From positions 4,030,001 to 4,094,000 of the forward strand of contig NZ_CP110136.1 of assembly GCF_025979705.1 (NCBI RefSeq): DNA of 64,000 bases, read 5' to 3'. Each line of letters opens with the position of its first letter. Positions within the stretch are counted from its first letter, which is position 1. Below the pieces are notes generated by a model. The model was given only the letters and a program-made list of their open reading frames with translations, ran no database searches and had not been told where the DNA came from. Of this stretch, positions 1 to 64,000 are shown in pieces. The DNA is from Hymenobacter sp. YIM 151858-1. GTDB lineage: Bacteria; Bacteroidota; Bacteroidia; Cytophagales; Hymenobacteraceae. The position numbers and the translations under genes are program-made.

Positions 1-131
1 TCATCATGGTAGGTGTTGTGCTTGATACCATGAATCAGATAGAAAGCTATTTGCTCATGCGTCACTATGATGGTATGATGAAGACTGGCAAGCTGAAAGG
101 TCGCACGCAAAACATTGCGTTGGCTTCCTAA
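1..131 (+). CDS. secY: Protein translocase subunit SecY, C-terminal end (partial)
   Basis: Only the last 42 residues are in the window (frame begins at base 3, TAA at 129-131). The tail has a hydrophobic stretch reading [14 protein letters not shown], then a basic end with MRHYDGMMK. This is the usual end of SecY, where the last membrane helix is followed by the cytosolic C-tail that touches SecA and the ribosome. It lies 2 bp upstream of a methionine aminopeptidase gene and then infA, the order expected at the end of the spc ribosomal operon. Identity rests on this short tail plus synteny; the start is outside the window. Confidence 0.9.
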
Positions 132-133
132 GC

Positions 134-940
134 ATGATACTCTACAAGACCGAAGAGGAAATTGAAATGATTCGAGCCAGCGCTGATGTGCTGGCTCGAA
201 CTCATGGAGAAATTGCGGGCATGATCCGCGAAGGAATTACTACGCGCGAACTTGACCGTCGCGCCGAAGAGTTCATTCGGGACCATGGCGCGCTACCTTC
301 ATTTAAGGGGTACAATGACTTCCCGTTTAGCTTGTGCATCTCGCCGAACTCGGTGGTGGTGCACGGCTTTCCTGGCGACCATGTGCTCAAAAGTGGCGAT
401 GTTATCTCGGTAGACTGTGGCGTAAAGCTTAACGGTTATCATAGTGACAGCGCTTACACCTACCCGGTAGGGGAGGTTAAACCGGAAGTAACGGCTCTGC
501 TCGAAGCCACCAAGCAATCATTGTATGAGGGCATAGAGCAGGCAGTAGCTGGCAACCGAATGGGTGATGTTGGCTACGCTATCCAGAACTACGTTGAAAA
601 GCGCGGCTTTTCGGTGGTAAGGGAACTTGTAGGACACGGCATTGGTAAGAGCCTGCACGAGCGTCCGGAAGTCCCTAACTACGGCAAACGTGGGGCTGGC
701 CTGAAACTGCAGAGCGGCCTGGTTATCGCGATTGAACCAATGGTGAATCTAGGAACCAAGTTTGTGGTGCAGGAAAAGGACGGCTGGACAATCCGGACCA
801 AAGACCGGCAACCCTCGGCGCACTTCGAGCATACCGTGGTGGTTCGCCAAAACAAAGCGGAGATTTTAACCTCTTTCGCATACATAGAAAAAGCGTTACA
901 GCAGACCTCGCAGCCTTATGGCCAAACAATCATCGATTGA
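134..940 (+). CDS. map: Methionine aminopeptidase, type I
   Basis: Cytosolic metalloenzyme that removes the initiator methionine from nascent proteins. The 268-residue product has the pita-bread fold signatures: [15 protein letters not shown] holds the first metal-binding aspartate, [11 protein letters not shown] the catalytic histidine, and IEPMVN a metal-binding glutamate. Length is normal for a type I enzyme without an N-terminal zinc extension. The ATG lies 2 bp after the secY stop, so translation is probably coupled. The 3' end overlaps infA by 23 bp, a tight arrangement typical of this operon. Confidence 0.97.
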
Positions 941-1136
941 GCAGGACGGTACCATCCTGGAAGCTTTGTCAAACGCCATGTTTCGTGTGGAACTGGAAAA
1001 CGGGCACCAGGTAATTGCGCACATTTCCGGTAAAATGCGCATGCACTACATCAAGATTCTGCCTGGCGATAAGGTGAAGCTCGAAATGTCGCCCTACGAT
1101 TTGTCGAAGGGCCGAATAGTTTACCGTTACAAATAA
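918..1136 (+). CDS. infA: Translation initiation factor IF-1
   Basis: 72-residue single S1/OB-fold protein that binds the ribosomal A site during initiation. It begins [13 protein letters not shown] and contains the family signatures FRVELENGH and HISGKMR and the end [11 protein letters not shown]. The start codon lies inside the end of map (23 bp overlap), and rpmJ follows 9 bp downstream, so the three are co-transcribed. Length and sequence are standard. Confidence 0.98.
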
Positions 1137-1145
1137 ACCCCGGAC

Positions 1146-1262
1146 ATGAAAGTCAAAGCATCGGTTAAAAAGCGCAGCGCCGACTGCAAAGTGATCCGCC
1201 GTAAAGGGAAGCTTTACGTGATCAACAAGAAGAACCCCCGCTACAAGCAGCGTCAGGGTTAA
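1146..1262 (+). CDS. rpmJ: 50S ribosomal protein L36 (zinc-free form)
   Basis: 38-codon gene, too short for most ORF callers. The product starts [16 protein letters not shown] and ends with the invariant NPRYKQRQG. Only one cysteine remains where the zinc-ribbon form has three Cys and a His, so this is the C-minus, zinc-independent version. It sits 9 bp after infA and 22 bp before rpsM, its conserved place. Confidence 0.97.
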
Positions 1263-1284
1263 GCAACACAAGCAATAGAAGAAC

Positions 1285-1662
1285 ATGGCACGTATTGCAG
1301 GGGTAGATATCCCGGACAAAAAGCGCGGCGAAATCGCCCTTACCTACATCTTTGGCATCGGTCGTTCGTCGGCTGCCGCTATCCTTACGAAAGCAGGTAT
1401 TGACCTGAACAAGAAGGTAAGCGAGTGGACGGAAGCTGAGTCGGGTGAGATTCGTAGCATCATTGCTGCGGAGTACAAGACCGAAGGTGTGCTGCGCTCG
1501 GAAGTACAGCTCAACATCAAGCGTCTGATGGATATCGGTTGCTACCGTGGCCTCCGTCACCGCAAAGGGCTGCCGGTTCGGGGTCAGCGTACGAAGAACA
1601 ATTCGCGCACCCGCAAAGGCAAACGGAAGACCGTTGCCGGCAAGAAGAAGGCTACCAAATAA
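1285..1662 (+). CDS. rpsM: 30S ribosomal protein S13
   Basis: 125-residue head protein of the small subunit. Family signatures seen are [26 protein letters not shown] at the start, the H2TH-like segment, [21 protein letters not shown], and a basic lysine-rich tail (GKKKATK) that contacts tRNA in the P site. First gene of the alpha-operon-like block rpsM-rpsK-rpsD-rpoA-rplQ. The ATG 22 bp after rpmJ is unambiguous because the protein begins exactly as its orthologues do. Confidence 0.98.
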
Positions 1663-1667
1663 ATTTT

Positions 1668-1729
1668 AGCGGAAATCGGCAGCGGGCCTTCTCATTAATC
1701 CACTGCTGCCAACACCTTCCGCTCTTTTT
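1668..1729 (+). terminator. Terminator-like hairpin between rpsM and rpsK
   Basis: Nested inverted repeat: AGCGGAA (1668-1674) pairs with TTCCGCT (1717-1723), and inside it GGCAGC (1678-1683) pairs with GCTGCC (1705-1710). A run of six T follows at 1725-1730. This has the form of an intrinsic terminator but lies within an operon whose downstream genes are essential, so attenuation or RNA processing is more likely than full termination. Function is inferred. Confidence 0.6.
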
Positions 1730-1741
1730 TGCGATAACCAA

Positions 1742-2134
1742 ATGGCACAAAAAAGAAAAGACAAAGCCAAGAAGCGCATCGTCCAGGTTGAAGCAACCGG
1801 TCAGGTGCACATCAAGGCTTCGTTCAACAACATCATCATCTCGGTTACGAACAACAACGGCCAGGTGATTTCGTGGGCTTCGGCCGGCAAAATGGGTTTC
1901 CGCGGTTCTAAAAAGAACACTCCCTATGCTGCCCAAACCGCTGCTCAGGACTGCGGTAAAGTAGCCTACGACCTAGGCATGCGCAAGTGCGAGGTATTCG
2001 TGAAAGGTCCGGGTGCTGGCCGTGAGTCGGCTATCCGTGCCTTCCAGAACCTGGGCATTGAGGTGACGACCATCCGCGACGTGACTCCGCTGCCGCACAA
2101 CGGCTGCCGTCCGCCCAAACGTCGCCGCGTCTGA
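1742..2134 (+). CDS. rpsK: 30S ribosomal protein S11
   Basis: 130-residue platform protein of the small subunit. Recognised by [21 protein letters not shown], the segment [36 protein letters not shown], and the C-terminal [18 protein letters not shown], all hallmark S11 motifs. Separated from rpsM by 79 bp containing a terminator-like hairpin, and from rpsD by 92 bp containing a second hairpin. N-terminus is basic ([11 protein letters not shown]) as in other Bacteroidota. Confidence 0.98.
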
Positions 2135-2138
2135 GTAA

Positions 2139-2199
2139 CGGCAGACGCGTGGTTTCTGCCGCCCCGTGAGGGAGCCAGCGAAACCAGGCAGTTTTCTTT
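2139..2199 (+). promoter_or_regulatory. Alternative-hairpin spacer between rpsK and rpsD
   Basis: CGGCAGA (2139-2145) can pair with TCTGCCG (2155-2161). Alternatively GGTTTC (2151-2156) pairs with GAAACC (2180-2185), and CTGCC (2156-2160) can pair with GGCAG (2187-2191) just before a T-rich tract. The options share bases and so exclude each other, as in an antiterminator/terminator switch. Only the complementarity is seen; switching is inferred. Confidence 0.4.
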
Positions 2200-2226
2200 T
2201 CTCTTCAGAAAAATCACCTCTTTAGA

Positions 2227-2832
2227 ATGGCACGTTATACCGGCCCTAAAACCAAGGTTGCCCGTCGCTTCGGGGAAGCCATTTTCGGCCCGAGCAAGGC
2301 ACTCACCAAGAAAGCATATCCTCCGGGCCAGCACGGCCGCGGCCGCCGCAAGAAGCAGTCGGAATACGCCGTGCAGCTGATGGAGAAGCAAAAAGTAAAG
2401 TACCTCTACGGGGTACTGGAAAAGCAGTTCGCCAACCTGTTCGACAAAGCTGCTGGTAAGCCGGGTATCACCGGTGAAAACCTGCTGGCTTACCTCGAGC
2501 AGCGTCTGGACAACGTGGTATACCGTTTGGGCATTGCCCCGACGCGCCGCGCTGCTCGTCAGCTCGTTTCGCACAAGCACATCATCGTTGATGGTGAGGT
2601 GGTAAACATCCCTTCGTACCACGTTAAGCCGGGTTCGATTGTGGCTGTACGCGAAAAGTCGAAGTCGCTGGAGGCTATCGTGAACAGCCTGTCTGTTCGC
2701 AATGCCCGTCAGTTCGGCTGGCTGGAGTGGGATGCGAAAGAGTTTGCCGGTAAGGTAATCTCGACTCCCCAGCGCGACCAGATCCCCGAGAAAATCGAGG
2801 AGCAGCTGATCGTCGAGCTGTATTCGAAGTAA
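2227..2832 (+). CDS. rpsD: 30S ribosomal protein S4 (zinc-free form)
   Basis: 201-residue primary 16S rRNA-binding protein and assembly initiator. It begins [17 protein letters not shown], lacks the N-terminal zinc-binding cysteines (C-minus form), has the [18 protein letters not shown] segment, and carries the S4 RNA-binding domain around residues 90-155 ([30 protein letters not shown]). In some bacteria S4 represses its own operon; the hairpins in flanking spacers would suit such control, but this is speculation. Confidence 0.98.
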
Positions 2833-2842
2833 TCCTGACTGC

Positions 2843-2886
2843 GAGCCGGCTGCTGCCCGAGAACTATCTTGGGCAGCAGCCGGCTC
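2843..2886 (+). repeat. Perfect 16-bp inverted repeat in front of rpoA
   Basis: GAGCCGGCTGCTGCCC (2843-2858) is followed by a 12-nt loop and its exact reverse complement GGGCAGCAGCCGGCTC (2871-2886). The stem begins 10 nt after the rpsD stop and ends 45 nt before the rpoA ATG. Only a broken pyrimidine tract follows, so it does not look like a simple terminator. A processing site, attenuator or protein-binding RNA are all possible. Confidence 0.75.
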
Positions 2887-2931
2887 CTCTATGGTTTCTT
2901 CTTTCCTTCCAAATCCCTTACATCCGCATCT

Positions 2932-3921
2932 ATGTCAATTCTCGCTTTTCAAATGCCGGAGAAAGTCGTGATGGAGAAATCCGACGACTTCTACGGAACG
3001 TTTGAGTTCAAACCGCTGGAGAAGGGTTACGGCGTGACGATCGGCAACGCGCTACGTCGCATTCTGCTGTCGTCGCTCGAGGGGTACGCGATTACCTCGG
3101 TACGCACGAGCAACGTGCTGCACGAGTTTCAGACCATTGAGGGGGTCATCGAAGACATGTCGGAAATTATTCTGAACCTGAAGCAAGTTCGGTTCAAGAA
3201 GATTAACGATGTAATCGAAGACAAAATCACGGTTCGCATCAGCGGCCAGGAATCCTTTGCTGCCGGCGATATTAACAAGTTCACCAACGGTTTCCAGGTG
3301 CTGAACCCGGACCTGGTGATTTGCAATATTGACCCCAGCACCTCGCTGGAGTTCGAGTTTACGGTTCAGAAGGGCCGTGGCTACGTACCTGCTGAGGAGA
3401 ACAAGCCGGCTGACCAAGTATTTGGTCAGATTTCTATCGATGCCATCTTCACGCCGATCAAAAACGTGAAGTACAGCATCGAAAATACCCGTGTGGAGCA
3501 GAAGACCGACTACGAGAAACTGCTGCTCGAAATTCATACGGACGGCTCGATTCATCCGGAGGACGCGCTGAAAGGTGCTGCCAACATCCTGATCCAACAC
3601 TTCATGTTGTTCTCGGACAACACGATGACCTTTGAGACGGCCAAGGCCGAGGAGGAGACCAGCGTGGACGAAGAGACGCTGCACATGCGGAAGGTTCTCA
3701 AGACCCCGCTGCAGGACATGGACCTGTCGGTACGTGCTTACAACTGCTTGAAGGCCGCCGATATCAAGACCCTCGGCGACCTGGTGCAGCTGGACCTGGC
3801 CGACATGATGAAGTTCCGCAACTTCGGTAAGAAGTCGCTGACCGAACTGGAGAACCTCGTTGAGGAAAAAGGCCTCCACTTTGGTATGGACGTGTCGCGG
3901 TTCCGCCTCGACGAAGAATAG
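2932..3921 (+). CDS. rpoA: RNA polymerase alpha subunit
   Basis: 329-residue alpha subunit that nucleates RNA polymerase assembly. The N-terminal dimerisation domain shows the signature [20 protein letters not shown] near residues 35-55. The C-terminal domain (from about residue 255) has [19 protein letters not shown] and [10 protein letters not shown], the helix-hairpin-helix region that binds UP elements and activators. I chose ATG 2932 ([12 protein letters not shown]) because orthologues begin there; an upstream in-frame TTG at 2869 would start inside the hairpin loop and is unlikely. Confidence 0.97.
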
Positions 3922-3946
3922 CCTTCCATTTTTTAGTGTGCCCTAG

Positions 3947-3991
3947 GGGCGGCGGTTCAAATGTGGTTTCGGCCCGCCGTGGTCGCCGCCC
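3947..3991 (+). repeat. GC-rich inverted repeat between rpoA and rplQ
   Basis: GGGCGGCG (3947-3954) is complementary to CGCCGCCC (3984-3991) with a 29-nt interval. A CCTAGG palindrome lies directly before the left arm. It is the fourth successive spacer in this operon with a hairpin; no T-tract follows closely. Confidence 0.5.
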
Positions 3992-4024
3992 GCAAGCACA
4001 TCACCTTTATTTCTTAATTGTCCG

Positions 4025-4558
4025 ATGAGACACGGTAAAAAAGACAATCACCTCGGCCGTACCACCGCTCACCGCGGTGCAATGCTGTCGAACATGGCTT
4101 CGTCGCTGATCCTGCACAAGCGCATCACGACGACTACTGCCAAGGCGAAAGAACTACGCAAGTACGTTGAGCCGCTGCTGACCCGCTCGAAAGAAGACAC
4201 GACGCACTCGCGCCGCATGGTATTCGCCGAGCTGCAGAACAAAGAGTCGATTAAGGAGCTGTTTGGTGAAGTGGCTGGCAAAATTGCCAACCGTCCCGGT
4301 GGCTACACCCGCATCATCAAGCTGAGCGCCGGCCGTGCTGGTGACAACGCCGACATGTGCATCATCGAGCTGGTTGACTACAACGAAGCTCTGCTGGAAG
4401 CCAAGAACGCTGGCGCCGCTAAAGCAACGACCCGTCGTTCGCGCCGCGGTGGCAAGAAAGCCGAAGGTGCTGCAACGCCTGCTGCTACCACCGAAGCTAC
4501 TCCTGCTACGGAAGCTCCGGCTGCTGATGCTGCTTCGACTGAAGAAGCTGCTTCGTAA
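4025..4558 (+). CDS. rplQ: 50S ribosomal protein L17 with Ala/Thr/Glu-rich tail
   Basis: The first ~120 residues are typical L17 ([29 protein letters not shown], then [32 protein letters not shown]). The 177-residue product is longer than the usual 115-130 because of a C-terminal extension of basic residues ([11 protein letters not shown]) and then a low-complexity Ala/Thr/Glu/Pro run. Such tails occur in Bacteroidota L17 and are probably disordered. Last gene of the ribosomal operon; a strong terminator follows 17 bp downstream. Confidence 0.97.
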
Positions 4559-4575
4559 GCAAAGCCAGTTATCGG

Positions 4576-4607
4576 AAAAGGGGCACCCAGCATTGGGTGC
4601 CCCTTTT
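4576..4607 (+). terminator. Intrinsic terminator of the ribosomal operon
   Basis: AAAAGGGGCACCCA (4576-4589), loop GCAT, then TGGGTGCCCCTTTT (4594-4607): a perfect 14-bp stem ending in T. It lies directly after rplQ, so it marks the operon end. Confidence 0.93.
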
Positions 4608-4641
4608 CTTTTGCCCTAGGTGCCAAGCTAAACCCGCGTAG

Positions 4642-6030
<1,389 letters not shown>

Positions 6031-6058
6031 TTTGCCGGGTAGCCTGCCGAGGCTAGCG

Positions 6059-6098
6059 CGAGGCCGCAGATCCTTCGGGAGCTGCGGCCTCGTTGTTT
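6059..6098 (+). terminator. Terminator after eno
   Basis: CGAGGCCGCAG (6059-6069) pairs with CTGCGGCCTCG (6082-6092) across a 12-nt loop; TTGTTT follows. Placed 28 bp after the eno stop. Confidence 0.88.
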
Positions 6099-6180
6099 GC
6101 CGGCCTAGGTGATTTGTGCCCTGGCAGCGCAAGGGGTTAAATAATCCGGTGCGGCGGCCAAGGCAGCCCGTAACAGTATT

Positions 6181-6192
6181 TATCTTTGAGTT
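6181..6192 (+). promoter_or_regulatory. -7 element 4 nt before the divIC-like start
   Basis: TATCTTTG matches the Bacteroidota primary sigma -7 consensus TAnnTTTG at 8 of 8 defined or free positions, followed by four bases and ATG. With the transcript starting a few bases after this element, the mRNA would have almost no leader. No convincing -33 element is visible. Confidence 0.55.
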
Positions 6193-6507
6193 ATGGCTCT
6201 CCCCGACGTACTTGACCGTGTACCGCGTTTCCTGCGCAGCTTTTACTTTCTGACCGGGATGACCTTTCTGGTGTGGATGACGCTTTTTGACGGCAACGAC
6301 CTGCTGAAACAGTACGAGATGTACGACAAGTGGCGGGAGCTGCAGGTGCAAAAGGAGTACTACACCGGGAAAATTGCCGAGGTAAAGAAAGACCGCGCCG
6401 AGTTGCTCAGCAGCCCCGAAATGCTCGAAAAGTTTGCCCGCGAAAAGTACGTGATGAAGCGCCCCGGCGAGGACGTGTTCGTGCTGGTGCCGCAGGAAGA
6501 GGAATAA
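6193..6507 (+). CDS. Septum formation initiator family protein (FtsB/DivIC-like)
   Basis: 104-residue predicted single-pass protein. A short N-terminal cytosolic part is followed by a hydrophobic helix (about residues 17-33, SFYFLTGMTFLVWMTLF) and a charged coiled coil rich in K/E/L (residues 42-85), ending with FAREKYVMKRPGEDVFVLVP. Anchor, coiled coil and an REKYxMKxPGE motif are the hallmark of FtsB/DivIC proteins, which link the FtsQ/FtsL complex to septal peptidoglycan synthesis. It follows eno, as FtsB-like genes do in many bacteria. Probably monocistronic and perhaps leaderless. Confidence 0.88.
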   Translation: MALPDVLDRVPRFLRSFYFLTGMTFLVWMTLFDGNDLLKQYEMYDKWRELQVQKEYYTGKIAEVKKDRAELLSSPEMLEKFAREKYVMKRPGEDVFVLVPQEEE

Positions 6508-6627
6508 GCCTAAAGGCCACCACGCCCAAGGGGTAAAGCACGGTACCAAGCCGTGCTTTTCTGTTTAATAAGCATTTATGGCAGGTACCGGGCGTTATCA
6601 GGCATAGCTATTGCGTTGGCATACTCC

Positions 6628-7089
6628 ATGAGGCAGTACACAAACACAAAGCCGCGCCGGCGGCGCTGGGTGGCGGTAGTAGCTCTAATGCTGCTGTCGA
6701 GTACAGCAGCGTGGGCCGGCCCGTCGCAATTGCAGATAGCGCGGCAGTTTTTGCTGGCAGTACTCAGCGGTAAGTACGATGAGGCCTACCGGCTGCTGGC
6801 TCCGGAAGTACAGGCCGGCGTAAGCCCGGCACGCTTTCGGACTGCGGCTGAACCCATTTACCGGCAGGGGCAGCAGCGGGGCGCGCGCATCGATTTGTAC
6901 CGCCTGGGGCTGCGCATTGGGGATGATGACCAAGTGCGCTGGTTTTATGCGTTTAGCTTCAAGAGCGACTCGCTGGTGAAAGTCCCACAGCAGCTCGACG
7001 TAACCTTCCGCGACTCGGCTGCTACCGGCGTGCTGGAGTTCAGGATGGTGCCTGCAGCCGCCGACGGCCCCTCGGCCCGCCCTAGGTAG
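6628..7089 (+). CDS. Exported protein of unknown function
   Basis: 153 residues from ATG 6628 (MRQYTNTKPRRRRW). A basic start, a hydrophobic core (VAVVALMLLSSTAAWA) and an AWAG cleavage site make a signal peptide. The mature part (RQFLLAVLSGKYDEAYRLLAPEVQAGVSPARF...) resembles the NTF2-like/DUF3887 fold, where an N-terminal helix pair precedes a curved sheet; this is a weak structural impression. The frame is open upstream to 6553, but the later ATG gives the clean signal peptide. The stop TAG directly follows a CCTAGG palindrome. Confidence 0.7.
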   Translation: MRQYTNTKPRRRRWVAVVALMLLSSTAAWAGPSQLQIARQFLLAVLSGKYDEAYRLLAPEVQAGVSPARFRTAAEPIYRQGQQRGARIDLYRLGLRIGDDDQVRWFYAFSFKSDSLVKVPQQLDVTFRDSAATGVLEFRMVPAAADGPSARPR

Positions 7090-7114
7090 CAGCGGCCCGC
7101 CGAGCGTTGGGCAG

Positions 7115-8320
7115 CTAGCCCGGCAACGAGATTTTGCCCATGTGCACCGCCGGCACGCGTTGGCGCCCCGAGCCCATGGCTACTCCGGAACCCGCCAGGG
7201 TTTCGTTGGCCAACACAGCGAATAGCACGGCTTCTTTGGCATCGGGGGCTACGCCTAGGTGCTGCGTGTCGGCAAAGCGGCAAAGGGGCAGCCGCTGCCT
7301 GATAGCGGCCATCAGAGTGGGGTTGTGCATGCCCCCACCGCTGGCGTACACGGCCGCCGCTGGCTTGGGCCCAAAAGCTTGCTGGGTGGCCCGGGCAACG
7401 CCTTCGGCACTGAACTCGGTAAGCGTTGCCAGCAGATCGGTAGGGGAGAGGGACGCGGTGCCGCTGCGTTGCTGGGCAGCCCGCACATAAGTTGGGTTGA
7501 ACAGCTCGGGGCCCGTGGTTTTGGGCAACTCAGCCGCGAAAAAGGGATGATCGAGCAAAGCCCGGAGCAACTCCGGGTTGGAGGTGCCCGCGCCGGCAAA
7601 GCGGCCATCGGGGTCGTAGCTGTGCTCGGGGTACAGCTCGCGCACGAATGCATCGAGCAGCGTATTGCCCGGGCCGACATCGGTGCTGAATACGGCCGCG
7701 GCATCGAGCGAGGCAGGCAGGTAGGTAAAGTTGGCAATGCCGCCTAGGTTCAGCAGCAGCCGATCTTCGGAAGAGCTGGAGAAAAGCAGATAATCGCCGT
7801 ACACGGCCAACGGCGCCCCTTCGCCGCCGGCCGCCACGTGTTTCTGCCGGAAGTCGCTGAGCGTAATGATGCCCGTGCGCACGGCCACATGGTCGCCGTC
7901 GGCGAGCTGCAGGGTGGCGTTGTGCGGGTACTCGGGCCGGCGGTGCTGGTGCTCGGGCGCGTGGTACACGGTTTGGCCGTGGCTGGCTACGGCATCGACT
8001 TCGGCAGGGCTGATGCCCCAACTGTGCAGGCATTCGAGCACCAGCTGGCCGTGCAAGGTGCCTAGCCAGGCATTCAGCAGCGTCAGCTCTTCCAACGACA
8101 CCTCGGCCCGCGCAAATACCCGCCGGATGCGCGTGCGGACGTCATCGGGGTAGGGCACGGTGGCAAACTGCTCCAACGTGAGGCGCGTGGCCGGTCCGCT
8201 GCCTACGAGGTGGCACAGCGCCACGTCGAGGCCATCGAGCGAGGTGCCCGACATCAGGCCGATAATGCGGCGGCCAGGTTGCTGGGCGACTTGGCAGAGG
8301 CGGGCGAGGTGCGGGTTCAT
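7115..8320 (-). CDS. anmK: Anhydro-N-acetylmuramic acid kinase
   Basis: 401-residue cytosolic kinase that phosphorylates and opens 1,6-anhydro-MurNAc in cell-wall recycling, giving MurNAc-6-phosphate. Signatures: the ATPase loop GLMSGTSLDGLDVALC near residue 24, VASHGQTVYH, LNLGGIANFTYLP and STDVGPGNTLLDAF, and the late glycine-rich YASGGGMHN. I prefer ATG at 8320 over the in-frame ATG at 8347 because a -7-like TATTTTAG lies exactly 4 nt before 8320. No murein recycling partner is adjacent. Confidence 0.94.
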   Translation of the reverse strand: MNPHLARLCQVAQQPGRRIIGLMSGTSLDGLDVALCHLVGSGPATRLTLEQFATVPYPDDVRTRIRRVFARAEVSLEELTLLNAWLGTLHGQLVLECLHSWGISPAEVDAVASHGQTVYHAPEHQHRRPEYPHNATLQLADGDHVAVRTGIITLSDFRQKHVAAGGEGAPLAVYGDYLLFSSSSEDRLLLNLGGIANFTYLPASLDAAAVFSTDVGPGNTLLDAFVRELYPEHSYDPDGRFAGAGTSNPELLRALLDHPFFAAELPKTTGPELFNPTYVRAAQQRSGTASLSPTDLLATLTEFSAEGVARATQQAFGPKPAAAVYASGGGMHNPTLMAAIRQRLPLCRFADTQHLGVAPDAKEAVLFAVLANETLAGSGVAMGSGRQRVPAVHMGKISLPG

Positions 8321-8404
8321 GGAGCTAAAATAAGGCTGCAGAAACACCGGAGGCGCCGCAGCAACCGCCGCGGCGCCTCCGGCGCTTTCGAGGCGTGCCT
8401 GTGC

Positions 8405-10267
8405 CTAGATAATTTTCTTGCCCGACATAGCCTGCTTGATGCTGATCTGCATCACGCGTTCGGCGAAGGGGCGGGTAAGCTCTTCGAGCTCATCCACGGC
8501 GCGGTAAATGGCGTCTTTGTCCCCCGAGCCAAGCACCGAGCGTAGGGCATCGGCTTTCTGGCGCGTTTGGCTGATTTCCGCTTCGGTGAGGTGCTGGCCG
8601 TTGTTGTGCACAAACCGATCAACCTGATACAGCATTTGCTCGGCAGCGGTGCGGGCTTCGATTACCATCCGCGCCGCTACGTCGTCTTTGGCGTGGGTCA
8701 GCGAGTCCATCAGCATCTGCTCTACTTGGTCGTCGGTGAGGCCGTACTGGGGCTTTACCTCAATGCTTTGCTTGATGCCCGAACGCAGCTCAATGGCTTC
8801 TACTTTCAGAATGCCGTCGGCGTTCAGAATGAAGTTTACGTCGATTTTGGGCAGGCCGGCGGGCATGGCCGGGATGCCGCGCAGGTCGAACTCGGCCAGC
8901 TTGCGGTTTTCGCGCACCAAATCCCGCTCGCCCTGGAACACCGAAATCTTCATGTTCACCTGCCCATCCACGGAGGTGGTGTACTGGCGGCCGGCTTTGG
9001 TCGGAATCTTGGAGTTGCGCGGAATGATGGGGTCCATCAGCCCGCCCATGGTTTCGATACCTAGGGTCAGCGGCGTAACGTCGAGCAGCAGAATGTCGCG
9101 GCGGTTGCCGGCCAGGATGTCGGCCTGAATGGCGGCACCTAGGGCCACCACCTCGTCGGGGTTAAGCGAGTTGTTGGCTTGCTGACCGAAGAACTCCGAT
9201 ACCGAGTCGAACACCAGCGGCACGCGCGTAGAGCCGCCTACCAGCAGCACGGCGTCGAGCTTATCGGCCGTAAGCTTGGCATCGGCCAGGGCCTGGCGGC
9301 ACGAATCGATGGTACGCGCTACGAGCGGCTGAATGAGTTGGTTGAACTCGGCACGGGTGAGCGTAAGGTTTACGTCGGCGTTCAGCGCGGCGCCAAACAC
9401 CTCTTCCTGGCTGAGGTGGCGCTTGGCTTGCTCGGCCATCAGGCGCAGGCGCTGTTTCAGGAGCGAGTCCTGCTGCACGGCGCCCTGCAGCTCGTGGCGG
9501 TGCACCCAGTGGTTTACCACCACGCGGTCGAAGTCGTCGCCGCCTAGGTAGGTGTCGCCGTTGGTGCTCAGCACCTCAAAAATGCCCTGGTGCAGGCTCA
9601 GGATGCTGATGTCGAAGGTACCGCCGCCTAGGTCGTACACGGCCACGGTTTTCTCCTCCTCGGGCGAGAGGCCGATGCCGTAAGCCAGCGCGGCCGCCGT
9701 GGGCTCGTTTACGATGCGCAGCACCTCCAGGCCCGCGAGGCGGCCGGCATCGCGCGTGGCTTGGCGCTGCGAGTCGTTGAAGTAAGCCGGTACGGTAATT
9801 ACGGCTTTGTTGACGGGCGTTTTGAGCGAGTGCTCGGCGCGGGCCCGCAGCTCTTTCAGGATTTCGGCCGACAGCTCGATAGGGGAGTAGAAGCGGTCTT
9901 GCACCCGAATCTTCACCAGGCCTTCGGTGTCGTCGTCGATAACCTTGTAGCCCAGCTCGCCGGCGTGGTTGCCCAGGTCGCGGTACGATTTGCCGAGCAG
10001 GCGCTTCACCGAGTAGATAGTGCGCTCGGGGTCGGTTTCGAGGTAGCCTTTGGCATCGTTGCCTACCACGGGCGCCGAGCCATCGGCCGGGAAATGCACC
10101 ACCGACGGCACGATGGTGCCGCGGCCCTGGTCGTTGATGGCATTGGGTTGCCGCGACTCGGGGTGGATGTACGCAACAAGGCTATTGGTAGTACCTAGAT
10201 CGATGCCGACGATAATCTCTTCCTGCTGAAGAGAGCCAGTCATTAGGTTGATGGAAACTTTGGCCAT
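8405..10267 (-). CDS. hscA: Hsp70-family chaperone, probably HscA (Fe-S cluster assembly)
   Basis: 620-residue Hsp70. The ATPase domain (1 to ~390) has [67 protein letters not shown] and [13 protein letters not shown]; the substrate domain follows ([12 protein letters not shown]...). It is shorter than DnaK (~640), lacks the acidic glycine-rich DnaK tail and ends in a short MSGKKII. The N-terminus [17 protein letters not shown] is the form I know from Cytophagales HscA. HscA works with HscB on IscU; no isc genes are in the window, so a second DnaK-like role remains possible. Confidence 0.82.
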
Positions 10268-10317
10268 AGGAGTGCTCAGAACGCAGCTCAGCTAAAGGAG
10301 CTGAAGCGCCGGGGGCG

Positions 10318-10325
10318 CAAAAGTA
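10318..10325 (-). promoter_or_regulatory. -7 element upstream of hscA
   Basis: Reverse-strand TACTTTTG fits TAnnTTTG and lies 50 nt before the hscA start, giving a leader of about 45 nt. A -33 match is not clear. Confidence 0.5.
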
Positions 10326-10505
10326 CAACGGAAAAGCCCGCGGGGCAGGGCTGCACCACCGCGCGGCTGCAAGGATATTCGGGGTACAACAAGCCGAGCT
10401 GCACCGTGGTTGCAACCCGCCTAGGTGCTTTGCCTGTTACGGCACCCGCGCACCTAGGGCTATGGCCGGGCTGCAGCAGTGGGCCAGCTGATGATAGAAG
10501 CACAC

Positions 10506-10538
10506 AAAAAAGCCCCAACCACGCTGGTTGGGGCTTTT
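10506..10538 (-). terminator. Terminator of the amylase gene
   Basis: AAAAGCCCCAACCA (10508-10521), loop of 3, TGGTTGGGGCTTTT (10525-10538): a perfect 14-bp stem. Read on the reverse strand it ends in TTTTTT, fitting the amylase gene that stops at 10558. Confidence 0.92.
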
Positions 10539-10557
10539 GCTTAGCTTAAGGCAGCAG

Positions 10558-12924
10558 TTACTTCACTACCAACTTACGCGTGAGGTTCAGCTCGGGCACC
10601 GTGATAGTATACAAGCCGCCGGGCAGCTGCTTGGCGGGCAGCACGCGGGTGGTGTTGGAGCCGGGGTAGAGCTTCATGCCCTGCTGGTGCACCAGGCGGC
10701 CCGTTACGTCGAGCACGCGCAGGTTCACGTCTTGCTCGGTGCCGGTGGTCATCGTCACCTCGATGTGGTCGGCGGCAGCGGGGTTGGGGTAAATCTCGAG
10801 GTTATTAGCCAACGCCGGGGTTGCCTCGGTGCTGCCAGCGGTGCCGCGGGCGGCCGTAGCCGTGTTGATGGTGGCCGGCGCCGTGTACGTTACCTTGATG
10901 AACGCCTTCTGCGCGGGGTTGGTGGTGGCGTTCTGGCGGGCCCGAATAGTCAGCCAACCATCGGCCGTGGGCGTGTAGGTGCCTGTGAGGGTGCCCGTGC
11001 CCGAGCGGCTGCTTACCAGCGTGCCGGCCGAGTTGTAAATGCCCGCTACCAGCGAGTAAGCGCCGTTGGCGGGGTACAGCGTGTACGTCACGGTTTTGTT
11101 GGCGCCCACGTAAATGCGGCCGGCCGTACGCCATGCCGTGGAGCCCGCGGGCAATTGGCCGCCTTGGCCCAACGAGCGGGTGTCACGGTCGCCTAGGTCG
11201 TCGGCCAGTTCCCACTCCTGGGTAGTGGCCAGCGCCGGGCGCGAGTAGTTGGTGCTGGCGTTTACGGGCGCCCATACCGAGTAGCCGCGGCGGCCACCGG
11301 CAGCCGTGCCGTTACAGGGCGGCGTGTTAATGGCTACCGTTTGCGAAGCGCTTACCGTAACCGTTGCCGTGCCATTGGCACCGGAGTAGTCTTTCAGCAC
11401 CGTGCCGGGGGCAAAGTCGCACGACACGGTGTTGTTTTGCCAGGCCGAGAAGTTGTCGTTGATGCCGATGATGGCTTTGGTGCTGCGCTCAATCACCAAG
11501 TGGTCGGCGGCCTGCCAGCGCACCTTGTAAGCACCGTCCTTGAAGCGCAGGTTCTGGTGGCACCAGATCAGGTTCTCGAGGTCGGAGCGGGTGGGCAGGT
11601 CGGCGGTGCTGGTGGGGCGGTGCGAGTAGCGTTTGCCCGTGCTGCCCACGTTAAACAAGTCTTCAAAGAAGATTTGCGGCGAGCCGTCGAGCGCCAAAGC
11701 CGCGGCGTACGTGGCTGAGAGGCGCGGGTCGAACGGATCGATGTGCGGGGCCAGCTCCGAGCCGGTGTTCCAGCCGGTGTAGTTGCCCGTCGAGCCTACC
11801 TGCGGCCGGAACGTGTCGTGGTTGTTCACGAAGGGCACCGTGCGGTGCACGTACTGGCCGCCCTGATACACCACGCGGCGGCCTTGCTGGTAGCCCGGCA
11901 ACGAACCGATATCGAAGTTGCCGCCGCCGCTCACGATGTTGTAGAGGCCGTTGCGCAGCGAGAAATCGAAGGTGCCGGCGCGGTCTTGCACGTCAGTACA
12001 CCACTGATCGAGCTGGGCCGAGCCGCCTACCCATTCGCCTACGGCAAACATGGCGGCCCCGCCGTTGGCCCAACCAGCGTTGGCTTGCAGGTTGTACAGG
12101 AAATCCTCGGTAGCGAAAGCCGGGAAGTGCTTCACTGCATCCAAACGTACGCCATCAAAGCCCACCTGCTTCTTGTACCAAATCATCCAATTCCGCGCCT
12201 GGGTGCGCATGTAATCGGCGCTTTGGGCCGGGTTGAAGGTGGCGTTGGAGCTTTGCCCGTACGAGCCGTTGTAGAAGCTCACGTCGGGCCCGAAGTACAC
12301 GGCGTTCAGGTCGCCGGAGGTAGAGTTGTTGCCGGGGTTGGGGTTGAAGTTCTGCCAGTTCTTAGGCCAGCGGCCCGAGCGGGCCAGGTAGTTGGCGGCA
12401 TCCTCGGCCGTGGCCGGCGAGTTATACGAAACGTAGCGGAAGTTCTTGTACTTGCTGGTGGTGTAGTCTTCCCAGGCAGCGGGGTCCTGGCCACCGGCGC
12501 CGGTGCTCGAGCCAGCGCCGTCGACGTGGTTAAGCACCACATCCTGCACTACCTCAATGCCGTTGGCGTGCAGCACGGCCACCATGCGCAGCAGCTCGTC
12601 TTTGGTGCCCATGCGCGTGGCCACAAAGCCCTTTTGGTATTTGTCGCCCAGGTCGTAATGGTCGAAGGGCGAGTAACCATTGCCTTGGTTGCCATTCTTA
12701 ATCGTGGGCGGAATCCAGACGGCGTCAACGCCCATGGCCTTCAGGCGGGGTGCCAGCTCGGCTAGGTAGTTAGCCCAGCCGTTGGGGTAGTTGGAGTTCC
12801 AGTAATCCCACCAGAAACCTTGCAGGACAACTTTTTGAGCTTGAGCCGGCTGGCCTGCCAACAAGGCAAAGCCAACCGTAAGCAGCGCCCCCAGGCGGGA
12901 GGCTGCGCGCCACATTTTCAGCAT
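10558..12924 (-). CDS. Secreted alpha-amylase (GH13) with type IX sorting domain
   Basis: 788 residues. A signal peptide (residues 1-30, ending QPAQAQ) is followed by a GH13 barrel: VDAVWIPPTIKN, DVVLNH, nucleophile Asp in GFDGVRLDAVKHF, acid/base Glu in FAVGEWVGG and the transition-state Asp in FVNNHDTFRP. After a beta domain C and a second beta-sandwich region, the protein ends in a type IX sorting domain (LEIYPNP..., then LPGGLYTITV). It should cleave starch or maltooligosaccharides outside the cell after export through Sec and T9SS. ATG 12924 gives the clean signal; an in-frame ATG lies at 12972. Two LacI-type palindromes lie upstream. Confidence 0.93.
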   Translation of the reverse strand: MLKMWRAASRLGALLTVGFALLAGQPAQAQKVVLQGFWWDYWNSNYPNGWANYLAELAPRLKAMGVDAVWIPPTIKNGNQGNGYSPFDHYDLGDKYQKGFVATRMGTKDELLRMVAVLHANGIEVVQDVVLNHVDGAGSSTGAGGQDPAAWEDYTTSKYKNFRYVSYNSPATAEDAANYLARSGRWPKNWQNFNPNPGNNSTSGDLNAVYFGPDVSFYNGSYGQSSNATFNPAQSADYMRTQARNWMIWYKKQVGFDGVRLDAVKHFPAFATEDFLYNLQANAGWANGGAAMFAVGEWVGGSAQLDQWCTDVQDRAGTFDFSLRNGLYNIVSGGGNFDIGSLPGYQQGRRVVYQGGQYVHRTVPFVNNHDTFRPQVGSTGNYTGWNTGSELAPHIDPFDPRLSATYAAALALDGSPQIFFEDLFNVGSTGKRYSHRPTSTADLPTRSDLENLIWCHQNLRFKDGAYKVRWQAADHLVIERSTKAIIGINDNFSAWQNNTVSCDFAPGTVLKDYSGANGTATVTVSASQTVAINTPPCNGTAAGGRRGYSVWAPVNASTNYSRPALATTQEWELADDLGDRDTRSLGQGGQLPAGSTAWRTAGRIYVGANKTVTYTLYPANGAYSLVAGIYNSAGTLVSSRSGTGTLTGTYTPTADGWLTIRARQNATTNPAQKAFIKVTYTAPATINTATAARGTAGSTEATPALANNLEIYPNPAAADHIEVTMTTGTEQDVNLRVLDVTGRLVHQQGMKLYPGSNTTRVLPAKQLPGGLYTITVPELNLTRKLVVK

Positions 12925-13018
12925 GCGAGTAGAGGTGTTTGGGAATGGTGAAGGGAAGGTGGAAATGGACAAAACGCGGATGAGGCGGGGCGAAAGTTGC
13001 GTAATACTTTTAGCTTAA

Positions 13019-13053
13019 GCAAACGATTGCGGACGCTTTCAGCAACCGTTTGC
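13019..13053. promoter_or_regulatory. Paired LacI-type operator candidates upstream of the amylase
   Basis: GCAAACGATTGC (13019-13030) and GCAACCGTTTGC (13042-13053) are near-palindromes with the central CG and GCAA/TTGC ends of LacI/PurR-family operators, spaced 23 bp centre to centre (about two helical turns). They lie about 95-130 bp upstream of the amylase start, between it and the divergent L,D-transpeptidase. No LacI gene is in the window. Confidence 0.5.
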
Positions 13054-13190
13054 AGAACCAGGCCGGGCAACGCCTAGGAATTATTACCAACACTTGCTTG
13101 TTGCAATATTCGTCGTAGCCTATGTCGAATAGGATGCGTATATTCAATAGAAGGCCAGCACAGGCCAGCTCCGCCGCAGCAATACCTCCT

Positions 13191-14030
13191 ATGGAAAAGC
13201 AAAGTGTTGTTCATCGTTTGCGCCTGAAAGTGAAAGCCCGCCGTGCTGTGCGCCGGGCCTTGCCCTTCGTGGCTTCGCTGTTTCTGGCAACGCCGCTGGC
13301 CGCGCCCGTAAGCTCTACGGCAGCGCGCACGCAGAGTATGTCGGCCACTGCGCCGGTTAAGCGGGTACTCGCGTCGGTTATGTTTGCGCAGGGCACGCGG
13401 CAGCTCTACAACGAGCTTAAGCTCAGTGAGCAAGGGCTGAACTTTGATGTTTTTGAAAAAGCGTACACCGGCTACCTGAATTTGCGCGCCCAAGGCAAGC
13501 TCAACGACGAGCGGCAGTTGCTAACGGTTGTCGACTTCAACCTGCCATCCACCGAAAAGCGGTTGTGGGTGCTCGATCTGGAGCAGAAGACCGTGGTGTT
13601 TAACACGCTGGTGGCCCACGGGCACAACTCCGGCGAAAACATGGCTACCAACTTCTCGAACCAGAACGAGTCGAACATGAGCAGCCTCGGCTTCTACGTT
13701 ACCGATACCGAGTACTACGGCAAGCACGGCCGTTCGCTTAAGCTCGATGGCGTTGACCTAGGCTACAACGACAACGCCCGCGACCGGGCCGTGGTAATGC
13801 ACGGGGCCGAGTACGTGAGCGAAGATTTTATCCGGCAGTTTGGCCGGCTGGGCCGCAGCCTCGGCTGCCCGGCCCTGCCCATGGACCAATACGCCCAGAT
13901 TATTGATGCGGTAGGCGGGGGCACTTGCTTGTTCCTGAACGGCAACTCGCCCGACTACCAATCGCAGTACCTGAATACCGACCTCGCCGCCAGCGAATTT
14001 GTATCCACCGACCTAGGGGAATCCGTATAA
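13191..14030 (+). CDS. Murein L,D-transpeptidase catalytic-domain family protein
   Basis: 279 residues from ATG 13191 (MEKQSVVHRL); an in-frame ATG at 13122 would add 23 residues. A basic N-terminus and hydrophobic stretch (ALPFVASLFLATPLAAP) form a signal or anchor. The catalytic part has HGHNSGENMA, VVMHGAEYVS and GRSLGCPALPM, whose Cys is the expected nucleophile, as in the YkuD-like murein L,D-transpeptidase family. Likely acts on peptidoglycan in the periplasm (cross-linking or protein attachment). Divergent from the amylase; a bidirectional terminator follows. Confidence 0.87.
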   Translation: MEKQSVVHRLRLKVKARRAVRRALPFVASLFLATPLAAPVSSTAARTQSMSATAPVKRVLASVMFAQGTRQLYNELKLSEQGLNFDVFEKAYTGYLNLRAQGKLNDERQLLTVVDFNLPSTEKRLWVLDLEQKTVVFNTLVAHGHNSGENMATNFSNQNESNMSSLGFYVTDTEYYGKHGRSLKLDGVDLGYNDNARDRAVVMHGAEYVSEDFIRQFGRLGRSLGCPALPMDQYAQIIDAVGGGTCLFLNGNSPDYQSQYLNTDLAASEFVSTDLGESV

Positions 14031-14085
14031 TGGCTTGCTAGGTTACTAGTTACCCATACAGGAGAACTGTGAGTTAGAGGGGAAA

Positions 14086-14123
14086 GAAAAGGCGCATGCG
14101 GCCACTGCCGCATGCGCCTTTTC
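14086..14123. terminator. Bidirectional terminator
   Basis: GGCGCATGCGGC (14091-14102) and GCCGCATGCGCC (14107-14118) form a perfect 12-bp stem flanked by AAAA and TTTT. It separates the convergent L,D-transpeptidase and dehydrogenase genes. Confidence 0.93.
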
Positions 14124-14144
14124 GATTTCGGACCTAGGGGTTGC

Positions 14145-15206
14145 TTAAAGCTGCACCCCAAACTTTTCGCCCAAGCCGGTGAGGTCGTCGACTACCTTTT
14201 GCAGCAGCGGAATGCCCTCGGTCAGGCGTTGCTCCGTCGTGCGGCGCTCCGGGTCGCCGGGGATTAGCACCTGCTGATTGGGCACGGCCTTGGCCTTGCG
14301 GAACGTTTCGATCCAGTTATCCATGTGCGCTTTGAACTCGGCGGCGGGCCGGAACGCATCCACGCGCATCACCCCAAAGAAGTGCCCAATGCCCTGGCCC
14401 ACCGGGTCGGCGGGCGGCTGCAGAAACGCCACAAACGGCGGCACCCACGGCCCGTAGTTAGCTCCCGAGAGCACCGCCGACAGAATATCGACCGTGGCAC
14501 CTAGGCCGTAGCCTTTGTGAGAGCCGGTTTCGCCACCCAGCGGGATGAGCGCGCCGCCCGAGCGGGTTTCGGTGGGGTTGGTAGAGGCGTTGCCGTCGCG
14601 GTCTTGTATCCAGCCGGCGGGGGCGGGCAGGCCTTTGCGCTCCAGTATTTCCATTTTGCCTTGCGCAGCCGTGGTGGTTGCCATATCGAGCACAAACGGC
14701 GGCTGCTCGCCGGCCGGAATGGCTACAGAAATGGGGTTGGTGCCCAGCAGGCGCTCGAGCGAGTACGTGGGCGCCACCAGCGGCGAGGCGTTGGTGAGGG
14801 CAATGCCAATCATATCGTGCGGCAAGGCCAGCATGGCGTGGTAGCCGGCAATGCCGAAGTGGTTGGAGTTGCGCACGGCTACCCAGCCCGTACCGGCTAC
14901 TTGGGCCTTTTCGATGGCCAGGCGCATGGCCCTAGGTGCTACCACCAGGCCTAAGCCAGCATCACCATCAATCACGGCGGTGCTCGGCGTTTCGTGCACT
15001 ACGCCAATGCGCGGCGTGGCATTAATGCGCTTGGCTTCCCAGAGGCGCACGTAGCCGCTCAGGCGCGCCACGCCGTGCGAATCAACGCCGCGCAAATCGG
15101 CAGAAAGGAGGGTTTCGGTGGCCTGGCGGGCATCGTCGGCCGAGCAGCCCATGGCGCGGAACACGCCCTCGGCAAAGTGAAACAGGCGGGTGTACTCGAA
15201 AGTCAC
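14145..15206 (-). CDS. Malate/L-lactate dehydrogenase family oxidoreductase (LdhMDH2)
   Basis: 353 residues, the full length for this NAD(P)-dependent family that is unrelated to classical lactate dehydrogenase. Seen: LRGVDSHGVARLSGYV with the family histidine, TGWVAVRNSNHFGIAGYHA, GTNPISVAIPAGEQPPFVLDMATT, and GETGSHKGYGLG. Members reduce or oxidise 2-oxo acids (malate, lactate, ureidoglycolate, 2,3-diketogulonate); sequence alone does not tell which. It stands 70 bp upstream of ppx on the same strand. Confidence 0.9.
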   Translation of the reverse strand: MTFEYTRLFHFAEGVFRAMGCSADDARQATETLLSADLRGVDSHGVARLSGYVRLWEAKRINATPRIGVVHETPSTAVIDGDAGLGLVVAPRAMRLAIEKAQVAGTGWVAVRNSNHFGIAGYHAMLALPHDMIGIALTNASPLVAPTYSLERLLGTNPISVAIPAGEQPPFVLDMATTTAAQGKMEILERKGLPAPAGWIQDRDGNASTNPTETRSGGALIPLGGETGSHKGYGLGATVDILSAVLSGANYGPWVPPFVAFLQPPADPVGQGIGHFFGVMRVDAFRPAAEFKAHMDNWIETFRKAKAVPNQQVLIPGDPERRTTEQRLTEGIPLLQKVVDDLTGLGEKFGVQL

Positions 15207-15276
15207 GCGGGAAGCGGAAGAGTGGGGTGAGGAATGTGGCCGCTTTGTGCAGCAGCCCTGGGTGGTGCGCGTTGCG

Positions 15277-16230
15277 TTAGGCGCGCGGAGCGTGCAGCAT
15301 CTCGTACAGCAGGCCTTCTTTCAGCGCATACGCCGAGGCCGTGATGTGCGGCAGGCGGCAGTTCTTCAGCACAAAGTCGATGAGCACGCAGGCCACCACA
15401 ATCATGTCGGCGCGCAGGGGCGTCATACCCGGTAGCTGCAGGCGTTCGGCGTGCGTGAGCAAGAGCAGCTGGTCGTAGCTGTGGTAAAAGCTATCGAGCG
15501 AGATGGCGCGGGCGGCGGGCTGGTGCGTGTAGTCCTCCCCGCTGCGGGCCGCCTGCATATCACCTAGGGTATCGAAAGTGCCCGAAGCACCGATGAGGCT
15601 AACCGGCCGGAAGTGCTCGGCCGCGGCCAGCATAGGCGCCAGCGCGCCGCGCAAAAACTGGTGCTCGGCCTGCACATCGGCCGGCTGCATGGGGTCGTGG
15701 CGGAAAAACTGATCGAGCAGCCGCTGCGCCCCAATCTCGAAGCTGTGCTTCCAGAAAATGGTGTCGGCGTTGGCAATGATAAACTCCACCGAGCCGCCGC
15801 CAATGTCCATCATCAGGTGCGGCTCGGCACCTAGGCGCACGGCCTGCCGAATGCCCTGGCAAATCAGCTCGGCTTCGCGGGCGCCGGGTATCACCTCCAC
15901 CCGGATGCCGGTTTGCTCGAAAATATCCTGCACCAGCTCGGGGCCGTTGCGTGCTACCCGCACGGCGCTGGTGGCGGTGGCACGCACATCCGTTACCTGG
16001 TGCAGCTCAATTTCCTCCTGAAACGCCTGCAGCGTGTGCAGCGCCCGTTGGTAGGCCGCCGGCGCAATCTCGCCCTGGCTGATGCCGCCTTCGCCCAGTT
16101 TTACGCCCACTTTGGTGCGCAGCAGCACGGTTGGCTCGCCCGCGGCAGGGTGCTGCGGCAGCTCTACAATCAGCAAGTGAAACGTGTTCGTGCCCATGTC
16201 AATCAGGGCCAGGCGGTTTTTGTGTGACAC
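15277..16230 (-). CDS. Ppx/GppA family phosphatase (exopolyphosphatase-like)
   Basis: About 317 residues from a GTG at 16230 (VSHKNRLALIDMGTNTFHLLIVEL). The actin-like ATPase fold is shown by the phosphate-1 loop IDMGTNTFHLL, TSAVRVARNG and MMDIGGGSVEFIIA. This is the short two-domain form found in Bacteroidota. Likely hydrolyses polyphosphate or pppGpp. The frame is open to an ATG at 16338, but that would translate a repeat-rich stretch before the conserved domain, so I prefer the GTG. Confidence 0.85.
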   Translation of the reverse strand: MSHKNRLALIDMGTNTFHLLIVELPQHPAAGEPTVLLRTKVGVKLGEGGISQGEIAPAAYQRALHTLQAFQEEIELHQVTDVRATATSAVRVARNGPELVQDIFEQTGIRVEVIPGAREAELICQGIRQAVRLGAEPHLMMDIGGGSVEFIIANADTIFWKHSFEIGAQRLLDQFFRHDPMQPADVQAEHQFLRGALAPMLAAAEHFRPVSLIGASGTFDTLGDMQAARSGEDYTHQPAARAISLDSFYHSYDQLLLLTHAERLQLPGMTPLRADMIVVACVLIDFVLKNCRLPHITASAYALKEGLLYEMLHAPRA

Positions 16231-16360
16231 GTGACAGGTAGCAGGTGACACGCTGGAAGGCACGTGTCGGGTGAAACAAAGCGGAACCGGCGGGTGGGCT
16301 GCAGGTGACAGCCAATATGTGACAGGTTTGTTTGCCACCTGTTACGTGTCACCTGTTACC
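16222..16360. repeat. GTGACA/TGTCAC-rich inverted and tandem repeat region
   Basis: The stretch contains at least four GTGACA and several TGTCAC/CTGTTAC words. One block (16224-16251) reads GTGACACGTGACAGG then AGCAGGTGACACG, and a block near the other end (16336-16360) is close to its reverse complement (CACCTGTTACGTGTCACC then TGTTACC). It separates ppx from the methyltransferase gene, and the ppx start lies at its edge. It looks like a small intergenic repeat element; no family is assigned. Confidence 0.6.
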
Positions 16361-16368
16361 TCATCACC

Positions 16369-17262
16369 CTAGGTAGCAAAACGGCAGAAAGTACCTAGGG
16401 GCAGTTTACGCAGGCCTTGGTCCTGCAAGTATATCTCGCCGATTTCGCGCTGCTTGCCAAAGGGCGAATAGATCGTGTCCATCAGGTTGTCCAGGATCAG
16501 CGCCGAAAAACCGATGGAGTAAAGGTTGATGACGTAGAAGTGGTCTTCGGGGTCGAGCAGCTCGCGGCACAGCTTCAGCATCTCGTTCAGCTGGTCCTCA
16601 AGCTGCCACTTTTCGCCGTTTGGGCCACGGCCGTAGGCGGGCGGGTCGAGGATCAGGCCTTGGTATTTGTTGCCGCGCTTCACCTCGCGCTGCACGTACT
16701 TAAAGGCATCTTCGACCAGCCACCGCACACCATCGAGGTTAGAGGCCTCCATGTTGTCGCGGGCCCAAAAGTTTACCTGCTTCACCGAGTCGAGGTGCGT
16801 TACATCGGCGCCGGCGGCGCGGGCGGCCAGGGTAGCCGCGCCGGTGTAGGCAAACATATTCAGCACCCGCGGCTTGGCGGCGCGGCGCTTTTGCGTTTGC
16901 TCGTAAATGAACTGCCAGTTCGGGTCTTGCTCCGGAAACAGGCCCACGTGCTTAAACGACGACAGCCCTAGGCGGAAACGCAGCTTCAGGCCATCGGGCC
17001 GCTCGTAGCTGATTACCCATTGCTCGGCCATGCCGGGCTTTAGCTTCCAAGAGCCGCGCTCGGTAGCGGCATTGGCGCCTTTCTCGCGGGTAAAGGTGGC
17101 GTGGGCACGCTGCCATTCGCTGGCGGGCAGGTGCGGGTCCCACACGGCCTGGGGCTCGGGGCGGCTCAGCACGTAGCGCCCAAAGCGCTCCAGCTTTTGA
17201 AAGTTGCCGCTGTCAATCAGCTCGTAATCGGGCCAGGGACTGGTGGTCAGGAATGAGTACAT
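16369..17262 (-). CDS. Class I SAM-dependent (rRNA-type) methyltransferase
   Basis: 297 residues. The Rossmann region has VLNMFAYTGAATLAARAAGADVTHLDSVK (SAM-binding motif I) and LILDPPAYGRGPNGEKW, the DPPxYG motif of the RlmI/RlmK group of 23S rRNA cytosine or guanine methyltransferases. The N-terminal PUA domain of RlmI is absent; a short beta domain (WKLKPGMAEQWVISYERPDG) precedes the catalytic domain. The TAG stop is formed inside a CCTAGG palindrome. A reverse-strand TACCTTTG at 17297-17304 would serve as promoter. Confidence 0.87.
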   Translation of the reverse strand: MYSFLTTSPWPDYELIDSGNFQKLERFGRYVLSRPEPQAVWDPHLPASEWQRAHATFTREKGANAATERGSWKLKPGMAEQWVISYERPDGLKLRFRLGLSSFKHVGLFPEQDPNWQFIYEQTQKRRAAKPRVLNMFAYTGAATLAARAAGADVTHLDSVKQVNFWARDNMEASNLDGVRWLVEDAFKYVQREVKRGNKYQGLILDPPAYGRGPNGEKWQLEDQLNEMLKLCRELLDPEDHFYVINLYSIGFSALILDNLMDTIYSPFGKQREIGEIYLQDQGLRKLPLGTFCRFAT

Positions 17263-17296
17263 GCGCTACCTTTGATATACCCCGCAAGCGGGCCGG

Positions 17297-17304
17297 CAAA
17301 GGTA
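17297..17304 (-). promoter_or_regulatory. -7 element upstream of the methyltransferase
   Basis: Reverse-strand TACCTTTG matches TAnnTTTG, 34 nt before the start codon. A forward-strand TACCTTTG at 17267-17274 also exists and could serve the next gene. Confidence 0.5.
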
Positions 17305-17381
17305 CGATGGTGTAGTCGATGCCGGGCAGTATTGGTCAGTGCACGCTACCGTAGCTTTATTATCCTGCCAATTCTTGCGAA

Positions 17382-17753
17382 ATGAAAAAAGTGCTTTACG
17401 TAGTGCTGGCAGCAGCCTGCTTAATTTCAGCTTACACCATTCGTAAGACTTTTTTTTCCAGCTCGAATGAGCTGTACGAGCGCATGCCTCAGGTAAAGGA
17501 GGGTATGACTCAGCAAGAGGTGATGCGCATTCTGGCAACTCCCGATTTGTTGTATGTTGAATATCCCGAACCTAGGTCAGCATCTAAGTGGCCGCCTTAT
17601 CGGATGTTAGCTAAACCGGAACTCCAGTACCGCTGGAGCCCTGCGAATGATTCGACTCTTGTTATGCAATACCATATGGGTTTTATGGCGCCAGACGATC
17701 TACGGGTCTATTTGCAGCAGGATTCTGTGGTTGCGGTAGTCTACAATCCGTAG
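17382..17753 (+). CDS. Small membrane-anchored or exported protein, SmpA/BamE-like
   Basis: 123 residues. Residues 1-20 form a hydrophobic signal or anchor (MKKVLYVVLAAACLISAYT). The segment MPQVKEGMTQQEVMRILATPD resembles the start of the SmpA/OmlA (BamE) fold, where a GMT..EV...LG.P helix precedes a small sheet. No lipobox is evident, so it may be inner-membrane anchored. Base composition looks lower in GC than the neighbours. No partner is adjacent that would explain it. Confidence 0.65.
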   Translation: MKKVLYVVLAAACLISAYTIRKTFFSSSNELYERMPQVKEGMTQQEVMRILATPDLLYVEYPEPRSASKWPPYRMLAKPELQYRWSPANDSTLVMQYHMGFMAPDDLRVYLQQDSVVAVVYNP

Positions 17754-17798
17754 GTGAGTTGTTGAGGGGTAATCCTCTCGATTTTCGTTTAGGAACTT

Positions 17799-18281
17799 AT
17801 GCCTGAACTAACGCGCATCATCGACCAACTACAACGCGCCTTCGACGGCGACGCGTGGTCGGGCCCCTCGCTACAGGCCACTTTGCTAGGTGTTTCGGCT
17901 GCCAAAGCGGCCATGCATCCGTTGCCGCAAGCGCACAGCATTTGGGAGTTGGTGCTGCACCTCACCACGTGGGCCGATACGGTACGTCAGCGCATCGAAC
18001 ACCGCCATAATGTGCCGCCCGTAGCAGCCGATTGGCCCGCTGCGCCAGCTACACCCACCGAGGCCGCTTGGCAACAAGCAAACCGCGAACTTTGCCAAGC
18101 GCACGAGCGGTTGGTGGCCCAAGCCCAAACCCTCCGCGACGCCGACCTAGGGCAAGTGCTGGGCACGGCGCGCGACCGGGCCGATGGTTCGGGTGTTTCG
18201 ATTTACGTATTGTTGCACGGCACCGCGCAGCACTACTTGTACCACGCGGGCCAAATTGCCTTGCTCCGCAAGCTTCTCTGA
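17799..18281 (+). CDS. DinB family protein (putative metal-dependent enzyme)
   Basis: 160-residue four-helix-bundle protein. Histidines are placed as in DinB/YfiT proteins: one in HSIWELVLHLTTWAD (residues ~46-60) and two in HGTAQHYLYHAGQIALLRKL near the C-terminus. These three usually bind a metal. The family includes thiol transferases and stress proteins; the substrate cannot be told from sequence. dapF begins 18 bp downstream. Confidence 0.87.
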   Translation: MPELTRIIDQLQRAFDGDAWSGPSLQATLLGVSAAKAAMHPLPQAHSIWELVLHLTTWADTVRQRIEHRHNVPPVAADWPAAPATPTEAAWQQANRELCQAHERLVAQAQTLRDADLGQVLGTARDRADGSGVSIYVLLHGTAQHYLYHAGQIALLRKLL

Positions 18282-18299
18282 TTTACTTCTGCTTTCAAC

Positions 18300-19088
18300 A
18301 TGCGTTTTCACAAATACCAAGGCACCGGCAACGACTTCGTGATGATCGACGACCGGCAGCGCATTTTTCCGGCCGCCGACAACGCCTTGGTACGTCGCCT
18401 CTGCGACCGGCGCCGCGGCATCGGGGCCGATGGCCTCATCCTGCTGCGCACCCTGCCCAACTACGACTTCGAGATGGTGTACTACAACGCCGATGGCTAC
18501 GTGGGCTCGATGTGCGGCAACGGCGGCCGGTGCACCGTGGCATTTGCGCACCGCCTGGGTGTCATCCAGGACAAAGCCCATTTCCTCGCGGCCGATGGCC
18601 CGCACGAAGCCAGCATTGATGGCAACGGCATTGTGCGCCTGCGCATGATTGATGTAGCCGGCCAGCAGGACACCCCCGATGGCGTGTTCCTGAATACCGG
18701 TTCGCCCCACATCGTACGCTTTCTGCCCACCAGCACGCTGGCCGAGTACAACGTGTACGCCGAAGGCCGCGCCGTGCGCTTCGGCGAGGCATTTCGGGAG
18801 CGAGGCGGCACCAACGTCAACTTCGTAGAGGCACCAGTGATTGAGGGCCAGCCCTGGCAAGTGCGCACCTACGAGCGCGGCGTTGAGGACGAAACGTACT
18901 CCTGCGGCACCGGCGTAACGGCTGTGGCCCTGGCGGCGGCCCGCCGCGGCGCCGCAAGCCCCGTACCGCTGCGCACCATTGGCGGCGATTTATCGGTATC
19001 CTTCGCGCTGCACCCCGATGGTACCTTTACCAACGTGTACCTCAATGGGCCGGCAGAGTTTGTATTCGAAGGAGATATTGCACTTTAA
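18300..19088 (+). CDS. dapF: Diaminopimelate epimerase
   Basis: 262-residue cofactor-free epimerase turning LL-DAP into meso-DAP for lysine and peptidoglycan. The two catalytic cysteines are visible: SMCGNGGRC near residue 65 and TYSCGTGVTAVALA near residue 200. The N-terminus FHKYQGTGNDFVMIDDR is diagnostic. A GNAT gene follows 3 bp later, so the two are probably co-transcribed. Confidence 0.97.
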   Translation: MRFHKYQGTGNDFVMIDDRQRIFPAADNALVRRLCDRRRGIGADGLILLRTLPNYDFEMVYYNADGYVGSMCGNGGRCTVAFAHRLGVIQDKAHFLAADGPHEASIDGNGIVRLRMIDVAGQQDTPDGVFLNTGSPHIVRFLPTSTLAEYNVYAEGRAVRFGEAFRERGGTNVNFVEAPVIEGQPWQVRTYERGVEDETYSCGTGVTAVALAAARRGAASPVPLRTIGGDLSVSFALHPDGTFTNVYLNGPAEFVFEGDIAL

Positions 19089-19091
19089 CTT

Positions 19092-19616
19092 ATGCTGCGC
19101 TCCGATACGGTCTACCTGCGGGCCCTCGAAGCCAACGACCTAGGATTTCTCTACGAAATAGAAAACGACCCCAGCGTGTGGGGCCTGGCCAGCGATACGC
19201 TTACCCCGATATCGCGGCACAGCCTGCGCCAGTATTTGGACAATGCAGCGGCCGATTTTTACGCTGTGCGCCAAATGCGCCTGGTTATTTGCACAAATGC
19301 CGATAACCAAGCCGTTGGTACCGTCGATTTATTCAACTTCGACCCGCACCACCGGCGCGCGGCAGTGGGTATAATGGTGGCAAATACTCACCGCCGCCGC
19401 GGCTACGCCGCCGAAGCCCTGCAATTACTACTGAATTACGCACGCAACACCCTGCAACTGCACCAAGTGTATTGCACGGTGGCGGCCAATAACGCAGCCA
19501 GCTTGCGCTTGTTTAAGGCAGCTGCATTTCGGCGGGTTGGCGTTCGTTATCAATGGCTTGCCGACACGGAAGGGTGGCAGGATGCCGTTGAAATGCAACG
19601 ATTATTAGCGGGCTGA
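19092..19616 (+). CDS. GNAT family N-acetyltransferase
   Basis: 174 residues with the RimJ/RimL-type start (LRSDTVYLRALEANDLGFLYEIENDPSVW), the acetyl-CoA-binding motif A (VGIMVANTHRRRGYAAEALQLLL) and the late VAANNAASLRLFKAAAFRRVG. Probably acetylates an N-terminus, polyamine or small amine; spermidine acetyltransferase-like proteins share this form. The gene starts 3 bp after dapF and its stop codon lies inside the terminator stem. Confidence 0.9.
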   Translation: MLRSDTVYLRALEANDLGFLYEIENDPSVWGLASDTLTPISRHSLRQYLDNAAADFYAVRQMRLVICTNADNQAVGTVDLFNFDPHHRRAAVGIMVANTHRRRGYAAEALQLLLNYARNTLQLHQVYCTVAANNAASLRLFKAAAFRRVGVRYQWLADTEGWQDAVEMQRLLAG

Positions 19617-19634
19617 TAAGCCCGCTTTTTTTTG
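19607..19634 (+). terminator. Terminator overlapping the GNAT stop codon
   Basis: AGCGGGCT (19607-19614), loop GATA, AGCCCGCT (19619-19626), then eight or nine T. The stem includes the first base of the TGA stop. Confidence 0.93.
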
Positions 19635-19797
19635 GCTGCCCTGCTGCAGCAGAGTGCAACCTGCTCTGGGTAGTATCCTTTTTCCGGAAGTTTACGTAAG
19701 CCCCTTTGCCGCGCTTGGTGAGTGGGTTGAGTTCTCACCGGGCCACCCGATTTCCCACCACGCCGTATCGCCAAAACACTTTTTGACGCTCTTTCGC

Positions 19798-21048
19798 ATG
19801 TCCTTACTCGATGCCACGACCCTCGCGTCGTCTTCTGCTACCGAACCTGCTGTTACTACCAACGCTGCCCAATCGAACGACATAGCTACTACTACCTCCC
19901 AGAGCGCCGATACCAACCAACTACCCGACTTGGTGTGTTTTGCCCACTTACACTGGGATTTTGTTTGGCAACGGCCCCAACACCTGCTTTCGCGTTTTGC
20001 TAAGCACACGCGGGTGTTTTACGTGGAGGAGCCCTGCACCCACTGGGAAGACCACCAGATGGAGCCGTGGCTCGAAATCAAGGACCGCGAAGAAGGCCGC
20101 TTGAAGATTGTGGTGGTGCACCTGCCCGGCAACTGCGTAGATGCCGCCGCCGACGAAGTGCAGGCCCGTATCCTGACGGAGTACTTCGAGAAGGAAAATA
20201 TCACCGATTTTATTGCCTGGTACTACTCGCCCATGTTCCTGGCCAAATCGCGCCAGCTGAAGCCCGCCCTCACCATTTATGATTGCATGGATGAGCTGGC
20301 GAACTTCAAAGGGGCCCACCCCGAGCTGCGCAGCCGCGAGCAGGAGCTGTTTAAGAAAGCGCAGCTGGTATTTACCGGCGGCCAAAGCCTGTACGAGGCC
20401 AAGACGAAGCAGCACCACAGCGCGCACGCTTTCCCGAGCAGCATCGACAAAGCCCACTTCGGCCAGGCCCGCAACGCCGACCTAGCCGAACCCGCCGACC
20501 AGGCCGGCATTGCGCACCCGCGGGTAGGTTTCTTTGGGGTGGTTGATGAGCGCCTCGATATTGAGCTGTTGCGCGAGCTGGCCGCGGCGCACCCCGAGTG
20601 GCAGTTTATCGTCATCGGGCCGGTAGTGAAGATCGATGCGAGCGTGCTGCCGCAGGGCGCCAACATCCACTACCTAGGCAGCAAAGACTACAAAGAGCTG
20701 CCCAGCTACCTGAAAGGCTGGGACGTAGCCACCCTGCTCTTCGCCGACAACGAGAGCACCAAGTTCATTTCGCCTACTAAAACTCCCGAATACCTCGCTG
20801 CGGGCAAGCCCGTGGTGAGCACTCCGATCCGCGACGTGGTGCGCCCCTACGGCGAACTAGGCCTGGTGCACATCGCCGCCGATGCCCCCAAATTCGGCAA
20901 GGCCATCGAAATGGCTTTGGACGAAGTAGACGACGCTGCTTGGCTGCAGCGCGTAGACGATTACCTGGCCACCATTTCGTGGGACCAAACCTGGCAGCAG
21001 ATGGTGAACCTGATGCAAGCCGAACTACGGCGCGTAGCCGCCCGCTAA
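19798..21048 (+). CDS. Glycosyltransferase (GT-B, family-1-like)
   Basis: 416 residues from ATG 19798 (MSLLDATTLASSS); the frame is open 144 bp upstream without homology. After a Ser/Thr/Ala-rich N-terminus of about 40 residues come LVCFAHLHWDFVWQRPQHLLSRFAK and a GT-B C-terminal part with HYLGSKDYKELPSYLKGWDV and SPTKTPEYLAAGKPVVSTPI, the usual nucleotide-sugar site. The WQRPQHLLSR form of protein is commonly found next to glf. Here it is followed by glf (79 bp), suggesting transfer of galactofuranose or another sugar to an envelope glycan. Confidence 0.88.
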   Translation: MSLLDATTLASSSATEPAVTTNAAQSNDIATTTSQSADTNQLPDLVCFAHLHWDFVWQRPQHLLSRFAKHTRVFYVEEPCTHWEDHQMEPWLEIKDREEGRLKIVVVHLPGNCVDAAADEVQARILTEYFEKENITDFIAWYYSPMFLAKSRQLKPALTIYDCMDELANFKGAHPELRSREQELFKKAQLVFTGGQSLYEAKTKQHHSAHAFPSSIDKAHFGQARNADLAEPADQAGIAHPRVGFFGVVDERLDIELLRELAAAHPEWQFIVIGPVVKIDASVLPQGANIHYLGSKDYKELPSYLKGWDVATLLFADNESTKFISPTKTPEYLAAGKPVVSTPIRDVVRPYGELGLVHIAADAPKFGKAIEMALDEVDDAAWLQRVDDYLATISWDQTWQQMVNLMQAELRRVAAR

Positions 21049-21127
21049 CATTTTCCCGTACACGGTTCACGCGAACGGTTCATTCATCCTACTTCATAAC
21101 CAATTCACCACCTGCACCTTCTGAGCT

Positions 21128-22324
<1,197 letters not shown>

Positions 22325-22343
22325 CCTACTCACCCATTTGCGC

Positions 22344-22385
22344 CGACGTGTAGCTTCAGTTGCCGTGCTGCTACACGTCGCGCTT
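22344..22385 (+). terminator. Terminator after glf
   Basis: CGACGTGTAGC (22344-22354) pairs perfectly with GCTACACGTCG (22370-22380); TTTTT follows at 22384-22388. It separates the GT-glf unit from the GH1-RmlD unit. Confidence 0.9.
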
Positions 22386-22399
22386 TTTACCCCTACTGC

Positions 22400-23692
22400 A
22401 TGGCAACTGTTGAACTGTGGGGCGGTGTGGAATGCACCGTCAACCGCGTCGGCGACGAGTACTTCGACCAGTTGGAGATGAGCGGGCACCGCGCCCGCCT
22501 CTCCGATCTGGATTTGTTCGCCGAACTAGGGATACGTAAGCTGCGCTACCCCGTGCTCTGGGAATCGGTGGCTCCCAACGGCCTCGATACGCCCGATTGG
22601 CAGTGGGCCGATGAACGCCTGCCCCGCCTGCGCGACCTAGGCATCGACCCGATTGTGGGGCTGGTGCACCACGGCAGCGGCCCCCGCTACACGGCCCTGC
22701 ACGCCGATAACTTTGTGGCCGGCCTGGCCCGCTACGCCCGCATGGTAGCCGAGCGCTACCCCTGGGTAAACCACTACACCCCCGTAAACGAACCGCTTAC
22801 TACAGCCCGCTTCAGCGGCCTGTACGGGCTGTGGTACCCCCACAGCACCGACGACCGCGTGTTTGTGCGCATGCTGCTGAACGAGGTGCTGGGCACGCGC
22901 GCTGCGATGCTGGCCATTCGGGAGGTAAACCCCAGGGCCAAGCTGGTGCAAACCGAAGACCTAGGGAAAGTGCACAGCACCGAGCGGCTGGCCTACCAAG
23001 CCGAGTTCGAAAACCACCGCCGCTGGCTTACCTTCGATTTGCTGTGCGGCCGCGTGGACGCCGGCCATTATATGTGGCGCTTTCTGCGCGACAACGGCGC
23101 CCCCGAAGCCGAACTGCTCGATCTGGTAGCCAACCCACTGCCGCCCGATATTCTGGGCATCAATTACTACGTCACGAGCGAGCGGTTTCTCGACAACGAA
23201 CGGCACCACTACCCCGCCCGCTGCTACAGCCGCAACCACCACGACGAGTACGCCGACATAGAAGCCGTGCGCGTGCTGCCCCTGCAGATGGCCGGCATCA
23301 AGCATTTGCTGCGCGAAGCCTGGGAGCGGTACCAGCTGCCCATTGCCATTACCGAATCGCATTTGGGCTGTACCCGCGAGGAGCAGCTGCGCTGGCTGCT
23401 GCAATCCTGGAACGAGGCCAACGCCCTGCGGCAGGAGGGAGCCAACATTCGCGCCGTTACGGTGTGGTCGCTCCTAGGTGCTTTCGACTGGGACAGCCTC
23501 CTGACGCAGCGCGGCGGCAGCTACGAAAGCGGCGTGTTTGATGTGCGCAGCGGCCAGCCCCGGCCCACTGCGTTGTTTAAGATGGTGCAAAGCCTGGCCC
23601 GCTCGGGCCGCTACACGCACCCGTTGCTGGCCAACCCGGGTTGGTGGCAGCGCGCCGACCGTTTTGTTTACCGCACTTCACCGATCCTTTGA
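22400..23692 (+). CDS. Family 1 glycoside hydrolase-like protein
   Basis: 430 residues. GH1 features: the acid/base Glu in HYTPVNEPLTTARF near residue 135 and the nucleophile position in IAITESHLGC (TES rather than the usual TENG), both glutamates kept. There is no signal peptide, so it is cytosolic. In other bacteria such a GH1-like domain is, to my memory, fused to an RmlD-like domain; here the reductase gene begins 3 bp after this stop. A biosynthetic or transglycosylation role alongside nucleotide sugars is more likely than polymer digestion, but this is inference. Confidence 0.85.
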   Translation: MATVELWGGVECTVNRVGDEYFDQLEMSGHRARLSDLDLFAELGIRKLRYPVLWESVAPNGLDTPDWQWADERLPRLRDLGIDPIVGLVHHGSGPRYTALHADNFVAGLARYARMVAERYPWVNHYTPVNEPLTTARFSGLYGLWYPHSTDDRVFVRMLLNEVLGTRAAMLAIREVNPRAKLVQTEDLGKVHSTERLAYQAEFENHRRWLTFDLLCGRVDAGHYMWRFLRDNGAPEAELLDLVANPLPPDILGINYYVTSERFLDNERHHYPARCYSRNHHDEYADIEAVRVLPLQMAGIKHLLREAWERYQLPIAITESHLGCTREEQLRWLLQSWNEANALRQEGANIRAVTVWSLLGAFDWDSLLTQRGGSYESGVFDVRSGQPRPTALFKMVQSLARSGRYTHPLLANPGWWQRADRFVYRTSPIL

Positions 23693-23695
23693 GCT

Positions 23696-24637
23696 ATGAG
23701 TCGTCAGCTATTCAATCCGGCTTCGCAGCCGCGCCAGCCCTTGCTCATTACCGGCGCCAACGGTACCCTAGGCAAAGCATTTGCCCGTGTCTGCCAGATT
23801 CGGGGCATCGAGGCCGTGGCCCTCACCAGGCAGGATATGGACATAGCCGACCTAGGCAGCATTGAGCGGGCATTGGAGCGGTACAACCCCTGGGCGGTAA
23901 TCAATACGGCCGGTTACGTACGCGTCGACGATGCCGAAACGGATGCCGAGCGTTGCTTCCGCGAAAACAGCACCGGTCCGGCCATGCTGGCTACCGTATG
24001 CGCCGCCCACGGCGTGCAGCTGCTCACGTTTTCCTCCGATCTGGTGTTCGATGGCTACAAGACCGACCCCTACGTGGAAAGCGACAAAGCCCGGCCGCTG
24101 AACGTGTACGGGCAAAGCAAGCAGCGCGCCGAGCGCGAGGTGCTCAAGCGCATGAAAGGAGCCTTGGTAGTGCGTACCAGTGCGTTTTTCGGGCCGTGGG
24201 ATGAATACAACTTCGTGCATTTTGTGCTGCGCTCCGCCCGCGAGGGTACTGCCTTCGAGGCGGCCGATGATGTGCAGATTGCGCCCACCTATGTGCCGTG
24301 CTTGGCGAATACCGCCCTCGATTTGCTGATCGACGACGAGCGCGGCATCTGGCACCTGGCCAACCAGGGCTCGTGCAGCTGGGCCGAGTTGGCCCGCATG
24401 GCGGCCGAGCAAGCCGGTTTCAGCTCCGATTTTGTGGTGGGCCGGCCCATGGGCTCGTTTAACCTGCAAGCGGCCCGGCCGTTGCAAAGCGTGCTGAGCA
24501 GCGAACAAGGCGTGATGTTGCCGCCCCTGGAGGCGTCGTTGCGCCAGTACCTGCTCGATATCGGCCACTCGCCCAGCCACGACCTGGGCCTGCTATCGGC
24601 CGGGTGCTCCAGCAAGGGCACCAAAGTGCCGGGCTAG
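23696..24637 (+). CDS. SDR/RmlD-like NAD(P)-dependent sugar nucleotide reductase
   Basis: 313 residues. Rossmann motif LLITGANGTLGKAFARVC, INTAGYVRVDDAETDAERC, and the YxxxK pair in NVYGQSKQRAEREV, with LLTFSSDLVFDG. These match dTDP-4-dehydrorhamnose reductase (RmlD) and related enzymes. No other rml genes are nearby, so the name RmlD should not be taken literally. It starts 3 bp after the GH1-like gene, so the two products are made together; the pair may be a split form of a two-domain enzyme. Confidence 0.87.
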   Translation: MSRQLFNPASQPRQPLLITGANGTLGKAFARVCQIRGIEAVALTRQDMDIADLGSIERALERYNPWAVINTAGYVRVDDAETDAERCFRENSTGPAMLATVCAAHGVQLLTFSSDLVFDGYKTDPYVESDKARPLNVYGQSKQRAEREVLKRMKGALVVRTSAFFGPWDEYNFVHFVLRSAREGTAFEAADDVQIAPTYVPCLANTALDLLIDDERGIWHLANQGSCSWAELARMAAEQAGFSSDFVVGRPMGSFNLQAARPLQSVLSSEQGVMLPPLEASLRQYLLDIGHSPSHDLGLLSAGCSSKGTKVPG

Positions 24638-24698
24638 CGCAGCGCCTGACGCAAGCGCCGCCTGCACCGGCTGCATCCTGACAACTTAACGTTCTGGG

Positions 24699-24733
24699 CA
24701 AACCCTGCACTCTTTTTGAGAGGGCAGGGTTTG
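24699..24733 (+). terminator. Hairpin after the RmlD-like gene
   Basis: CAAACCCTGC (24699-24708) pairs with GCAGGGTTTG (24724-24733) with CTCTTTTTGAG inside. A T-rich tail is short (TCATTTC), so termination strength is uncertain. Confidence 0.6.
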
Positions 24734-24784
24734 TCATTTCTAGGGCAACCGATAAGGCGTCTGGGGCTTTTCCGCCAAACCACG

Positions 24785-24792
24785 TATTTTTG
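24785..24792 (+). promoter_or_regulatory. -7 element upstream of secA
   Basis: TATTTTTG matches TAnnTTTG; the secA ATG lies 42 nt further, giving a leader of about 37 nt. Confidence 0.5.
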
Positions 24793-24833
24793 AGGTGCGC
24801 CCCCAGCGTTTTCAGCAAATTCTCCTACACAGC

Positions 24834-27800
24834 ATGTTCGATTTTATCGGGAAGGCCGTCACCAAAGTCTTCGGCACCAAGTCGGAACGGGACTTGAAAG
24901 GCATCATCCCTTACGTGGCGACCATCAACGCCGAATACGCCAAACTGGCAGGGCTATCGGACGATGAGCTTCGCGGCCAGACAGACCAGGTACGGGCCCG
25001 TATCAGCGAATATTTGAAGAATATCGACGGTCAGATTGCGGCTTTGCACCAGCGCATTGCCGACGAGCCCAACCTCGATATTCAGCAAAAAGAAACCGTA
25101 TTCGAGCAAATCGATGCGTTGGAGAAGCAGCGCAACGTGCAGCTGGAGGAGGTGTTGCTGGAGGTGTTGCCGCAGGCTTTTGCCATCGTAAAAGAAACGG
25201 CGCGCCGCTACAAGGAGAACGGCCAGCTGGTGGTAACCGCCAACGACCAGGACCGCGAGTACGCCCGCCGCGCGCCCAACGTAACCATTACTGCCGATGG
25301 CAAAGCCGTGTGGGCCAACCGCTGGATGGCGGCCGGTGCCGAGGTGGTGTGGGACATGGTGCACTACGACGTGCAGCTGATTGGCGGCGTGGTACTGCAC
25401 CAGGGCAAGATTGCCGAAATGGCCACCGGCGAAGGCAAAACCCTGGTTTCGACTTTGCCGGCGTTCCTGAACGCGCTGTCGAAGCGCGGGGTGCACCTGG
25501 TAACCGTAAACGATTACCTCGCCAAGCGCGACTCGGAGTGGAATGCGCCGCTGTTTGAGTTCCACGGCATTACGGTGGACTGCATCGACAAGCACCAGCC
25601 CAACACCGATGCCCGCCGCCGCGCCTACGCTGCCGATATTACCTACGGCACCAACAACGAATTCGGCTTCGACTACCTGCGCGACAACATGGCGCGCGAC
25701 CCGGAGGAGCTGGTGCAGCGCAAGCACCACTTTGCCATCGTCGACGAAGTTGACTCCGTACTGATCGACGACGCCCGTACGCCGCTTATCATCTCGGGCC
25801 CGGTGCCCAAAGGCGATGTGCACGAGTTTTTGATACTGAAGCCGCGCATTCAGCGCCTCGTGGATGAGCAGCGCAAGCTGGTGCAGCAGTACCTGCTGGA
25901 TGCCAAGCGCCTCATTAAAGAAGGCAACGACGGCGCCAAAGAGGGCGAGGGCGGCCTGGCGCTGTTCCGCGCTTTCCGTGGTCTGCCCAAAAGCAAGCCG
26001 CTCATCAAGTTCTTGTCGGAAACGGGCAACCGCGCCATTCTGCAGAAGGTGGAGAACTACTACCTGCAGGACAACTCGCGCCAGATGCCGCAGGCCGACA
26101 AGCCGCTGTTCTTCACCATCGACGAGAAGAACAACCAGATTGAGCTGACGGAGCGCGGCATCGACCTGATTACCGGTCAGGGCGAAGACCCGAGCTTCTT
26201 TATCATGCCCGATATCGGCACCGAGCTGGCCGCCATCGAGAACAACAAAACCATTTCGGCCGACGACAAGCTCCACACCAAGGAGCGCCTGATGCAGGAC
26301 TATCAGGAAAAGTCGGAGCGCATTCACACGGTAAACCAGCTGCTGAAGGCCTACACCTTGTTCGAGCGCGATGACCAGTACATCGTGACCGAAGACCACA
26401 AGGTGAAAATTGTGGACGAGCAGACCGGCCGCGTAATGGAAGGCCGCCGCTACTCCGACGGCTTGCACCAGGCTATTGAGGCCAAGGAAAACGTGCGCAT
26501 CGAAGATGCCACCCAAACCTACGCCACCGTAACGCTGCAGAACTACTTCCGCATGTACCACAAGTTGGGTGGCATGACGGGTACGGCCGAAACCGAAGCC
26601 GGCGAATTCTGGCAGATCTACAAGCTCGACGTGGTGGTAATCCCCACGAACCGCGGCATTCAGCGCAAAGACCAGCACGACAAGGTTTACAAAACCACGC
26701 GCGAGAAGTACAACGCCGTGGCCGAGGAAATTCAGGAGCTGGTGAAAGCCGGCCGCCCGGTGCTGGTGGGTACTACCTCGGTTGAAAACTCCGAAATCAT
26801 CAGCCGCCTGCTGAAGCTGCGTAAGATTCCGCACCAGGTGCTGAACGCGAAGCAGAACCAGCGCGAAGCCGAGATTGTGGCCGGCGCCGGCTACCCCGGT
26901 ACGGTTACCATTGCCACCAACATGGCCGGCCGTGGTACCGACATCAAGCTGAAAGAAACCTCGAAGGAATCGGGTGGTCTGGCCATTATCGGTACGGAGC
27001 GCCACGAAAGCCGCCGCGTCGACCGCCAGTTGCGCGGCCGTGCCGGCCGCCAGGGCGACCCGGGTACCTCGCAGTTCTTCGTTTCGCTTGAGGACAACCT
27101 GATGCGTTTGTTTGGCTCGGACCGCATTGCCCGCCTGATGGACCGTATGGGTCTGGAAGAGGGCGAGGTGATTCAGCACTCGATGATTACTTCGAGCATC
27201 GAGCGTGCGCAGAAGAAGGTGGAGGAAAACAACTTCGGCATCCGGAAGCGCCTGCTCGAGTACGACGACGTGATGAACGCCCAGCGCGAGGTGGTGTACC
27301 GCCGCCGCCGCAACGCCTTGTTCGGTGAGCGTCTGGAACTCGACGTGTGGAACATGATCTACGACGTGTCGGAAGACATCGTGGCGGGCCACAAGATTTC
27401 GGGCGACTACGCCGACTTCCAGCTGGCCATTATCCGCGTATTCGGCTACGACACGCACATTACCGCTGCCGAGTTTGCTGCCCAGCAGCCGGCGCAGCTT
27501 ACCCAGCGCCTCTACGACGAAGCCCTGGGTTACTACCACTCGAAAAACGAGGTGATTGGCGAGTCGGCGCTGCCGCTCATCAACGACCTGATCGAGCAGA
27601 ATGCGCCGTTCGAGAACATTGCCGTACCGTTCTCCGATCAGCGCAAGCAGGTAACAGCCGTGGCCAACCTGCGCCGCGCCCAGGCCAGCAAAGGCCAGGA
27701 GCTGATGCGCGCCATGGAGAAAGTGGTGGTGCTCTCGCTGATTGACGACGCTTGGACGCAGCACCTGCGCCAGATGGACGACCTGAAGCAGGTGGTGCAG

Positions 27801-28247
27801 AACGCTGTGTACGAGCAGAAAGACCCGCTGCTGGTGTACAAGTTCGAATCGTTCGAGCTGTTCAAGCGCATGATCAGCAAGGTGAACGAAGACACCGTGA
27901 CCTTCCTGTTCCACGCCGACATTCCGGCTACGCAGGCAAGCGCCACGGCCGAGCCGGAAATCATGTTTGAGGAAGCCGTGGCCGCACCGCGTGCGCCGCA
28001 GCCCCGCCTGAAAGCCGAGAAGGAGGTTTCGACGTCGTCGTTGGGTGCCGGCCCCGAGGACCTGGAGCAAGCCCACGACCTAGGGCTGGAGCCGCTCGAG
28101 AAGCAGCAGCCCGTACGCTCGCAGAAAGTTGCCAACCGCAACGATAAAGTGAGCGTGCAGTACATGGACGGCCGCATCGTGCGCGACGTGAAGTTCAAGA
28201 GCGTGGAAGAAGACGTGCTGAACAACCGCGCCGTCATCATCGACTAA
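24834..28247 (+). CDS. secA: Preprotein translocase ATPase SecA
   Basis: 1137 residues from ATG 24834 (MFDFIGKAVTKVFG), against about 900 in E. coli; Bacteroidota SecA has extra inserts. Motor motifs: MATGEGKTLVS (Walker A), VDEVDSVLIDDARTPLIISG (DEAD-type), AGRGTDIKL and RQLRGRAGRQGDPG. An insert of about 100 residues follows the DEVD region (charged, KEGNDGAKEGEGG). The C-terminus lacks the zinc-binding SEC-C motif that binds SecB and instead ends in QYMDGRIVRDVKFKSVEEDV. SecA drives export through SecYEG, whose secY end is at the left edge. Confidence 0.97.
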   Translation: MFDFIGKAVTKVFGTKSERDLKGIIPYVATINAEYAKLAGLSDDELRGQTDQVRARISEYLKNIDGQIAALHQRIADEPNLDIQQKETVFEQIDALEKQRNVQLEEVLLEVLPQAFAIVKETARRYKENGQLVVTANDQDREYARRAPNVTITADGKAVWANRWMAAGAEVVWDMVHYDVQLIGGVVLHQGKIAEMATGEGKTLVSTLPAFLNALSKRGVHLVTVNDYLAKRDSEWNAPLFEFHGITVDCIDKHQPNTDARRRAYAADITYGTNNEFGFDYLRDNMARDPEELVQRKHHFAIVDEVDSVLIDDARTPLIISGPVPKGDVHEFLILKPRIQRLVDEQRKLVQQYLLDAKRLIKEGNDGAKEGEGGLALFRAFRGLPKSKPLIKFLSETGNRAILQKVENYYLQDNSRQMPQADKPLFFTIDEKNNQIELTERGIDLITGQGEDPSFFIMPDIGTELAAIENNKTISADDKLHTKERLMQDYQEKSERIHTVNQLLKAYTLFERDDQYIVTEDHKVKIVDEQTGRVMEGRRYSDGLHQAIEAKENVRIEDATQTYATVTLQNYFRMYHKLGGMTGTAETEAGEFWQIYKLDVVVIPTNRGIQRKDQHDKVYKTTREKYNAVAEEIQELVKAGRPVLVGTTSVENSEIISRLLKLRKIPHQVLNAKQNQREAEIVAGAGYPGTVTIATNMAGRGTDIKLKETSKESGGLAIIGTERHESRRVDRQLRGRAGRQGDPGTSQFFVSLEDNLMRLFGSDRIARLMDRMGLEEGEVIQHSMITSSIERAQKKVEENNFGIRKRLLEYDDVMNAQREVVYRRRRNALFGERLELDVWNMIYDVSEDIVAGHKISGDYADFQLAIIRVFGYDTHITAAEFAAQQPAQLTQRLYDEALGYYHSKNEVIGESALPLINDLIEQNAPFENIAVPFSDQRKQVTAVANLRRAQASKGQELMRAMEKVVVLSLIDDAWTQHLRQMDDLKQVVQNAVYEQKDPLLVYKFESFELFKRMISKVNEDTVTFLFHADIPATQASATAEPEIMFEEAVAAPRAPQPRLKAEKEVSTSSLGAGPEDLEQAHDLGLEPLEKQQPVRSQKVANRNDKVSVQYMDGRIVRDVKFKSVEEDVLNNRAVIID

Positions 28248-28273
28248 CACGCCGGCTTACCCAAGCCACGTAC

Positions 28274-28306
28274 AACCGCCCCGGCCCTAGGTCGGGGCGG
28301 TTTTGT
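28274..28306 (+). terminator. Terminator after secA with CCTAGG in the loop
   Basis: AACCGCCCCG (28274-28283) pairs with CGGGGCGGTT (28293-28302), followed by TTGTTT. The 9-nt loop contains the CCTAGG palindrome. Confidence 0.9.
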
Positions 28307-28351
28307 TTGAGGCAGGCAGCAAGGCCCAGGAGCCTACTCTGCCAGCTTCGT

Positions 28352-28363
28352 TACCTTTGCGCC
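28352..28363 (+). promoter_or_regulatory. -7 element 4 nt before deoC
   Basis: TACCTTTG matches TAnnTTTG fully, then CGCC and ATG. This predicts a leaderless deoC mRNA. Confidence 0.6.
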
Positions 28364-29065
28364 ATGCTGAACCCCGATCAATTAGCCGCCCGCATCGACC
28401 ATACCTTGCTGAAGCAGGACTGCACGCACGAGCAGATTCAGAAGCTGTGCGCCGAAGCCCGTGAGCACGGCTTCGCCAGCGTGTGCGTGCCGCCATATTT
28501 TGTGCCGGTAGCGGCCGAGGCGCTGTTGGGCTCCAGCGTGGCCGTGTGCACGGTTATCGGGTTTCCGCTGGGCTACAGCACCACTGCCATCAAGCTAGCC
28601 GAGGCTACCGAGGCTTTGGTCATGGGGGCAATTGAGCTGGATATGGTGATGAACGTGGCGGCGCTGAAATCGGGCGAGGAAGCAGCCGTGCAGCATGATA
28701 TTCGGGCGCTGGCCGAGCTGTGCCACAGCCACCAGGCTATCCTGAAGGTGATTATTGAAACGGCGGTGTTGTCGACGGAAGAAATCCGGCGCGCCTGCGA
28801 CTTGTGCGCAACGGCTGGTGCGGATTTTGTGAAAACCTCGACGGGCTTTGCCAGCCGCGGAGCCTCGGTGGAGGATGTACGCCTGATGCGCGACCAACTG
28901 CCGAGCAACATCCGTATTAAGGCTGCCGGCGGCATCCGCACGCATGCGCAAGCCGTGGCGCTGGTGCTGGCCGGTGCCGACCGCCTAGGTGCCTCCGCCG
29001 GCGTGGCCTTGCTCACTTCTCCTCCCCAGGACGACGACTCCGCCCATGAAACGTCTGCTTACTAA
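28364..29065 (+). CDS. deoC: Deoxyribose-phosphate aldolase
   Basis: 233-residue class I aldolase that splits 2-deoxyribose-5-phosphate into acetaldehyde and glyceraldehyde-3-phosphate in nucleoside salvage. Motifs: IDHTLLKQDCT, ASVCVPPYFVP, IGFPLGYSTTAIK, LDMVMNVAALKSGE, ILKVIIETAVLS (near the catalytic Lys region) and FVKTSTGF with the Schiff-base lysine, and IKAAGGIRT. The start at 28364 is placed directly after the promoter element. The end overlaps the next gene by 20 bp. Confidence 0.96.
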   Translation: MLNPDQLAARIDHTLLKQDCTHEQIQKLCAEAREHGFASVCVPPYFVPVAAEALLGSSVAVCTVIGFPLGYSTTAIKLAEATEALVMGAIELDMVMNVAALKSGEEAAVQHDIRALAELCHSHQAILKVIIETAVLSTEEIRRACDLCATAGADFVKTSTGFASRGASVEDVRLMRDQLPSNIRIKAAGGIRTHAQAVALVLAGADRLGASAGVALLTSPPQDDDSAHETSAY

Positions 29066-29618
29066 CGTGTTGTCGATTACCGCTTTTGTTGCGCTGGTTA
29101 GCTGTGCCGCTTCGGGCCCGGCCGCTACCTCTTCCGCTCCCGACTCCTCGCGCACCGCATCGACTACGGCGGCGGGCAACGCCGCCAAAGGCAAGGGCAA
29201 GGCAGCACCCGCCGACGACCTGAGCAAGTACCGCCCCAGGTTTACGCCGCCGCCCGCGCCCAAAGCCCTAGGTGCCAAAGCGTACGTAGCGCCTACCAAC
29301 CACGTAAACGCGCAGATAGACCAGCGCCTACGCGACCAGGCCTACACCAACCAGAACGTGAAGTATACCAGCGGCTGGCGCATCCTGGCTTACGTGGGGC
29401 TCGAGCGCGACCAGGCCATGGCTATTCGCCGCTCGGTCATCAGCCGCTACCCCGACGAAACGGACTACGTTACGTTCAAGCAGCCCATTTACCGGCTGTT
29501 TATCGGCGACTACACCACCCGCCTCGATGCCGAGCGGGCCATGCTGCGCATCCGCCCACTGGCACCTAAGGCCGAGCTGCAGCCTACGCAAGTGCTCATC
29601 AACAAAACGCGCTTCTAG
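29046..29618 (+). CDS. SPOR-domain lipoprotein
   Basis: 190 residues from ATG 29046, inside the end of deoC. Lipobox LVSC at about residues 16-19 after a hydrophobic N-terminus. A Ser/Ala/Lys-rich linker leads to a C-terminal SPOR-like domain (WRILAYVGLERDQAMAIRRSVISRYP ... YRLFIGDYTTRLDAERAMLRIRPL). SPOR domains bind denuded peptidoglycan glycan strands at septa. Probably an outer-membrane or periplasmic cell-division or wall protein. Confidence 0.82.
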   Translation: MKRLLTNVLSITAFVALVSCAASGPAATSSAPDSSRTASTTAAGNAAKGKGKAAPADDLSKYRPRFTPPPAPKALGAKAYVAPTNHVNAQIDQRLRDQAYTNQNVKYTSGWRILAYVGLERDQAMAIRRSVISRYPDETDYVTFKQPIYRLFIGDYTTRLDAERAMLRIRPLAPKAELQPTQVLINKTRF

Positions 29619-29620
29619 CC

Positions 29621-30013
29621 GTGCCGCTTATTCGTCAGTTACAATGGGATGAGCTCGACCTCTTGCAGGGGTTGGAGGTAATTCCCACGGAGTACGACGA
29701 CGGCGCCGGCGTGCAATACCGCGTCGAGAAGCAGGGTTTGGTGCTGCTGCTCTCGTTGTGGCCGGCTACCGGCGTAGTTGATGTTACCCTAACGCACCCG
29801 GCTACCGATGCCATTCTGCTCGATTTGCGCGTGGCCGTGCGCGGCACCATCCGCTACAACAACGACAAGCGCGGCGAGTACCTCGAGTTTCCGGATTGCG
29901 TGCTGGTAAGCCGCCTGGGCGTGGGCGACGACGAAGCCGCTTTCAGCCCGAACGTGACGGGCCGCTCCATGCTGGTGGCGGTGCGGCCGCACATCAGCAT
30001 CTTTTTTGAGTAA
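29621..30013 (+). CDS. Conserved hypothetical protein
   Basis: 130 residues from a GTG 2 bp after the SPOR gene stop. No signal peptide or membrane segment. Predicted all-beta character (VQYRVEKQGLVLLLSLWPATGVVDVTLTH). I recognise no family. Tight coupling to the SPOR lipoprotein suggests the same transcript. Confidence 0.72.
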   Translation: MPLIRQLQWDELDLLQGLEVIPTEYDDGAGVQYRVEKQGLVLLLSLWPATGVVDVTLTHPATDAILLDLRVAVRGTIRYNNDKRGEYLEFPDCVLVSRLGVGDDEAAFSPNVTGRSMLVAVRPHISIFFE

Positions 30014-30195
30014 GCCCTAGGTGCTGTTCTTGCGGCAGGAGCCTGGGGATCCCCGCCCATGCGCAGCACGAGTCGCGCCCGGCGGGCTAAGCCTGGCGGC
30101 CGGGGTATTGCGCACGCCGGCAGCTCGTGCCGGCGGTTGGCAGTTAATCCCTGGGTGCTTCGGATGCCTGGTGCCGGATGGCAGCTTGGGCTGCC

Positions 30196-30214
30196 CGCGG
30201 AGTACCACTCCGCG
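30196..30214. repeat. Short perfect hairpin upstream of the M20 gene
   Basis: CGCGGAGT, loop ACC, ACTCCGCG (8-bp stem), in the 225-bp gap before the amidohydrolase. Followed at 30226 by TACCTTGC, a partial -7 match. Confidence 0.4.
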
Positions 30215-30238
30215 CCACATGGTTGTACCTTGCGGGTT

Positions 30239-31429
30239 ATGCAGCATTTGCTTTCCCGCATCCAGGAACTAGCCGCTGCCCAGGCCACCGACGTGGTAGG
30301 GCTGCGCCACCATTTGCACGCTCATCCGGAGCTTTCGTTTCAAGAATACCAAACGGCGGCGTTCGTGGCCGACGAGCTGCGCAAGCTCGGCCTCGATCCG
30401 CAGCCCATTGCCAATACCGGCTTAGTGGCCCTCATCGAAGGCCGCAACCCCGGCCGCCGCACCGTAGCCCTGCGCGCCGACATGGACGCGCTGCCCATTC
30501 AGGAGCAAAACGACGTGCCCTACCGCTCGCAGAACCCCGGCGTAATGCACGCCTGCGGCCACGACGTGCACACTTCCTCCCTGCTGGGGGTGGCCCGCAT
30601 TCTGGTGCAGCTGCGCGACGAGTTCGAGGGCACCGTGAAGCTAATGTTTCAGCCTGGCGAAGAGGTGGTACCCGGCGGGGCCTCCATCATGATTAAGGAA
30701 GGCGTGCTCGACAACCCCGCGCCGCAAACGGTGCTCGGGCAGCACGTGTTTCCGCAGCTGCCGGCCGGCAAAGTGGGCATACATGCGGGGCGCTACATGG
30801 CCTCGGCCGACGAACTGTACCTGACCATTCGGGGCAAGGGCGGCCACGGCGCCATGCCCGATCTGAATATCGACACCGTGCTGGTGGCGGCCAACCTGAT
30901 TGTGGCGGCTCAGCAGCTGGTAAGCCGCCGCGCTAATCCCAAAATTCCGTCGGTGCTGTCGTTCGGCAAAGTCATTGCCCAGGGCGCCACCAACGTCATC
31001 CCGAACGAGGTATATATCGAAGGCACCTTCCGCACCATGGATGAGCAGTGGCGCGAGCAAGCCCACGTGCACCTGCGCCAGCTTTGCGAAGGGTTGGCTG
31101 CTTCGATGGGGGCAAGCTGCGAGCTGGAAATCCGCCGCGGCTACCCCTGCCTCGACAACGACGTGACCGTGACCCAACGGGTGCGCGCCGCCATGGTCGA
31201 GTACCTCGGCGAGGAAAACGTGGTCGACATTGACCAATGGATGGCATCCGAAGACTTTGCCTTCTTCTCGCAGGCCGCGCCGTCGTGCTTTTACCGCCTC
31301 GGTACCCGCGCCCTCGACGGTCGGTACGCCTCTTCCGTACACACGCCTGTCTTCGACATTGAAGCCCATGCCCTCACGGTTGGGCCCGGCCTAATGGCCT
31401 GGCTTGCCTTGAACGAGCTGCAAGCCTAG
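30239..31429 (+). CDS. M20 family metallo-amidohydrolase
   Basis: 396 residues from ATG 30239 (MQHLLSRIQEL); longer upstream reading lacks homology. Metal-binding features: RHHLHAHPELSFQE, LRADMDALPIQEQNDVPYRS, MHACGHDVHTSSLLG, FQPGEEVVPGGASIMI, and a late SVHTPVFD histidine. This is the N-acyl amino acid or hippurate amidohydrolase group (two Mn or Zn ions). Probably cytosolic. Its TAG stop is formed inside a CCTAGG palindrome. Confidence 0.93.
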   Translation: MQHLLSRIQELAAAQATDVVGLRHHLHAHPELSFQEYQTAAFVADELRKLGLDPQPIANTGLVALIEGRNPGRRTVALRADMDALPIQEQNDVPYRSQNPGVMHACGHDVHTSSLLGVARILVQLRDEFEGTVKLMFQPGEEVVPGGASIMIKEGVLDNPAPQTVLGQHVFPQLPAGKVGIHAGRYMASADELYLTIRGKGGHGAMPDLNIDTVLVAANLIVAAQQLVSRRANPKIPSVLSFGKVIAQGATNVIPNEVYIEGTFRTMDEQWREQAHVHLRQLCEGLAASMGASCELEIRRGYPCLDNDVTVTQRVRAAMVEYLGEENVVDIDQWMASEDFAFFSQAAPSCFYRLGTRALDGRYASSVHTPVFDIEAHALTVGPGLMAWLALNELQA

Positions 31430-31465
31430 GTGCCGCAAGGCGTAGTTGCTACGAAGAGCTAACCA

Positions 31466-32248
31466 ATGAGCCTAAAGAAAGTACTCTGCATGGTGGGGTT
31501 GTTGGTGCTGCCGGGCTTGGCCCTAGGTCAGCGGCGCATCAACAACCCCACGCAGCTGTGGCCCGAGCTGCAAGGCGAGCTGGCCCTGCCAAGCAACGCC
31601 TACCTCTGGCTGAGTGCCCAAAACCAGCGCGCCGCCGAAGGCCGCTACAACAACGGCACCTTCGACTACGTGCTGCTGCGTGCCGGCTACGAACGTTTCT
31701 GGAACGAACATTGGAGCTGGGGCCTCACGGGCCGCTACGCCGCCACCGCGGCCGATGACAGCTTTACGCCCGAGGTGCTGCTGCGCCACCGCAGCCGCTT
31801 GCTGGGGCTTACCCTGGGTCAGCGCCTCAGCCTGGAGTATGCCCTGCAAGGCGGAGCGGCCCGCAACCTAGGGGCCACGCGCCTGCGCCTCGATGCCGAG
31901 CGCCTGCTACCCGTGGGCAATATTGCGCTGCGCCCCCGCGTGGCTTGGGAAGGCGGCCTGAACCTGCGCCTGCAGCCACCCGACGACCAGCCCGAAGAAC
32001 GGACGCTCGACCAAAGCCGGCTGCGCGCCGAAGTAGGCATCCGCTTGTCCGACCACTTCGACCTGACGCCCTACTTCGCGCGACAGACCGATTTTACCAT
32101 CACCGAGTTTCAGTTCGACGGCAATGGTAACATCACTTCCGGCGGCCGCACCAACATCGTTTCGCCCATCGTGGGGCTTGATGTGCGCCTCACCTTGTTC
32201 CAGGGCAAGCAGCCTTTCGAGCGCATTCAACTGCCCACGCAGCACTGA
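31466..32248 (+). CDS. DUF2490 outer-membrane beta-barrel protein
   Basis: 260 residues. Signal peptide MSLKKVLCMVGLLVLPGLALGQ is followed by alternating aromatic/polar strands (WPELQGELALPSNAYLWLSAQNQ ... YERFWNEHWSWGLTGRY ... LRHRSRLLGLTLGQRLSLEY). This fits DUF2490, a Bacteroidota outer-membrane barrel of unknown role. It follows the M20 gene by 36 bp. Confidence 0.85.
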   Translation: MSLKKVLCMVGLLVLPGLALGQRRINNPTQLWPELQGELALPSNAYLWLSAQNQRAAEGRYNNGTFDYVLLRAGYERFWNEHWSWGLTGRYAATAADDSFTPEVLLRHRSRLLGLTLGQRLSLEYALQGGAARNLGATRLRLDAERLLPVGNIALRPRVAWEGGLNLRLQPPDDQPEERTLDQSRLRAEVGIRLSDHFDLTPYFARQTDFTITEFQFDGNGNITSGGRTNIVSPIVGLDVRLTLFQGKQPFERIQLPTQH

Positions 32249-32385
32249 TGCTGCCGTTTTGTCGTGCATTGATTATGGCTGAAAAGCGCGTTTAATGGGT
32301 GGTTGATGGTGTTTTGTTTGTCGGTAATAAATAACCTATAAGTTAAAAGTTGGCTGTTTAAGACATTTTGTCTGAGAAAAACGAG

Positions 32386-32443
32386 TGGTACGGAATTTAC
32401 AATAGGGGAGACGTCCGGCGCGATGCCGGGCACCATCTCACCC
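32386..32443 (+). promoter_or_regulatory. Promoter/leader region of hsp20: sigma-54-like box and hairpin
   Basis: TGGTACGGAATTTACA (32386-32401) resembles the -24/-12 sigma-54 layout but has AC instead of GC at -12. Downstream, GTCCGGC (32413-32419) pairs with GCCGGGC (32425-32431), and GAGA (32408-32411) pairs with TCTC (32436-32439), making a two-storey hairpin ending about 25 nt before the ATG. An RNA thermometer is conceivable but unproven. The whole 32249-32468 gap looks AT-rich. Confidence 0.35.
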
Positions 32444-32468
32444 GAAACCAAACAACTCGCATACTACC

Positions 32469-32912
32469 ATGGCAACCATGTTCAATTCGCTTCCGGCGCT
32501 CCGCAATGCTCGCAGCTTCGACTCGATGGTAAACCAGTTGTTGAACGACACGCTGCCCGGCTTCACTACCACCAGCGCGGGTTTTATGCCGGCAGCCGAC
32601 GTACTCGAAACCGCCAACGGCTTCGAGCTGCTGCTTACCCTGCCCGGCGTACCCAAAGACGCCCTGCAGATCGAGGTACTCGAAGGCACCCTCACCGTTA
32701 GCGGCGAGCGGAAGGCCCCGGCTACCGAAGGCGAAAAAGCCCCCAAAGTGCGCCGCATCGAGTCGAGCTATGGCAGCTTTACCCGCAAGTTCCGCCTGCC
32801 CGACACGGTGAATGCCGAGGCTATTGAGGCCGAACTCACCGACGGCGTACTGCGCCTCGTGTTACCCTTCGACACGGCCAAAACCACCAAGCGCCAGATT
32901 GAGGTGCGCTAA
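32469..32912 (+). CDS. Small heat-shock protein, Hsp20/alpha-crystallin family
   Basis: 147 residues. An N-terminal arm (residues 1-35) is followed by an alpha-crystallin domain: AADVLETANGFELLLTLPGVPKD, LEGTLTVSGERK and FTRKFRLPDTVNAEAIEAELTDGVLRLVLPF, the last with the G-V-L-L consensus. ATP-independent holdase that binds unfolding proteins. Followed by its own terminator. Confidence 0.96.
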   Translation: MATMFNSLPALRNARSFDSMVNQLLNDTLPGFTTTSAGFMPAADVLETANGFELLLTLPGVPKDALQIEVLEGTLTVSGERKAPATEGEKAPKVRRIESSYGSFTRKFRLPDTVNAEAIEAELTDGVLRLVLPFDTAKTTKRQIEVR

Positions 32913-32929
32913 CTGTCAGGCTCGTCTGC

Positions 32930-32960
32930 AAAAAAGGCACTGCTCGTCGGTGCCTTTTTT
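32930..32960 (+). terminator. Terminator after hsp20
   Basis: AAAAAAGGCAC (32930-32940), 9-nt loop, GTGCCTTTTTT (32950-32960). Perfect 11-bp stem. Confidence 0.92.
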
Positions 32961-33048
32961 GTTGGTTCGAGTGTTGTTAGTATAGCATTGCAGATGCAAC
33001 CCTGTACGAAGGCCGCGGTATCTTACGTTAGAGCTTCAGGCAAGCTTT

Positions 33049-33082
33049 TGAAGTTCACGAAAGCTTTCGTACTTTAACTTCA
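33049..33082. promoter_or_regulatory. Nested palindrome upstream of the HtrA gene
   Basis: ACGAAAGCTTTCGT (33057-33070) is a perfect 14-bp palindrome, framed by TGAAGTT (33049-33055) and AACTTCA (33076-33082). It lies 33-66 nt before the protease start, a fitting place for an operator. The regulator is unknown. Confidence 0.5.
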
Positions 33083-33114
33083 GACTCTCAACTTACCCAA
33101 TACCTATCTTACCC

Positions 33115-34617
33115 ATGCAAGCCAAACAAATGATGCTCGGCCTCATGGCCTCCGCCGTACTCGGTGGGAGCGTGGCCGTGGGAGGGTACAAGCTGCTGGA
33201 GCCCGACCGCTCGGCGGAGCCCCAAACGGTAGCCTCTGACCCCAACGTGCGCTATACCAGCGCCCTGCGGAACTCAACTTACAACGTGCCCGAGGGCCTG
33301 AACTTCGTGGCTGCTGCTTCGGCCGTTACCCCGGCCGTAGTGCACGTAATGACCGAGTACGCCCCGAAAGTGGCCCAGAACGACGCCATCCGGATGGACC
33401 CGTTTCTGCGCCAGTTCTTCGGCGACGATTTCAACGGCTACCACTCGCCGCAGCGCGGCCCGCAGGTAGGCTCGGGTTCGGGCGTTATCATCGCGGCCAA
33501 CGGCTACATCGTTACCAACAACCACGTAATCGACAAAGCCGACAAGATTGAGGTAGTGCTCGACGACAAGCGCAAGTTCAGCGCCACGCTTGTAGGCACC
33601 GACCCCACCACCGACTTGGCTTTGCTGAAAGTAAATGCCGACAACCTGCCCTTTGTACGCTACGCCAACTCCGACCAGGTGAAGGTAGGCGAGTGGGTAC
33701 TGGCGGTGGGCAACCCCTTCAACCTGAACTCGACCGTTACGGCGGGCATCATCTCGGCCAAGGGGCGTAACATCAACATCCTGAGCCGTGAGGACCGCAT
33801 GGGTATTGAGTCGTTCCTGCAAACCGATGCCGTGGTAAACCCCGGTAACTCGGGTGGCGCGCTCGTGAACCTGAACGGCGACCTTATCGGCATCAACTCG
33901 GCCATTGCTTCGCGCACTGGCTCGTTCGAGGGCTACTCGTTTGCGGTGCCCAGCTCTATCGTGAGCAAGGTGGTTGATGACCTGCTGAAGTACAAAGTGG
34001 TGCAGCGCGCGCTGCTGGGCGTGAACATTCGGGAGGTAGACGCCACCCTAGCTTCGGAGAAAAAGCTGAAGTCGCTCGACGGCGTGTACGTGGTGGGCCT
34101 GAGCAAAGGCAGCGCCGCTGCTGATGCCGGCTTGCGCGAAGGCGACATCATCACCGAAATCAACGGCGTGAAGGTGAACACCTCGTCGCAGTTGCAAGAG
34201 CAGGTAGCCCGTTTCCGCCCCGGCGACAAGATTAAGGTAACCTACGTGCGCGGCGATGACCGCAAAACCACCAACGCTACGCTGCGCAACTCGGCCGGTA
34301 CCACCGACATCGTGCGCGAGGAAACCGCTGCCACCGTGGAGTACGAAGGCGCCAAGTTCTCGCCGCTGAGCCGGCAGGAAATGAGCCGCCTCGACCTAGA
34401 AGGCGGTGCCAAAATCAGCGGCGTGCGCGGCTCCAACTTCCGCGAAACCGGCATCGGCGACGGGTTCATCATCACCCGCATCGACAAGAACAAGGTGAGC
34501 AAGCCGCAGGACGTGAAGCGCTACCTCGAAGCCGCCAAGGACAACCAAGGCGCGCTGGTGGAGGGCGTATATCCCGATGGCCGCAAAGCTTACTACCCCA
34601 TTGGGCAGGTAGAATAA
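33115..34617 (+). CDS. HtrA/DegP-family serine protease with PDZ domains
   Basis: 500 residues. An N-terminal signal/anchor (LGLMASAVLGGSVAVGG) leads to a trypsin-like domain with the triad His in VTNNHVIDKAD, Asp in DPTTDLALLKV and Ser in VNPGNSGGALVNLNG. A PDZ domain follows (LLGVNIREVDA ... GSAAADAGLREGDIITEINGVKV) and a second PDZ-like region near residues 415-490 (ISGVRGSNFRETGIGDGFIITRIDKNKV). Periplasmic quality control of misfolded envelope proteins. It may be induced through the palindrome upstream. Confidence 0.95.
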   Translation: MQAKQMMLGLMASAVLGGSVAVGGYKLLEPDRSAEPQTVASDPNVRYTSALRNSTYNVPEGLNFVAAASAVTPAVVHVMTEYAPKVAQNDAIRMDPFLRQFFGDDFNGYHSPQRGPQVGSGSGVIIAANGYIVTNNHVIDKADKIEVVLDDKRKFSATLVGTDPTTDLALLKVNADNLPFVRYANSDQVKVGEWVLAVGNPFNLNSTVTAGIISAKGRNINILSREDRMGIESFLQTDAVVNPGNSGGALVNLNGDLIGINSAIASRTGSFEGYSFAVPSSIVSKVVDDLLKYKVVQRALLGVNIREVDATLASEKKLKSLDGVYVVGLSKGSAAADAGLREGDIITEINGVKVNTSSQLQEQVARFRPGDKIKVTYVRGDDRKTTNATLRNSAGTTDIVREETAATVEYEGAKFSPLSRQEMSRLDLEGGAKISGVRGSNFRETGIGDGFIITRIDKNKVSKPQDVKRYLEAAKDNQGALVEGVYPDGRKAYYPIGQVE

Positions 34618-34638
34618 TAGGCTGCCTACCCTGCTAGA

Positions 34639-34668
34639 AGCCCCCGCCACCTAGGCGGGGGCTTTTTT
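34639..34668 (+). terminator. Terminator after the HtrA gene
   Basis: AGCCCCCGCC (34639-34648), loop ACCTA, GGCGGGGGCT (34654-34663) then TTTTT. A CCTAGG palindrome spans loop and stem. Confidence 0.93.
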
Positions 34669-34670
34669 GT

Positions 34671-34678
34671 TAGCTTTG
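34671..34678 (+). promoter_or_regulatory. -7 element upstream of the structured leader
   Basis: TAGCTTTG fits TAnnTTTG. A start about 6 nt downstream would place the whole folded leader of the next gene in the transcript. Confidence 0.45.
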
Positions 34679-34697
34679 TTTCGACACCAAAACCCGC

Positions 34698-34796
34698 ATT
34701 GGGCTGCGCCGGGTAGGCGGCTTTCCACCCGTTTGTTCCTAGGTGGGGTGCCTGCCACCCCGCAGGAGGATCCACCACCGCTCAGGGCAGCCCAAT
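34698..34796 (+). ncRNA. Candidate structured 5' leader (three-way-junction fold)
   Basis: ATTGGGCTGC (34698-34707) pairs with GCAGCCCAAT (34787-34796), a 10-bp closing stem. Inside, CGGGT-A-GG (34710-34717) pairs with CC-ACCCG (34725-34731), and GTGGGGTG (34743-34750) pairs with CACCCCGC (34756-34763, one G-U). The stem ends 25 nt before the aldehyde dehydrogenase ATG. The shape recalls riboswitch leaders, but I recognise no known class. Pairing is seen; function is inference. Confidence 0.45.
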
Positions 34797-34821
34797 TGCC
34801 GAACCATCACTTTCCCACCCC

Positions 34822-36420
34822 ATGAAACTCGCCATCGAAGAAGCCACCGCCACTGGCACCGACGTGCAAAACCACGACCACCACGGCATCCGTCAGGTGC
34901 TGCGCGAACTAGGTATTCAGGACACCAACGCTGCCTACAGCACCGGCCTGCAGTGGGGCGGCGAGGGCAACGAGCAAGTACGCAGCATCAGCTCGCCTAC
35001 CGATGGCAAGCTCATCGGCAAGGTGCGCATGGCCACTGCCCAGGACTACGAGCAGGTGGTGCAGCAGGCCCAGCAAGCATTTAAAACCTGGCGTGAAGTG
35101 CCGGCCCCGAAGCGCGGCGAAGTAGTGCGTCAAATCGGCAACAAGCTGCGCCAGTACAAAGAGCCGCTGGGTAAGCTGGTGAGCTACGAAATGGGCAAGA
35201 TCTTGCAGGAAGGCTTGGGCGAAGTGCAGGAAATGATTGACATCTGCGACTTTGCCGTGGGCCTCTCGCGCCAGCTGCACGGCCTCACCATGCATTCGGA
35301 GCGCCCTGCCCACCGCATGTACGAGCAGTACCACCCCCTAGGTGTGGTAGGCATCATTTCGGCCTTCAACTTCCCGGTAGCGGTGTGGAGCTGGAACGCC
35401 ATGCTCGCGGCCGTGTGCGGCGACGTGTGCATCTGGAAACCCTCCGAGAAAACGCCGCTGGTAGCCGTGGCCGTGCAGCACATCATCAAAGATGTGCTGC
35501 AGGAAAACGAGCTGCCCGAGGGTATTTTCAACCTGATTGTAGGCGACGCCGAAATCGGCGCCCTGATGGCTGCTGACGAGCGCGTGCCGCTGGTATCGGC
35601 TACGGGCTCCACGCGCATGGGCAAAAAGGTTGGTGCCGTAGTAGGCGCCCGCCTGGGTAAGGCCTTGCTCGAGTTGGGCGGCAACAACGCCATCATCCTC
35701 ACCGCCAACGCCGACCTCGACATTGCCATTCGGGCGGTGCTGTTTGGCGCCGTGGGCACGGCCGGCCAGCGCTGCACCACCACGCGCCGCCTCATCATCC
35801 ACGACTCGATTTACGACGACGTGAAGCAGCGCCTGCTGGCCGCTTACCCCAAGCTGCCGGTTGGCCACCCGCTGCAGGAGGGCAACCTCGTAGGCCCGCT
35901 CATCGACCAGGACGCCGTGCGCGGCTTCTCGGAGGCCCTAGGTAGGGTGCAGCAGGAGGGCGGCAAAGTGCTGACGGGCGGCGAGGTGCTGAGCGGCGCC
36001 GGCTACGAAACCGGTACGTACGTGCAGCCCGCCTTGGTGGAGGCCGAAAACCACTACCACACCGTGCAGGAAGAAACCTTTGCGCCCATTCTGTACCTCA
36101 TCCGCTACTCCGGCGACGTACAGAACGCCATTGAGTTGCAGAACGGCGTGCGCCAAGGCTTGTCATCGTCAATCTTCTCGCTGAACATGCGCGAAACCGA
36201 GGCTTTCCTGGCGGCTACCGGCTCCGACTGCGGCATTGCCAACGTGAACATCGGTACCTCCGGCGCCGAAATCGGCGGGGCCTTCGGGGGCGAAAAGGAA
36301 ACCGGCGGCGGCCGCGAATCGGGCTCCGACGCCTGGAAGATTTACATGCGCCGCCAAACCAACACCATCAACTACAGCACGCAGCTACCGCTGGCGCAGG
36401 GTATAAAGTTTGATATCTAA
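34822..36420 (+). CDS. Aldehyde dehydrogenase, ALDH7-type (piperideine-6-carboxylate / aminoadipate semialdehyde)
   Basis: 532 residues. Motifs: FNFPVAVWSWNAMLAAVCGD, WKPSEKTPL, ATGSTRMGKKV, the general-base Glu in LLELGGNNAI, the catalytic Cys in GTAGQRCTTTRRL and IFSLNMRETEAFL, and the ALDH7-typical IGGAFGGEKETGGGRESGSDAWK. ALDH7 proteins (antiquitin, AmaB) oxidise 2-aminoadipate semialdehyde in lysine degradation with NAD. The N-terminal ~30 residues are longer than usual. No lysine-catabolism partner is adjacent. A candidate structured leader lies in front. Confidence 0.9.
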   Translation: MKLAIEEATATGTDVQNHDHHGIRQVLRELGIQDTNAAYSTGLQWGGEGNEQVRSISSPTDGKLIGKVRMATAQDYEQVVQQAQQAFKTWREVPAPKRGEVVRQIGNKLRQYKEPLGKLVSYEMGKILQEGLGEVQEMIDICDFAVGLSRQLHGLTMHSERPAHRMYEQYHPLGVVGIISAFNFPVAVWSWNAMLAAVCGDVCIWKPSEKTPLVAVAVQHIIKDVLQENELPEGIFNLIVGDAEIGALMAADERVPLVSATGSTRMGKKVGAVVGARLGKALLELGGNNAIILTANADLDIAIRAVLFGAVGTAGQRCTTTRRLIIHDSIYDDVKQRLLAAYPKLPVGHPLQEGNLVGPLIDQDAVRGFSEALGRVQQEGGKVLTGGEVLSGAGYETGTYVQPALVEAENHYHTVQEETFAPILYLIRYSGDVQNAIELQNGVRQGLSSSIFSLNMRETEAFLAATGSDCGIANVNIGTSGAEIGGAFGGEKETGGGRESGSDAWKIYMRRQTNTINYSTQLPLAQGIKFDI

Positions 36421-36443
36421 GCTGCCCGCAACTCCGAAGATGC

Positions 36444-36494
36444 GCTCAAAAACAAAGGGCTGCCCCAACACGGGGCAGCCCTTCGTTTTTGAGC
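36444..36494. terminator. Large bidirectional terminator
   Basis: GCTCAAAAAC (36444-36453) with GTTTTTGAGC (36485-36494), and AAGGGCTGCCCC (36455-36466) with GGGGCAGCCCTT (36472-36483), one A-C mismatch between. It lies between the convergent dehydrogenase and lipoprotein genes. Confidence 0.92.
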
Positions 36495-36531
36495 AGCGGC
36501 GCCGCACCTAGGCGCTGGGCGTTGCGGCAGC

Positions 36532-37092
36532 TTACTTGGCCAGCTGCACGTCGCCGTGGCCTTTGCAGAGGTAACCCAGCGCGCCGGTGTCCAGCTCGTT
36601 GTACATCACGTAGTACAGGCGGTAGGTTTTGCCTTTTTCGAGCTTGGGCCCGTCGAGCACCAGGGCAAAATCGAGCAGCATGTTGGTGGCACCCGCTACG
36701 GAGCTTTCGGAGCGCAGCGTGCCGGTTTGCATTACGCGGTAGCGCTTATCGACGAGCACGTAGCGGATGCGCGGCCGCGAACGACCTAGGGGCTGAAAAT
36801 CGGCGGCGAAATTGGCGAACCTCGGCGCGGGGTTGGGGTAGAACAAAAACCGCGCGTTGCTGAGCAACTGGCTGTTGGGGCCGTCGATGGCGAAAGGCAA
36901 ATCCTTGAACAGTTCGCGCTCCTGCTTGCTCCAGACTAGGTCGGTGGTCCATTCGCTACCGTTGGTGGGGCCCGTGGTGCGGCCTTGGGCATCGGTGCGC
37001 GTAATGCCGTCGTCGTCGCCGAAATCGATTTTTTCGCAGGCGCCCAGCAGCAGGCAGAGCAGCAGCAGGTAACCGGAAATGCGGGTGCGCAT
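36532..37092 (-). CDS. Lipoprotein of unknown function (paralogue A)
   Basis: 186 residues from ATG 37092 (MRTRISGYLLLLCLLLGAC): a lipoprotein signal with LLGAC box. The mature protein shares a pattern with the next gene: EWTTD..W.KQERELFKD, then FYPNPAP, then VLVDKRYRVMQTG, YRLYYVMYNE and KGHGDVQL at the end. An immunoglobulin-like beta fold is likely. No known domain is recognised. Confidence 0.8.
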   Translation of the reverse strand: MRTRISGYLLLLCLLLGACEKIDFGDDDGITRTDAQGRTTGPTNGSEWTTDLVWSKQERELFKDLPFAIDGPNSQLLSNARFLFYPNPAPRFANFAADFQPLGRSRPRIRYVLVDKRYRVMQTGTLRSESSVAGATNMLLDFALVLDGPKLEKGKTYRLYYVMYNELDTGALGYLCKGHGDVQLAK

Positions 37093-37247
37093 GGGTTGGA
37101 GCGGTAACTGGTGAAACAAGCCGCGGGCCCGATTGGCGGCCAACGCAACCGCAACTTAACCGAAGTGCTGCAACGTGCAAATGCGGGCGGCACAACACCT
37201 AATCCCTAGGTGGCGGGCCCGCTAGGGCCGAGGCCGGCCAAGGGCAA

Positions 37248-37796
37248 TCAGCGCTCAATCTTGATGTCGCCGTGGCCTTTCAGGTACAGCTGGTTGTTGG
37301 CGTCGTACACCACGTAGTACATCCGGTAAAGCTTACCGTCTTCGAATTTATCGGCCGGGAATTGCACTTTGAACACTTGTTCGGAGCCGACGTTGGCCGG
37401 GCCGGCAAAGCGGTGCACCGGGCGGTATTTTTTATCGACCACCACGGCGCGCATCTGCAGTGGCTCGGCAGCAGGAGAAGGGATGTCGCGCGTCGGCCGG
37501 TTGCCTAGGTAAAAGATAACCTCTTCGGCGCAGGGGTTGGGGTACAGGCCGATGCTGTTGAAGGTGCCGCGCCCGGCTGCGTTCAGGTCTACGCCGCTGT
37601 CCTTAAACAAGTCGCGCTCCTGCTTTTCCCAAGTGCCATCGGTGGTCCAGTCGGTTTTATCAACCTGGCCCGTGGGGTAGTTCTGCACATCCTTCTCGGT
37701 GTAGCCCTCCTTAGGCCCGAAATCGACGCGGTTGCAGCCGGCCAGCAGGGCCCCGGCGGCCAGCCAGCCCACGAAAACGCGTAAAATCTTATTCAC
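37248..37796 (-). CDS. Lipoprotein of unknown function (paralogue B)
   Basis: 182 residues from a GTG at 37796 (VNKILRVFVGWLAAGALLAGC); the lipobox is LAGC. Shares DWTTDGTWEKQERDLFKD, LYPNPCAEEV, VVVDKKYRPVHRF, YRMYYVVYDANN and KGHGDIKI with paralogue A, clear tandem duplication. The GTG is chosen because a reverse-strand TATATTTG -7 element lies 37-44 nt upstream; the frame is open to 37835. Confidence 0.8.
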   Translation of the reverse strand: MNKILRVFVGWLAAGALLAGCNRVDFGPKEGYTEKDVQNYPTGQVDKTDWTTDGTWEKQERDLFKDSGVDLNAAGRGTFNSIGLYPNPCAEEVIFYLGNRPTRDIPSPAAEPLQMRAVVVDKKYRPVHRFAGPANVGSEQVFKVQFPADKFEDGKLYRMYYVVYDANNQLYLKGHGDIKIER

Positions 37797-37832
37797 AAAA
37801 TGATACTCACTGAGGCGGGGTGTTCCGCACCC

Positions 37833-37840
37833 CAAATATA
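37833..37840 (-). promoter_or_regulatory. -7 element upstream of lipoprotein B
   Basis: Reverse-strand TATATTTG matches TAnnTTTG. A GGGGTG/CACCCC hairpin lies in the predicted leader between it and the start. Confidence 0.5.
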
Positions 37841-37940
37841 GCTACCGCCACCTAGGGAACTTTCAGGCCGCGTGCAACCTCATAAGCGGTGCCGGGTCTT
37901 TGGAATGCTGATGATCAGGAGAGTGGAAAATATCCCGACG

Positions 37941-38570
37941 ATGTCCGACCTTTATCATCCACCCTCCCTCGTTAGCGAACCTCCGCAACCACCCGCTGCG
38001 CCTATGGAAGCTGTTGCCTACGTTGATATTAACGCTCCGCTGGTGGAGCGCTGCCGCCTCGGCGACCGGCGCGCCCAGGCCGAGATTTACAAGCGCTACG
38101 CCAAAGCCATGTTCAACGCCTCGTTGCGCATCACGGGCGACTACGCCGAGGCTGAAGACGTGCTGCAGGAGTCGTTTCTGAGTGCGTTCCGGGAGCTGCA
38201 CACCTACAAAGGCGACTCGTCGTTCGGCTCGTGGCTCAAGCGCATCGTTATCAACAAAAGCATCAACTGCCTGCGCAACCGGCGCCTGCAACTGGTGCCG
38301 CTGGCCGAGCAGCACGACGGCGCCGGCTCCGAGGAGTTTGTAACGCCGGGCGAGGCCGACGACGTACAGTGGCGGGCCGATGTGCTGCGCCGCTGCATTC
38401 AGGAGCTGCCCGATGGCTACCGCCTGGTGCTGACGCTGTACCTGCTCGAAGGCTACGACCACGGCGAAATCGCCACCATTCTCGACATAACCGAGTCCAC
38501 ATCCAAGTCGCAATACAGCCGCGCCCGTAAAAAGCTCCTAGAGCTGGCGCGCCAACACGGCTTGTCTTAA
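37941..38570 (+). CDS. RNA polymerase sigma factor, ECF-type
   Basis: 209 residues from ATG 37941 (MSDLYHPPSLV); in-frame starts also at 37872 and 38004. Region 2 shows AQAEIYKRYAKAMFNASLRITGDYAEAEDVLQESFLSAFREL, region 2.4 then TYKGDSSFGSWLKRIVINKSINCLRN, and region 4 LPDGYRLVLTLYLLEGYDHGEIATILDITESTSKSQYSRARKKLLEL. This is the Bacteroidota ECF layout. A membrane protein resembling an anti-sigma factor follows by about 80 bp, the usual sigma/anti-sigma order. Confidence 0.93.
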   Translation: MSDLYHPPSLVSEPPQPPAAPMEAVAYVDINAPLVERCRLGDRRAQAEIYKRYAKAMFNASLRITGDYAEAEDVLQESFLSAFRELHTYKGDSSFGSWLKRIVINKSINCLRNRRLQLVPLAEQHDGAGSEEFVTPGEADDVQWRADVLRRCIQELPDGYRLVLTLYLLEGYDHGEIATILDITESTSKSQYSRARKKLLELARQHGLS

Positions 38571-38653
38571 TTGTTTCACTGAACAGCGGCTAGTAGGGCG
38601 CCCACCCAACCTCAACCAGCGCCCCAGCCGCGGGGAGCCACGTGCGAAAGACC

Positions 38654-39415
38654 ATGACTGTCATGAAACCTAACTCCGGACTAGAAGGCTTTGTGGAGCG
38701 GCACCGCGCCGACCTCGACAGCTTCGAGCCGCGTGCCGACTTGTGGGACGCCATCGAAGCCCGCCTGGATGAGCCGGCCGACGAGGACGAAACGCCCACC
38801 CACGTTTTGCCCCTCAACCCGACTGTTGCGCCCACCCACCACACCGATACTCCTGCCGCCACTACGCCTTCGTTTGCGTGGCAGCGCTACGTAGCCGCCG
38901 CGGCGGTTGCCATTATGCTGCTGGCCGGCGGCTACGGCCTGCGCCGCGCCGATGAGCTGAACTCGTTGGCAGGAGCCGTTGCCAGCGCCGACTACGAACT
39001 GCCAGCCATGGAGCAGCAGCCCAATGCGGTAGCCGAGGTAGTAGGCGCCCCCGAGCCCATGGCCGTTTCGGCGGGCCAACCGGCCGAGCAGCGCCTGGCT
39101 TCGTCGGTACGCCGCATGGAGGCTTATTATGCTTCGCAGATTTTGGAAAAGCAGCACGAGCTGCGCCAGCTCGACGAAAGCGCCACCCCGGGCACCATGC
39201 CCCAGGCCGCCGACTGGAAGCACGAGCTGACCGCCCTCGACTCGACTTACCGCCAGCTGCGCACCGAGTTGTACCGCAACCCCGACCCCGATGCGGTGCT
39301 GGAGGCCATGAACCGCAACCTGCAAATCCGGCTGGATATCCTGAACCAGCAGCTGCGCACCCGCGAGCAAATCCGCCAGTACCACGACGAATCGTACGCC
39401 GAGGCGTCCAAATAA
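38654..39415 (+). CDS. Membrane protein, probable anti-sigma factor
   Basis: 253 residues from ATG 38654. Cytosolic N-terminus (LEGFVERHRADLDSFEPRADLWDAIEARL) lacks a zinc HxxxCxxC motif. A single membrane helix lies at about residues 81-99 (YVAAAAVAIMLLAGGYGL). The long C-terminal part is helical and charged (EKQHELRQLD ... LDILNQQLRTREQIRQY). Its position after the sigma gene and its topology support an anti-sigma role. A DUF4097-like gene follows 15 bp later. Confidence 0.75.
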   Translation: MTVMKPNSGLEGFVERHRADLDSFEPRADLWDAIEARLDEPADEDETPTHVLPLNPTVAPTHHTDTPAATTPSFAWQRYVAAAAVAIMLLAGGYGLRRADELNSLAGAVASADYELPAMEQQPNAVAEVVGAPEPMAVSAGQPAEQRLASSVRRMEAYYASQILEKQHELRQLDESATPGTMPQAADWKHELTALDSTYRQLRTELYRNPDPDAVLEAMNRNLQIRLDILNQQLRTREQIRQYHDESYAEASK

Positions 39416-39430
39416 TCCCGCTTACCCACC

Positions 39431-40672
39431 ATGCGTTTTCTGCTCCGACCTTCTTCGCGCCTGATGCTGCCCCTGCTGGCGGCCCTGGCAACTGTTGCCG
39501 CGCCGGCAGCAGCACAGGTACGGGCGGCTTTGGTAGGCGGCTTTGTGCAGCCTTGCCCCGAGGTCCGGTACTGGGATCAGCCCACGCCCGAGGCGCCTTT
39601 TCAGCAGGTGCAGCAAAACGGTGCCCAGCCCGATCCGGCGGCGGCTCCGCTGCCGGCCTTCGAGAAGAGCCGCAAAATCAGCCGCACGTTTAAGGCCGTG
39701 CCGGGCCGCCAGTTTACGCTCGACACCCGCTACGGCCGCGTGCAGGTGAACACCTGGAGCCGCAACGAGATTAAGACCGAGGTAGACATTACCGCCCGCG
39801 CCGACGAGGAAGCCAAAGCGCAGCAGCTGCTCGATATGATTCAGGTGCTGATGCAGGAGCAACCCGGCCCCGAGGGCGGCCTGGTGGTGCAAACCCGCCT
39901 GGGCGAAATGCCGCGCGAGTGCTACAGCCGCCAGCGCCTCTACGAAATCAACTACACGGTTTGGATGCCGAAGAACACGCCCCTGAAGGTGCGCAACAGC
40001 TTCGGCGATGTAAGCCTGACCGGCGACCTGACCGGCCCTGCCGACCTGAGCGTGTGCTACGGCAGCCTGCGCACCGCCCGCCTCGATGGCCCGCGCAACA
40101 GCGTGCGCATCAACAACGGCGCAGCCGCGGTGCAGTACGCGCGCCAGGCCACCCTGGAGGCCAACCACTCGCGCCTGCGCCTCGAAGAAGGCCAGCAGGT
40201 TGACCTGCGCAACAACGGCTCCGACATCGACATCGGAACGGTGGAGAACCTGGCCGTGCACAGCAAGTACGGCGACGTGAACCTAGGCACCGTACGCTCG
40301 TTGCAGGGCACCACCGGCTACTCGCGCTTTAGCGTGTACAAAGTGTCGGAGCAGCTCGATATGAAGGTGCAGTACTGCCCCGCGTTCGAGGTGCGCACCA
40401 CCGGCCCCAACTTCCGCCGCATCAACGTTGATGGGGGCTACAGCACGATTCTGCTGAACTTCCCCGACAACGCCGGCTTCGTGTTCGATGTAAACTCCGA
40501 AAACGGCAAAGTGCAGATGGATAAGCGCTTCGTGAAGGTGAGAACCGAGGAAAACAGCTCGTCGCTTACGGAGGTGCAGGGCCAATACGGCGTGGTGCAA
40601 GCCCGCCCCACGCGCCCGGCCAGCAGCGTCAACATCCGCACCCGTTACAGCAACGTCAGCTTCAACCGCTAA
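39431..40672 (+). CDS. Exported DUF4097-like beta-helix protein
   Basis: 413 residues. Signal peptide to about residue 29 (ALATVAAPAAAQ). After a proline/glutamine-rich stretch, repeated short strands follow: VPGRQFTLDTRYGRVQVNTWSRNEIKTEV, PLKVRNSFGDVSLTG, VCYGSLRTARLDG, DIDIGTVENLAVHSKYGDVNLGT, ARPASSVNIRTRYSNVSF. These are the turns of a DUF4097/DUF4098 right-handed beta helix. Third gene of the sigma set, so perhaps an envelope component or signal input of that system. Confidence 0.83.
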   Translation: MRFLLRPSSRLMLPLLAALATVAAPAAAQVRAALVGGFVQPCPEVRYWDQPTPEAPFQQVQQNGAQPDPAAAPLPAFEKSRKISRTFKAVPGRQFTLDTRYGRVQVNTWSRNEIKTEVDITARADEEAKAQQLLDMIQVLMQEQPGPEGGLVVQTRLGEMPRECYSRQRLYEINYTVWMPKNTPLKVRNSFGDVSLTGDLTGPADLSVCYGSLRTARLDGPRNSVRINNGAAAVQYARQATLEANHSRLRLEEGQQVDLRNNGSDIDIGTVENLAVHSKYGDVNLGTVRSLQGTTGYSRFSVYKVSEQLDMKVQYCPAFEVRTTGPNFRRINVDGGYSTILLNFPDNAGFVFDVNSENGKVQMDKRFVKVRTEENSSSLTEVQGQYGVVQARPTRPASSVNIRTRYSNVSFNR

Positions 40673-40704
40673 GCCTGTGCCCTAGGTGGGCTGCGTGGCA
40701 ACCG

Positions 40705-40736
40705 AACCAAGAGCCGGCAACCGCCGGCTTTTGGTT
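40705..40736 (+). terminator. Terminator of the sigma-DUF4097 set
   Basis: AACCAAGAGCCGGC (ends 40718), loop AACC, GCCGGCTTTTGGTT (from 40723): 14 bp with one G-U pair, followed by TTTATAA. Confidence 0.9.
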
Positions 40737-40780
40737 TTTATAACCTCGCCGGTTTGGCCAAGGGCGATGCGCTTCCGCAA

Positions 40781-40792
40781 TACATTTGCGGC
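40781..40792 (+). promoter_or_regulatory. -7 element 4 nt before the DUF296 gene
   Basis: TACATTTG matches TAnnTTTG, then CGGC and ATG. A possible TTTG -33 word sits at 40753-40756, 24 nt upstream, slightly far. Confidence 0.55.
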
Positions 40793-41320
40793 ATGCGCTT
40801 ACTTCTGTTGTTGCTGTGCCTGTTGCTGGCCAACCTGGCCGGGCACGCCCAAACCACTGCCGCCATGCCTAACCCAACCGTCGCCAAATCGCGCATGCAC
40901 ACGCTCACGCTGCGGCTGCGCCCGGGACAGGACCTCAGGCAGCAACTTATGGCTTTAGTGAAGGCCGAAGGCATCAAGGCCGGAGCAATGATTACGTGCG
41001 TCGGGAGCCTAACGCAGGTTACGCTGCGCCTGGCAAACCAAGAGGGGCCTACGGAATACCGCGGCCACTTCGAGATTGTTTCGCTGGTGGGTACGCTGGC
41101 CGAAAGCGGTAGCCACCTGCACCTGTCGGTGGCCGACTCCACGGGGCGCACCATCGGCGGCCACCTGCTCGATGGCAACCTCATCTACACCACCGCCGAG
41201 ATTGTAGTAGGTGTGCTCGATGAGGTAGAGTTTCGGCGCGAAGAAGACCCCACCTTCGGCTACAAGGAGCTGACGGTGCATCCTAAAGCCCCACGCAAGG
41301 CAAGCAAGCGCAGGCCTTAG
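40793..41320 (+). CDS. Exported PPC/DUF296-domain protein
   Basis: 175 residues from ATG 40793. Residues 1-20 (MRLLLLLLCLLLANLAGHAQ) are a signal peptide with AHAQ-type cleavage. The rest is a PPC/DUF296 domain: MHTLTLRLRPGQDLRQQLMALVKAEGIKAGAMITCVGSLTQVTLR, then ESGSHLHLSVADSTGRTIGGHL with the histidines of the trimeric PPC fold, and the basic tail KAPRKASKRRP. Cytosolic PPC proteins bind DNA with an AT-hook; here the signal peptide places it in the envelope. The stop overlaps the convergent neighbour's stop. Confidence 0.85.
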   Translation: MRLLLLLLCLLLANLAGHAQTTAAMPNPTVAKSRMHTLTLRLRPGQDLRQQLMALVKAEGIKAGAMITCVGSLTQVTLRLANQEGPTEYRGHFEIVSLVGTLAESGSHLHLSVADSTGRTIGGHLLDGNLIYTTAEIVVGVLDEVEFRREEDPTFGYKELTVHPKAPRKASKRRP

Positions 41321-41967
41321 TTCAGCGTGTAGCGCTCCAGCTCCAGCTTACGGTCGAGCATGTTCGAGTCGCGCTGGTAAATATCGGTGCGCACCATCCC
41401 GATGTTAGGCTCCACGTACTCCTCGCGCTTAATGATTTGGGGAGTGGCGTTGCCGGGGTACTCGTACTGGTATTTCATGCTGTACTGGCGCGCTTGGTAC
41501 GTGGTGCCGTTGCAGGCTACCGGTTGTAGCGCTTCGGCGCGCGTGGTAAACACCCACAGCTTGTAGCTGGGGTACTGGTAGCCGATGCCAATGCCGCTAT
41601 GCCGGGCGTTGGGGTAGATAATCACGCCGTCGTTGTTGGCGCGGTTGAAGTACACGTAGCCGTTGGCGTGGTTTTGCACGATGGATCGGTCGCTGAGTAT
41701 AAACCATTGGCTTTTGTTGATGGTCGTGTCCTTCACCACCGAGCGCACGTAGCGAGCCTCGCGGTACACGTCGCCGTTGCCGTCGTAGTACGATACTTTG
41801 TACACCCACTCGTTGCCCACGGCCAAGGGCATAATTTGCTCTACGGGCTCAGGGTCCCGGTCTTTGTTGCAGGCCAGGGCACCTAGGGCTAGCAGGCCCA
41901 GCGCCAATAGCCGTACCGAAGTGCGGCCCGCAGTAACGGCAGATAAGCAACGAAAAAATGGCAGCAT
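41317..41967 (-). CDS. Lipoprotein of unknown function
   Basis: 216 residues. Hydrophobic N-terminus with a lipobox LGALAC at residues ~28-33 (cysteine before NKDRDPEP). The mature part (PLAVGNEWVYKVSYYDGNGDV...) begins like many Bacteroidota lipoproteins that open with a PL..GN.W.Y motif and continues as beta strands (WFILSDRSIV, NGYVYFNRANNDG). Its stop overlaps the forward DUF296 stop by 4 bp. No enzyme motif seen. Confidence 0.77.
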   Translation of the reverse strand: MLPFFRCLSAVTAGRTSVRLLALGLLALGALACNKDRDPEPVEQIMPLAVGNEWVYKVSYYDGNGDVYREARYVRSVVKDTTINKSQWFILSDRSIVQNHANGYVYFNRANNDGVIIYPNARHSGIGIGYQYPSYKLWVFTTRAEALQPVACNGTTYQARQYSMKYQYEYPGNATPQIIKREEYVEPNIGMVRTDIYQRDSNMLDRKLELERYTLN

Positions 41968-42120
41968 GAGGAGCAGGGAATAAGTGCGTTAAAACGAATA
42001 GTAACTCAATGATACTCGCAGCCGCGCCAAAGTTGCAAAGCCGCTCTTGGTGCTTCGCAAACCAATACCCACCTAGGGTTGGCAATTGCCGCTTACCTTA
42101 GGCAATCAACCACAACGCTC

Positions 42121-42645
42121 ATGAGCTCATCCGTACCTGCCGCGCCTGCCCCGCTTACCGATACGCCTCAGCTGGCTGCATTCCGGCGCCGGCTGCTCAG
42201 CCCCGTTAAGCAGCGCTTGTTTATGCTCTCGCAGCTGCCCGCGGCGGGCTTTGCGGGCGTGCGCGTCGAGCGCATTACGCTGGAGTCGGCGGCGGTGTCG
42301 GTGCCGTTTACCTACTTCACCAAAAACCCCTTCCGGAGCGTTTATTTCGCTTGCCTGAGCATGGCCGCCGAAATGGCCTCGGGCGTGCTGGCCATGATGC
42401 ACACCACCAGCGGCACGCCCGTGTCGATGCTGGTGGTGGGCATGGAGGCCGAGTTCCACAAAAAAGCCACCACGCGCATCGTGTTCGAGTCGGCGGATGG
42501 GGCGGCCATTGCCCAGGCCGTGGCCGAAAGCCGCGCCACCGGCGAAGGCCGCACCGTGGTGGCCACCAGCACCGGCCGCGATGCCGCCGGCGACGTGGTG
42601 GCCGTTTTCCGGATTACGTGGTCGTTTCGGGCCAAAAAGCGCTGA
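42121..42645 (+). CDS. Hotdog-fold protein, thioesterase-like (DUF4442-like)
   Basis: 174 residues from ATG 42121 (MSSSVPAAPAPLTD). The pattern RVERITLESAAVSVPFTYFTKNPFRSVYFACLSMAAEMASGVLAMMH followed by SMLVVGMEAEFHKKATTRIVFE fits a single hotdog domain of the DUF4442/PaaI group. Members are often acyl-CoA thioesterases or structural relatives. TACCTTAG about 18 nt upstream is a near -7 match. Confidence 0.8.
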   Translation: MSSSVPAAPAPLTDTPQLAAFRRRLLSPVKQRLFMLSQLPAAGFAGVRVERITLESAAVSVPFTYFTKNPFRSVYFACLSMAAEMASGVLAMMHTTSGTPVSMLVVGMEAEFHKKATTRIVFESADGAAIAQAVAESRATGEGRTVVATSTGRDAAGDVVAVFRITWSFRAKKR

Positions 42646-42781
42646 TCCTTTGTAAACTGTTGCCTGAAATAATAGCTGAAATCCAGATTTCTGCGCATAG
42701 GTACAACCAAGTTTATTATTGGTATAAAACAGTATTCGATGTTGCTAATCTTATGGTTGAGCTTTGAGCGTTTCTGGCATC

Positions 42782-42817
42782 AAAAAAGCCCCTTACCGCA
42801 GCGGTAAAGGGCTTTTT
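42782..42817. terminator. Bidirectional terminator
   Basis: AAAAAGCCCCTTACCGC pairs with GCGGTAAAGGGCTTTTT around a single A loop base, with one C-A mismatch. It separates the convergent hotdog and DAC genes. Confidence 0.88.
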
Positions 42818-42839
42818 AGTTAATATTCAGAAAGTTAAA

Positions 42840-44381
42840 TCAATGCCGTTCGGGCAGGTTGTCCTGGGTGAGTATATCCACCAGGCCGTCTTCGCTTACC
42901 ACTATGGCCATGCAGGGGTAAGGGCTGCTCTCCACGTAGCGCAGGGCCGAGTTGTAGCGGGCGCCCCGCGTGCTGGAGCCGCGCCCCGAAGCCTTGCCGT
43001 CGAGGATAACGCCGATGGAGTAGCAGTACGCTTCGGGGTCGATGAGCACGGCCCCGTCGATGGCCGTTACCAGGCGCGTGATAAGCGGCGTGAGCGGCAC
43101 CGGCTCGATGAGCGTGCACTGCAGCTTCAGGCGGTCGGCCTCGGCTAAGGCCTCGGTGGTAATTACGACCAGCGTGCCCGATTGCTGCCGGCTGGCTTCA
43201 ACCAGCACGTCCCACAGGCGCTCCACTTTGGCGGGGTCGGTAAGGCCGAAAGTCTGGCGCAGGCCCTGCCGAAACTCCGAGCGGCTGAGGCGGGTTTGCG
43301 GCAAGCTCGGCTGGCCGTACGAGGAGCGCATAATTACCTGCCCGCCGTGCCGGAACTCCCACACGTAATGGTGCAGAAAGCTGATAACGAACAGGTCTTC
43401 GCGGCTGCTGTCGTAGTTGCCTACCTGCCGACCTAGGGCGTACACGTTTTCGCCGTCGGAGAGCAGGCTCACGTCGTTGCTCGTCATCTGCAGCAGCTTG
43501 CGCACGGCCCGGTAGTCGGAGAGGGGCGTGGGGCAGGTGAGGGCAAAAATCTCCTGCACGTTGGGGTGGCCGCGGCGCGCCAGCAGCACCTGGCCCACGC
43601 CCGCCGTGCCCTCGTAGCGCAACGACGATACCGTGTTCAGGGTGTTGAAGAGCTTGGCCGCGGCGGGGTCCATGCCCAGGGCCTGGGCGGGCGTATCCAT
43701 CAGCAATTTGCCGGCCGAGCGTACCACCTCGTCGGTGTCGCGGGGGCGCAGCAGCAGGCCAGAGCCGGGGTCGGGCTCCGTCAGCGACTTAATGCATTCT
43801 TCGTGGAAACGCCGCACGGCCGCCTCAATCAGCGACGAAGCCAAGGGGCGCCCGTCGGTGTAAAAGCGGTTGGGCTGCAACGCCGGGTGCGCCTTCAAAA
43901 ACTTGCGCCGCACGCGCAGAATCGTAACGACGAAAAACTCCCCGATCAGCACGGGCCAGCCGGCAAACGAGCGCAGCGCCGAGCTTTTCTTTTCGAGCTC
44001 ATCGAGCACCTCCTGCACGGCCAGGCGCAGGCCCATGCCCTCGAAGCGCCGCGTCATCATTTCGGTGGTGTAGCCTTCTACCAGCGGCATGGTGGCCTCC
44101 TTGGCGCGGCGCAGGTATTGGCCGCGCGTCATTACCTCGGCAAAGGCTTCGGAAGGCAGGCCGCATTGCTCGGGCTCCAGGCACACGGCCGGGCCGCCGT
44201 CGTTGGGGATGCCCAGCAGCATTACTTCGGGGCGCAGGTCCTGGTCGAGGTCGTCGAAGATACCATCGGCCATTACCTGCGCCGCCTGCTGAAAGCGGTG
44301 CTGGTAGGGCCAGATGGTAAATTCTAAAGCAGCCGGCACAATAATGGCCGGCGGCGAAACCACGGTAAGCGGACTAAACAT
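42840..44381 (-). CDS. DAC (DisA_N-fold) nucleotide-cyclase-like protein with sensor-like N-terminus
   Basis: 513 residues. The C-terminal ~75 residues resemble a diadenylate cyclase domain: DGAVLIDP at 442-449, GVILDG, a basic stretch with STRGARYNSA near 470-479, and VVSEDG at 494-499. In classical DAC proteins the second motif is GTRHRAA; here RHR is replaced by RGAR. The middle part (about 230-430) is mixed alpha/beta; the N-terminal ~200 residues may be a ligand sensor of the DACNV kind named by Aravind's group, from memory. No membrane helix. Likely a nucleotide second-messenger enzyme or receptor; no partner operon is adjacent. Confidence 0.72.
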   Translation of the reverse strand: MFSPLTVVSPPAIIVPAALEFTIWPYQHRFQQAAQVMADGIFDDLDQDLRPEVMLLGIPNDGGPAVCLEPEQCGLPSEAFAEVMTRGQYLRRAKEATMPLVEGYTTEMMTRRFEGMGLRLAVQEVLDELEKKSSALRSFAGWPVLIGEFFVVTILRVRRKFLKAHPALQPNRFYTDGRPLASSLIEAAVRRFHEECIKSLTEPDPGSGLLLRPRDTDEVVRSAGKLLMDTPAQALGMDPAAAKLFNTLNTVSSLRYEGTAGVGQVLLARRGHPNVQEIFALTCPTPLSDYRAVRKLLQMTSNDVSLLSDGENVYALGRQVGNYDSSREDLFVISFLHHYVWEFRHGGQVIMRSSYGQPSLPQTRLSRSEFRQGLRQTFGLTDPAKVERLWDVLVEASRQQSGTLVVITTEALAEADRLKLQCTLIEPVPLTPLITRLVTAIDGAVLIDPEAYCYSIGVILDGKASGRGSSTRGARYNSALRYVESSPYPCMAIVVSEDGLVDILTQDNLPERH

Positions 44382-44465
44382 GAGCGCCAGAGAAGGGAAG
44401 AGATAGAACTATAGTACCCGCCAAGCTAGCAATTGTTTGGGCGGGGTAGCGGCACCGGCAGCGGG

Positions 44466-45287
44466 CTACAGCTGAAACACAATCGGCAGCACCATCTTTT
44501 GCCGGATGGGCTGGCCTTTGTACTTGGCCGGTTGCCACTTGGGCGCCGTTTTGATGAGCCGGATGGCTTCTTCGTCGCAGCCCGAGCCCAGGCGCTTCAC
44601 GGGCCGGATGTTGCTGAGCGTGCCGTCTTTCTCCACGGTAAACTCCATGGTTACGCGGCCCTCTACCTTGCGCTGGCGGGCCTGGGCGGGGTACTTCAGG
44701 TTTTGCTGCACCCACTCGAAAAACGCATCGGTGCCGCCCACGGGGCGCGCGGGCTCGTCGGGCGAAATGGTTTCGGGGCCGGCGTTGGCCGGCGCGGCGG
44801 CATCGGCGGCTTGCGTGGCCTGCGGCTGCGCCGCCCCGCCCGCTTGGGCCGTGGTGCCCGCGCCGCCCGGAATCTGGAACGTGATGGGTACCGTAACGCG
44901 CTGCCGCACCACCCCGCCGCGGTGCTGGGCGGGTTTCCACCTAGGGCCGGCCTTAATCAGGCGCAGGGCCTCGGCATCGCACTCGGGCGAGAGGCTTTTG
45001 GTAACCTGCCAGCCCGAGGTGTAGCCGGTTTTCTCGACCACAAACGTAACCTCGGTGGTGCCTTGCACGCCCGCTTGCAGCGCGGCGGTGGGGTAGGTGA
45101 GCTTATCGCCCAGGTAGCGGCCGTAGGCCTCGGCGCCGCCCAGGGGCTCGGCGGGCTTTTCGGCGGCGTCGTAGATGTCGGTGGGCGAGGCTTTGGGGTA
45201 TTTCAGCTTTTGCTGGGCCAGGGCCGTGGTGGCGGGTGCGGCACCCAGGCAAACAAGCAGCAAGGCAAGGCGGAGCGTTCGGATCAT
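44466..45287 (-). CDS. Exported protein with two tandem TonB C-terminal domains
   Basis: 273 residues. Signal peptide (residues 1-24) then two copies of the energy-transducer domain: LTYPTAALQAGVQGTTEVTFVVEKTGYTS near 60-90 with PRWKPAQHRG, and LKYPAQARQRKVEGRVTMEFTVEKDGTLS near 190-220 with PKWQPAKYKGQPIR. A Gln/Ala/Thr-rich linker joins them. No proline-rich spacer or TM anchor, so it is not a classical inner-membrane TonB. Perhaps a periplasmic partner of a receptor. Confidence 0.85.
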   Translation of the reverse strand: MIRTLRLALLLVCLGAAPATTALAQQKLKYPKASPTDIYDAAEKPAEPLGGAEAYGRYLGDKLTYPTAALQAGVQGTTEVTFVVEKTGYTSGWQVTKSLSPECDAEALRLIKAGPRWKPAQHRGGVVRQRVTVPITFQIPGGAGTTAQAGGAAQPQATQAADAAAPANAGPETISPDEPARPVGGTDAFFEWVQQNLKYPAQARQRKVEGRVTMEFTVEKDGTLSNIRPVKRLGSGCDEEAIRLIKTAPKWQPAKYKGQPIRQKMVLPIVFQL

Positions 45288-45377
45288 AGCAGGGGGAGTA
45301 GGGTATGGGGCCAGGCGGCTGGGCTCAACAACGGTGCCAGCCCCCCGGCGGGTTCAGCGGAAGCTAGCAAAAAGCCA

Positions 45378-45390
45378 TTATTTTGGAGCC
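45378..45390 (+). promoter_or_regulatory. -7-like element before the RidA-like gene
   Basis: TATTTTGG lies 4 nt before the ATG: one mismatch to TAnnTTTG. Same spacing as at divIC, anmK, deoC and DUF296. Confidence 0.45.
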
Positions 45391-45831
45391 ATGAGCCTAC
45401 TCGCCCCCGATTCATCAGCCCACAACTCTTCGCGCGCCCCCGAGCCGGTGGGGCTGTACCCGCATGCCCGCCGGGTGGGCAATTTGCTGTTTCTGTCGGG
45501 GGTGGGGCCGCGGCAGCGCGGGCAAAAGCACGTGCCCGGCGTGGAGCTCGACGAGGACGGCAACATCCTCCAGTACGATTTCGAGAGCCAGTGCCACGCC
45601 GTGTTCCAGAACGTGCGCTACATCGTGGAGGAAGCCGGCGCGCGGTGGGAGGACATCGTGGACGTGACCGTGTTTCTGACGAACATGCGCGACGACTTTC
45701 ATACCTACAACCGCCTCTACGCGCAGTATTTCGGCACCAGCCAGCCCTGCCGCACCACCGTGGAGATAAACCGGCTGCCCACGCCCATTGCCATCGAGCT
45801 GAAGTGCATTGCCTGGGTGGGCGAGCGGTAG
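45391..45831 (+). CDS. RidA (YjgF/YER057c/UK114) family protein
   Basis: 146 residues from ATG 45391. Pattern GLYPHARRVGNLLFLSGVGPRQRG, QCHAVFQNVRYIVEEAGARWEDIVDVTVFLTNMRDDFHTYNRLYAQYFG and CRTTVEINRLPTPIAIELKCIAW is diagnostic of the family. The version resembles the aminomuconate deaminase-like subgroup. Members hydrolyse reactive enamines or imines. Monocistronic by its flanks. Confidence 0.92.
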   Translation: MSLLAPDSSAHNSSRAPEPVGLYPHARRVGNLLFLSGVGPRQRGQKHVPGVELDEDGNILQYDFESQCHAVFQNVRYIVEEAGARWEDIVDVTVFLTNMRDDFHTYNRLYAQYFGTSQPCRTTVEINRLPTPIAIELKCIAWVGER

Positions 45832-46325
45832 CCGCACCTAGGGCCGCCACACAAAACAGGGCCACCGGAATGCATCCAGGGGCCCTGTTGCGCATCCGGC
45901 GCTGCCAAAGGCGGCCCCCGATGCACTGCGACGGAAAACCAGCCGGGCCGAATGCCCAGCCAGCGTATAGCCGCGTACCCGTAGCCGGTACCATGTACCC
46001 CGTCGCGCGCTGAACGCTGGGCCGCAAGCTCGTTTTATTAAACGAGCAGAACGGCCCGGCGCGTGCAGTGATTAATACGGGGATTCGGCCCGATTAAACA
46101 CGTAATATTTCTATTGAATAGTTCTGTTATGCTACCCGTTGGGGTGTTGCTGCAAGCCCAAAAAGCCTTTCGCTGTGCTACTTAAAGCCCCAGCGCCCTA
46201 GGTGCTGGTGGGGTAAGCCGGGCCCGGGAGGCATCTGGGTTAAGTGAAAGCGCAGCGTTTGGTAAACCTTTGGCCGTGGCTTGGGCGTAAGAAACAGCGC
46301 CGCACCAACGCTATGGAACAAGACT
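45832..46325. other. 494-bp intergenic region with nested hairpins
   Basis: Contains a terminator after ridA (AACAGGGCC 45855-45863 with GGCCCTGTT 45881-45889). A second nested hairpin follows: GGGCCG (46019-46024) with CGGCCC (46052-46057) around GCTCGTTT-TATT-AAACGAGC (46028-46047). After that is an AT-rich stretch (46058-46150). No convincing reading frame lies here. Two CCTAGG palindromes, at 45837 and about 46197. Confidence 0.6.
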
Positions 46326-47213
46326 ATGCCGAACAGCAAAAAAAAGACGGTTAACCACAACTCGGGCCTGAGTTGCCCCCCGCCCAAGGGTATCCTGATT
46401 GCCATTGGCGGGCGCGAGCAAAAAGGCGGCAACGATGGCAGCCCCGACGAGCAGGAAGAATTCGCCTCTGACAGCATTTTGCAGCGCTTTGTGGACGAGC
46501 TGCGCGGCGACGGCCCGGTGGTGGTGGTTCCGACGGCCTCCGAGGAGCCCGTGGAGTCGGGCCAGGACTACGTGAAGGTGTTTACCGAGCTGGGCGTAAA
46601 GCGCGTGGAGGTGCTCGATATCCGCTCGCGCGACGAGGTGGACACCGAGGAAAACATGCGCCTCATCGACGAGGCCGCGGGCATCATGTTTACGGGCGGC
46701 GACCAGCTGCGCCTCACGGCCATTTACGGCGGCACCGATTTGCTTAAGCGCATCAAGGAGCGCTACACCAGCAGCCACTTCGTAATTGCGGGCACCAGCG
46801 CCGGCGCCGCCGCCATGTCGACGCCCATGCTGTACCAGGGCCGCAACGACGCCGGCTACCTCAAAGACGAGATTCACGTAACCACCGGCCTGCAATTTCT
46901 GCACGATGTCGCCATCGATACCCACTTTGTGGCCCGCGGCCGCATTGTGCGCATGGCCCAGGTAATTGCCACCAACCCCGGCTGCGTGGGCCTTGGCCTC
47001 GAAGAAGACACCGCCGTGGTGGTAACCGACGGCAGCGAGCTGGAGGTAATCGGCAACGGCATTATCGTGGTGGTGGATGGCCGCCAGTGCAACGGCAACA
47101 CCATTCATCTGGTAAAGCCGGGCGAGGTGTTTTCGGTGCGCGACCTGCACGTGCACCTGCTGGCCCGCGGCGAGCGGTACACCCTGCCCATTGAGGCGCA
47201 CCTGCACCGCTAG
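46326..47213 (+). CDS. cphB: Cyanophycinase (peptidase S51)
   Basis: 295 residues from ATG 46326 (MPNSKKKTVNHNSG). The peptidase S51 features are KGILIAIGGREQKGG, VVVPTASEEPVES, IMFTGGDQLRLT and the nucleophile Ser in VIAGTSAGAAAMSTPMLYQG, with the His in AIDTHFVARGRI. Cyanophycinase cuts cyanophycin into beta-Asp-Arg dipeptides. No cyanophycin synthetase gene is in the window, so it may scavenge external polymer or act on another beta-aspartyl substrate. A terminator follows. Confidence 0.9.
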   Translation: MPNSKKKTVNHNSGLSCPPPKGILIAIGGREQKGGNDGSPDEQEEFASDSILQRFVDELRGDGPVVVVPTASEEPVESGQDYVKVFTELGVKRVEVLDIRSRDEVDTEENMRLIDEAAGIMFTGGDQLRLTAIYGGTDLLKRIKERYTSSHFVIAGTSAGAAAMSTPMLYQGRNDAGYLKDEIHVTTGLQFLHDVAIDTHFVARGRIVRMAQVIATNPGCVGLGLEEDTAVVVTDGSELEVIGNGIIVVVDGRQCNGNTIHLVKPGEVFSVRDLHVHLLARGERYTLPIEAHLHR

Positions 47214-47242
47214 CGCCCACCGCACCTAGGGCACCCACAACA

Positions 47243-47274
47243 AAGCGGCCCCCAGAAACCTCCGGGGGCCGCTT
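47243..47274. terminator. Bidirectional terminator
   Basis: AAGCGGCCCCC (47243-47253) pairs with GGGGGCCGCTT (47264-47274). It lies between the convergent cyanophycinase and KGG-protein genes. Confidence 0.9.
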
Positions 47275-47305
47275 GGCATTCATAGCTCAGATAGACTAGC
47301 GGTAA

Positions 47306-47605
47306 TTACTGTTGCTTGGTGCGATTCGAGCCGCTTGCCTGCCCGCCTTTACGGCCGGCCGCTCGGGCTTCCTCAGAGGTCCATTCGTGCCCACGCCCGC
47401 TGGCGTGCGATGCTTTGCCGCCTTCGGAGGCAATGCGTCGTTGTTGTTCGGGGTCCATGGAGGCGAAACCACGATTGCTGCTGCCCGACTTCTGGGTGCT
47501 GCTTTGGGTGCTGCTCTGCGTGCTGCGGGCTTCGCCACCCATTTTACCAGCTTTCGAGTGCTGCTCCGACGAGCCGCCGCGCATGTTTTGGTTGTTCGTT
47601 GCCAT
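47306..47605 (-). CDS. KGG-repeat stress-induced protein
   Basis: 99 residues, highly hydrophilic. Repeats of the KGG type: EQHSKAGKMGGEA, then QQRRIASEGGKASHASGRGHEWTSEEARAAGRKGGQASG, the last ending in the typical GxKGGQxS. Such proteins (GsiB/ConJ-like) are small, disordered and induced by desiccation or general stress. No enzyme. A nested palindrome lies 40-90 nt upstream. Confidence 0.88.
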   Translation of the reverse strand: MATNNQNMRGGSSEQHSKAGKMGGEARSTQSSTQSSTQKSGSSNRGFASMDPEQQRRIASEGGKASHASGRGHEWTSEEARAAGRKGGQASGSNRTKQQ

Positions 47606-47645
47606 AGCTTGGGCAGTTTTGAGGGTTGGGTAATAGGTCAGGGAA

Positions 47646-47693
47646 ATCTAGAGTCCTTAAACGGCGCTTCACCGCTTAAGGCCGAGCCTAGAT
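47646..47693. promoter_or_regulatory. Nested inverted repeat upstream of the KGG gene
   Basis: ATCTAG (47646-47651) and CTAGAT (47688-47693) frame CCTTAAACGG (47655-47664) and CCGCTTAAGG (47672-47681; one G-U or C-A mismatch). It lies 41-88 nt before the KGG start, so either an operator or a leader hairpin. Confidence 0.45.
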
Positions 47694-47789
47694 GGGATTA
47701 AAATTTTTTTGACTGGGATTTTACCGGTTTTTACGCAGTTTGCCTCCGTAAAAACACCCATGAGCCTGGCCGCAAAAATGCCCCGAAGC

Positions 47790-48140
47790 CTAGGCGGCCG
47801 GCTGCAGCTCGGGCACCCGCAGCACGGGCACGTGCCGCTCCATGTCGATGATTGTGTGCAGCTTAAGCAGCCGCAGCAGCTGGTGCAGGTGCTGGCTTAC
47901 GTTGTGCAGCCGCACGGCCACGCCGGCGCGCCGCAAGTGCAGCAGCCCCGTTACGAAATGGCCCACGCCGTGCGTGCGCAGGCAGCGCAGGCTTTGGCAA
48001 TCAACCTCAAGGCAAAGCGGAATGCTCGGAATGTCGCGGTCGTGGGCCAGCGAGCGGGCCAGCTGCACCGGATCAACCGCGTTTAAATCAACCGAAAGAA
48101 TGCGGACGTGGGGTAAGCGCTGAGAGGGGAAACCAAGCAT
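47790..48140 (-). CDS. STAS-domain-like protein (anti-sigma antagonist type)
   Basis: About 116 residues from ATG 48140 (MLGFPSQRLPHVRIL). The pattern RILSVDLNAVDPVQLARSLAHDRDIPSIPLCLEVDCQSLRCLRTHGVGHFVTGLLHLRRAGVAVRLHNVSQHLHQLLRLLKLHTII is a STAS-like alternation, with the conserved Asp/Ser region (DCQSL) where antagonists are phosphorylated. No serine kinase gene (RsbW) is adjacent. A related protein stands at 54604, and an RR-HK fusion starts 275 bp away, divergently. Confidence 0.7.
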   Translation of the reverse strand: MLGFPSQRLPHVRILSVDLNAVDPVQLARSLAHDRDIPSIPLCLEVDCQSLRCLRTHGVGHFVTGLLHLRRAGVAVRLHNVSQHLHQLLRLLKLHTIIDMERHVPVLRVPELQPAA

Positions 48141-48415
48141 ACTTTGCTGAGCTAGGGTGATACATGAGCGGCGGAGAGAAGAAAGGACCGACACGCACCC
48201 CGGCGGAGGAAAGGGCGCTAGTTCAAGAGTAAGATCAAAATTATCTGGTTTACGTGCAAGATAACTACGTGTAAATAACCAATTTACTTGTCGCGTTTAC
48301 CGCAGGGCCGTCCGTAGTACTGCTGAATCTGCACGGCGAGGCAGCATTTTTTTGGTGGTTGGCGTTAATGTTGTGTCCTCCCTGCCCCGCCCAACGCTTA
48401 TTTCCTTTGCCTGCC

Positions 48416-49897
48416 ATGACACGTCTTATTCTTGCCGACGACCATGCCGTTATCCGCGACGGTATCAAAGCCCTGCTAGCCGATGTACCCGAGTTTGAGG
48501 TGGTAGGACTGGTGAACAACGGCCAGGAACTGCTCGACCGCCTGGCCGACACCCCCGCCGACGTGGTGCTCATGGATTTGAACATGCCCGTGATGAGCGG
48601 CTTCGATGCCTTGCCTTTGCTGCGCGAGCGGTTTCCGGAGGTGCGCGTACTCGTCCTCTCCATGCTCGACCACGAGAAGTACGTGCACCAGGTGCTGGAG
48701 GCCGGGGCCATGGGGTACGTGCTGAAAAACGCCGGCAAAGACGAGATTGTGTACGCGATATACTTCCAGAATTACGGCTTCTTCGATCAGGAGCAAAATT
48801 TTGGGGTGCTGTTTGCCATCGACGTAACCGATACCGAGCGGGCCAACGTGCAGCTACAATCGGAGCGCGACTTTGTGAAAAGCCTGCTCGACCACAGCGG
48901 CGACGCCCTTATGGTGTTCGACCGCAACTTCTACATCACCGAGTGGAACCAGCGGGCCGCCGAGCTAACGCAGGTGCCCAGCGAAGACGTGCTGGGCAAG
49001 CGCATTTTCAGCGACATTCCGGCCTTCGACCGACTGGAGTTCCGGCGCATTGCCGAGCGCGTGCTGGCCGGCGAAACCGTAACCGAGTACAACATTCCGT
49101 TTAAGCGCCGGGCCGGAGCTTACGATGCCACCTTTGTGCCGCTTACCGATGCGCAGGGCCGCGTAGCCAACGTACTGGGCGTGGTGCGCGACGTAACCGA
49201 GCGCAACCGCCTGATGGAGCAAACGGCCAAAATGCGCCTGCAGCGCGAAAAGGAGGTGCTGAGCGCCATTATGCACACCCAGGAAGACGAGCGCAAGCGT
49301 ATAGCCGAGGCCTTGCACAACGGCGTGGGGCAGCTGCTATACGCCAGCAAGCTGCACCTCGACTCGACGCCCGTGGATGAAACGCGCCGCACCGCTGCCG
49401 TGGGCTTGCTGAACGAGGCCATTAAGGCCACGCGCACCATTTCGTTTGAGCTAACGCCCAACGTGCTCGAGGATTTCGGCCTGAAATCGGCCCTGGAAGA
49501 GCTGTGCAAGCGCATTCCTAAGCAAAACCTGCACGTGCACCTGAGCGTGGGTGAGCTGCCACCCGCCATGCCGCGCCTCGTCGAAACGGCTACCTACCGC
49601 ATTGCGCAGGAGCTGCTCAACAACGTAATCAAGCACGCCCATGCCCGCGAGGCATTTGTGTACGTGGAGCCGCAGGGCAAAAAGCTGCACCTGAGCGTGG
49701 AAGACGACGGCTGCGGCTTTGATGTGGAGAAAGCACGCGAGAAGCGCGGGGGCATTGGCCTGGCGGGCATCCGCAACCGGGTGGGGCTGCTCGGCGGCGA
49801 GCTTACCATTCGTTCGCGGCAGGGGCTGGGCACCACCATCACGGTGGAGCTGCCCCTAGGTGAGGAGGTGAAGAAGCGCAAAAACAGCAAGCCCTAA
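48416..49897 (+). CDS. Response regulator fused to PAS-histidine kinase (HisKA_3 type)
   Basis: 493 residues from ATG 48416. Residues 1-115 are a receiver domain of the NarL/LuxR class (LILADDHAVIRDGIK, phospho-acceptor D54, K104 in YVLKNAG). The expected HTH is missing: after IVYAI the protein becomes YFQNYGFFDQEQNFGVLFAIDVTDTER, the end of a kinase PAS domain, then a full PAS (residues ~150-265), HisKA_3 with H301 in RKRIAEALHNGVGQLL and a HATPase (DDGCGFDV, GGIGLAGIRNRV). The kinase lacks its N-terminal sensor. It looks like a deletion that joined a regulator and a neighbouring kinase gene. No HTH output or cognate regulator is adjacent. Confidence 0.87.
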   Translation: MTRLILADDHAVIRDGIKALLADVPEFEVVGLVNNGQELLDRLADTPADVVLMDLNMPVMSGFDALPLLRERFPEVRVLVLSMLDHEKYVHQVLEAGAMGYVLKNAGKDEIVYAIYFQNYGFFDQEQNFGVLFAIDVTDTERANVQLQSERDFVKSLLDHSGDALMVFDRNFYITEWNQRAAELTQVPSEDVLGKRIFSDIPAFDRLEFRRIAERVLAGETVTEYNIPFKRRAGAYDATFVPLTDAQGRVANVLGVVRDVTERNRLMEQTAKMRLQREKEVLSAIMHTQEDERKRIAEALHNGVGQLLYASKLHLDSTPVDETRRTAAVGLLNEAIKATRTISFELTPNVLEDFGLKSALEELCKRIPKQNLHVHLSVGELPPAMPRLVETATYRIAQELLNNVIKHAHAREAFVYVEPQGKKLHLSVEDDGCGFDVEKAREKRGGIGLAGIRNRVGLLGGELTIRSRQGLGTTITVELPLGEEVKKRKNSKP

Positions 49898-49919
49898 CCG
49901 CAGCCCCACGAACCCGGCA

Positions 49920-49974
49920 GTGCGGCCGGGCGTAAGCGAACAACATCCGTTGTACGCTAACACCTGAGCCGCAC
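49920..49974 (+). promoter_or_regulatory. Leader hairpin directly before the FAD-Rieske gene
   Basis: GTGCGGC (49920-49926) pairs with GCCGCAC (49968-49974), and inside GCGT (49930-49933) with ACGC (49954-49957) and ACAAC (49940-49944) with GTTGT (49949-49953). It ends 1 nt before the ATG at 49976, so the folded RNA would cover the start. Only pairing is seen. Confidence 0.4.
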
Positions 49975-49975
49975 T

Positions 49976-51523
49976 ATGCTGACACCCGACCAAACCTCCG
50001 GCGCCAATACCACCTCGTGGCTGGCCACGGCCAACCGCCCCACGTTCGAACCGCTGAAGCGCAACGAAACCGCCGACGTGGTGGTGGTAGGAGCCGGCAT
50101 TGCGGGCCTTACCAGCGCCTACCTGCTGGCCCGCGAAGGCAAAACGGTGGTGGTACTCGACGACGGCGAAATTGCCTCGGGCGAAACCGGCCGCACCACG
50201 GCCCACCTCTCCAACGCCCTCGACGACCGGTACTACCACCTCGAAAGCTTGTTTGGTGAGGAAGGCGCCCGCCTAGCCGCCGACAGCCACGGCTCGGCCA
50301 TCGACCGCATCGAGAGCATCGTGCGCGAGGAAAAAATCGACTGCGACTTTGCGCGCCTCGATGGCTACCTTTTTCTGCCGGCCAACGGCACCGTAAAGGA
50401 GCTTGATGATGAACTGGAAGCTGCTCACCGCGCCGGCCTCATGGGCGTAACCCGCCTGAAAGATGCCCGCGTGAAAGGCTTTAAAACCGGCGAGTGTCTG
50501 CGCTTCCCCAACCAGGGACAGTTTCATATCGTGCAATATGTCAACGGGCTGGCCAAGGCCATTACCCAGCGCGGCAGCCGCATTTTTACCCGTACCCGGG
50601 TGCTGGAGGTGCACGGCGGCGACGATGCCCGCGTGGTAACGGCCGATGGCAAAGAGGTGCGCGCCAAGCACATTGTGGTAGCCACCAACACCCCGTTCAA
50701 CGACCGCGTGGTGATGCACACCAAGCAGCACCCGTACCGCACCTACGTGGTTACCTTCCGGGTACCGAAAGGCAGCATTACCAAGGCCCTGTACTGGGAT
50801 ACCGCCGATCCGTACCACTATATCCGCCTGCAGGAACTCGCCGACTCCGACACGCACGAGCTGCTGGTGGTAGGCGGCGAAGACCACAAAACCGGCCAGG
50901 CCGACGACTACGAAGAACGCTTCCGCTGCCTGGAGGACTGGACGCGCGAGCATTACCCGAGCGTGCAGGAAGTGGCGTACCGCTGGTCGGGCCAGGTGAT
51001 GGAGCCCGTCGATAGCCTGGGCTACGCCGGCCGCAACCCCGTCGACAACGACAACGTGTTCATCATCACCGGCGACTCGGGCCACGGCATGACGCACAGC
51101 ACCCTAGGTGCCATGATCGTGACGGACCTGATTCAGGAGCGCGAAAACCCGTGGGCCAAGCTCTACGACCCCGGCCGCGTAACCCTCAGCCTCGACACGT
51201 TGAAGGAATACGTGAAGGAAAACGTGAACGTAGCGGCCGAGTACACCGATTTGCTTACCGGCGGCGACGTATCGAAGGAAGCGGAAATACAGCCCGGCTC
51301 GGGTGCCGTAATTGGCCGCGGCCCGCTGAAAGTAGCCGTGTACCGCGACGAAAAAGGCAAAACCCACGAGTGCTCGGCCATTTGCCCGCACCTGCACTGC
51401 GTGGTGCACTGGAACGGCACCGAAAAAAGCTGGGACTGCCCCTGCCACGGCTCGCGCTTCGACCCCTACGGCGTGCTGCTCAACGGCCCCGCCGCCACCG
51501 ATTTGCCGAAAGTAGAAGGGTAG
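49976..51523 (+). CDS. FAD-dependent oxidoreductase with C-terminal Rieske [2Fe-2S] domain
   Basis: 515 residues. The FAD-binding site is VVVGAGIAGLTSAYLLAREGKTVVVLDDGEIASGETGRTTAHL (residues ~36-80) of the DAO/GlyOx type. The C-terminal ~95 residues form a Rieske domain with the ligands C..H in ICPHLHCVVHW and C..H in DCPCHGSRFDPYG. Such fusions occur in Bacteroidota and Proteobacteria with unknown substrates. No signal peptide, so cytosolic. Followed by a terminator. Confidence 0.93.
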   Translation: MLTPDQTSGANTTSWLATANRPTFEPLKRNETADVVVVGAGIAGLTSAYLLAREGKTVVVLDDGEIASGETGRTTAHLSNALDDRYYHLESLFGEEGARLAADSHGSAIDRIESIVREEKIDCDFARLDGYLFLPANGTVKELDDELEAAHRAGLMGVTRLKDARVKGFKTGECLRFPNQGQFHIVQYVNGLAKAITQRGSRIFTRTRVLEVHGGDDARVVTADGKEVRAKHIVVATNTPFNDRVVMHTKQHPYRTYVVTFRVPKGSITKALYWDTADPYHYIRLQELADSDTHELLVVGGEDHKTGQADDYEERFRCLEDWTREHYPSVQEVAYRWSGQVMEPVDSLGYAGRNPVDNDNVFIITGDSGHGMTHSTLGAMIVTDLIQERENPWAKLYDPGRVTLSLDTLKEYVKENVNVAAEYTDLLTGGDVSKEAEIQPGSGAVIGRGPLKVAVYRDEKGKTHECSAICPHLHCVVHWNGTEKSWDCPCHGSRFDPYGVLLNGPAATDLPKVEG

Positions 51524-51545
51524 AAGCCCCGCCGCTTCGCTTTGC

Positions 51546-51582
51546 CAGCGCCACCTGCCTGCCGGTAGGTGGCGTTGCTTTT
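51546..51582 (+). terminator. Terminator after the FAD-Rieske gene
   Basis: CAGCGCCACCT (51546-51556) pairs with AGGTGGCGTTG (51567-51577, one G-U), followed by CTTTTC. Confidence 0.85.
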
Positions 51583-51598
51583 CGGCACCTAGGGCAGC

Positions 51599-51857
51599 TT
51601 GTCATGTCGAGCGTGAGCGAGACATCTGGGGTAGGAGTACAACGCCATCCGGTGAGCCTCAATCATTTGGGCGGATGCAACCCCCGAAAGCCGCCCCGTT
51701 GCCCTAGGTGCCGGCGCCATTTGCGGGGCCGACACCTAGGGCAACGCCCACCGAAACGACGCGCATTCATTTCTGGACCAGATGTCTCGCTTTGCTCGAC
51801 ATGGCAGGGGGAGGGCTCGACGTGGCAGGGGTGCTCGACATGACGAGATGCGGCATC
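51599..51857. repeat. Intergenic repeat element with CATGTCGAGC motifs and long palindrome
   Basis: CATGTCGAGC-GTG-AGCGAGACATCTGG at the left is inversely repeated by CCAGATGTCTCGC-TTT-GCTCGACATG near 51779-51803. Two more GCTCGAC(A/G)TG words follow at about 20-bp steps (to 51842). Between the arms a long palindrome carries CGTTGCCCTAGGTG (51697-51710) and CACCTAGGGCAACG (51733-51746). This resembles a dispersed non-coding repeat (MITE- or REP-like). It fills most of the 379-bp gap; no gene is seen. Confidence 0.75.
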
Positions 51858-51902
51858 CCAACCTAGGCGCGTATTTTCGGGTTTGCACTCCACGTTTTTT
51901 CT

Positions 51903-53729
51903 GTGCCTGTATCTTCTGCCATCCGCCCGCTGCACGTTTCGCCAGCCGAGGTTTTTGCCGATAACCTGATCAGCTACGCCGCCGAGGAGCAGCACTTTGC
52001 CACGCGGCACCGCGCGGTGGGCTGGCTGCGGGTGTTCCTATTTGTAGCGGGGGCCGGCGGCGCGTGGTGGCTGTTCGAGCAGGGGCAGAACGGCCTGGCC
52101 GTTGGTTGGCTGGTGGTAGCGTACGTGCTGTTTTTGCTGGTGATGCGCTGGCACGGCCGCATTGGCTACCAGCTGCGCCAGCGCCAGCTGCTGCGCCTCA
52201 TCAACCAGGAGGAGCTCGACCGCCTGGGTGGCAAGCTCGCCGGCTTCGACGAGGGCCTGCGCTACGCCGATGCCGCGCACCCCTACACCGCCGACCTCGA
52301 CGTGTTCGGGCCGCACTCGTTGTTTCAGCTGGTAAGCCGCACCACCTCGCGCCTGGGCCAGGATGCGCTGGCCGGGTGGCTGCAAGCGCCCGCGCCGCCC
52401 GAGCAGCTGTGGCTGCGCCAGCAGGCCGTAGCCGAGCTGGCGCCCGATGTGGTGTGGCGGCAGCACTGGCAGGCGCGGGCCCGGCACTTCCCGAAACAGT
52501 CCGACGACCCACGGCCTTTTTTGCAGTGGATGCACGCCCCCGATTTCTACGCCCGGCGCGGCTGGCTGCTGGCTTTGCTTTTCGTGCTGCCGCCGCTGGC
52601 AATCATTGGCTCGGCGCTGTGGCTGATGGGGTGGTCGGGGTGGCTGGCGGGCGGGCCGTTTCTGGCTATGTACGCGCTCAACTACCGCTTTCGGCAGGAG
52701 CGCGACGCCGTGTTCGAGCGCAGCATGGATATGTACGACGTGTTGCGCGCCTACCGCGACCAGCTGCTGCACCTCGAAGGCCGCCCGTGCACCACGCCTT
52801 ACCTGGCTAGCCTGCGCAACCGCCTGCTCGAGCGCGGCGCACCGGCCTCGGGCTACGTAGCGCGGCTGGCGCGCATCGCCCAAAACTTTTCGCTGCGCTG
52901 GAGCACCCTGGCGGGTTTCTTCGCCAACAACCTGCTCATGTGGGACTTCTTCTGGATGTGGCGGCTGGAGCGCTGGAAGCGCCAGCTGGGCGGCGCCCTG
53001 GAGCCCTGGCTGGAGGTAGTAGCCGAAGTAGAAGCCCTGGCCAGCCTGGCGGCCACCCAATACGCCAACCCCGAGTGGGCCGTGCCCGAGCTGGTGGCGT
53101 CGCCGCTCACGTTCGAGAGCGAAGCCCTGGCGCACCCGCTCATCCTCAGCCCCGAGCGCGTAGCCAACAATTTTGCCACCGCAGGCGCCGGCCGCACCGC
53201 CCTCATTACGGGCTCAAATATGTCGGGCAAAACCACGTTTCTGCGCACCGTGGGCGTAAACCTGGTGCTGGCCCTGGCCGGTGGGCCGGTGTGCGCCCGC
53301 CGCCTGCGCTGCGGGCCGGCGCAGCTCTTCACGGCCATGCGCACGCAGGATAACCTGGCCGAAAGCACCTCTTCGTTCTACGCCGAGCTGAAACGCCTGC
53401 GCCAGCTGCTCGACCTCACCGAGCAAGGACAGCCGGTGTTCTTCCTGCTCGATGAAATCCTGAAAGGCACGAACTCGCGCGACCGGCACGACGGCGCCCG
53501 CGGCCTCATCCGGCAGCTGCACCGCCGCCCGGCCAGCGGTTTCGTGAGCACCCACGACCTGGAGCTCGGCGACCTGGAGCAGGAGCTGCCGGGCTTCGTA
53601 ACCAACTACAGCTTCAACAGCGAAATCATCGGCGACGACATCCGGTTCGACTACCGTCTCACGCCGGGCCTGTGCCGCGAGTTTAACGCCAGCAAGCTGA
53701 TGGAGCTGATGGGCATCGGCACAAAATAG
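51903..53729 (+). CDS. Membrane-associated MutS-like ATPase
   Basis: 608 residues from a GTG. Two membrane helices near residues 40-78 (VFLFVAGAGGAWWLF, VGWLVVAYVLFLLVM) and one or two near 220-255 (LLALLFVLPPLAII, WLAGGPFLAMYAL). The C-terminal MutS-type ATPase has GSNMSGKTTFLRTVGVN (Walker A), STSSFYAELKRL, FFLLDEILKGTNSRDRH (Walker B and signature) and STHDLELGDL. The mismatch-recognition domains of MutS are absent. A known Bacteroidota type but uncharacterised; it should not be called a repair protein on this evidence. Confidence 0.85.
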   Translation: MPVSSAIRPLHVSPAEVFADNLISYAAEEQHFATRHRAVGWLRVFLFVAGAGGAWWLFEQGQNGLAVGWLVVAYVLFLLVMRWHGRIGYQLRQRQLLRLINQEELDRLGGKLAGFDEGLRYADAAHPYTADLDVFGPHSLFQLVSRTTSRLGQDALAGWLQAPAPPEQLWLRQQAVAELAPDVVWRQHWQARARHFPKQSDDPRPFLQWMHAPDFYARRGWLLALLFVLPPLAIIGSALWLMGWSGWLAGGPFLAMYALNYRFRQERDAVFERSMDMYDVLRAYRDQLLHLEGRPCTTPYLASLRNRLLERGAPASGYVARLARIAQNFSLRWSTLAGFFANNLLMWDFFWMWRLERWKRQLGGALEPWLEVVAEVEALASLAATQYANPEWAVPELVASPLTFESEALAHPLILSPERVANNFATAGAGRTALITGSNMSGKTTFLRTVGVNLVLALAGGPVCARRLRCGPAQLFTAMRTQDNLAESTSSFYAELKRLRQLLDLTEQGQPVFFLLDEILKGTNSRDRHDGARGLIRQLHRRPASGFVSTHDLELGDLEQELPGFVTNYSFNSEIIGDDIRFDYRLTPGLCREFNASKLMELMGIGTK

Positions 53730-53793
53730 CCGCGCGTGCAACGCCGGCAGGGGCGGGCGGCTCTAACTATAAACCACCAACCCCCTTGCCGCT

Positions 53794-54141
53794 ATGCAAA
53801 CCGCTGCTGTGCTGGGCCGCCTGCTCGCGAGCCTGCTATTACTTGCCCCCCTGGGTGCCTGCGAGAAAGACGACGACGCCAAAGCCAGCGTGGCCGTATC
53901 CTACGCCCAAACCTATTGCCTCGATCGGTGGGGCGGCGCCGTTACCCCCGACGAGCTGGTGGCCACGGCCACCTCGTACCTGCAGCAGCGCGGCATCGGC
54001 TTAACCGATGCGCGGGCCGCCGCTGAGCGCCCCGCCGAGCCCTGCAACGCCTGTTCGTGCAAATCGGGCGTGATTTTGCGCGCAAAGGCGCGCGAGCAGG
54101 ATGTGCCTGCCTTGCAGGCACTGGGCTTCGAGCGCCAGTAA
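53794..54141 (+). CDS. Small lipoprotein with conserved cysteines
   Basis: 115 residues. Signal MQTAAVLGRLLASLLLLAPLGAC with a lipobox ending in Cys-23. The mature protein has CLDRWGG and CNACSCKSG, four clustered cysteines that could bind metal or form disulfides. No family recognised. A weak terminator follows (54196-54223). Confidence 0.75.
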   Translation: MQTAAVLGRLLASLLLLAPLGACEKDDDAKASVAVSYAQTYCLDRWGGAVTPDELVATATSYLQQRGIGLTDARAAAERPAEPCNACSCKSGVILRAKAREQDVPALQALGFERQ

Positions 54142-54603
54142 CCCAGGTGCTGCCGAAAGCCCGGTTCACCTAGGGCGGTTTGCCCGGCTTCAGTGGGCCA
54201 GGCAGCGGGCACGCTGGCCTTTTAAACGATAGTTGGCGTAGCGTGCAGCCTTCGTGCAGCTTGGCTTGTATGTAGAAACATACGTAAGGCGCTGGCTGCC
54301 GCTTATTTGCTTGTAAGTAGTTAGTCCACTGCGGTATCGGGGCAAATACGTAATCTGCAAAATCGAACAGCTAAGCTTATATAACTCCGGAACTATCCTC
54401 CTAACTTCAAAGTATGTATTGGAAAACCACAGTGCAGTAAAGCCTGGCTGGTATACGGTGCGTTAAGCACGCCGCGTAGCGCAAGGTCCAGAACTTTGTC
54501 GCCCATCAACGCGCCAGATTCGTATACATCCGGGCCCTGGTTGCCGCGCTGCTTCAACTCCGCCACACTCCCGTCACCTGCACCTAGCCAATTCTTTCGT
54601 CTC
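54142..54603. other. 462-bp gap, AT-richer, no gene seen
   Basis: The first ~80 bp hold a CCTAGG at 54169 and a hairpin GGCCAG (54196-54201) with CTGGCC (54214-54219) and TTTT, the likely end of the lipoprotein transcript. The middle part (54230-54420) looks poorer in GC than surroundings. I see no reading frame with coding character; an open frame runs into the STAS gene from 54496 but lacks homology before 54604. Confidence 0.5.
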
Positions 54604-54972
54604 ATGGAGGTATACCGCGAAATTCTGCCCGAAAGCTACTTGCTCATCCTCGCCGACGATATACCTACCACCGTGGATGACGAGGATGCCTTGGACCGCG
54701 CCCTGCGCCGCGCCAGCCGCAGCGGAAAATCGAGCGTGTGGGTTGATTGCAGCCATTTGCACCACCTGCCCCCCGATACCGCCGAGCTGCTGGGCTACTA
54801 CTACCAGCGGCTGGCCCGCCACGGCATGAGCCTGGTGCTGTGCCACCTGAACGCTGAAGTGCGTGCCGAGCTGGAGTTGTTGAGCGCTACCCCGCTGCCG
54901 GTAGTCGATACCCTGCTCGATGCCGAGAAATACTGCCACCAGGAATTGCAGAACCGCCGGCTATCGGCTTAG
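54604..54972 (+). CDS. STAS-domain-like protein
   Basis: 122 residues from ATG 54604 (MEVYREILPESYLLILADDIP). The alternating hydrophobic pattern DEDALDRALRRASRSGKSSVWVDCSHLHHLPPDTAELLGYYYQRLARHGMSLVLCHLNAEVRAELELLS fits a STAS-like fold; the WVDCSHL segment corresponds to the phosphorylatable region of anti-sigma antagonists. Related in form to 47790-48140. Monocistronic by its flanks; kinase partner not seen. Confidence 0.72.
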   Translation: MEVYREILPESYLLILADDIPTTVDDEDALDRALRRASRSGKSSVWVDCSHLHHLPPDTAELLGYYYQRLARHGMSLVLCHLNAEVRAELELLSATPLPVVDTLLDAEKYCHQELQNRRLSA

Positions 54973-54997
54973 CCGACGGTGCGAAAGTCGTTTTCAA

Positions 54998-55031
54998 CAA
55001 CAAAGCCCGGCCAAGCGGCCGGGCTTTGTTG
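54998..55031. terminator. Bidirectional terminator
   Basis: CAACAAAGCCCGGCC (54998-55012), loop AAGC, GGCCGGGCTTTGTTG (55017-55031): a perfect 15-bp stem between convergent STAS and barrel genes. Confidence 0.94.
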
Positions 55032-55052
55032 CGTTTGGTGAGCAGAGGAGGC

Positions 55053-55625
55053 TTAGAAGGCAATACCAATCGTGAAGCCGGGGCGCAGCCCGAAGCCGTT
55101 GAACATACCGGTATCGAGCTCGTCCTCGTTCGAGCCATCGTCGGCCTTGGCCGAGCCACCGTTGTAGCCCAGGCCCAGGTACGGGTCGATTGTGATGCGG
55201 TCTTTGAACATCCACTGACGGCCTACGGCTACGCCGGCGCCAAACGTGGTGAGCTTGCCTTTGGCTTCGCGCTCCACAGTGGTGTCGGTAACGTAGTCGT
55301 AGTCTTCGTATTTAGTCGACAGCGACATGCTCTGGAAGCGCAGGTACGGACCTACGTAGAAGCCATTCATTGACGTACCTGAGAGGTAGAAGCGGTACTC
55401 CGGGGTGAAGATGACGCCGGAAAGCTTGGTGTCGCCGGGCGTCCAGCTGGTGAAGGCAAAGCCGAGCTGGGCCGAGCTGGTTTCGGATACTTTGCGCTCG
55501 TAGAAGAACGAGCCGGTTTTCACAAGCGGACTAAAGATGTTGGCTTTGAGTGCGTTGCTGCTTTGGGCCGAGGCCGCAGTTGCGCTGGCAGCCAGTACGG
55601 CAAGGCTGAATAGAGCCTTTTTCAT
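55053..55625 (-). CDS. Outer-membrane beta-barrel protein
   Basis: 190 residues from ATG 55625 (MKKALFSLAVLAASATAASAQ), a clean signal peptide. The mature part has alternating strands (GSFFYERKVSETSSAQLGFAF, YRFYLSGTSMNGFYVGPYLRFQ, GRQWMFKDRITIDPYLGLGYN) and ends in GFTIGIAF with the terminal Phe used for BAM insertion. Eight-strand porin-like or DUF3575-like barrel. The upstream gap 55626-55900 holds the neighbour's terminator and no gene. Confidence 0.88.
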   Translation of the reverse strand: MKKALFSLAVLAASATAASAQSSNALKANIFSPLVKTGSFFYERKVSETSSAQLGFAFTSWTPGDTKLSGVIFTPEYRFYLSGTSMNGFYVGPYLRFQSMSLSTKYEDYDYVTDTTVEREAKGKLTTFGAGVAVGRQWMFKDRITIDPYLGLGYNGGSAKADDGSNEDELDTGMFNGFGLRPGFTIGIAF

Positions 55626-55832
55626 AACGGTATAGGTTGTTGAGAGGGGAAGGCAGGCGCGAAAACCTTTTCGCAGCAGCAACGTTACAAATAGATTTGT
55701 CTATATCTAAGAACAATTGTAGACAAATGATGTGATTGACTTTTCCGCCCTTTTTGCCTTCGGTGCCCACAGCGCAAATGCGGGGCAGTAAGCGAACCTA
55801 GGGCAAGGCATACCGGGTTGCCGATAAAGCCA

Positions 55833-55875
55833 CAAGCCCGGCACCGCGGCGTTTGGGCGCGCGGTGCCGGGCTTG
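55833..55875 (-). terminator. Terminator of the DUF983 gene
   Basis: CAAGCCCGGCACCGC (55833-55847) pairs with GCGGTGCCGGGCTTG (55861-55875). It lies 26 bp after the DUF983 stop; a U-tract is weak. Confidence 0.75.
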
Positions 55876-55900
55876 GCAGTTGACGAAAGAACCTAGGAAG

Positions 55901-56287
55901 CTACGCCACCGGCGGCCGCGACTCCACACCGCCAAACAGGTACAGCATCAGGGCCCGCGAGTAGCGGAATACGAGCGGCGTAGAAAGCAGCGCCGCCACG
56001 CCCACTACCGTGATGTACACCCACAGGGGCGGATCGTTGGCGAGGTAATACAGCAACACCCCCGACAGCACGAAGATGGCCACCGTGAAACCGTAGCTGA
56101 AGTACATGGCACCCCAGTAAAAGCCCGGCTCGGGCTCGTAGGCCTGCCCACACACCGGGCAAGCCTCGGGCATATCGGCGAATTTGGAAAGGTTGAACGC
56201 CGAACGCGAAAACAGCGGCCCCTCGTGGCAGCGCGGGCAGCGTAGCCGTAGCAAAGCCCAGGTAGCCGACGATGCAGAATTAGCCAT
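55901..56287 (-). CDS. DUF983 family membrane protein
   Basis: 128 residues. N-terminal zinc-finger-like cysteines (RLRCPRCHEGPLF and EACPVCGQAYEPEPGFYWGAMY) lead to two membrane helices (FTVAIFVLSGVLLYYLA and VYITVVGVAALLSTPLVF). This is the DUF983 pattern, CPxCxxGxLF, function unknown. A reverse-strand TACCTTTG at 56311-56318 is the likely promoter. Confidence 0.92.
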   Translation of the reverse strand: MANSASSATWALLRLRCPRCHEGPLFSRSAFNLSKFADMPEACPVCGQAYEPEPGFYWGAMYFSYGFTVAIFVLSGVLLYYLANDPPLWVYITVVGVAALLSTPLVFRYSRALMLYLFGGVESRPPVA

Positions 56288-56588
56288 AGCAAAGCAGGTA
56301 GTAAGCGTGGCAAAGGTACCGAAGGCTTATACGGATACCGCGGGCCAGTTCGGGGTAGTGGCCCGGCAAATCTGCAAAAGCCCGGGCAACGGCACCCTGG
56401 CCTGCCCTAGGTATTGCCGCGCCTAGGGCGCTTGCCGCACGACAAGCAAAACGAGCTGCCCAGGCCGTACTCAGTTACGCCCGCGGCCCAACGGCGTTTT
56501 TTTGCTTGCGTATGGCTACGTTGGCAAGGCCAAACGGCCGGGGCCGGCTGGCGCGCATGCTGCGCCAGGCCCGCCGCCGATTTCCACC
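56288..56588. other. 301-bp divergent promoter region
   Basis: Between the DUF983 gene and the FUSC gene. It holds a reverse-strand -7 element TACCTTTG (56311-56318) serving DUF983, and two CCTAGG palindromes only 16 bp apart (56406 and 56422). The forward frame from 56502 is open into the FUSC gene but lacks homology. No other gene is seen. Confidence 0.6.
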
Positions 56589-58736
56589 ATGCGCAAACAC
56601 GAACGCACGCTCCAATACTTTTTCTTCGGGCAAGACTTCGCCGACGGCCTGCGCGTTGCGCTCAGTATTCTGCTGCCCGGCCTCACGCTGGCCCAACTCG
56701 GGCACTTCGACCTAGGGCTTACCGTGTCGCTCGGGGCGGTGTGCGCCAGCCTGCCCGATTTGCCCGGCCCCATTGCCCATAAGCGTAACGGCCTGCTGGT
56801 GTGCAACCTGCTGGTATTTGCGGTGGCCCTGCTCACGGGCGTGGCCCGTATGCACGTGCTGGCCCTGGGGGCCGAAATCGTGGCGCTCAGCTTCCTCTTC
56901 ACGCTGGTATCGGTGTACGGGGTGCGGGCGGGGGCCATCGGCTCGGCCGGGCTGCTCATCCTCATCCTGACCATGGACCGCGACCTAGGGCCCGCGCAGC
57001 TGCTGCCGTACGGCCTGCTGGTGCTGGCCGGCGGGCTGTGGTACACGCTGGTGGCGCTGCTGGCCTACCACGTGCAGCCCTACCGCCCGGCGCAACGGGC
57101 CCTGGGCGAGTGCATTCATGCCATTGCCGAGTATTTCCGGCTGAAGGCCGAGTTCTACGACCCCGAAACCAGCCTCGAGCAGGATTACCGCGCCTTGCTG
57201 AAGCAGCAGGTGGTGGTTACCGAAAAGCAGGACGCCGCCCGCGAAATGCTGTTCAAAACCCGCCAGATTGTGCAGGATACCACCGGCTCCGGCCGGCGTT
57301 TGGTGCTCACGTTCGTCGATGCGATGGACCTGTACGAGCAGGTTGTAGCCGCATATTACGATTACGCCTCGCTGCGCCAGCGCTTCAATCACACCGGCGT
57401 GCTGGCCGATGTGGCCCGCCTGATCCGGCGCATGGCCACCGAGCTCGACCACCTGGGGCTGGCCATCCAAAGCAACCGCCCCTACGCGCACCACTCCGAC
57501 CGCACCGCCGAGCTGGAGCAGCTAAAGGCCCGCATCGACCGCATTGGCGAGCAGGAGCCCGGCAGCAACCTGGTGCTGCGCAAGTTGCTCGTGAACCTGC
57601 GCAACCTGCACCAGCGCCTCGCCGACATCACCCGCTACGCCGACCCCGAGTACCGCGCCCCGCTGGCACCTAGGGCCGGCGAGTCGGACTACTCACGGTT
57701 TGTATCGCGGCAGTCGCTGAGCCCGGCCTTGCTTCGCGACAACCTCACCATTAGCTCCGCTACGTTTCGGCACGCGCTGCGCGTAACGGTGGCCGCAATC
57801 GTCAGCTTTGGGGTGGCTAAGCTCCTGAACTACGGCCACCACGGCTACTGGATTATGCTCACGGCCGTGTACATGCTCAAGCCCGGTTTCAGCCTCACCA
57901 AAGAGCGCAACCTGCAGCGCGTGTCGGGCACCTTGCTGGGTGGAGTGCTCGGCGTGGCGGTTCTGTACCTGGTGCCGAGCGAGGTGCTGCAATTCGGCTT
58001 TTTGCTGGTGTTCATGATTGTGGCCTACAGCTTTCAGCGGCGCAGCTACATGGTAATGGTGCTGTTCCTGACGCCCTACGTGCTCATCCTGTTCCACTTC
58101 CTGGGCATTCAGTACGTTAGCGCCGCGGGCGAGCGGGTGCTCGATACCCTCATCGGCTGCGCCATTGCGCTTACCACCAGCTATCTGCTGCTGCCCCGCT
58201 GGGAATCGGAGCAGCTGGGCACCTACATGCGCGATGTTCTGCGTGCCAACCGCAACTACCTGCACCGCCTGGCCGATTACCTGGCCGGCGGCAACCTCAG
58301 CGCCATGGACTACAAGCTGGCCCGCAAAGAGGTGTACGTCAGCTCCTCCAACCTGGCCGCCGCCTTCCAGCGTATGCTTTCCGAGCCCAAGCACAAGCAG
58401 CGCCACGAGGCCGAGGTGCACCAGTTTGTGGTGCTGAATCTCATCTTGTCGTCGAACATTGCCACCTTGGCTTCGGCGGCCCGTGCCAATGCCTTGCCGG
58501 CTGTGCCGCCCGAGGGGGTAAAGCCCCTGCGGCAATCGTTGGCTTTGCTCTCCGAAAGCCTGCGCAAAGTAAGCCCCGATACCGCCCTGCCCGAGCTGCC
58601 GCCGCTGCCCGGCGCCCTAGGTGCCGAAGCCAAACCGGCGCCCACGGCCGAGGAAAAGCTGTTGCTGGAGCAGCTGGATTTCGTGCAGAAAGTAAGCGCC
58701 GATATCCGGAAAGTAACCGATGCGGTAGCGCCCTAG
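56589..58736 (+). CDS. FUSC-family membrane protein (YccS/YhfK-like)
   Basis: 715 residues from ATG 56589 (MRKHERTLQYFFFG). Two hydrophobic blocks of about five to six helices each (residues ~20-165 and ~395-540), the N-terminal YccS-like and C-terminal FUSC (fusaric acid resistance) domains, separated by a helical cytosolic part. GLLVCNLLVFAVALLTG and HGYWIMLTAVYMLKPGFSLTKERNLQRVSGTLLGG are typical. Probably an efflux or aromatic-acid exporter of unknown substrate. Its TAG stop is formed inside a CCTAGG palindrome. Confidence 0.9.
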   Translation: MRKHERTLQYFFFGQDFADGLRVALSILLPGLTLAQLGHFDLGLTVSLGAVCASLPDLPGPIAHKRNGLLVCNLLVFAVALLTGVARMHVLALGAEIVALSFLFTLVSVYGVRAGAIGSAGLLILILTMDRDLGPAQLLPYGLLVLAGGLWYTLVALLAYHVQPYRPAQRALGECIHAIAEYFRLKAEFYDPETSLEQDYRALLKQQVVVTEKQDAAREMLFKTRQIVQDTTGSGRRLVLTFVDAMDLYEQVVAAYYDYASLRQRFNHTGVLADVARLIRRMATELDHLGLAIQSNRPYAHHSDRTAELEQLKARIDRIGEQEPGSNLVLRKLLVNLRNLHQRLADITRYADPEYRAPLAPRAGESDYSRFVSRQSLSPALLRDNLTISSATFRHALRVTVAAIVSFGVAKLLNYGHHGYWIMLTAVYMLKPGFSLTKERNLQRVSGTLLGGVLGVAVLYLVPSEVLQFGFLLVFMIVAYSFQRRSYMVMVLFLTPYVLILFHFLGIQYVSAAGERVLDTLIGCAIALTTSYLLLPRWESEQLGTYMRDVLRANRNYLHRLADYLAGGNLSAMDYKLARKEVYVSSSNLAAAFQRMLSEPKHKQRHEAEVHQFVVLNLILSSNIATLASAARANALPAVPPEGVKPLRQSLALLSESLRKVSPDTALPELPPLPGALGAEAKPAPTAEEKLLLEQLDFVQKVSADIRKVTDAVAP

Positions 58737-58741
58737 GTGCG

Positions 58742-59851
58742 CTAGCGGTAATACTCGTACTGGTAGCGGAACAGCCTGGGCGCCCCGGTAAGCCCGGTGG
58801 TGGTTTCGCCCTTAATCAGGCCCTCGGGCAGGTAGGCGTACACGGTGTAGCTCGTGCGCGGCGGTATGCGCACCGACGAAACCGTTTCCCGTCGCCCAAT
58901 CAGCTGGCCCAGGCTGTTGTAGGTGTACAGGATTTCGGTGTGCAGAATCTGCGGTTCGGCGCCGTTGCCAATGCGGGTGTTGGTTTGCTCGTGCAGCAGG
59001 CGTTGCTGCGCGTCGTAGCGCCAGCGGTGCAGTACGTCCAGGTTTTGCCCGCGGCGCACGGCGCCCAGCAACGGCTCAAAAGCCACGGCCATGCTCTGGG
59101 CGGGGTTGGTGGCCAGGCGGCGGGCGGGTTTCAGGGCAGCGCGGGCAGCAATGCGGCCCTGCTCGGCGGGGCGCCCCTGGCGCAGCACCCGGTACCGCGC
59201 CGACGAAAAACTGAGCTTGCTGGAGGTGTCCACCGAGCTGTATTGCAGGTACAGCACCGTATCGGGGTTGGGCGTGTAGGTGAAGCGGTGGTAGAAACCG
59301 TTGCCGCCCCGGGCGCTGCGCATGGGCACCTGCTCGTAGGTAAGCAGGGTGTTTTCGGGCGGCGCCGCAGGGGCCGGGGCCGCCGACGAGGCGGTGGGGG
59401 CCGCCGTGGTAGGCTGGGCAATACTGCCACTCACGGCCGAAGTTCGCACAACCTGATACGCGCCCACGGGCACGCTATAAATTCCTGCCAAACCAGCCAG
59501 TGCGCGCGAGTTCAGCTCGCTGTCCGTCCAGGCCCGTAGCAAATGGCCCTGCTGATCGAACTCTTGGTAAGCCACGGTGTCGCCGAGTTGCCCCTCGTCG
59601 TCGATGCTCACCTTCGCAATTCGCTTCACCTGCTTGCTCGCCAGCAAGCGTTGGTAAGCCGAATCGGGTACGGGCAAGGCCGGCCGCACCGTTCTGATGT
59701 AGGCTGAGGTGGTTCGCAGACCCATTGCCGAAACTTCACTGCTGTACCAAGGGATTGGGCCGCGCCGATTCGAGATATACTGAGCCGCAGCCTTGTGGGC
59801 ACCCAGGATAGTTGCCCCAGCAAGCACACAAATGATTAAAGCTGAACGCAT
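58742..59851 (-). CDS. Exported hypothetical protein with YD-like repeats
   Basis: 369 residues. Signal peptide MRSALIICVLAGATILGAHKAAAQ. A Ala/Pro/Thr-rich low-complexity stretch near 140-165 separates two halves. The C-terminal half has WRYDAQQRLLHEQTNTRI and LYTYNSLGQLIGRRETV, reminiscent of YD/RHS repeats but too few to call a toxin. Convergent with FUSC with a 5-bp gap. Function unknown. Confidence 0.75.
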   Translation of the reverse strand: MRSALIICVLAGATILGAHKAAAQYISNRRGPIPWYSSEVSAMGLRTTSAYIRTVRPALPVPDSAYQRLLASKQVKRIAKVSIDDEGQLGDTVAYQEFDQQGHLLRAWTDSELNSRALAGLAGIYSVPVGAYQVVRTSAVSGSIAQPTTAAPTASSAAPAPAAPPENTLLTYEQVPMRSARGGNGFYHRFTYTPNPDTVLYLQYSSVDTSSKLSFSSARYRVLRQGRPAEQGRIAARAALKPARRLATNPAQSMAVAFEPLLGAVRRGQNLDVLHRWRYDAQQRLLHEQTNTRIGNGAEPQILHTEILYTYNSLGQLIGRRETVSSVRIPPRTSYTVYAYLPEGLIKGETTTGLTGAPRLFRYQYEYYR

Positions 59852-59978
59852 ACTTGATCGATTAAGGTAGTTGTGAATATAAAAAGCAACCGTTGCATCG
59901 GCCAGCTAAACAAGTCAGCAAAATCTAAGCCACGCTATATATGATAAACTTACCGTAAAGGGCAGATGCTCCAAAAAG

Positions 59979-60014
59979 ACACAGCCGCAAACACCTAGGT
60001 GCTTGCGGCTGTGT
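59979..60014 (-). terminator. Terminator of the S9 peptidase gene
   Basis: ACACAGCCGCAA (59979-59990) pairs with TTGCGGCTGTGT (60003-60014). The apex is CACCTAGGTG (59992-60001), itself a perfect palindrome with CCTAGG at its centre. Reverse-strand T-run follows. Confidence 0.93.
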
Positions 60015-60041
60015 GGCTTAACAAGAGCTCATCAAATAGCG

Positions 60042-62096
60042 CTATTTCGAGACCTGCCCGTTGGGCTTCAGATAGCGCCCCAGCCAATCGAAAAACACGC
60101 GGTTCCAGAGCACCGAGTTTTGCGGTTTCTGAATCCAGTGGCCTTCGTTGGGGAAGTACAGGAAGCGGCTCGGAATACCGCGCAACTGCGCCGCCCCGAA
60201 CGCCTCCATGCCCTGGTTTTCGGGCACCCTAAAGTCCTTGCCGCCGTGAATAACCAGCATGGGCGTATCCCACTGACCCACAAACCGCGCGGGGTCGAAC
60301 TCCTGGTAGCTGCGGGCCAGCTGCTTGTCCCACGGCGCGCCTTTCATTTCGTACTGCGCGAAGAAGGTTTCCTCGGTGGTGGAGTACCAGCTGGCCAAAT
60401 CGTAGAGGCCGGCGTGCGAGATAAACGTTTTAAAGCGGCCCTGGTGATGCCCGGCCAGGTAGTACACCGAGTAGCCGCCGTAGGAGGCGCCCACGCAGCC
60501 GCGGCGGTCCTTATCCACGTAGGGCTCTTCGCTGATTTTGTCGATGGCGGAGAGATAGTCGCGGATGGGCTGGCCGCCCCAGTCGCCGCTGATGGCATCG
60601 TTCCACGCGCGGCCGAAGCCCGGCAAGCCGCGGCGGTTGGGTGCCACCACAATGTAGCCCTGCGCGGCCATCAGCGGGAAGTTCCAGCGGTACGAGAAGC
60701 TCTGCGTGATGGGGCTTTGCGGGCCGCCCTGGCAGTACAGCAGCGTAGGGTACTTTTTGCTCGGGTCGAAATCGGGCGGGTAAATGACGTACACCTGCAT
60801 CTGCTTGCCATCGGTGGTGGCCACGCGGCGGTTTTCTACTTTGCCCAGCTTCACGGCACCCATAATGTCCTGGTTGAGCTGCGTCAGTGGGGTTTCCTTG
60901 CCGTTCTTCAGGCTTACGCGCACCACCTCGGCGGGACTTTGCATGGTGGTGCGGTTGCAAATGGCTACATCGGGCCCGGCCAGCTCAAAGGCGTTGTAGT
61001 TCTGGAGGCCCTTGGTGATTTGCCGAATTTTGCCGCCCTTGCTCGGCACCGAAAACAGCTGCTCGGTGCCCTCCACCACCGCCAAGAAGTAAATCGTTTT
61101 GCCATCGGCCGACCAGCGCACATTCCCGGCGCTCAGCTCCGAGCCTTTGGTGATGTCTTCGTGCCGGCCGGTTTTCAAATCGTGCACCACAATGGCGTTG
61201 CGGTCCGATTCGAAGCCCGGCGTAGCCATGCTCAGCCACGCCACGCGCGTGCCATCGGGCGAAAACACCGGCTCAATGTCGTACCCTGCCAAGCCTTCCG
61301 AAAGGTTTTTGGTAGAGTTGTCGCGTAGCGAGTACAGGTAAATATCCGAGTTGGTGCTTTGGGCTTCGGCCTTGCCCGTGAGCTTGCGCGAGGTGTACGC
61401 CAGCAGGTAGCCATCGGGCGAAAACGCCAGCTGCTCGGAGCCGGCCAAGGGGCGCACGGGCGCATCGTAGGGCTCCTTCTCCAGCACATCCTTGCCGTAG
61501 CCGGTGGGCCGGCCGTCGTCGCCTAGGGGCTGAAAGAACACGTGCGAGGCTTTGTCGTCTTCCCAAGAGGTCCAGTGCCGGTAAAACAGGTCGTCGTAGA
61601 GCCTGGCGTCGGCTTTGGGCAGGTCGGGGTAGAGGTCCTGCAGGCTGGGGCGCACCTTCACGTCCTGGGTGTACAGGATAAACTTGCCCGTGGGCGCGTA
61701 CTTCAGGTTGCCCAGGCTTTCGTCGCCGAACTCGCTGAGCTGTTGCTTGCCCGAGCCGTCGGGGTTCATGGCGTACAGCTGGGTGCTGCCACCTTCATCC
61801 GACAGAAACGTGAGTTTGCCGTCGGGGCGCCAGTTCAGGGTGTTTTCGCTGGCGGGCGTGTTGGTAAGCTGCCGCACGACGCCGCCGGCTACCGGCACGG
61901 TGTAAATGTCGGCGTTGCCGCGGTTGGCCATCAGGTCGTAGCGCGTTACGGTAAAGGCCACCGTCTTGCCGTTCGGCGACACCTGCATTTCACCTAGGCG
62001 CCCCAGGCGCCAAAGCAGCTCGGGCGTAAGCGTTTGCTGCGCCGTGGCAGCCAAAGAAACGCCGACCAACAGGGTCAGCAGCAGTGGTTTTTTCAT
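60042..62096 (-). CDS. S9 family serine peptidase (prolyl oligopeptidase type)
   Basis: 684 residues from ATG 62096 (MKKPLLLTLLVGVSLAATAQ), a signal peptide. An N-terminal WD40-like beta-propeller (MQVSPNGKTVAFTV, LNWRPDGKLTFLSD, LAFSPDGYLLAYTS) is followed by an alpha/beta hydrolase: Ser in GCVGASYGGYSVYYLAG, Asp in IHGGKDFRVPENQ, His in FPNEGHWIQKPQNS. Acyl-aminoacyl peptidase or dipeptidyl peptidase-like, likely periplasmic. Confidence 0.94.
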   Translation of the reverse strand: MKKPLLLTLLVGVSLAATAQQTLTPELLWRLGRLGEMQVSPNGKTVAFTVTRYDLMANRGNADIYTVPVAGGVVRQLTNTPASENTLNWRPDGKLTFLSDEGGSTQLYAMNPDGSGKQQLSEFGDESLGNLKYAPTGKFILYTQDVKVRPSLQDLYPDLPKADARLYDDLFYRHWTSWEDDKASHVFFQPLGDDGRPTGYGKDVLEKEPYDAPVRPLAGSEQLAFSPDGYLLAYTSRKLTGKAEAQSTNSDIYLYSLRDNSTKNLSEGLAGYDIEPVFSPDGTRVAWLSMATPGFESDRNAIVVHDLKTGRHEDITKGSELSAGNVRWSADGKTIYFLAVVEGTEQLFSVPSKGGKIRQITKGLQNYNAFELAGPDVAICNRTTMQSPAEVVRVSLKNGKETPLTQLNQDIMGAVKLGKVENRRVATTDGKQMQVYVIYPPDFDPSKKYPTLLYCQGGPQSPITQSFSYRWNFPLMAAQGYIVVAPNRRGLPGFGRAWNDAISGDWGGQPIRDYLSAIDKISEEPYVDKDRRGCVGASYGGYSVYYLAGHHQGRFKTFISHAGLYDLASWYSTTEETFFAQYEMKGAPWDKQLARSYQEFDPARFVGQWDTPMLVIHGGKDFRVPENQGMEAFGAAQLRGIPSRFLYFPNEGHWIQKPQNSVLWNRVFFDWLGRYLKPNGQVSK

Positions 62097-62200
62097 CGGT
62101 AGTGGGAGAGGCCAGGTTGACAACGGCAAGGTAGGCATGTAGCTAGCTCCTAGGTGCGCAGCGCGCCCCGGGCAACGGGCAGCGCTTTTTCAGGGGGCAT

Positions 62201-62248
62201 AAAAAAGCCCCGCTGCGCAGCTTCCGAAAAAGCCAGGCAGCGGGGCTT
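62201..62248 (-). terminator. Terminator of the TonB-dependent receptor gene
   Basis: AAGCCCCGCTGC (62205-62216) pairs with GCAGCGGGGCTT (62237-62248) with a 20-nt loop. Read on the reverse strand TTTTTT follows, 23 bp after the receptor stop. Confidence 0.9.
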
Positions 62249-62270
62249 GCCCGTGGTGGGGCGCAATGGG

Positions 62271-64000
62271 TTACAGCTTCAGGCCAACCGAGGCAAACCA
62301 CGTGCGGCCATCGGCCGGCAGCAGGCCGGGGCCGGGGTAGCCACCGGCACGGCGGGTAAAGTATTCTTTGCCGAACACGTTATTCACGCCGCCGCGCACG
62401 GTAAAGCGCTTGGCAAAGCGGTACGTGGCCGATACATCCGTTACGGAGTAGCCCGGCACGCGGCCGGTGGTAGCGGCGGCGTTGGGCGCCACGGTGTTGT
62501 TGGCATCGGCGTACACGGCCGAAACGCGCGTGAGCTGGGCCGTGGCCGACAAACCGCGGTGGGCAAACGTGCCCCCGAAACGGTGCGTGTACTTGGGTGC
62601 GTACTCCACGCGGTTGTTTTTCAGGTCGCCTTCCTGAATGCCGCCGTTGGCCAGGGTAGCGGTGCGCAGCTGGGTGTAGCGTGCATCAACCAGCGCCGTC
62701 GAGGCAAACACATCGAAGTGCGGACGAGACAAGTCGCCGGTCAGGGCATGAATCAAATCCAGCTCCACGTAGGCCTCGATGCCTTTGTGCACGCTCGTGC
62801 CGATGTTGGTCCGGAACTGCTGGGTTTGGCCTGCCGTGCCGCCCGGCACCGCCCGGCGCAGCGTGCCGATGCGGTCGTCGTAGTGCAGCCAGAAGGCGTC
62901 CACGTCGAAGGTCAGCACGTTGGCCCACGAGCCGCGGTAGCCCACCTCGGCGTTGAAGCCGTTCGAGTCGCGCAGGTTGGGGTCGATAACGTCCGAGGTA
63001 GCCGGCGGGGTCAGGTCGCCAAAGGTTACGGGGCGGAAAGCGCGCGAGTAGTTGGCGTACAGGCTGCTTTGCTCGGTTACGCGGTACTCCGTGCCGGCGC
63101 CGTAGAGCAGCACCTGGCGGCGCGAGTTCTGGTTGAGGCGGTTTTCGGAGCCGTCGGCGTTCAGGCTGAGGTAGCCGCGGCCTTCGTTGTCGATAACCTC
63201 CAGGCGCAGGCCCGGCGTGAAGGTGAGGCGCGAACCCAGGCGGAAAATGTTCTCGGCAAAGGCGGCGTAGTTGCGGGTGCGGAAGTGCAGCTCGCGGCCG
63301 AAGCGCGGGGCCTGCAGGTCGAGGTTAAAATCGGAGTTGGTGTCGCCGCGGCCTTGCTGCTGGCGGCGCAGGTTGGCGGCTGCCGCGCGCACCCCAACAG
63401 CCAGCGTGTGCTGCTGGCCCAGCAGGCCGTAATCGGTGAGCAGGCGCAGCTCCGAGCCCAGGTTGCGGTACCGGTCGCGGTCGATCTGGCGGTTGGCGCG
63501 CAGACCGGTGGCGGGGTTCACAGCATCGGGCACGTTTACGGCGCCGGTAAAGCCAATTGAGTTACGCTCGCCCAGCAGGCCAAAGGTTTTCAGGCTCAGG
63601 CGGGTGCGGTCGGAGAACTGGTAATCGGCCGTGAAGGCCGGAATGGTCCAGGGCGTGCTAAACCAGTTGCGGCTGCGGCTGCTGCTGCGCAGGTCGCCGC
63701 GGTTAAACTGCTCGTCGGTAAGGCCGCCCGGCTGCTGAATCACGTAGCTCAGGTGGCTGATTTCGGCCCCGAGGCGCAGCTTGCTGGTGGCCTGAAACTG
63801 CACGTTGGCGTGGGCGTTGCGCACGTTGAACTCGGAGTTGTCGCGCCACGCGCCGCCCAGGCGCTGCTGGAAGTAGCCGTAGTAGTTTACCTTGCCCACG
63901 GTACCGCCCAGCGAGTTGAAGGAGCTGAACAGGCCGTTGTTGCCTACGGTGTTGCTGGTTTCAAACGCAATCTTCTTGTCGCGCGGGCCGCGCTTCAGCT
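62271..64000 (-). CDS. TonB-dependent receptor, C-terminal part (partial, FecA-like)
   Basis: The frame is open to the right edge of the window; about 575 residues are present. Sequence is a 22-strand-type outer-membrane barrel with periodic aromatic strands (ERNSIGFTGAVNVPDAV, HTLAVGVRAAAANL, FAENIFRLGSRLTFTPGLRLEV, YANYSRAFRPVTFGDL, GYRGSWANVLTFDVDAFWLHYDDRIG) and ends WFASVGLKL. The TBDR end signature is visible in GKEYFTRRAGGYPGPGLLPADGR, as in Fe-dicitrate-type receptors. The plug and TonB box lie outside. A GTG near 63899 is not the real start. Confidence 0.93.
   Translation of the reverse strand, partial: LKRGPRDKKIAFETSNTVGNNGLFSSFNSLGGTVGKVNYYGYFQQRLGGAWRDNSEFNVRNAHANVQFQATSKLRLGAEISHLSYVIQQPGGLTDEQFNRGDLRSSSRSRNWFSTPWTIPAFTADYQFSDRTRLSLKTFGLLGERNSIGFTGAVNVPDAVNPATGLRANRQIDRDRYRNLGSELRLLTDYGLLGQQHTLAVGVRAAAANLRRQQQGRGDTNSDFNLDLQAPRFGRELHFRTRNYAAFAENIFRLGSRLTFTPGLRLEVIDNEGRGYLSLNADGSENRLNQNSRRQVLLYGAGTEYRVTEQSSLYANYSRAFRPVTFGDLTPPATSDVIDPNLRDSNGFNAEVGYRGSWANVLTFDVDAFWLHYDDRIGTLRRAVPGGTAGQTQQFRTNIGTSVHKGIEAYVELDLIHALTGDLSRPHFDVFASTALVDARYTQLRTATLANGGIQEGDLKNNRVEYAPKYTHRFGGTFAHRGLSATAQLTRVSAVYADANNTVAPNAAATTGRVPGYSVTDVSATYRFAKRFTVRGGVNNVFGKEYFTRRAGGYPGPGLLPADGRTWFASVGLKL

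Follow-up and report, generated by a model that had tools for sequence, protein, structure and literature searches.

Copy A, a minus-strand gene in a window of 64,000 nucleotides from Hymenobacter sp. YIM 151858-1 (the window being the whole stretch of DNA analysed), encodes a protein in which two probable sensor domains, DACNG and DACNH, precede a C-terminal diadenylate cyclase (DAC) domain. The gene is a core chromosomal gene in this lineage and one of a duplicated pair. We consider it probable that copy A is a sensor-gated cyclic-dinucleotide synthase, the core copy of an old pair, which feeds c-di-AMP or a related signal. We infer its catalysis, product, gating and physiological role from the sequence and from a predicted model.

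Domain architecture and predicted fold

Pfam places DACNG, DACNH and DAC in this order (Table 1), with DACNG at 224.7 bits and DACNH at 99.3 bits, each against a cut-off of 27; Pfam describes both as probable sensor domains. The DAC domain scores 38.2 bits, over the curated cut-off of 27, compared with 139.4 bits for the CdaA of the same genome, and a DAC fold is present in the predicted structure of the C-terminal part. The first-pass annotation, which proposed a divergent DAC protein with a sensor-type N-terminus of the DACN kind, is supported on both points; the motifs it quoted, DGA (442–444), STRGARYNSA (470–479) and VVSEDG (494–499), are all found at these positions in the translation. 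Its description of about 430 N-terminal residues without a known domain does not hold, as DACNG and DACNH cover most of this region, which rules out a protein with a domain-less N-terminus.

The orthologue of copy A in Solirubrum puertoriconensis is 97% identical. A full-length structure prediction made with nine close orthologues had a mean pLDDT of 45.6 and was discarded. A fold search of BFVD gave no match at E ≤ 0.001, and a PDB sequence search with the single protein and with the family profile gave no DAC match; solved DACs are out of reach by sequence alone.

Table 1. Features of copy A and its surroundings (window positions; counts of 34 refer to the residue table described in the text)
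Feature	Residues	Position	Strand	Evidence
DACNG-DACNH-DAC gene (copy A)		42840..44381	-	513 aa ORF
DACNG, probable sensor domain	23-228	43698..44315	-	PF21752, E 1.5e-66
DACNH, probable sensor domain	243-345	43347..43655	-	PF21750, E 1.4e-28
DAC (diadenylate cyclase) domain	395-506	42864..43199	-	PF02457, E 1.2e-9
IDGA motif	441-444	43050..43061	-	I441, D442, G443 invariant 34/34; A444 31/34
ILDG motif, family-specific	459-462	42996..43007	-	invariant 34/34; own CdaA I-L-P-V, in the register of the low-probability copy A/CdaA profile alignment
RGARYN motif, replaces xGxRHR	472-477	42951..42968	-	G473, R475, N477 34/34; R472 33/34
SED motif, at CdaA S-E-E place	496-498	42888..42896	-	S496, D498 34/34; E497 32/34
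TonB_C-domain gene, upstream neighbour		44466..45287	-	PF03544; same strand in 16/16 genomes
DUF4442 gene, convergent downstream neighbour		42079..42645	+	PF14539; opposite strand in 16/16 genomes
Terminator hairpin between convergent copy A and DUF4442 genes		42782..42818	.	z -5.8 vs shuffles, minus-strand RNA

Active-site motifs and conservation

In a profile alignment, GARYNSA of copy A lies over GLRHRAA of the canonical CdaA (L001) encoded elsewhere in the same genome; the hhalign probability of this alignment, one side of which is a single sequence, is 1.06%, and it is used for register only. In this register R475 is the first arginine of RHR, with Y476 replacing the histidine and N477 the second arginine. 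The GxRHRxA motif of DAC is therefore not intact, RHR having become RYN with retention of the first arginine. The earlier reading of RGAR in place of RHR is rejected as a register error on this alignment, which sets G473-A-R475-Y-N477-S-A over G-L-R-H-R-A-A. By its motif, copy A is not a canonical RHR DAC. It differs from DisA and CdaA in having RYN for RHR, in the additional invariant ILDG, and in the C-terminal position of its DAC behind two sensor domains; Pfam finds no further DisA domain in it. The DACNG and DACNH proteins of Pfam, to which Galperin's 2023 'All DACs in a row' reportedly relates, are among the known proteins nearest to copy A. A literature search, made largely outside subscription journals, returned no relevant paper on DACNG, DACNV, DACND, DACNK or DACNH, on c-di-AMP in Hymenobacter, or on DisA_N and cyclic di-AMP in phage defence.

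The altered motif had been taken as a peculiarity of this gene, whereas asparagine occupies the second arginine position in every one of the 28 family-alignment rows and in all six viral-contig homologues. These 34 sequences make up the residue table: the family alignment (copy A included) holds 22 of 30 sequences from relatives (copy A, as P0001, standing in place of L003, and eight being left out) together with six of the seven plasmid homologues (H6 left out). At least four of the 34 have no Pfam DACNG match (L045 and the viral L071, L072 and L073), L046 lying outside that scan. The residue at 476 varies among Y, F, L and H. Because D442, G443, ILDG, G473, R475, N477, S496 and D498 are invariant in 34/34, the altered motif reads, on sequence grounds, as the signature of a clade and not as a defect of copy A.

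A study of Leptospira CdaA (PMC12974146) reports that D172A and R203A (the first arginine) abolish activity and that S222A lowers it; these residues correspond to D442, R475 and S496 of copy A. The equivalent of R203 is thus retained, and the motif change does not amount to the loss of an essential arginine, as had been supposed. For M. tuberculosis DacA, PMC3328451 reports that RHR to AAA, all three residues together, abolishes activity, and the literature search turned up no mutant of the second arginine by itself; the asparagine for the second arginine and the tyrosine for the histidine in copy A count against our preferred explanation. Judged by these positions and the predicted fold, copy A should nonetheless work like a DAC. 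Two DAC domains would meet face to face, probably joining two ATP molecules into c-di-AMP, with catalysis via D442, R475, S496 and an acidic residue of the SED motif (E497 or D498). The DACNG and DACNH modules would probably detect a ligand or partner and regulate the meeting of the DAC domains, and copy A would act without an adjoining CBASS operon, providing the cell with one more input into c-di-AMP or a related signal.

Conservation within the protein is uneven. Over a 113-residue window set around DGA, the mean pairwise identity of the DAC domain in the same 10 genomes is 88.2% for copy A; the housekeeping CdaA has 83.2%, and copy B, the second member of the pair, 77.3%. The N-terminal 370 residues average 63% in copy A and 67% in copy B. 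DAC is the most conserved part of copy A and DACNG the least conserved of its three domains. That the cyclase domain changes slowly and the N-terminus in front of it faster is consistent with an enzyme that retains catalysis while its input drifts, and not with decay. The DAC of copy B is less conserved than that of CdaA, which is a point against treating copies A and B alike.

A duplicated chromosomal pair

DACNG is present in 126 of 200 genomes of the family, in three of six genera; in a draw of 395 genomes from the phylum it occurs in four, all of this family. In its own genus, all eight genomes (including that of the window) carry two copies, copy B of the present genome being located on contig C1 at about 860.7–862.2 kb. 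The sister genus holds DACNG in 120/120 genomes, with two matches in 116, three in 3 and one in 1 (an 81%-complete genome). Three DACNG matches instead of two were seen in genomes G590, G602 and G607. The third genus with DACNG (g2) has one copy in each of its two genomes among those listed; the list covers genomes with a match (54 without one lie outside it), so its coverage of g2 may be incomplete.

In a tree of 29 proteins, which includes the E. coli homologue (L067) that is outside the residue table, copy A (94/100, below the star threshold in a tree with long branches) and copy B (100/99) each form one clade with both genera inside. The g2 copy joins the copy B side (93/85), and a DUF4112 neighbour is common to copy B and the g2 copy. 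The branches among the plasmid rows are long and the deeper order is unsure; the identification of the two copies of a genome as copy A and copy B covers the genomes in the tree or in the 10-genome identity comparison. Since the clade of each copy holds both genera, the pair looks, by sequence, older than the genus split.

The gene upstream of copy A, which has a TonB_C domain, is separated from it by 84 bp here and by 51–228 bp across 16 genomes (the window's included), the start codons of the DAC genes having been chosen by script. With this neighbour on the same strand in 16/16 genomes, the two genes may be co-transcribed and the first-pass description of the gene as monocistronic is not confirmed. 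A strong terminator hairpin follows copy A. The hairpin also appears in the plus-strand terminator scan, though shuffled sequences give about as many sites there (3 vs 2.1). The neighbours scanned encode the TonB_C and DUF4442 proteins, an L-PSP/RidA-type protein and one protein without a Pfam match; by Pfam none of them is defence-named. Given the conserved synteny and the presence in 120/120 sister-genus genomes, we reject the reading that copy A belongs to a mobile defence island in this genome. As a fixed chromosomal pair, with no CBASS operon beside copy A, these genes allow product, signal and sensor function to be studied apart from an immune system.

A search of the genome for SMODS (PF18144) gave no match, E. 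coli being positive in the same search. SMODS is present in 10 of 58 relatives and, among 16 DACNG holders, in only three, on other contigs. We treat its absence as moderate evidence because the model scores some DS-2-like nucleotidyltransferases near or below its cut-off of 26.5 bits (28.9 for the Citrobacter DS-2 NTase, barely over, and 21.2 for that on viral contig L069). PADLOC gave no match for copy A, a result of little weight because its 2023 library predates the publication of DS-2. For signal turnover, no PgpH-type hydrolase was found in the genome; there are three DHHA1 matches, among which L082 (DHH-DHHA1) scores weakly against NrnA (83.5 bits vs a cut-off of 350), and two TrkA_C matches. 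The lack of a PgpH-type hydrolase, the weakness of the NrnA match, the lower DAC conservation of copy B, the clade support of copy A in a tree with long branches and the phage-defence role of the closest characterised relative all count against our preferred explanation.

Mobile relatives and competing explanations

The closest characterised relative of copy A is the third protein of DS-2 (DS2_3, NCBIfam NF053872). The DefensePredictor paper (PMC13092281) describes DS-2 as a three-gene E. coli system of a phospholipase, a CD-NTase and a DAC, and presents it as a CBASS in which two cyclases may operate. Phage defence is lost when either of two predicted catalytic residues of the DAC is mutated, and 15 of 30 homologues adjoined a CBASS. 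Both proteins have DACNG followed by DACNH, and copy A matches NF053872 over profile positions 3–487 of 576 with 449.7 bits; this score is below the equivalog cut-off of 630, and the last ~90 positions (488–576) are absent. The E. coli protein (L067), annotated as an 'anti-phage protein', has DACNG and DACNH by Pfam and covers positions 1–576 with 818.8 bits; Pfam lists DAC in copy A but not in this protein at E ≤ 0.001. No patatin or CD-NTase gene adjoins copy A, which belongs to a chromosomal core pair. Copy A as a strict DS-2 member is ruled out by the cut-off, the absent C-terminal part and the neighbours, and the NCBI name 'anti-phage protein' should not be transferred to these genes by homology alone.

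Seven plasmid matches were found and the neighbourhoods of six viewed: those of Gluconobacter and Citrobacter adjoin patatin and CD-NTase genes (the Citrobacter pair confirmed by Pfam), one from Priestia adjoins a SMODS gene and another from Priestia restriction-modification genes, and those of Dyadobacter and Phycisphaera have no annotated defence neighbour. The E. coli homologue is located in a defence region, and the homologue on IMG/VR contig L069 adjoins a Cap15 gene and the SMODS-like NTase mentioned above. The genes of Citrobacter and of E. coli DS-2 are 85% identical, and of 5426 E. coli genomes 18 carry a homologue of the Citrobacter gene; the Citrobacter protein is about 31% identical to copy A and has D442, G443, ILDG, R475, N477, S496 and D498 in common with it.

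An active cyclase with an immune role is a possible but unlikely alternative; copy A would then be a DS-2-like defence protein retained in the core genome to sense phage or stress on its own, its effectors being encoded at other loci. The anti-phage function of the closest characterised homologue, the defence genes beside the mobile homologues and the low conservation of DACNG point towards it. Defence genes usually come and go, however, whereas DACNG is universal in the sister genus, in conserved synteny with genes that are not defence-named; the lack of a SMODS match and of the DS-2 C-terminal part also argue against an immune role. It seems to us distinctly improbable that copy A is active but makes a different product, with the ILDG aspartate, next to the base-binding strand, and the RxN motif shifting base choice towards a GMP-containing or mixed dinucleotide. 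D461 and N477 are invariant in 34/34 sequences, with P and R at these positions in the genome's own CdaA; in Listeria CdaA the adenine is bound by Leu188, according to PMC10167629, and this leucine falls, by the alignments and a deduced numbering step, at L460 next to D461. Set against this, the predicted model contains no nucleotide and the argument from chemistry is purely deductive.

A non-catalytic nucleotide receptor retaining the DAC pocket is very unlikely; the broken RHR and the Pfam DAC score, low beside that of CdaA, would suit it, but D442, R475 and S496 are invariant and the DAC domain is the best-conserved part of the protein. We regard an active synthase as more likely than a receptor or a dead enzyme because R475 is kept, N477 is family-wide and one family row is the Citrobacter protein, encoded by a close relative of the E. 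coli DS-2 gene; defence by DS-2 depends on the predicted catalytic residues of its DAC (PMC13092281). The first-pass annotation had offered another nucleotide, a receptor or a changed mechanism; of these the receptor is disfavoured, while a different nucleotide product is possible. More speculatively, and with little probability in our estimation, the GxR-x-N and ILDG proteins may form a separate DAC catalytic class, distinct in its product or in the nucleotide it selects, on which Hymenobacter and the sister genus would run a universal duplicated signalling pair and which mobile CBASS loci (DS-2) would have borrowed as a second cyclase.

Six homologue loci were found on viral contigs, and a second profile scan returned the same six contigs; two single-protein scans of viral contigs returned only their own query, and phage records gave no match. 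At L070:7404-9212, a DACNG-DACNH-DAC gene, its DAC just under the Pfam cut-off (24.2 vs 27), lies within what was judged by eye to be a prophage-like structural block, with a portal-like ORF before it and protease and capsid-like ORFs after it. The DACNH-DAC-like homologue at L071:7155-9752 is 865 aa long and has a long C-terminal region with weak TPR matches. Two relatives carry another type of DAC (L104:1462-2841 and L105:1303-1785), which has GTRHRAA and VDGA motifs and lacks the GxR-x-N signature; the L105 gene is seemingly split across two frames. Within the window, short repeats are clustered between genes at 51583-51851, some inverted (22-nt arms that are 91% complementary) and some direct (17-nt copies); they may represent a palindromic repeat element of small size.
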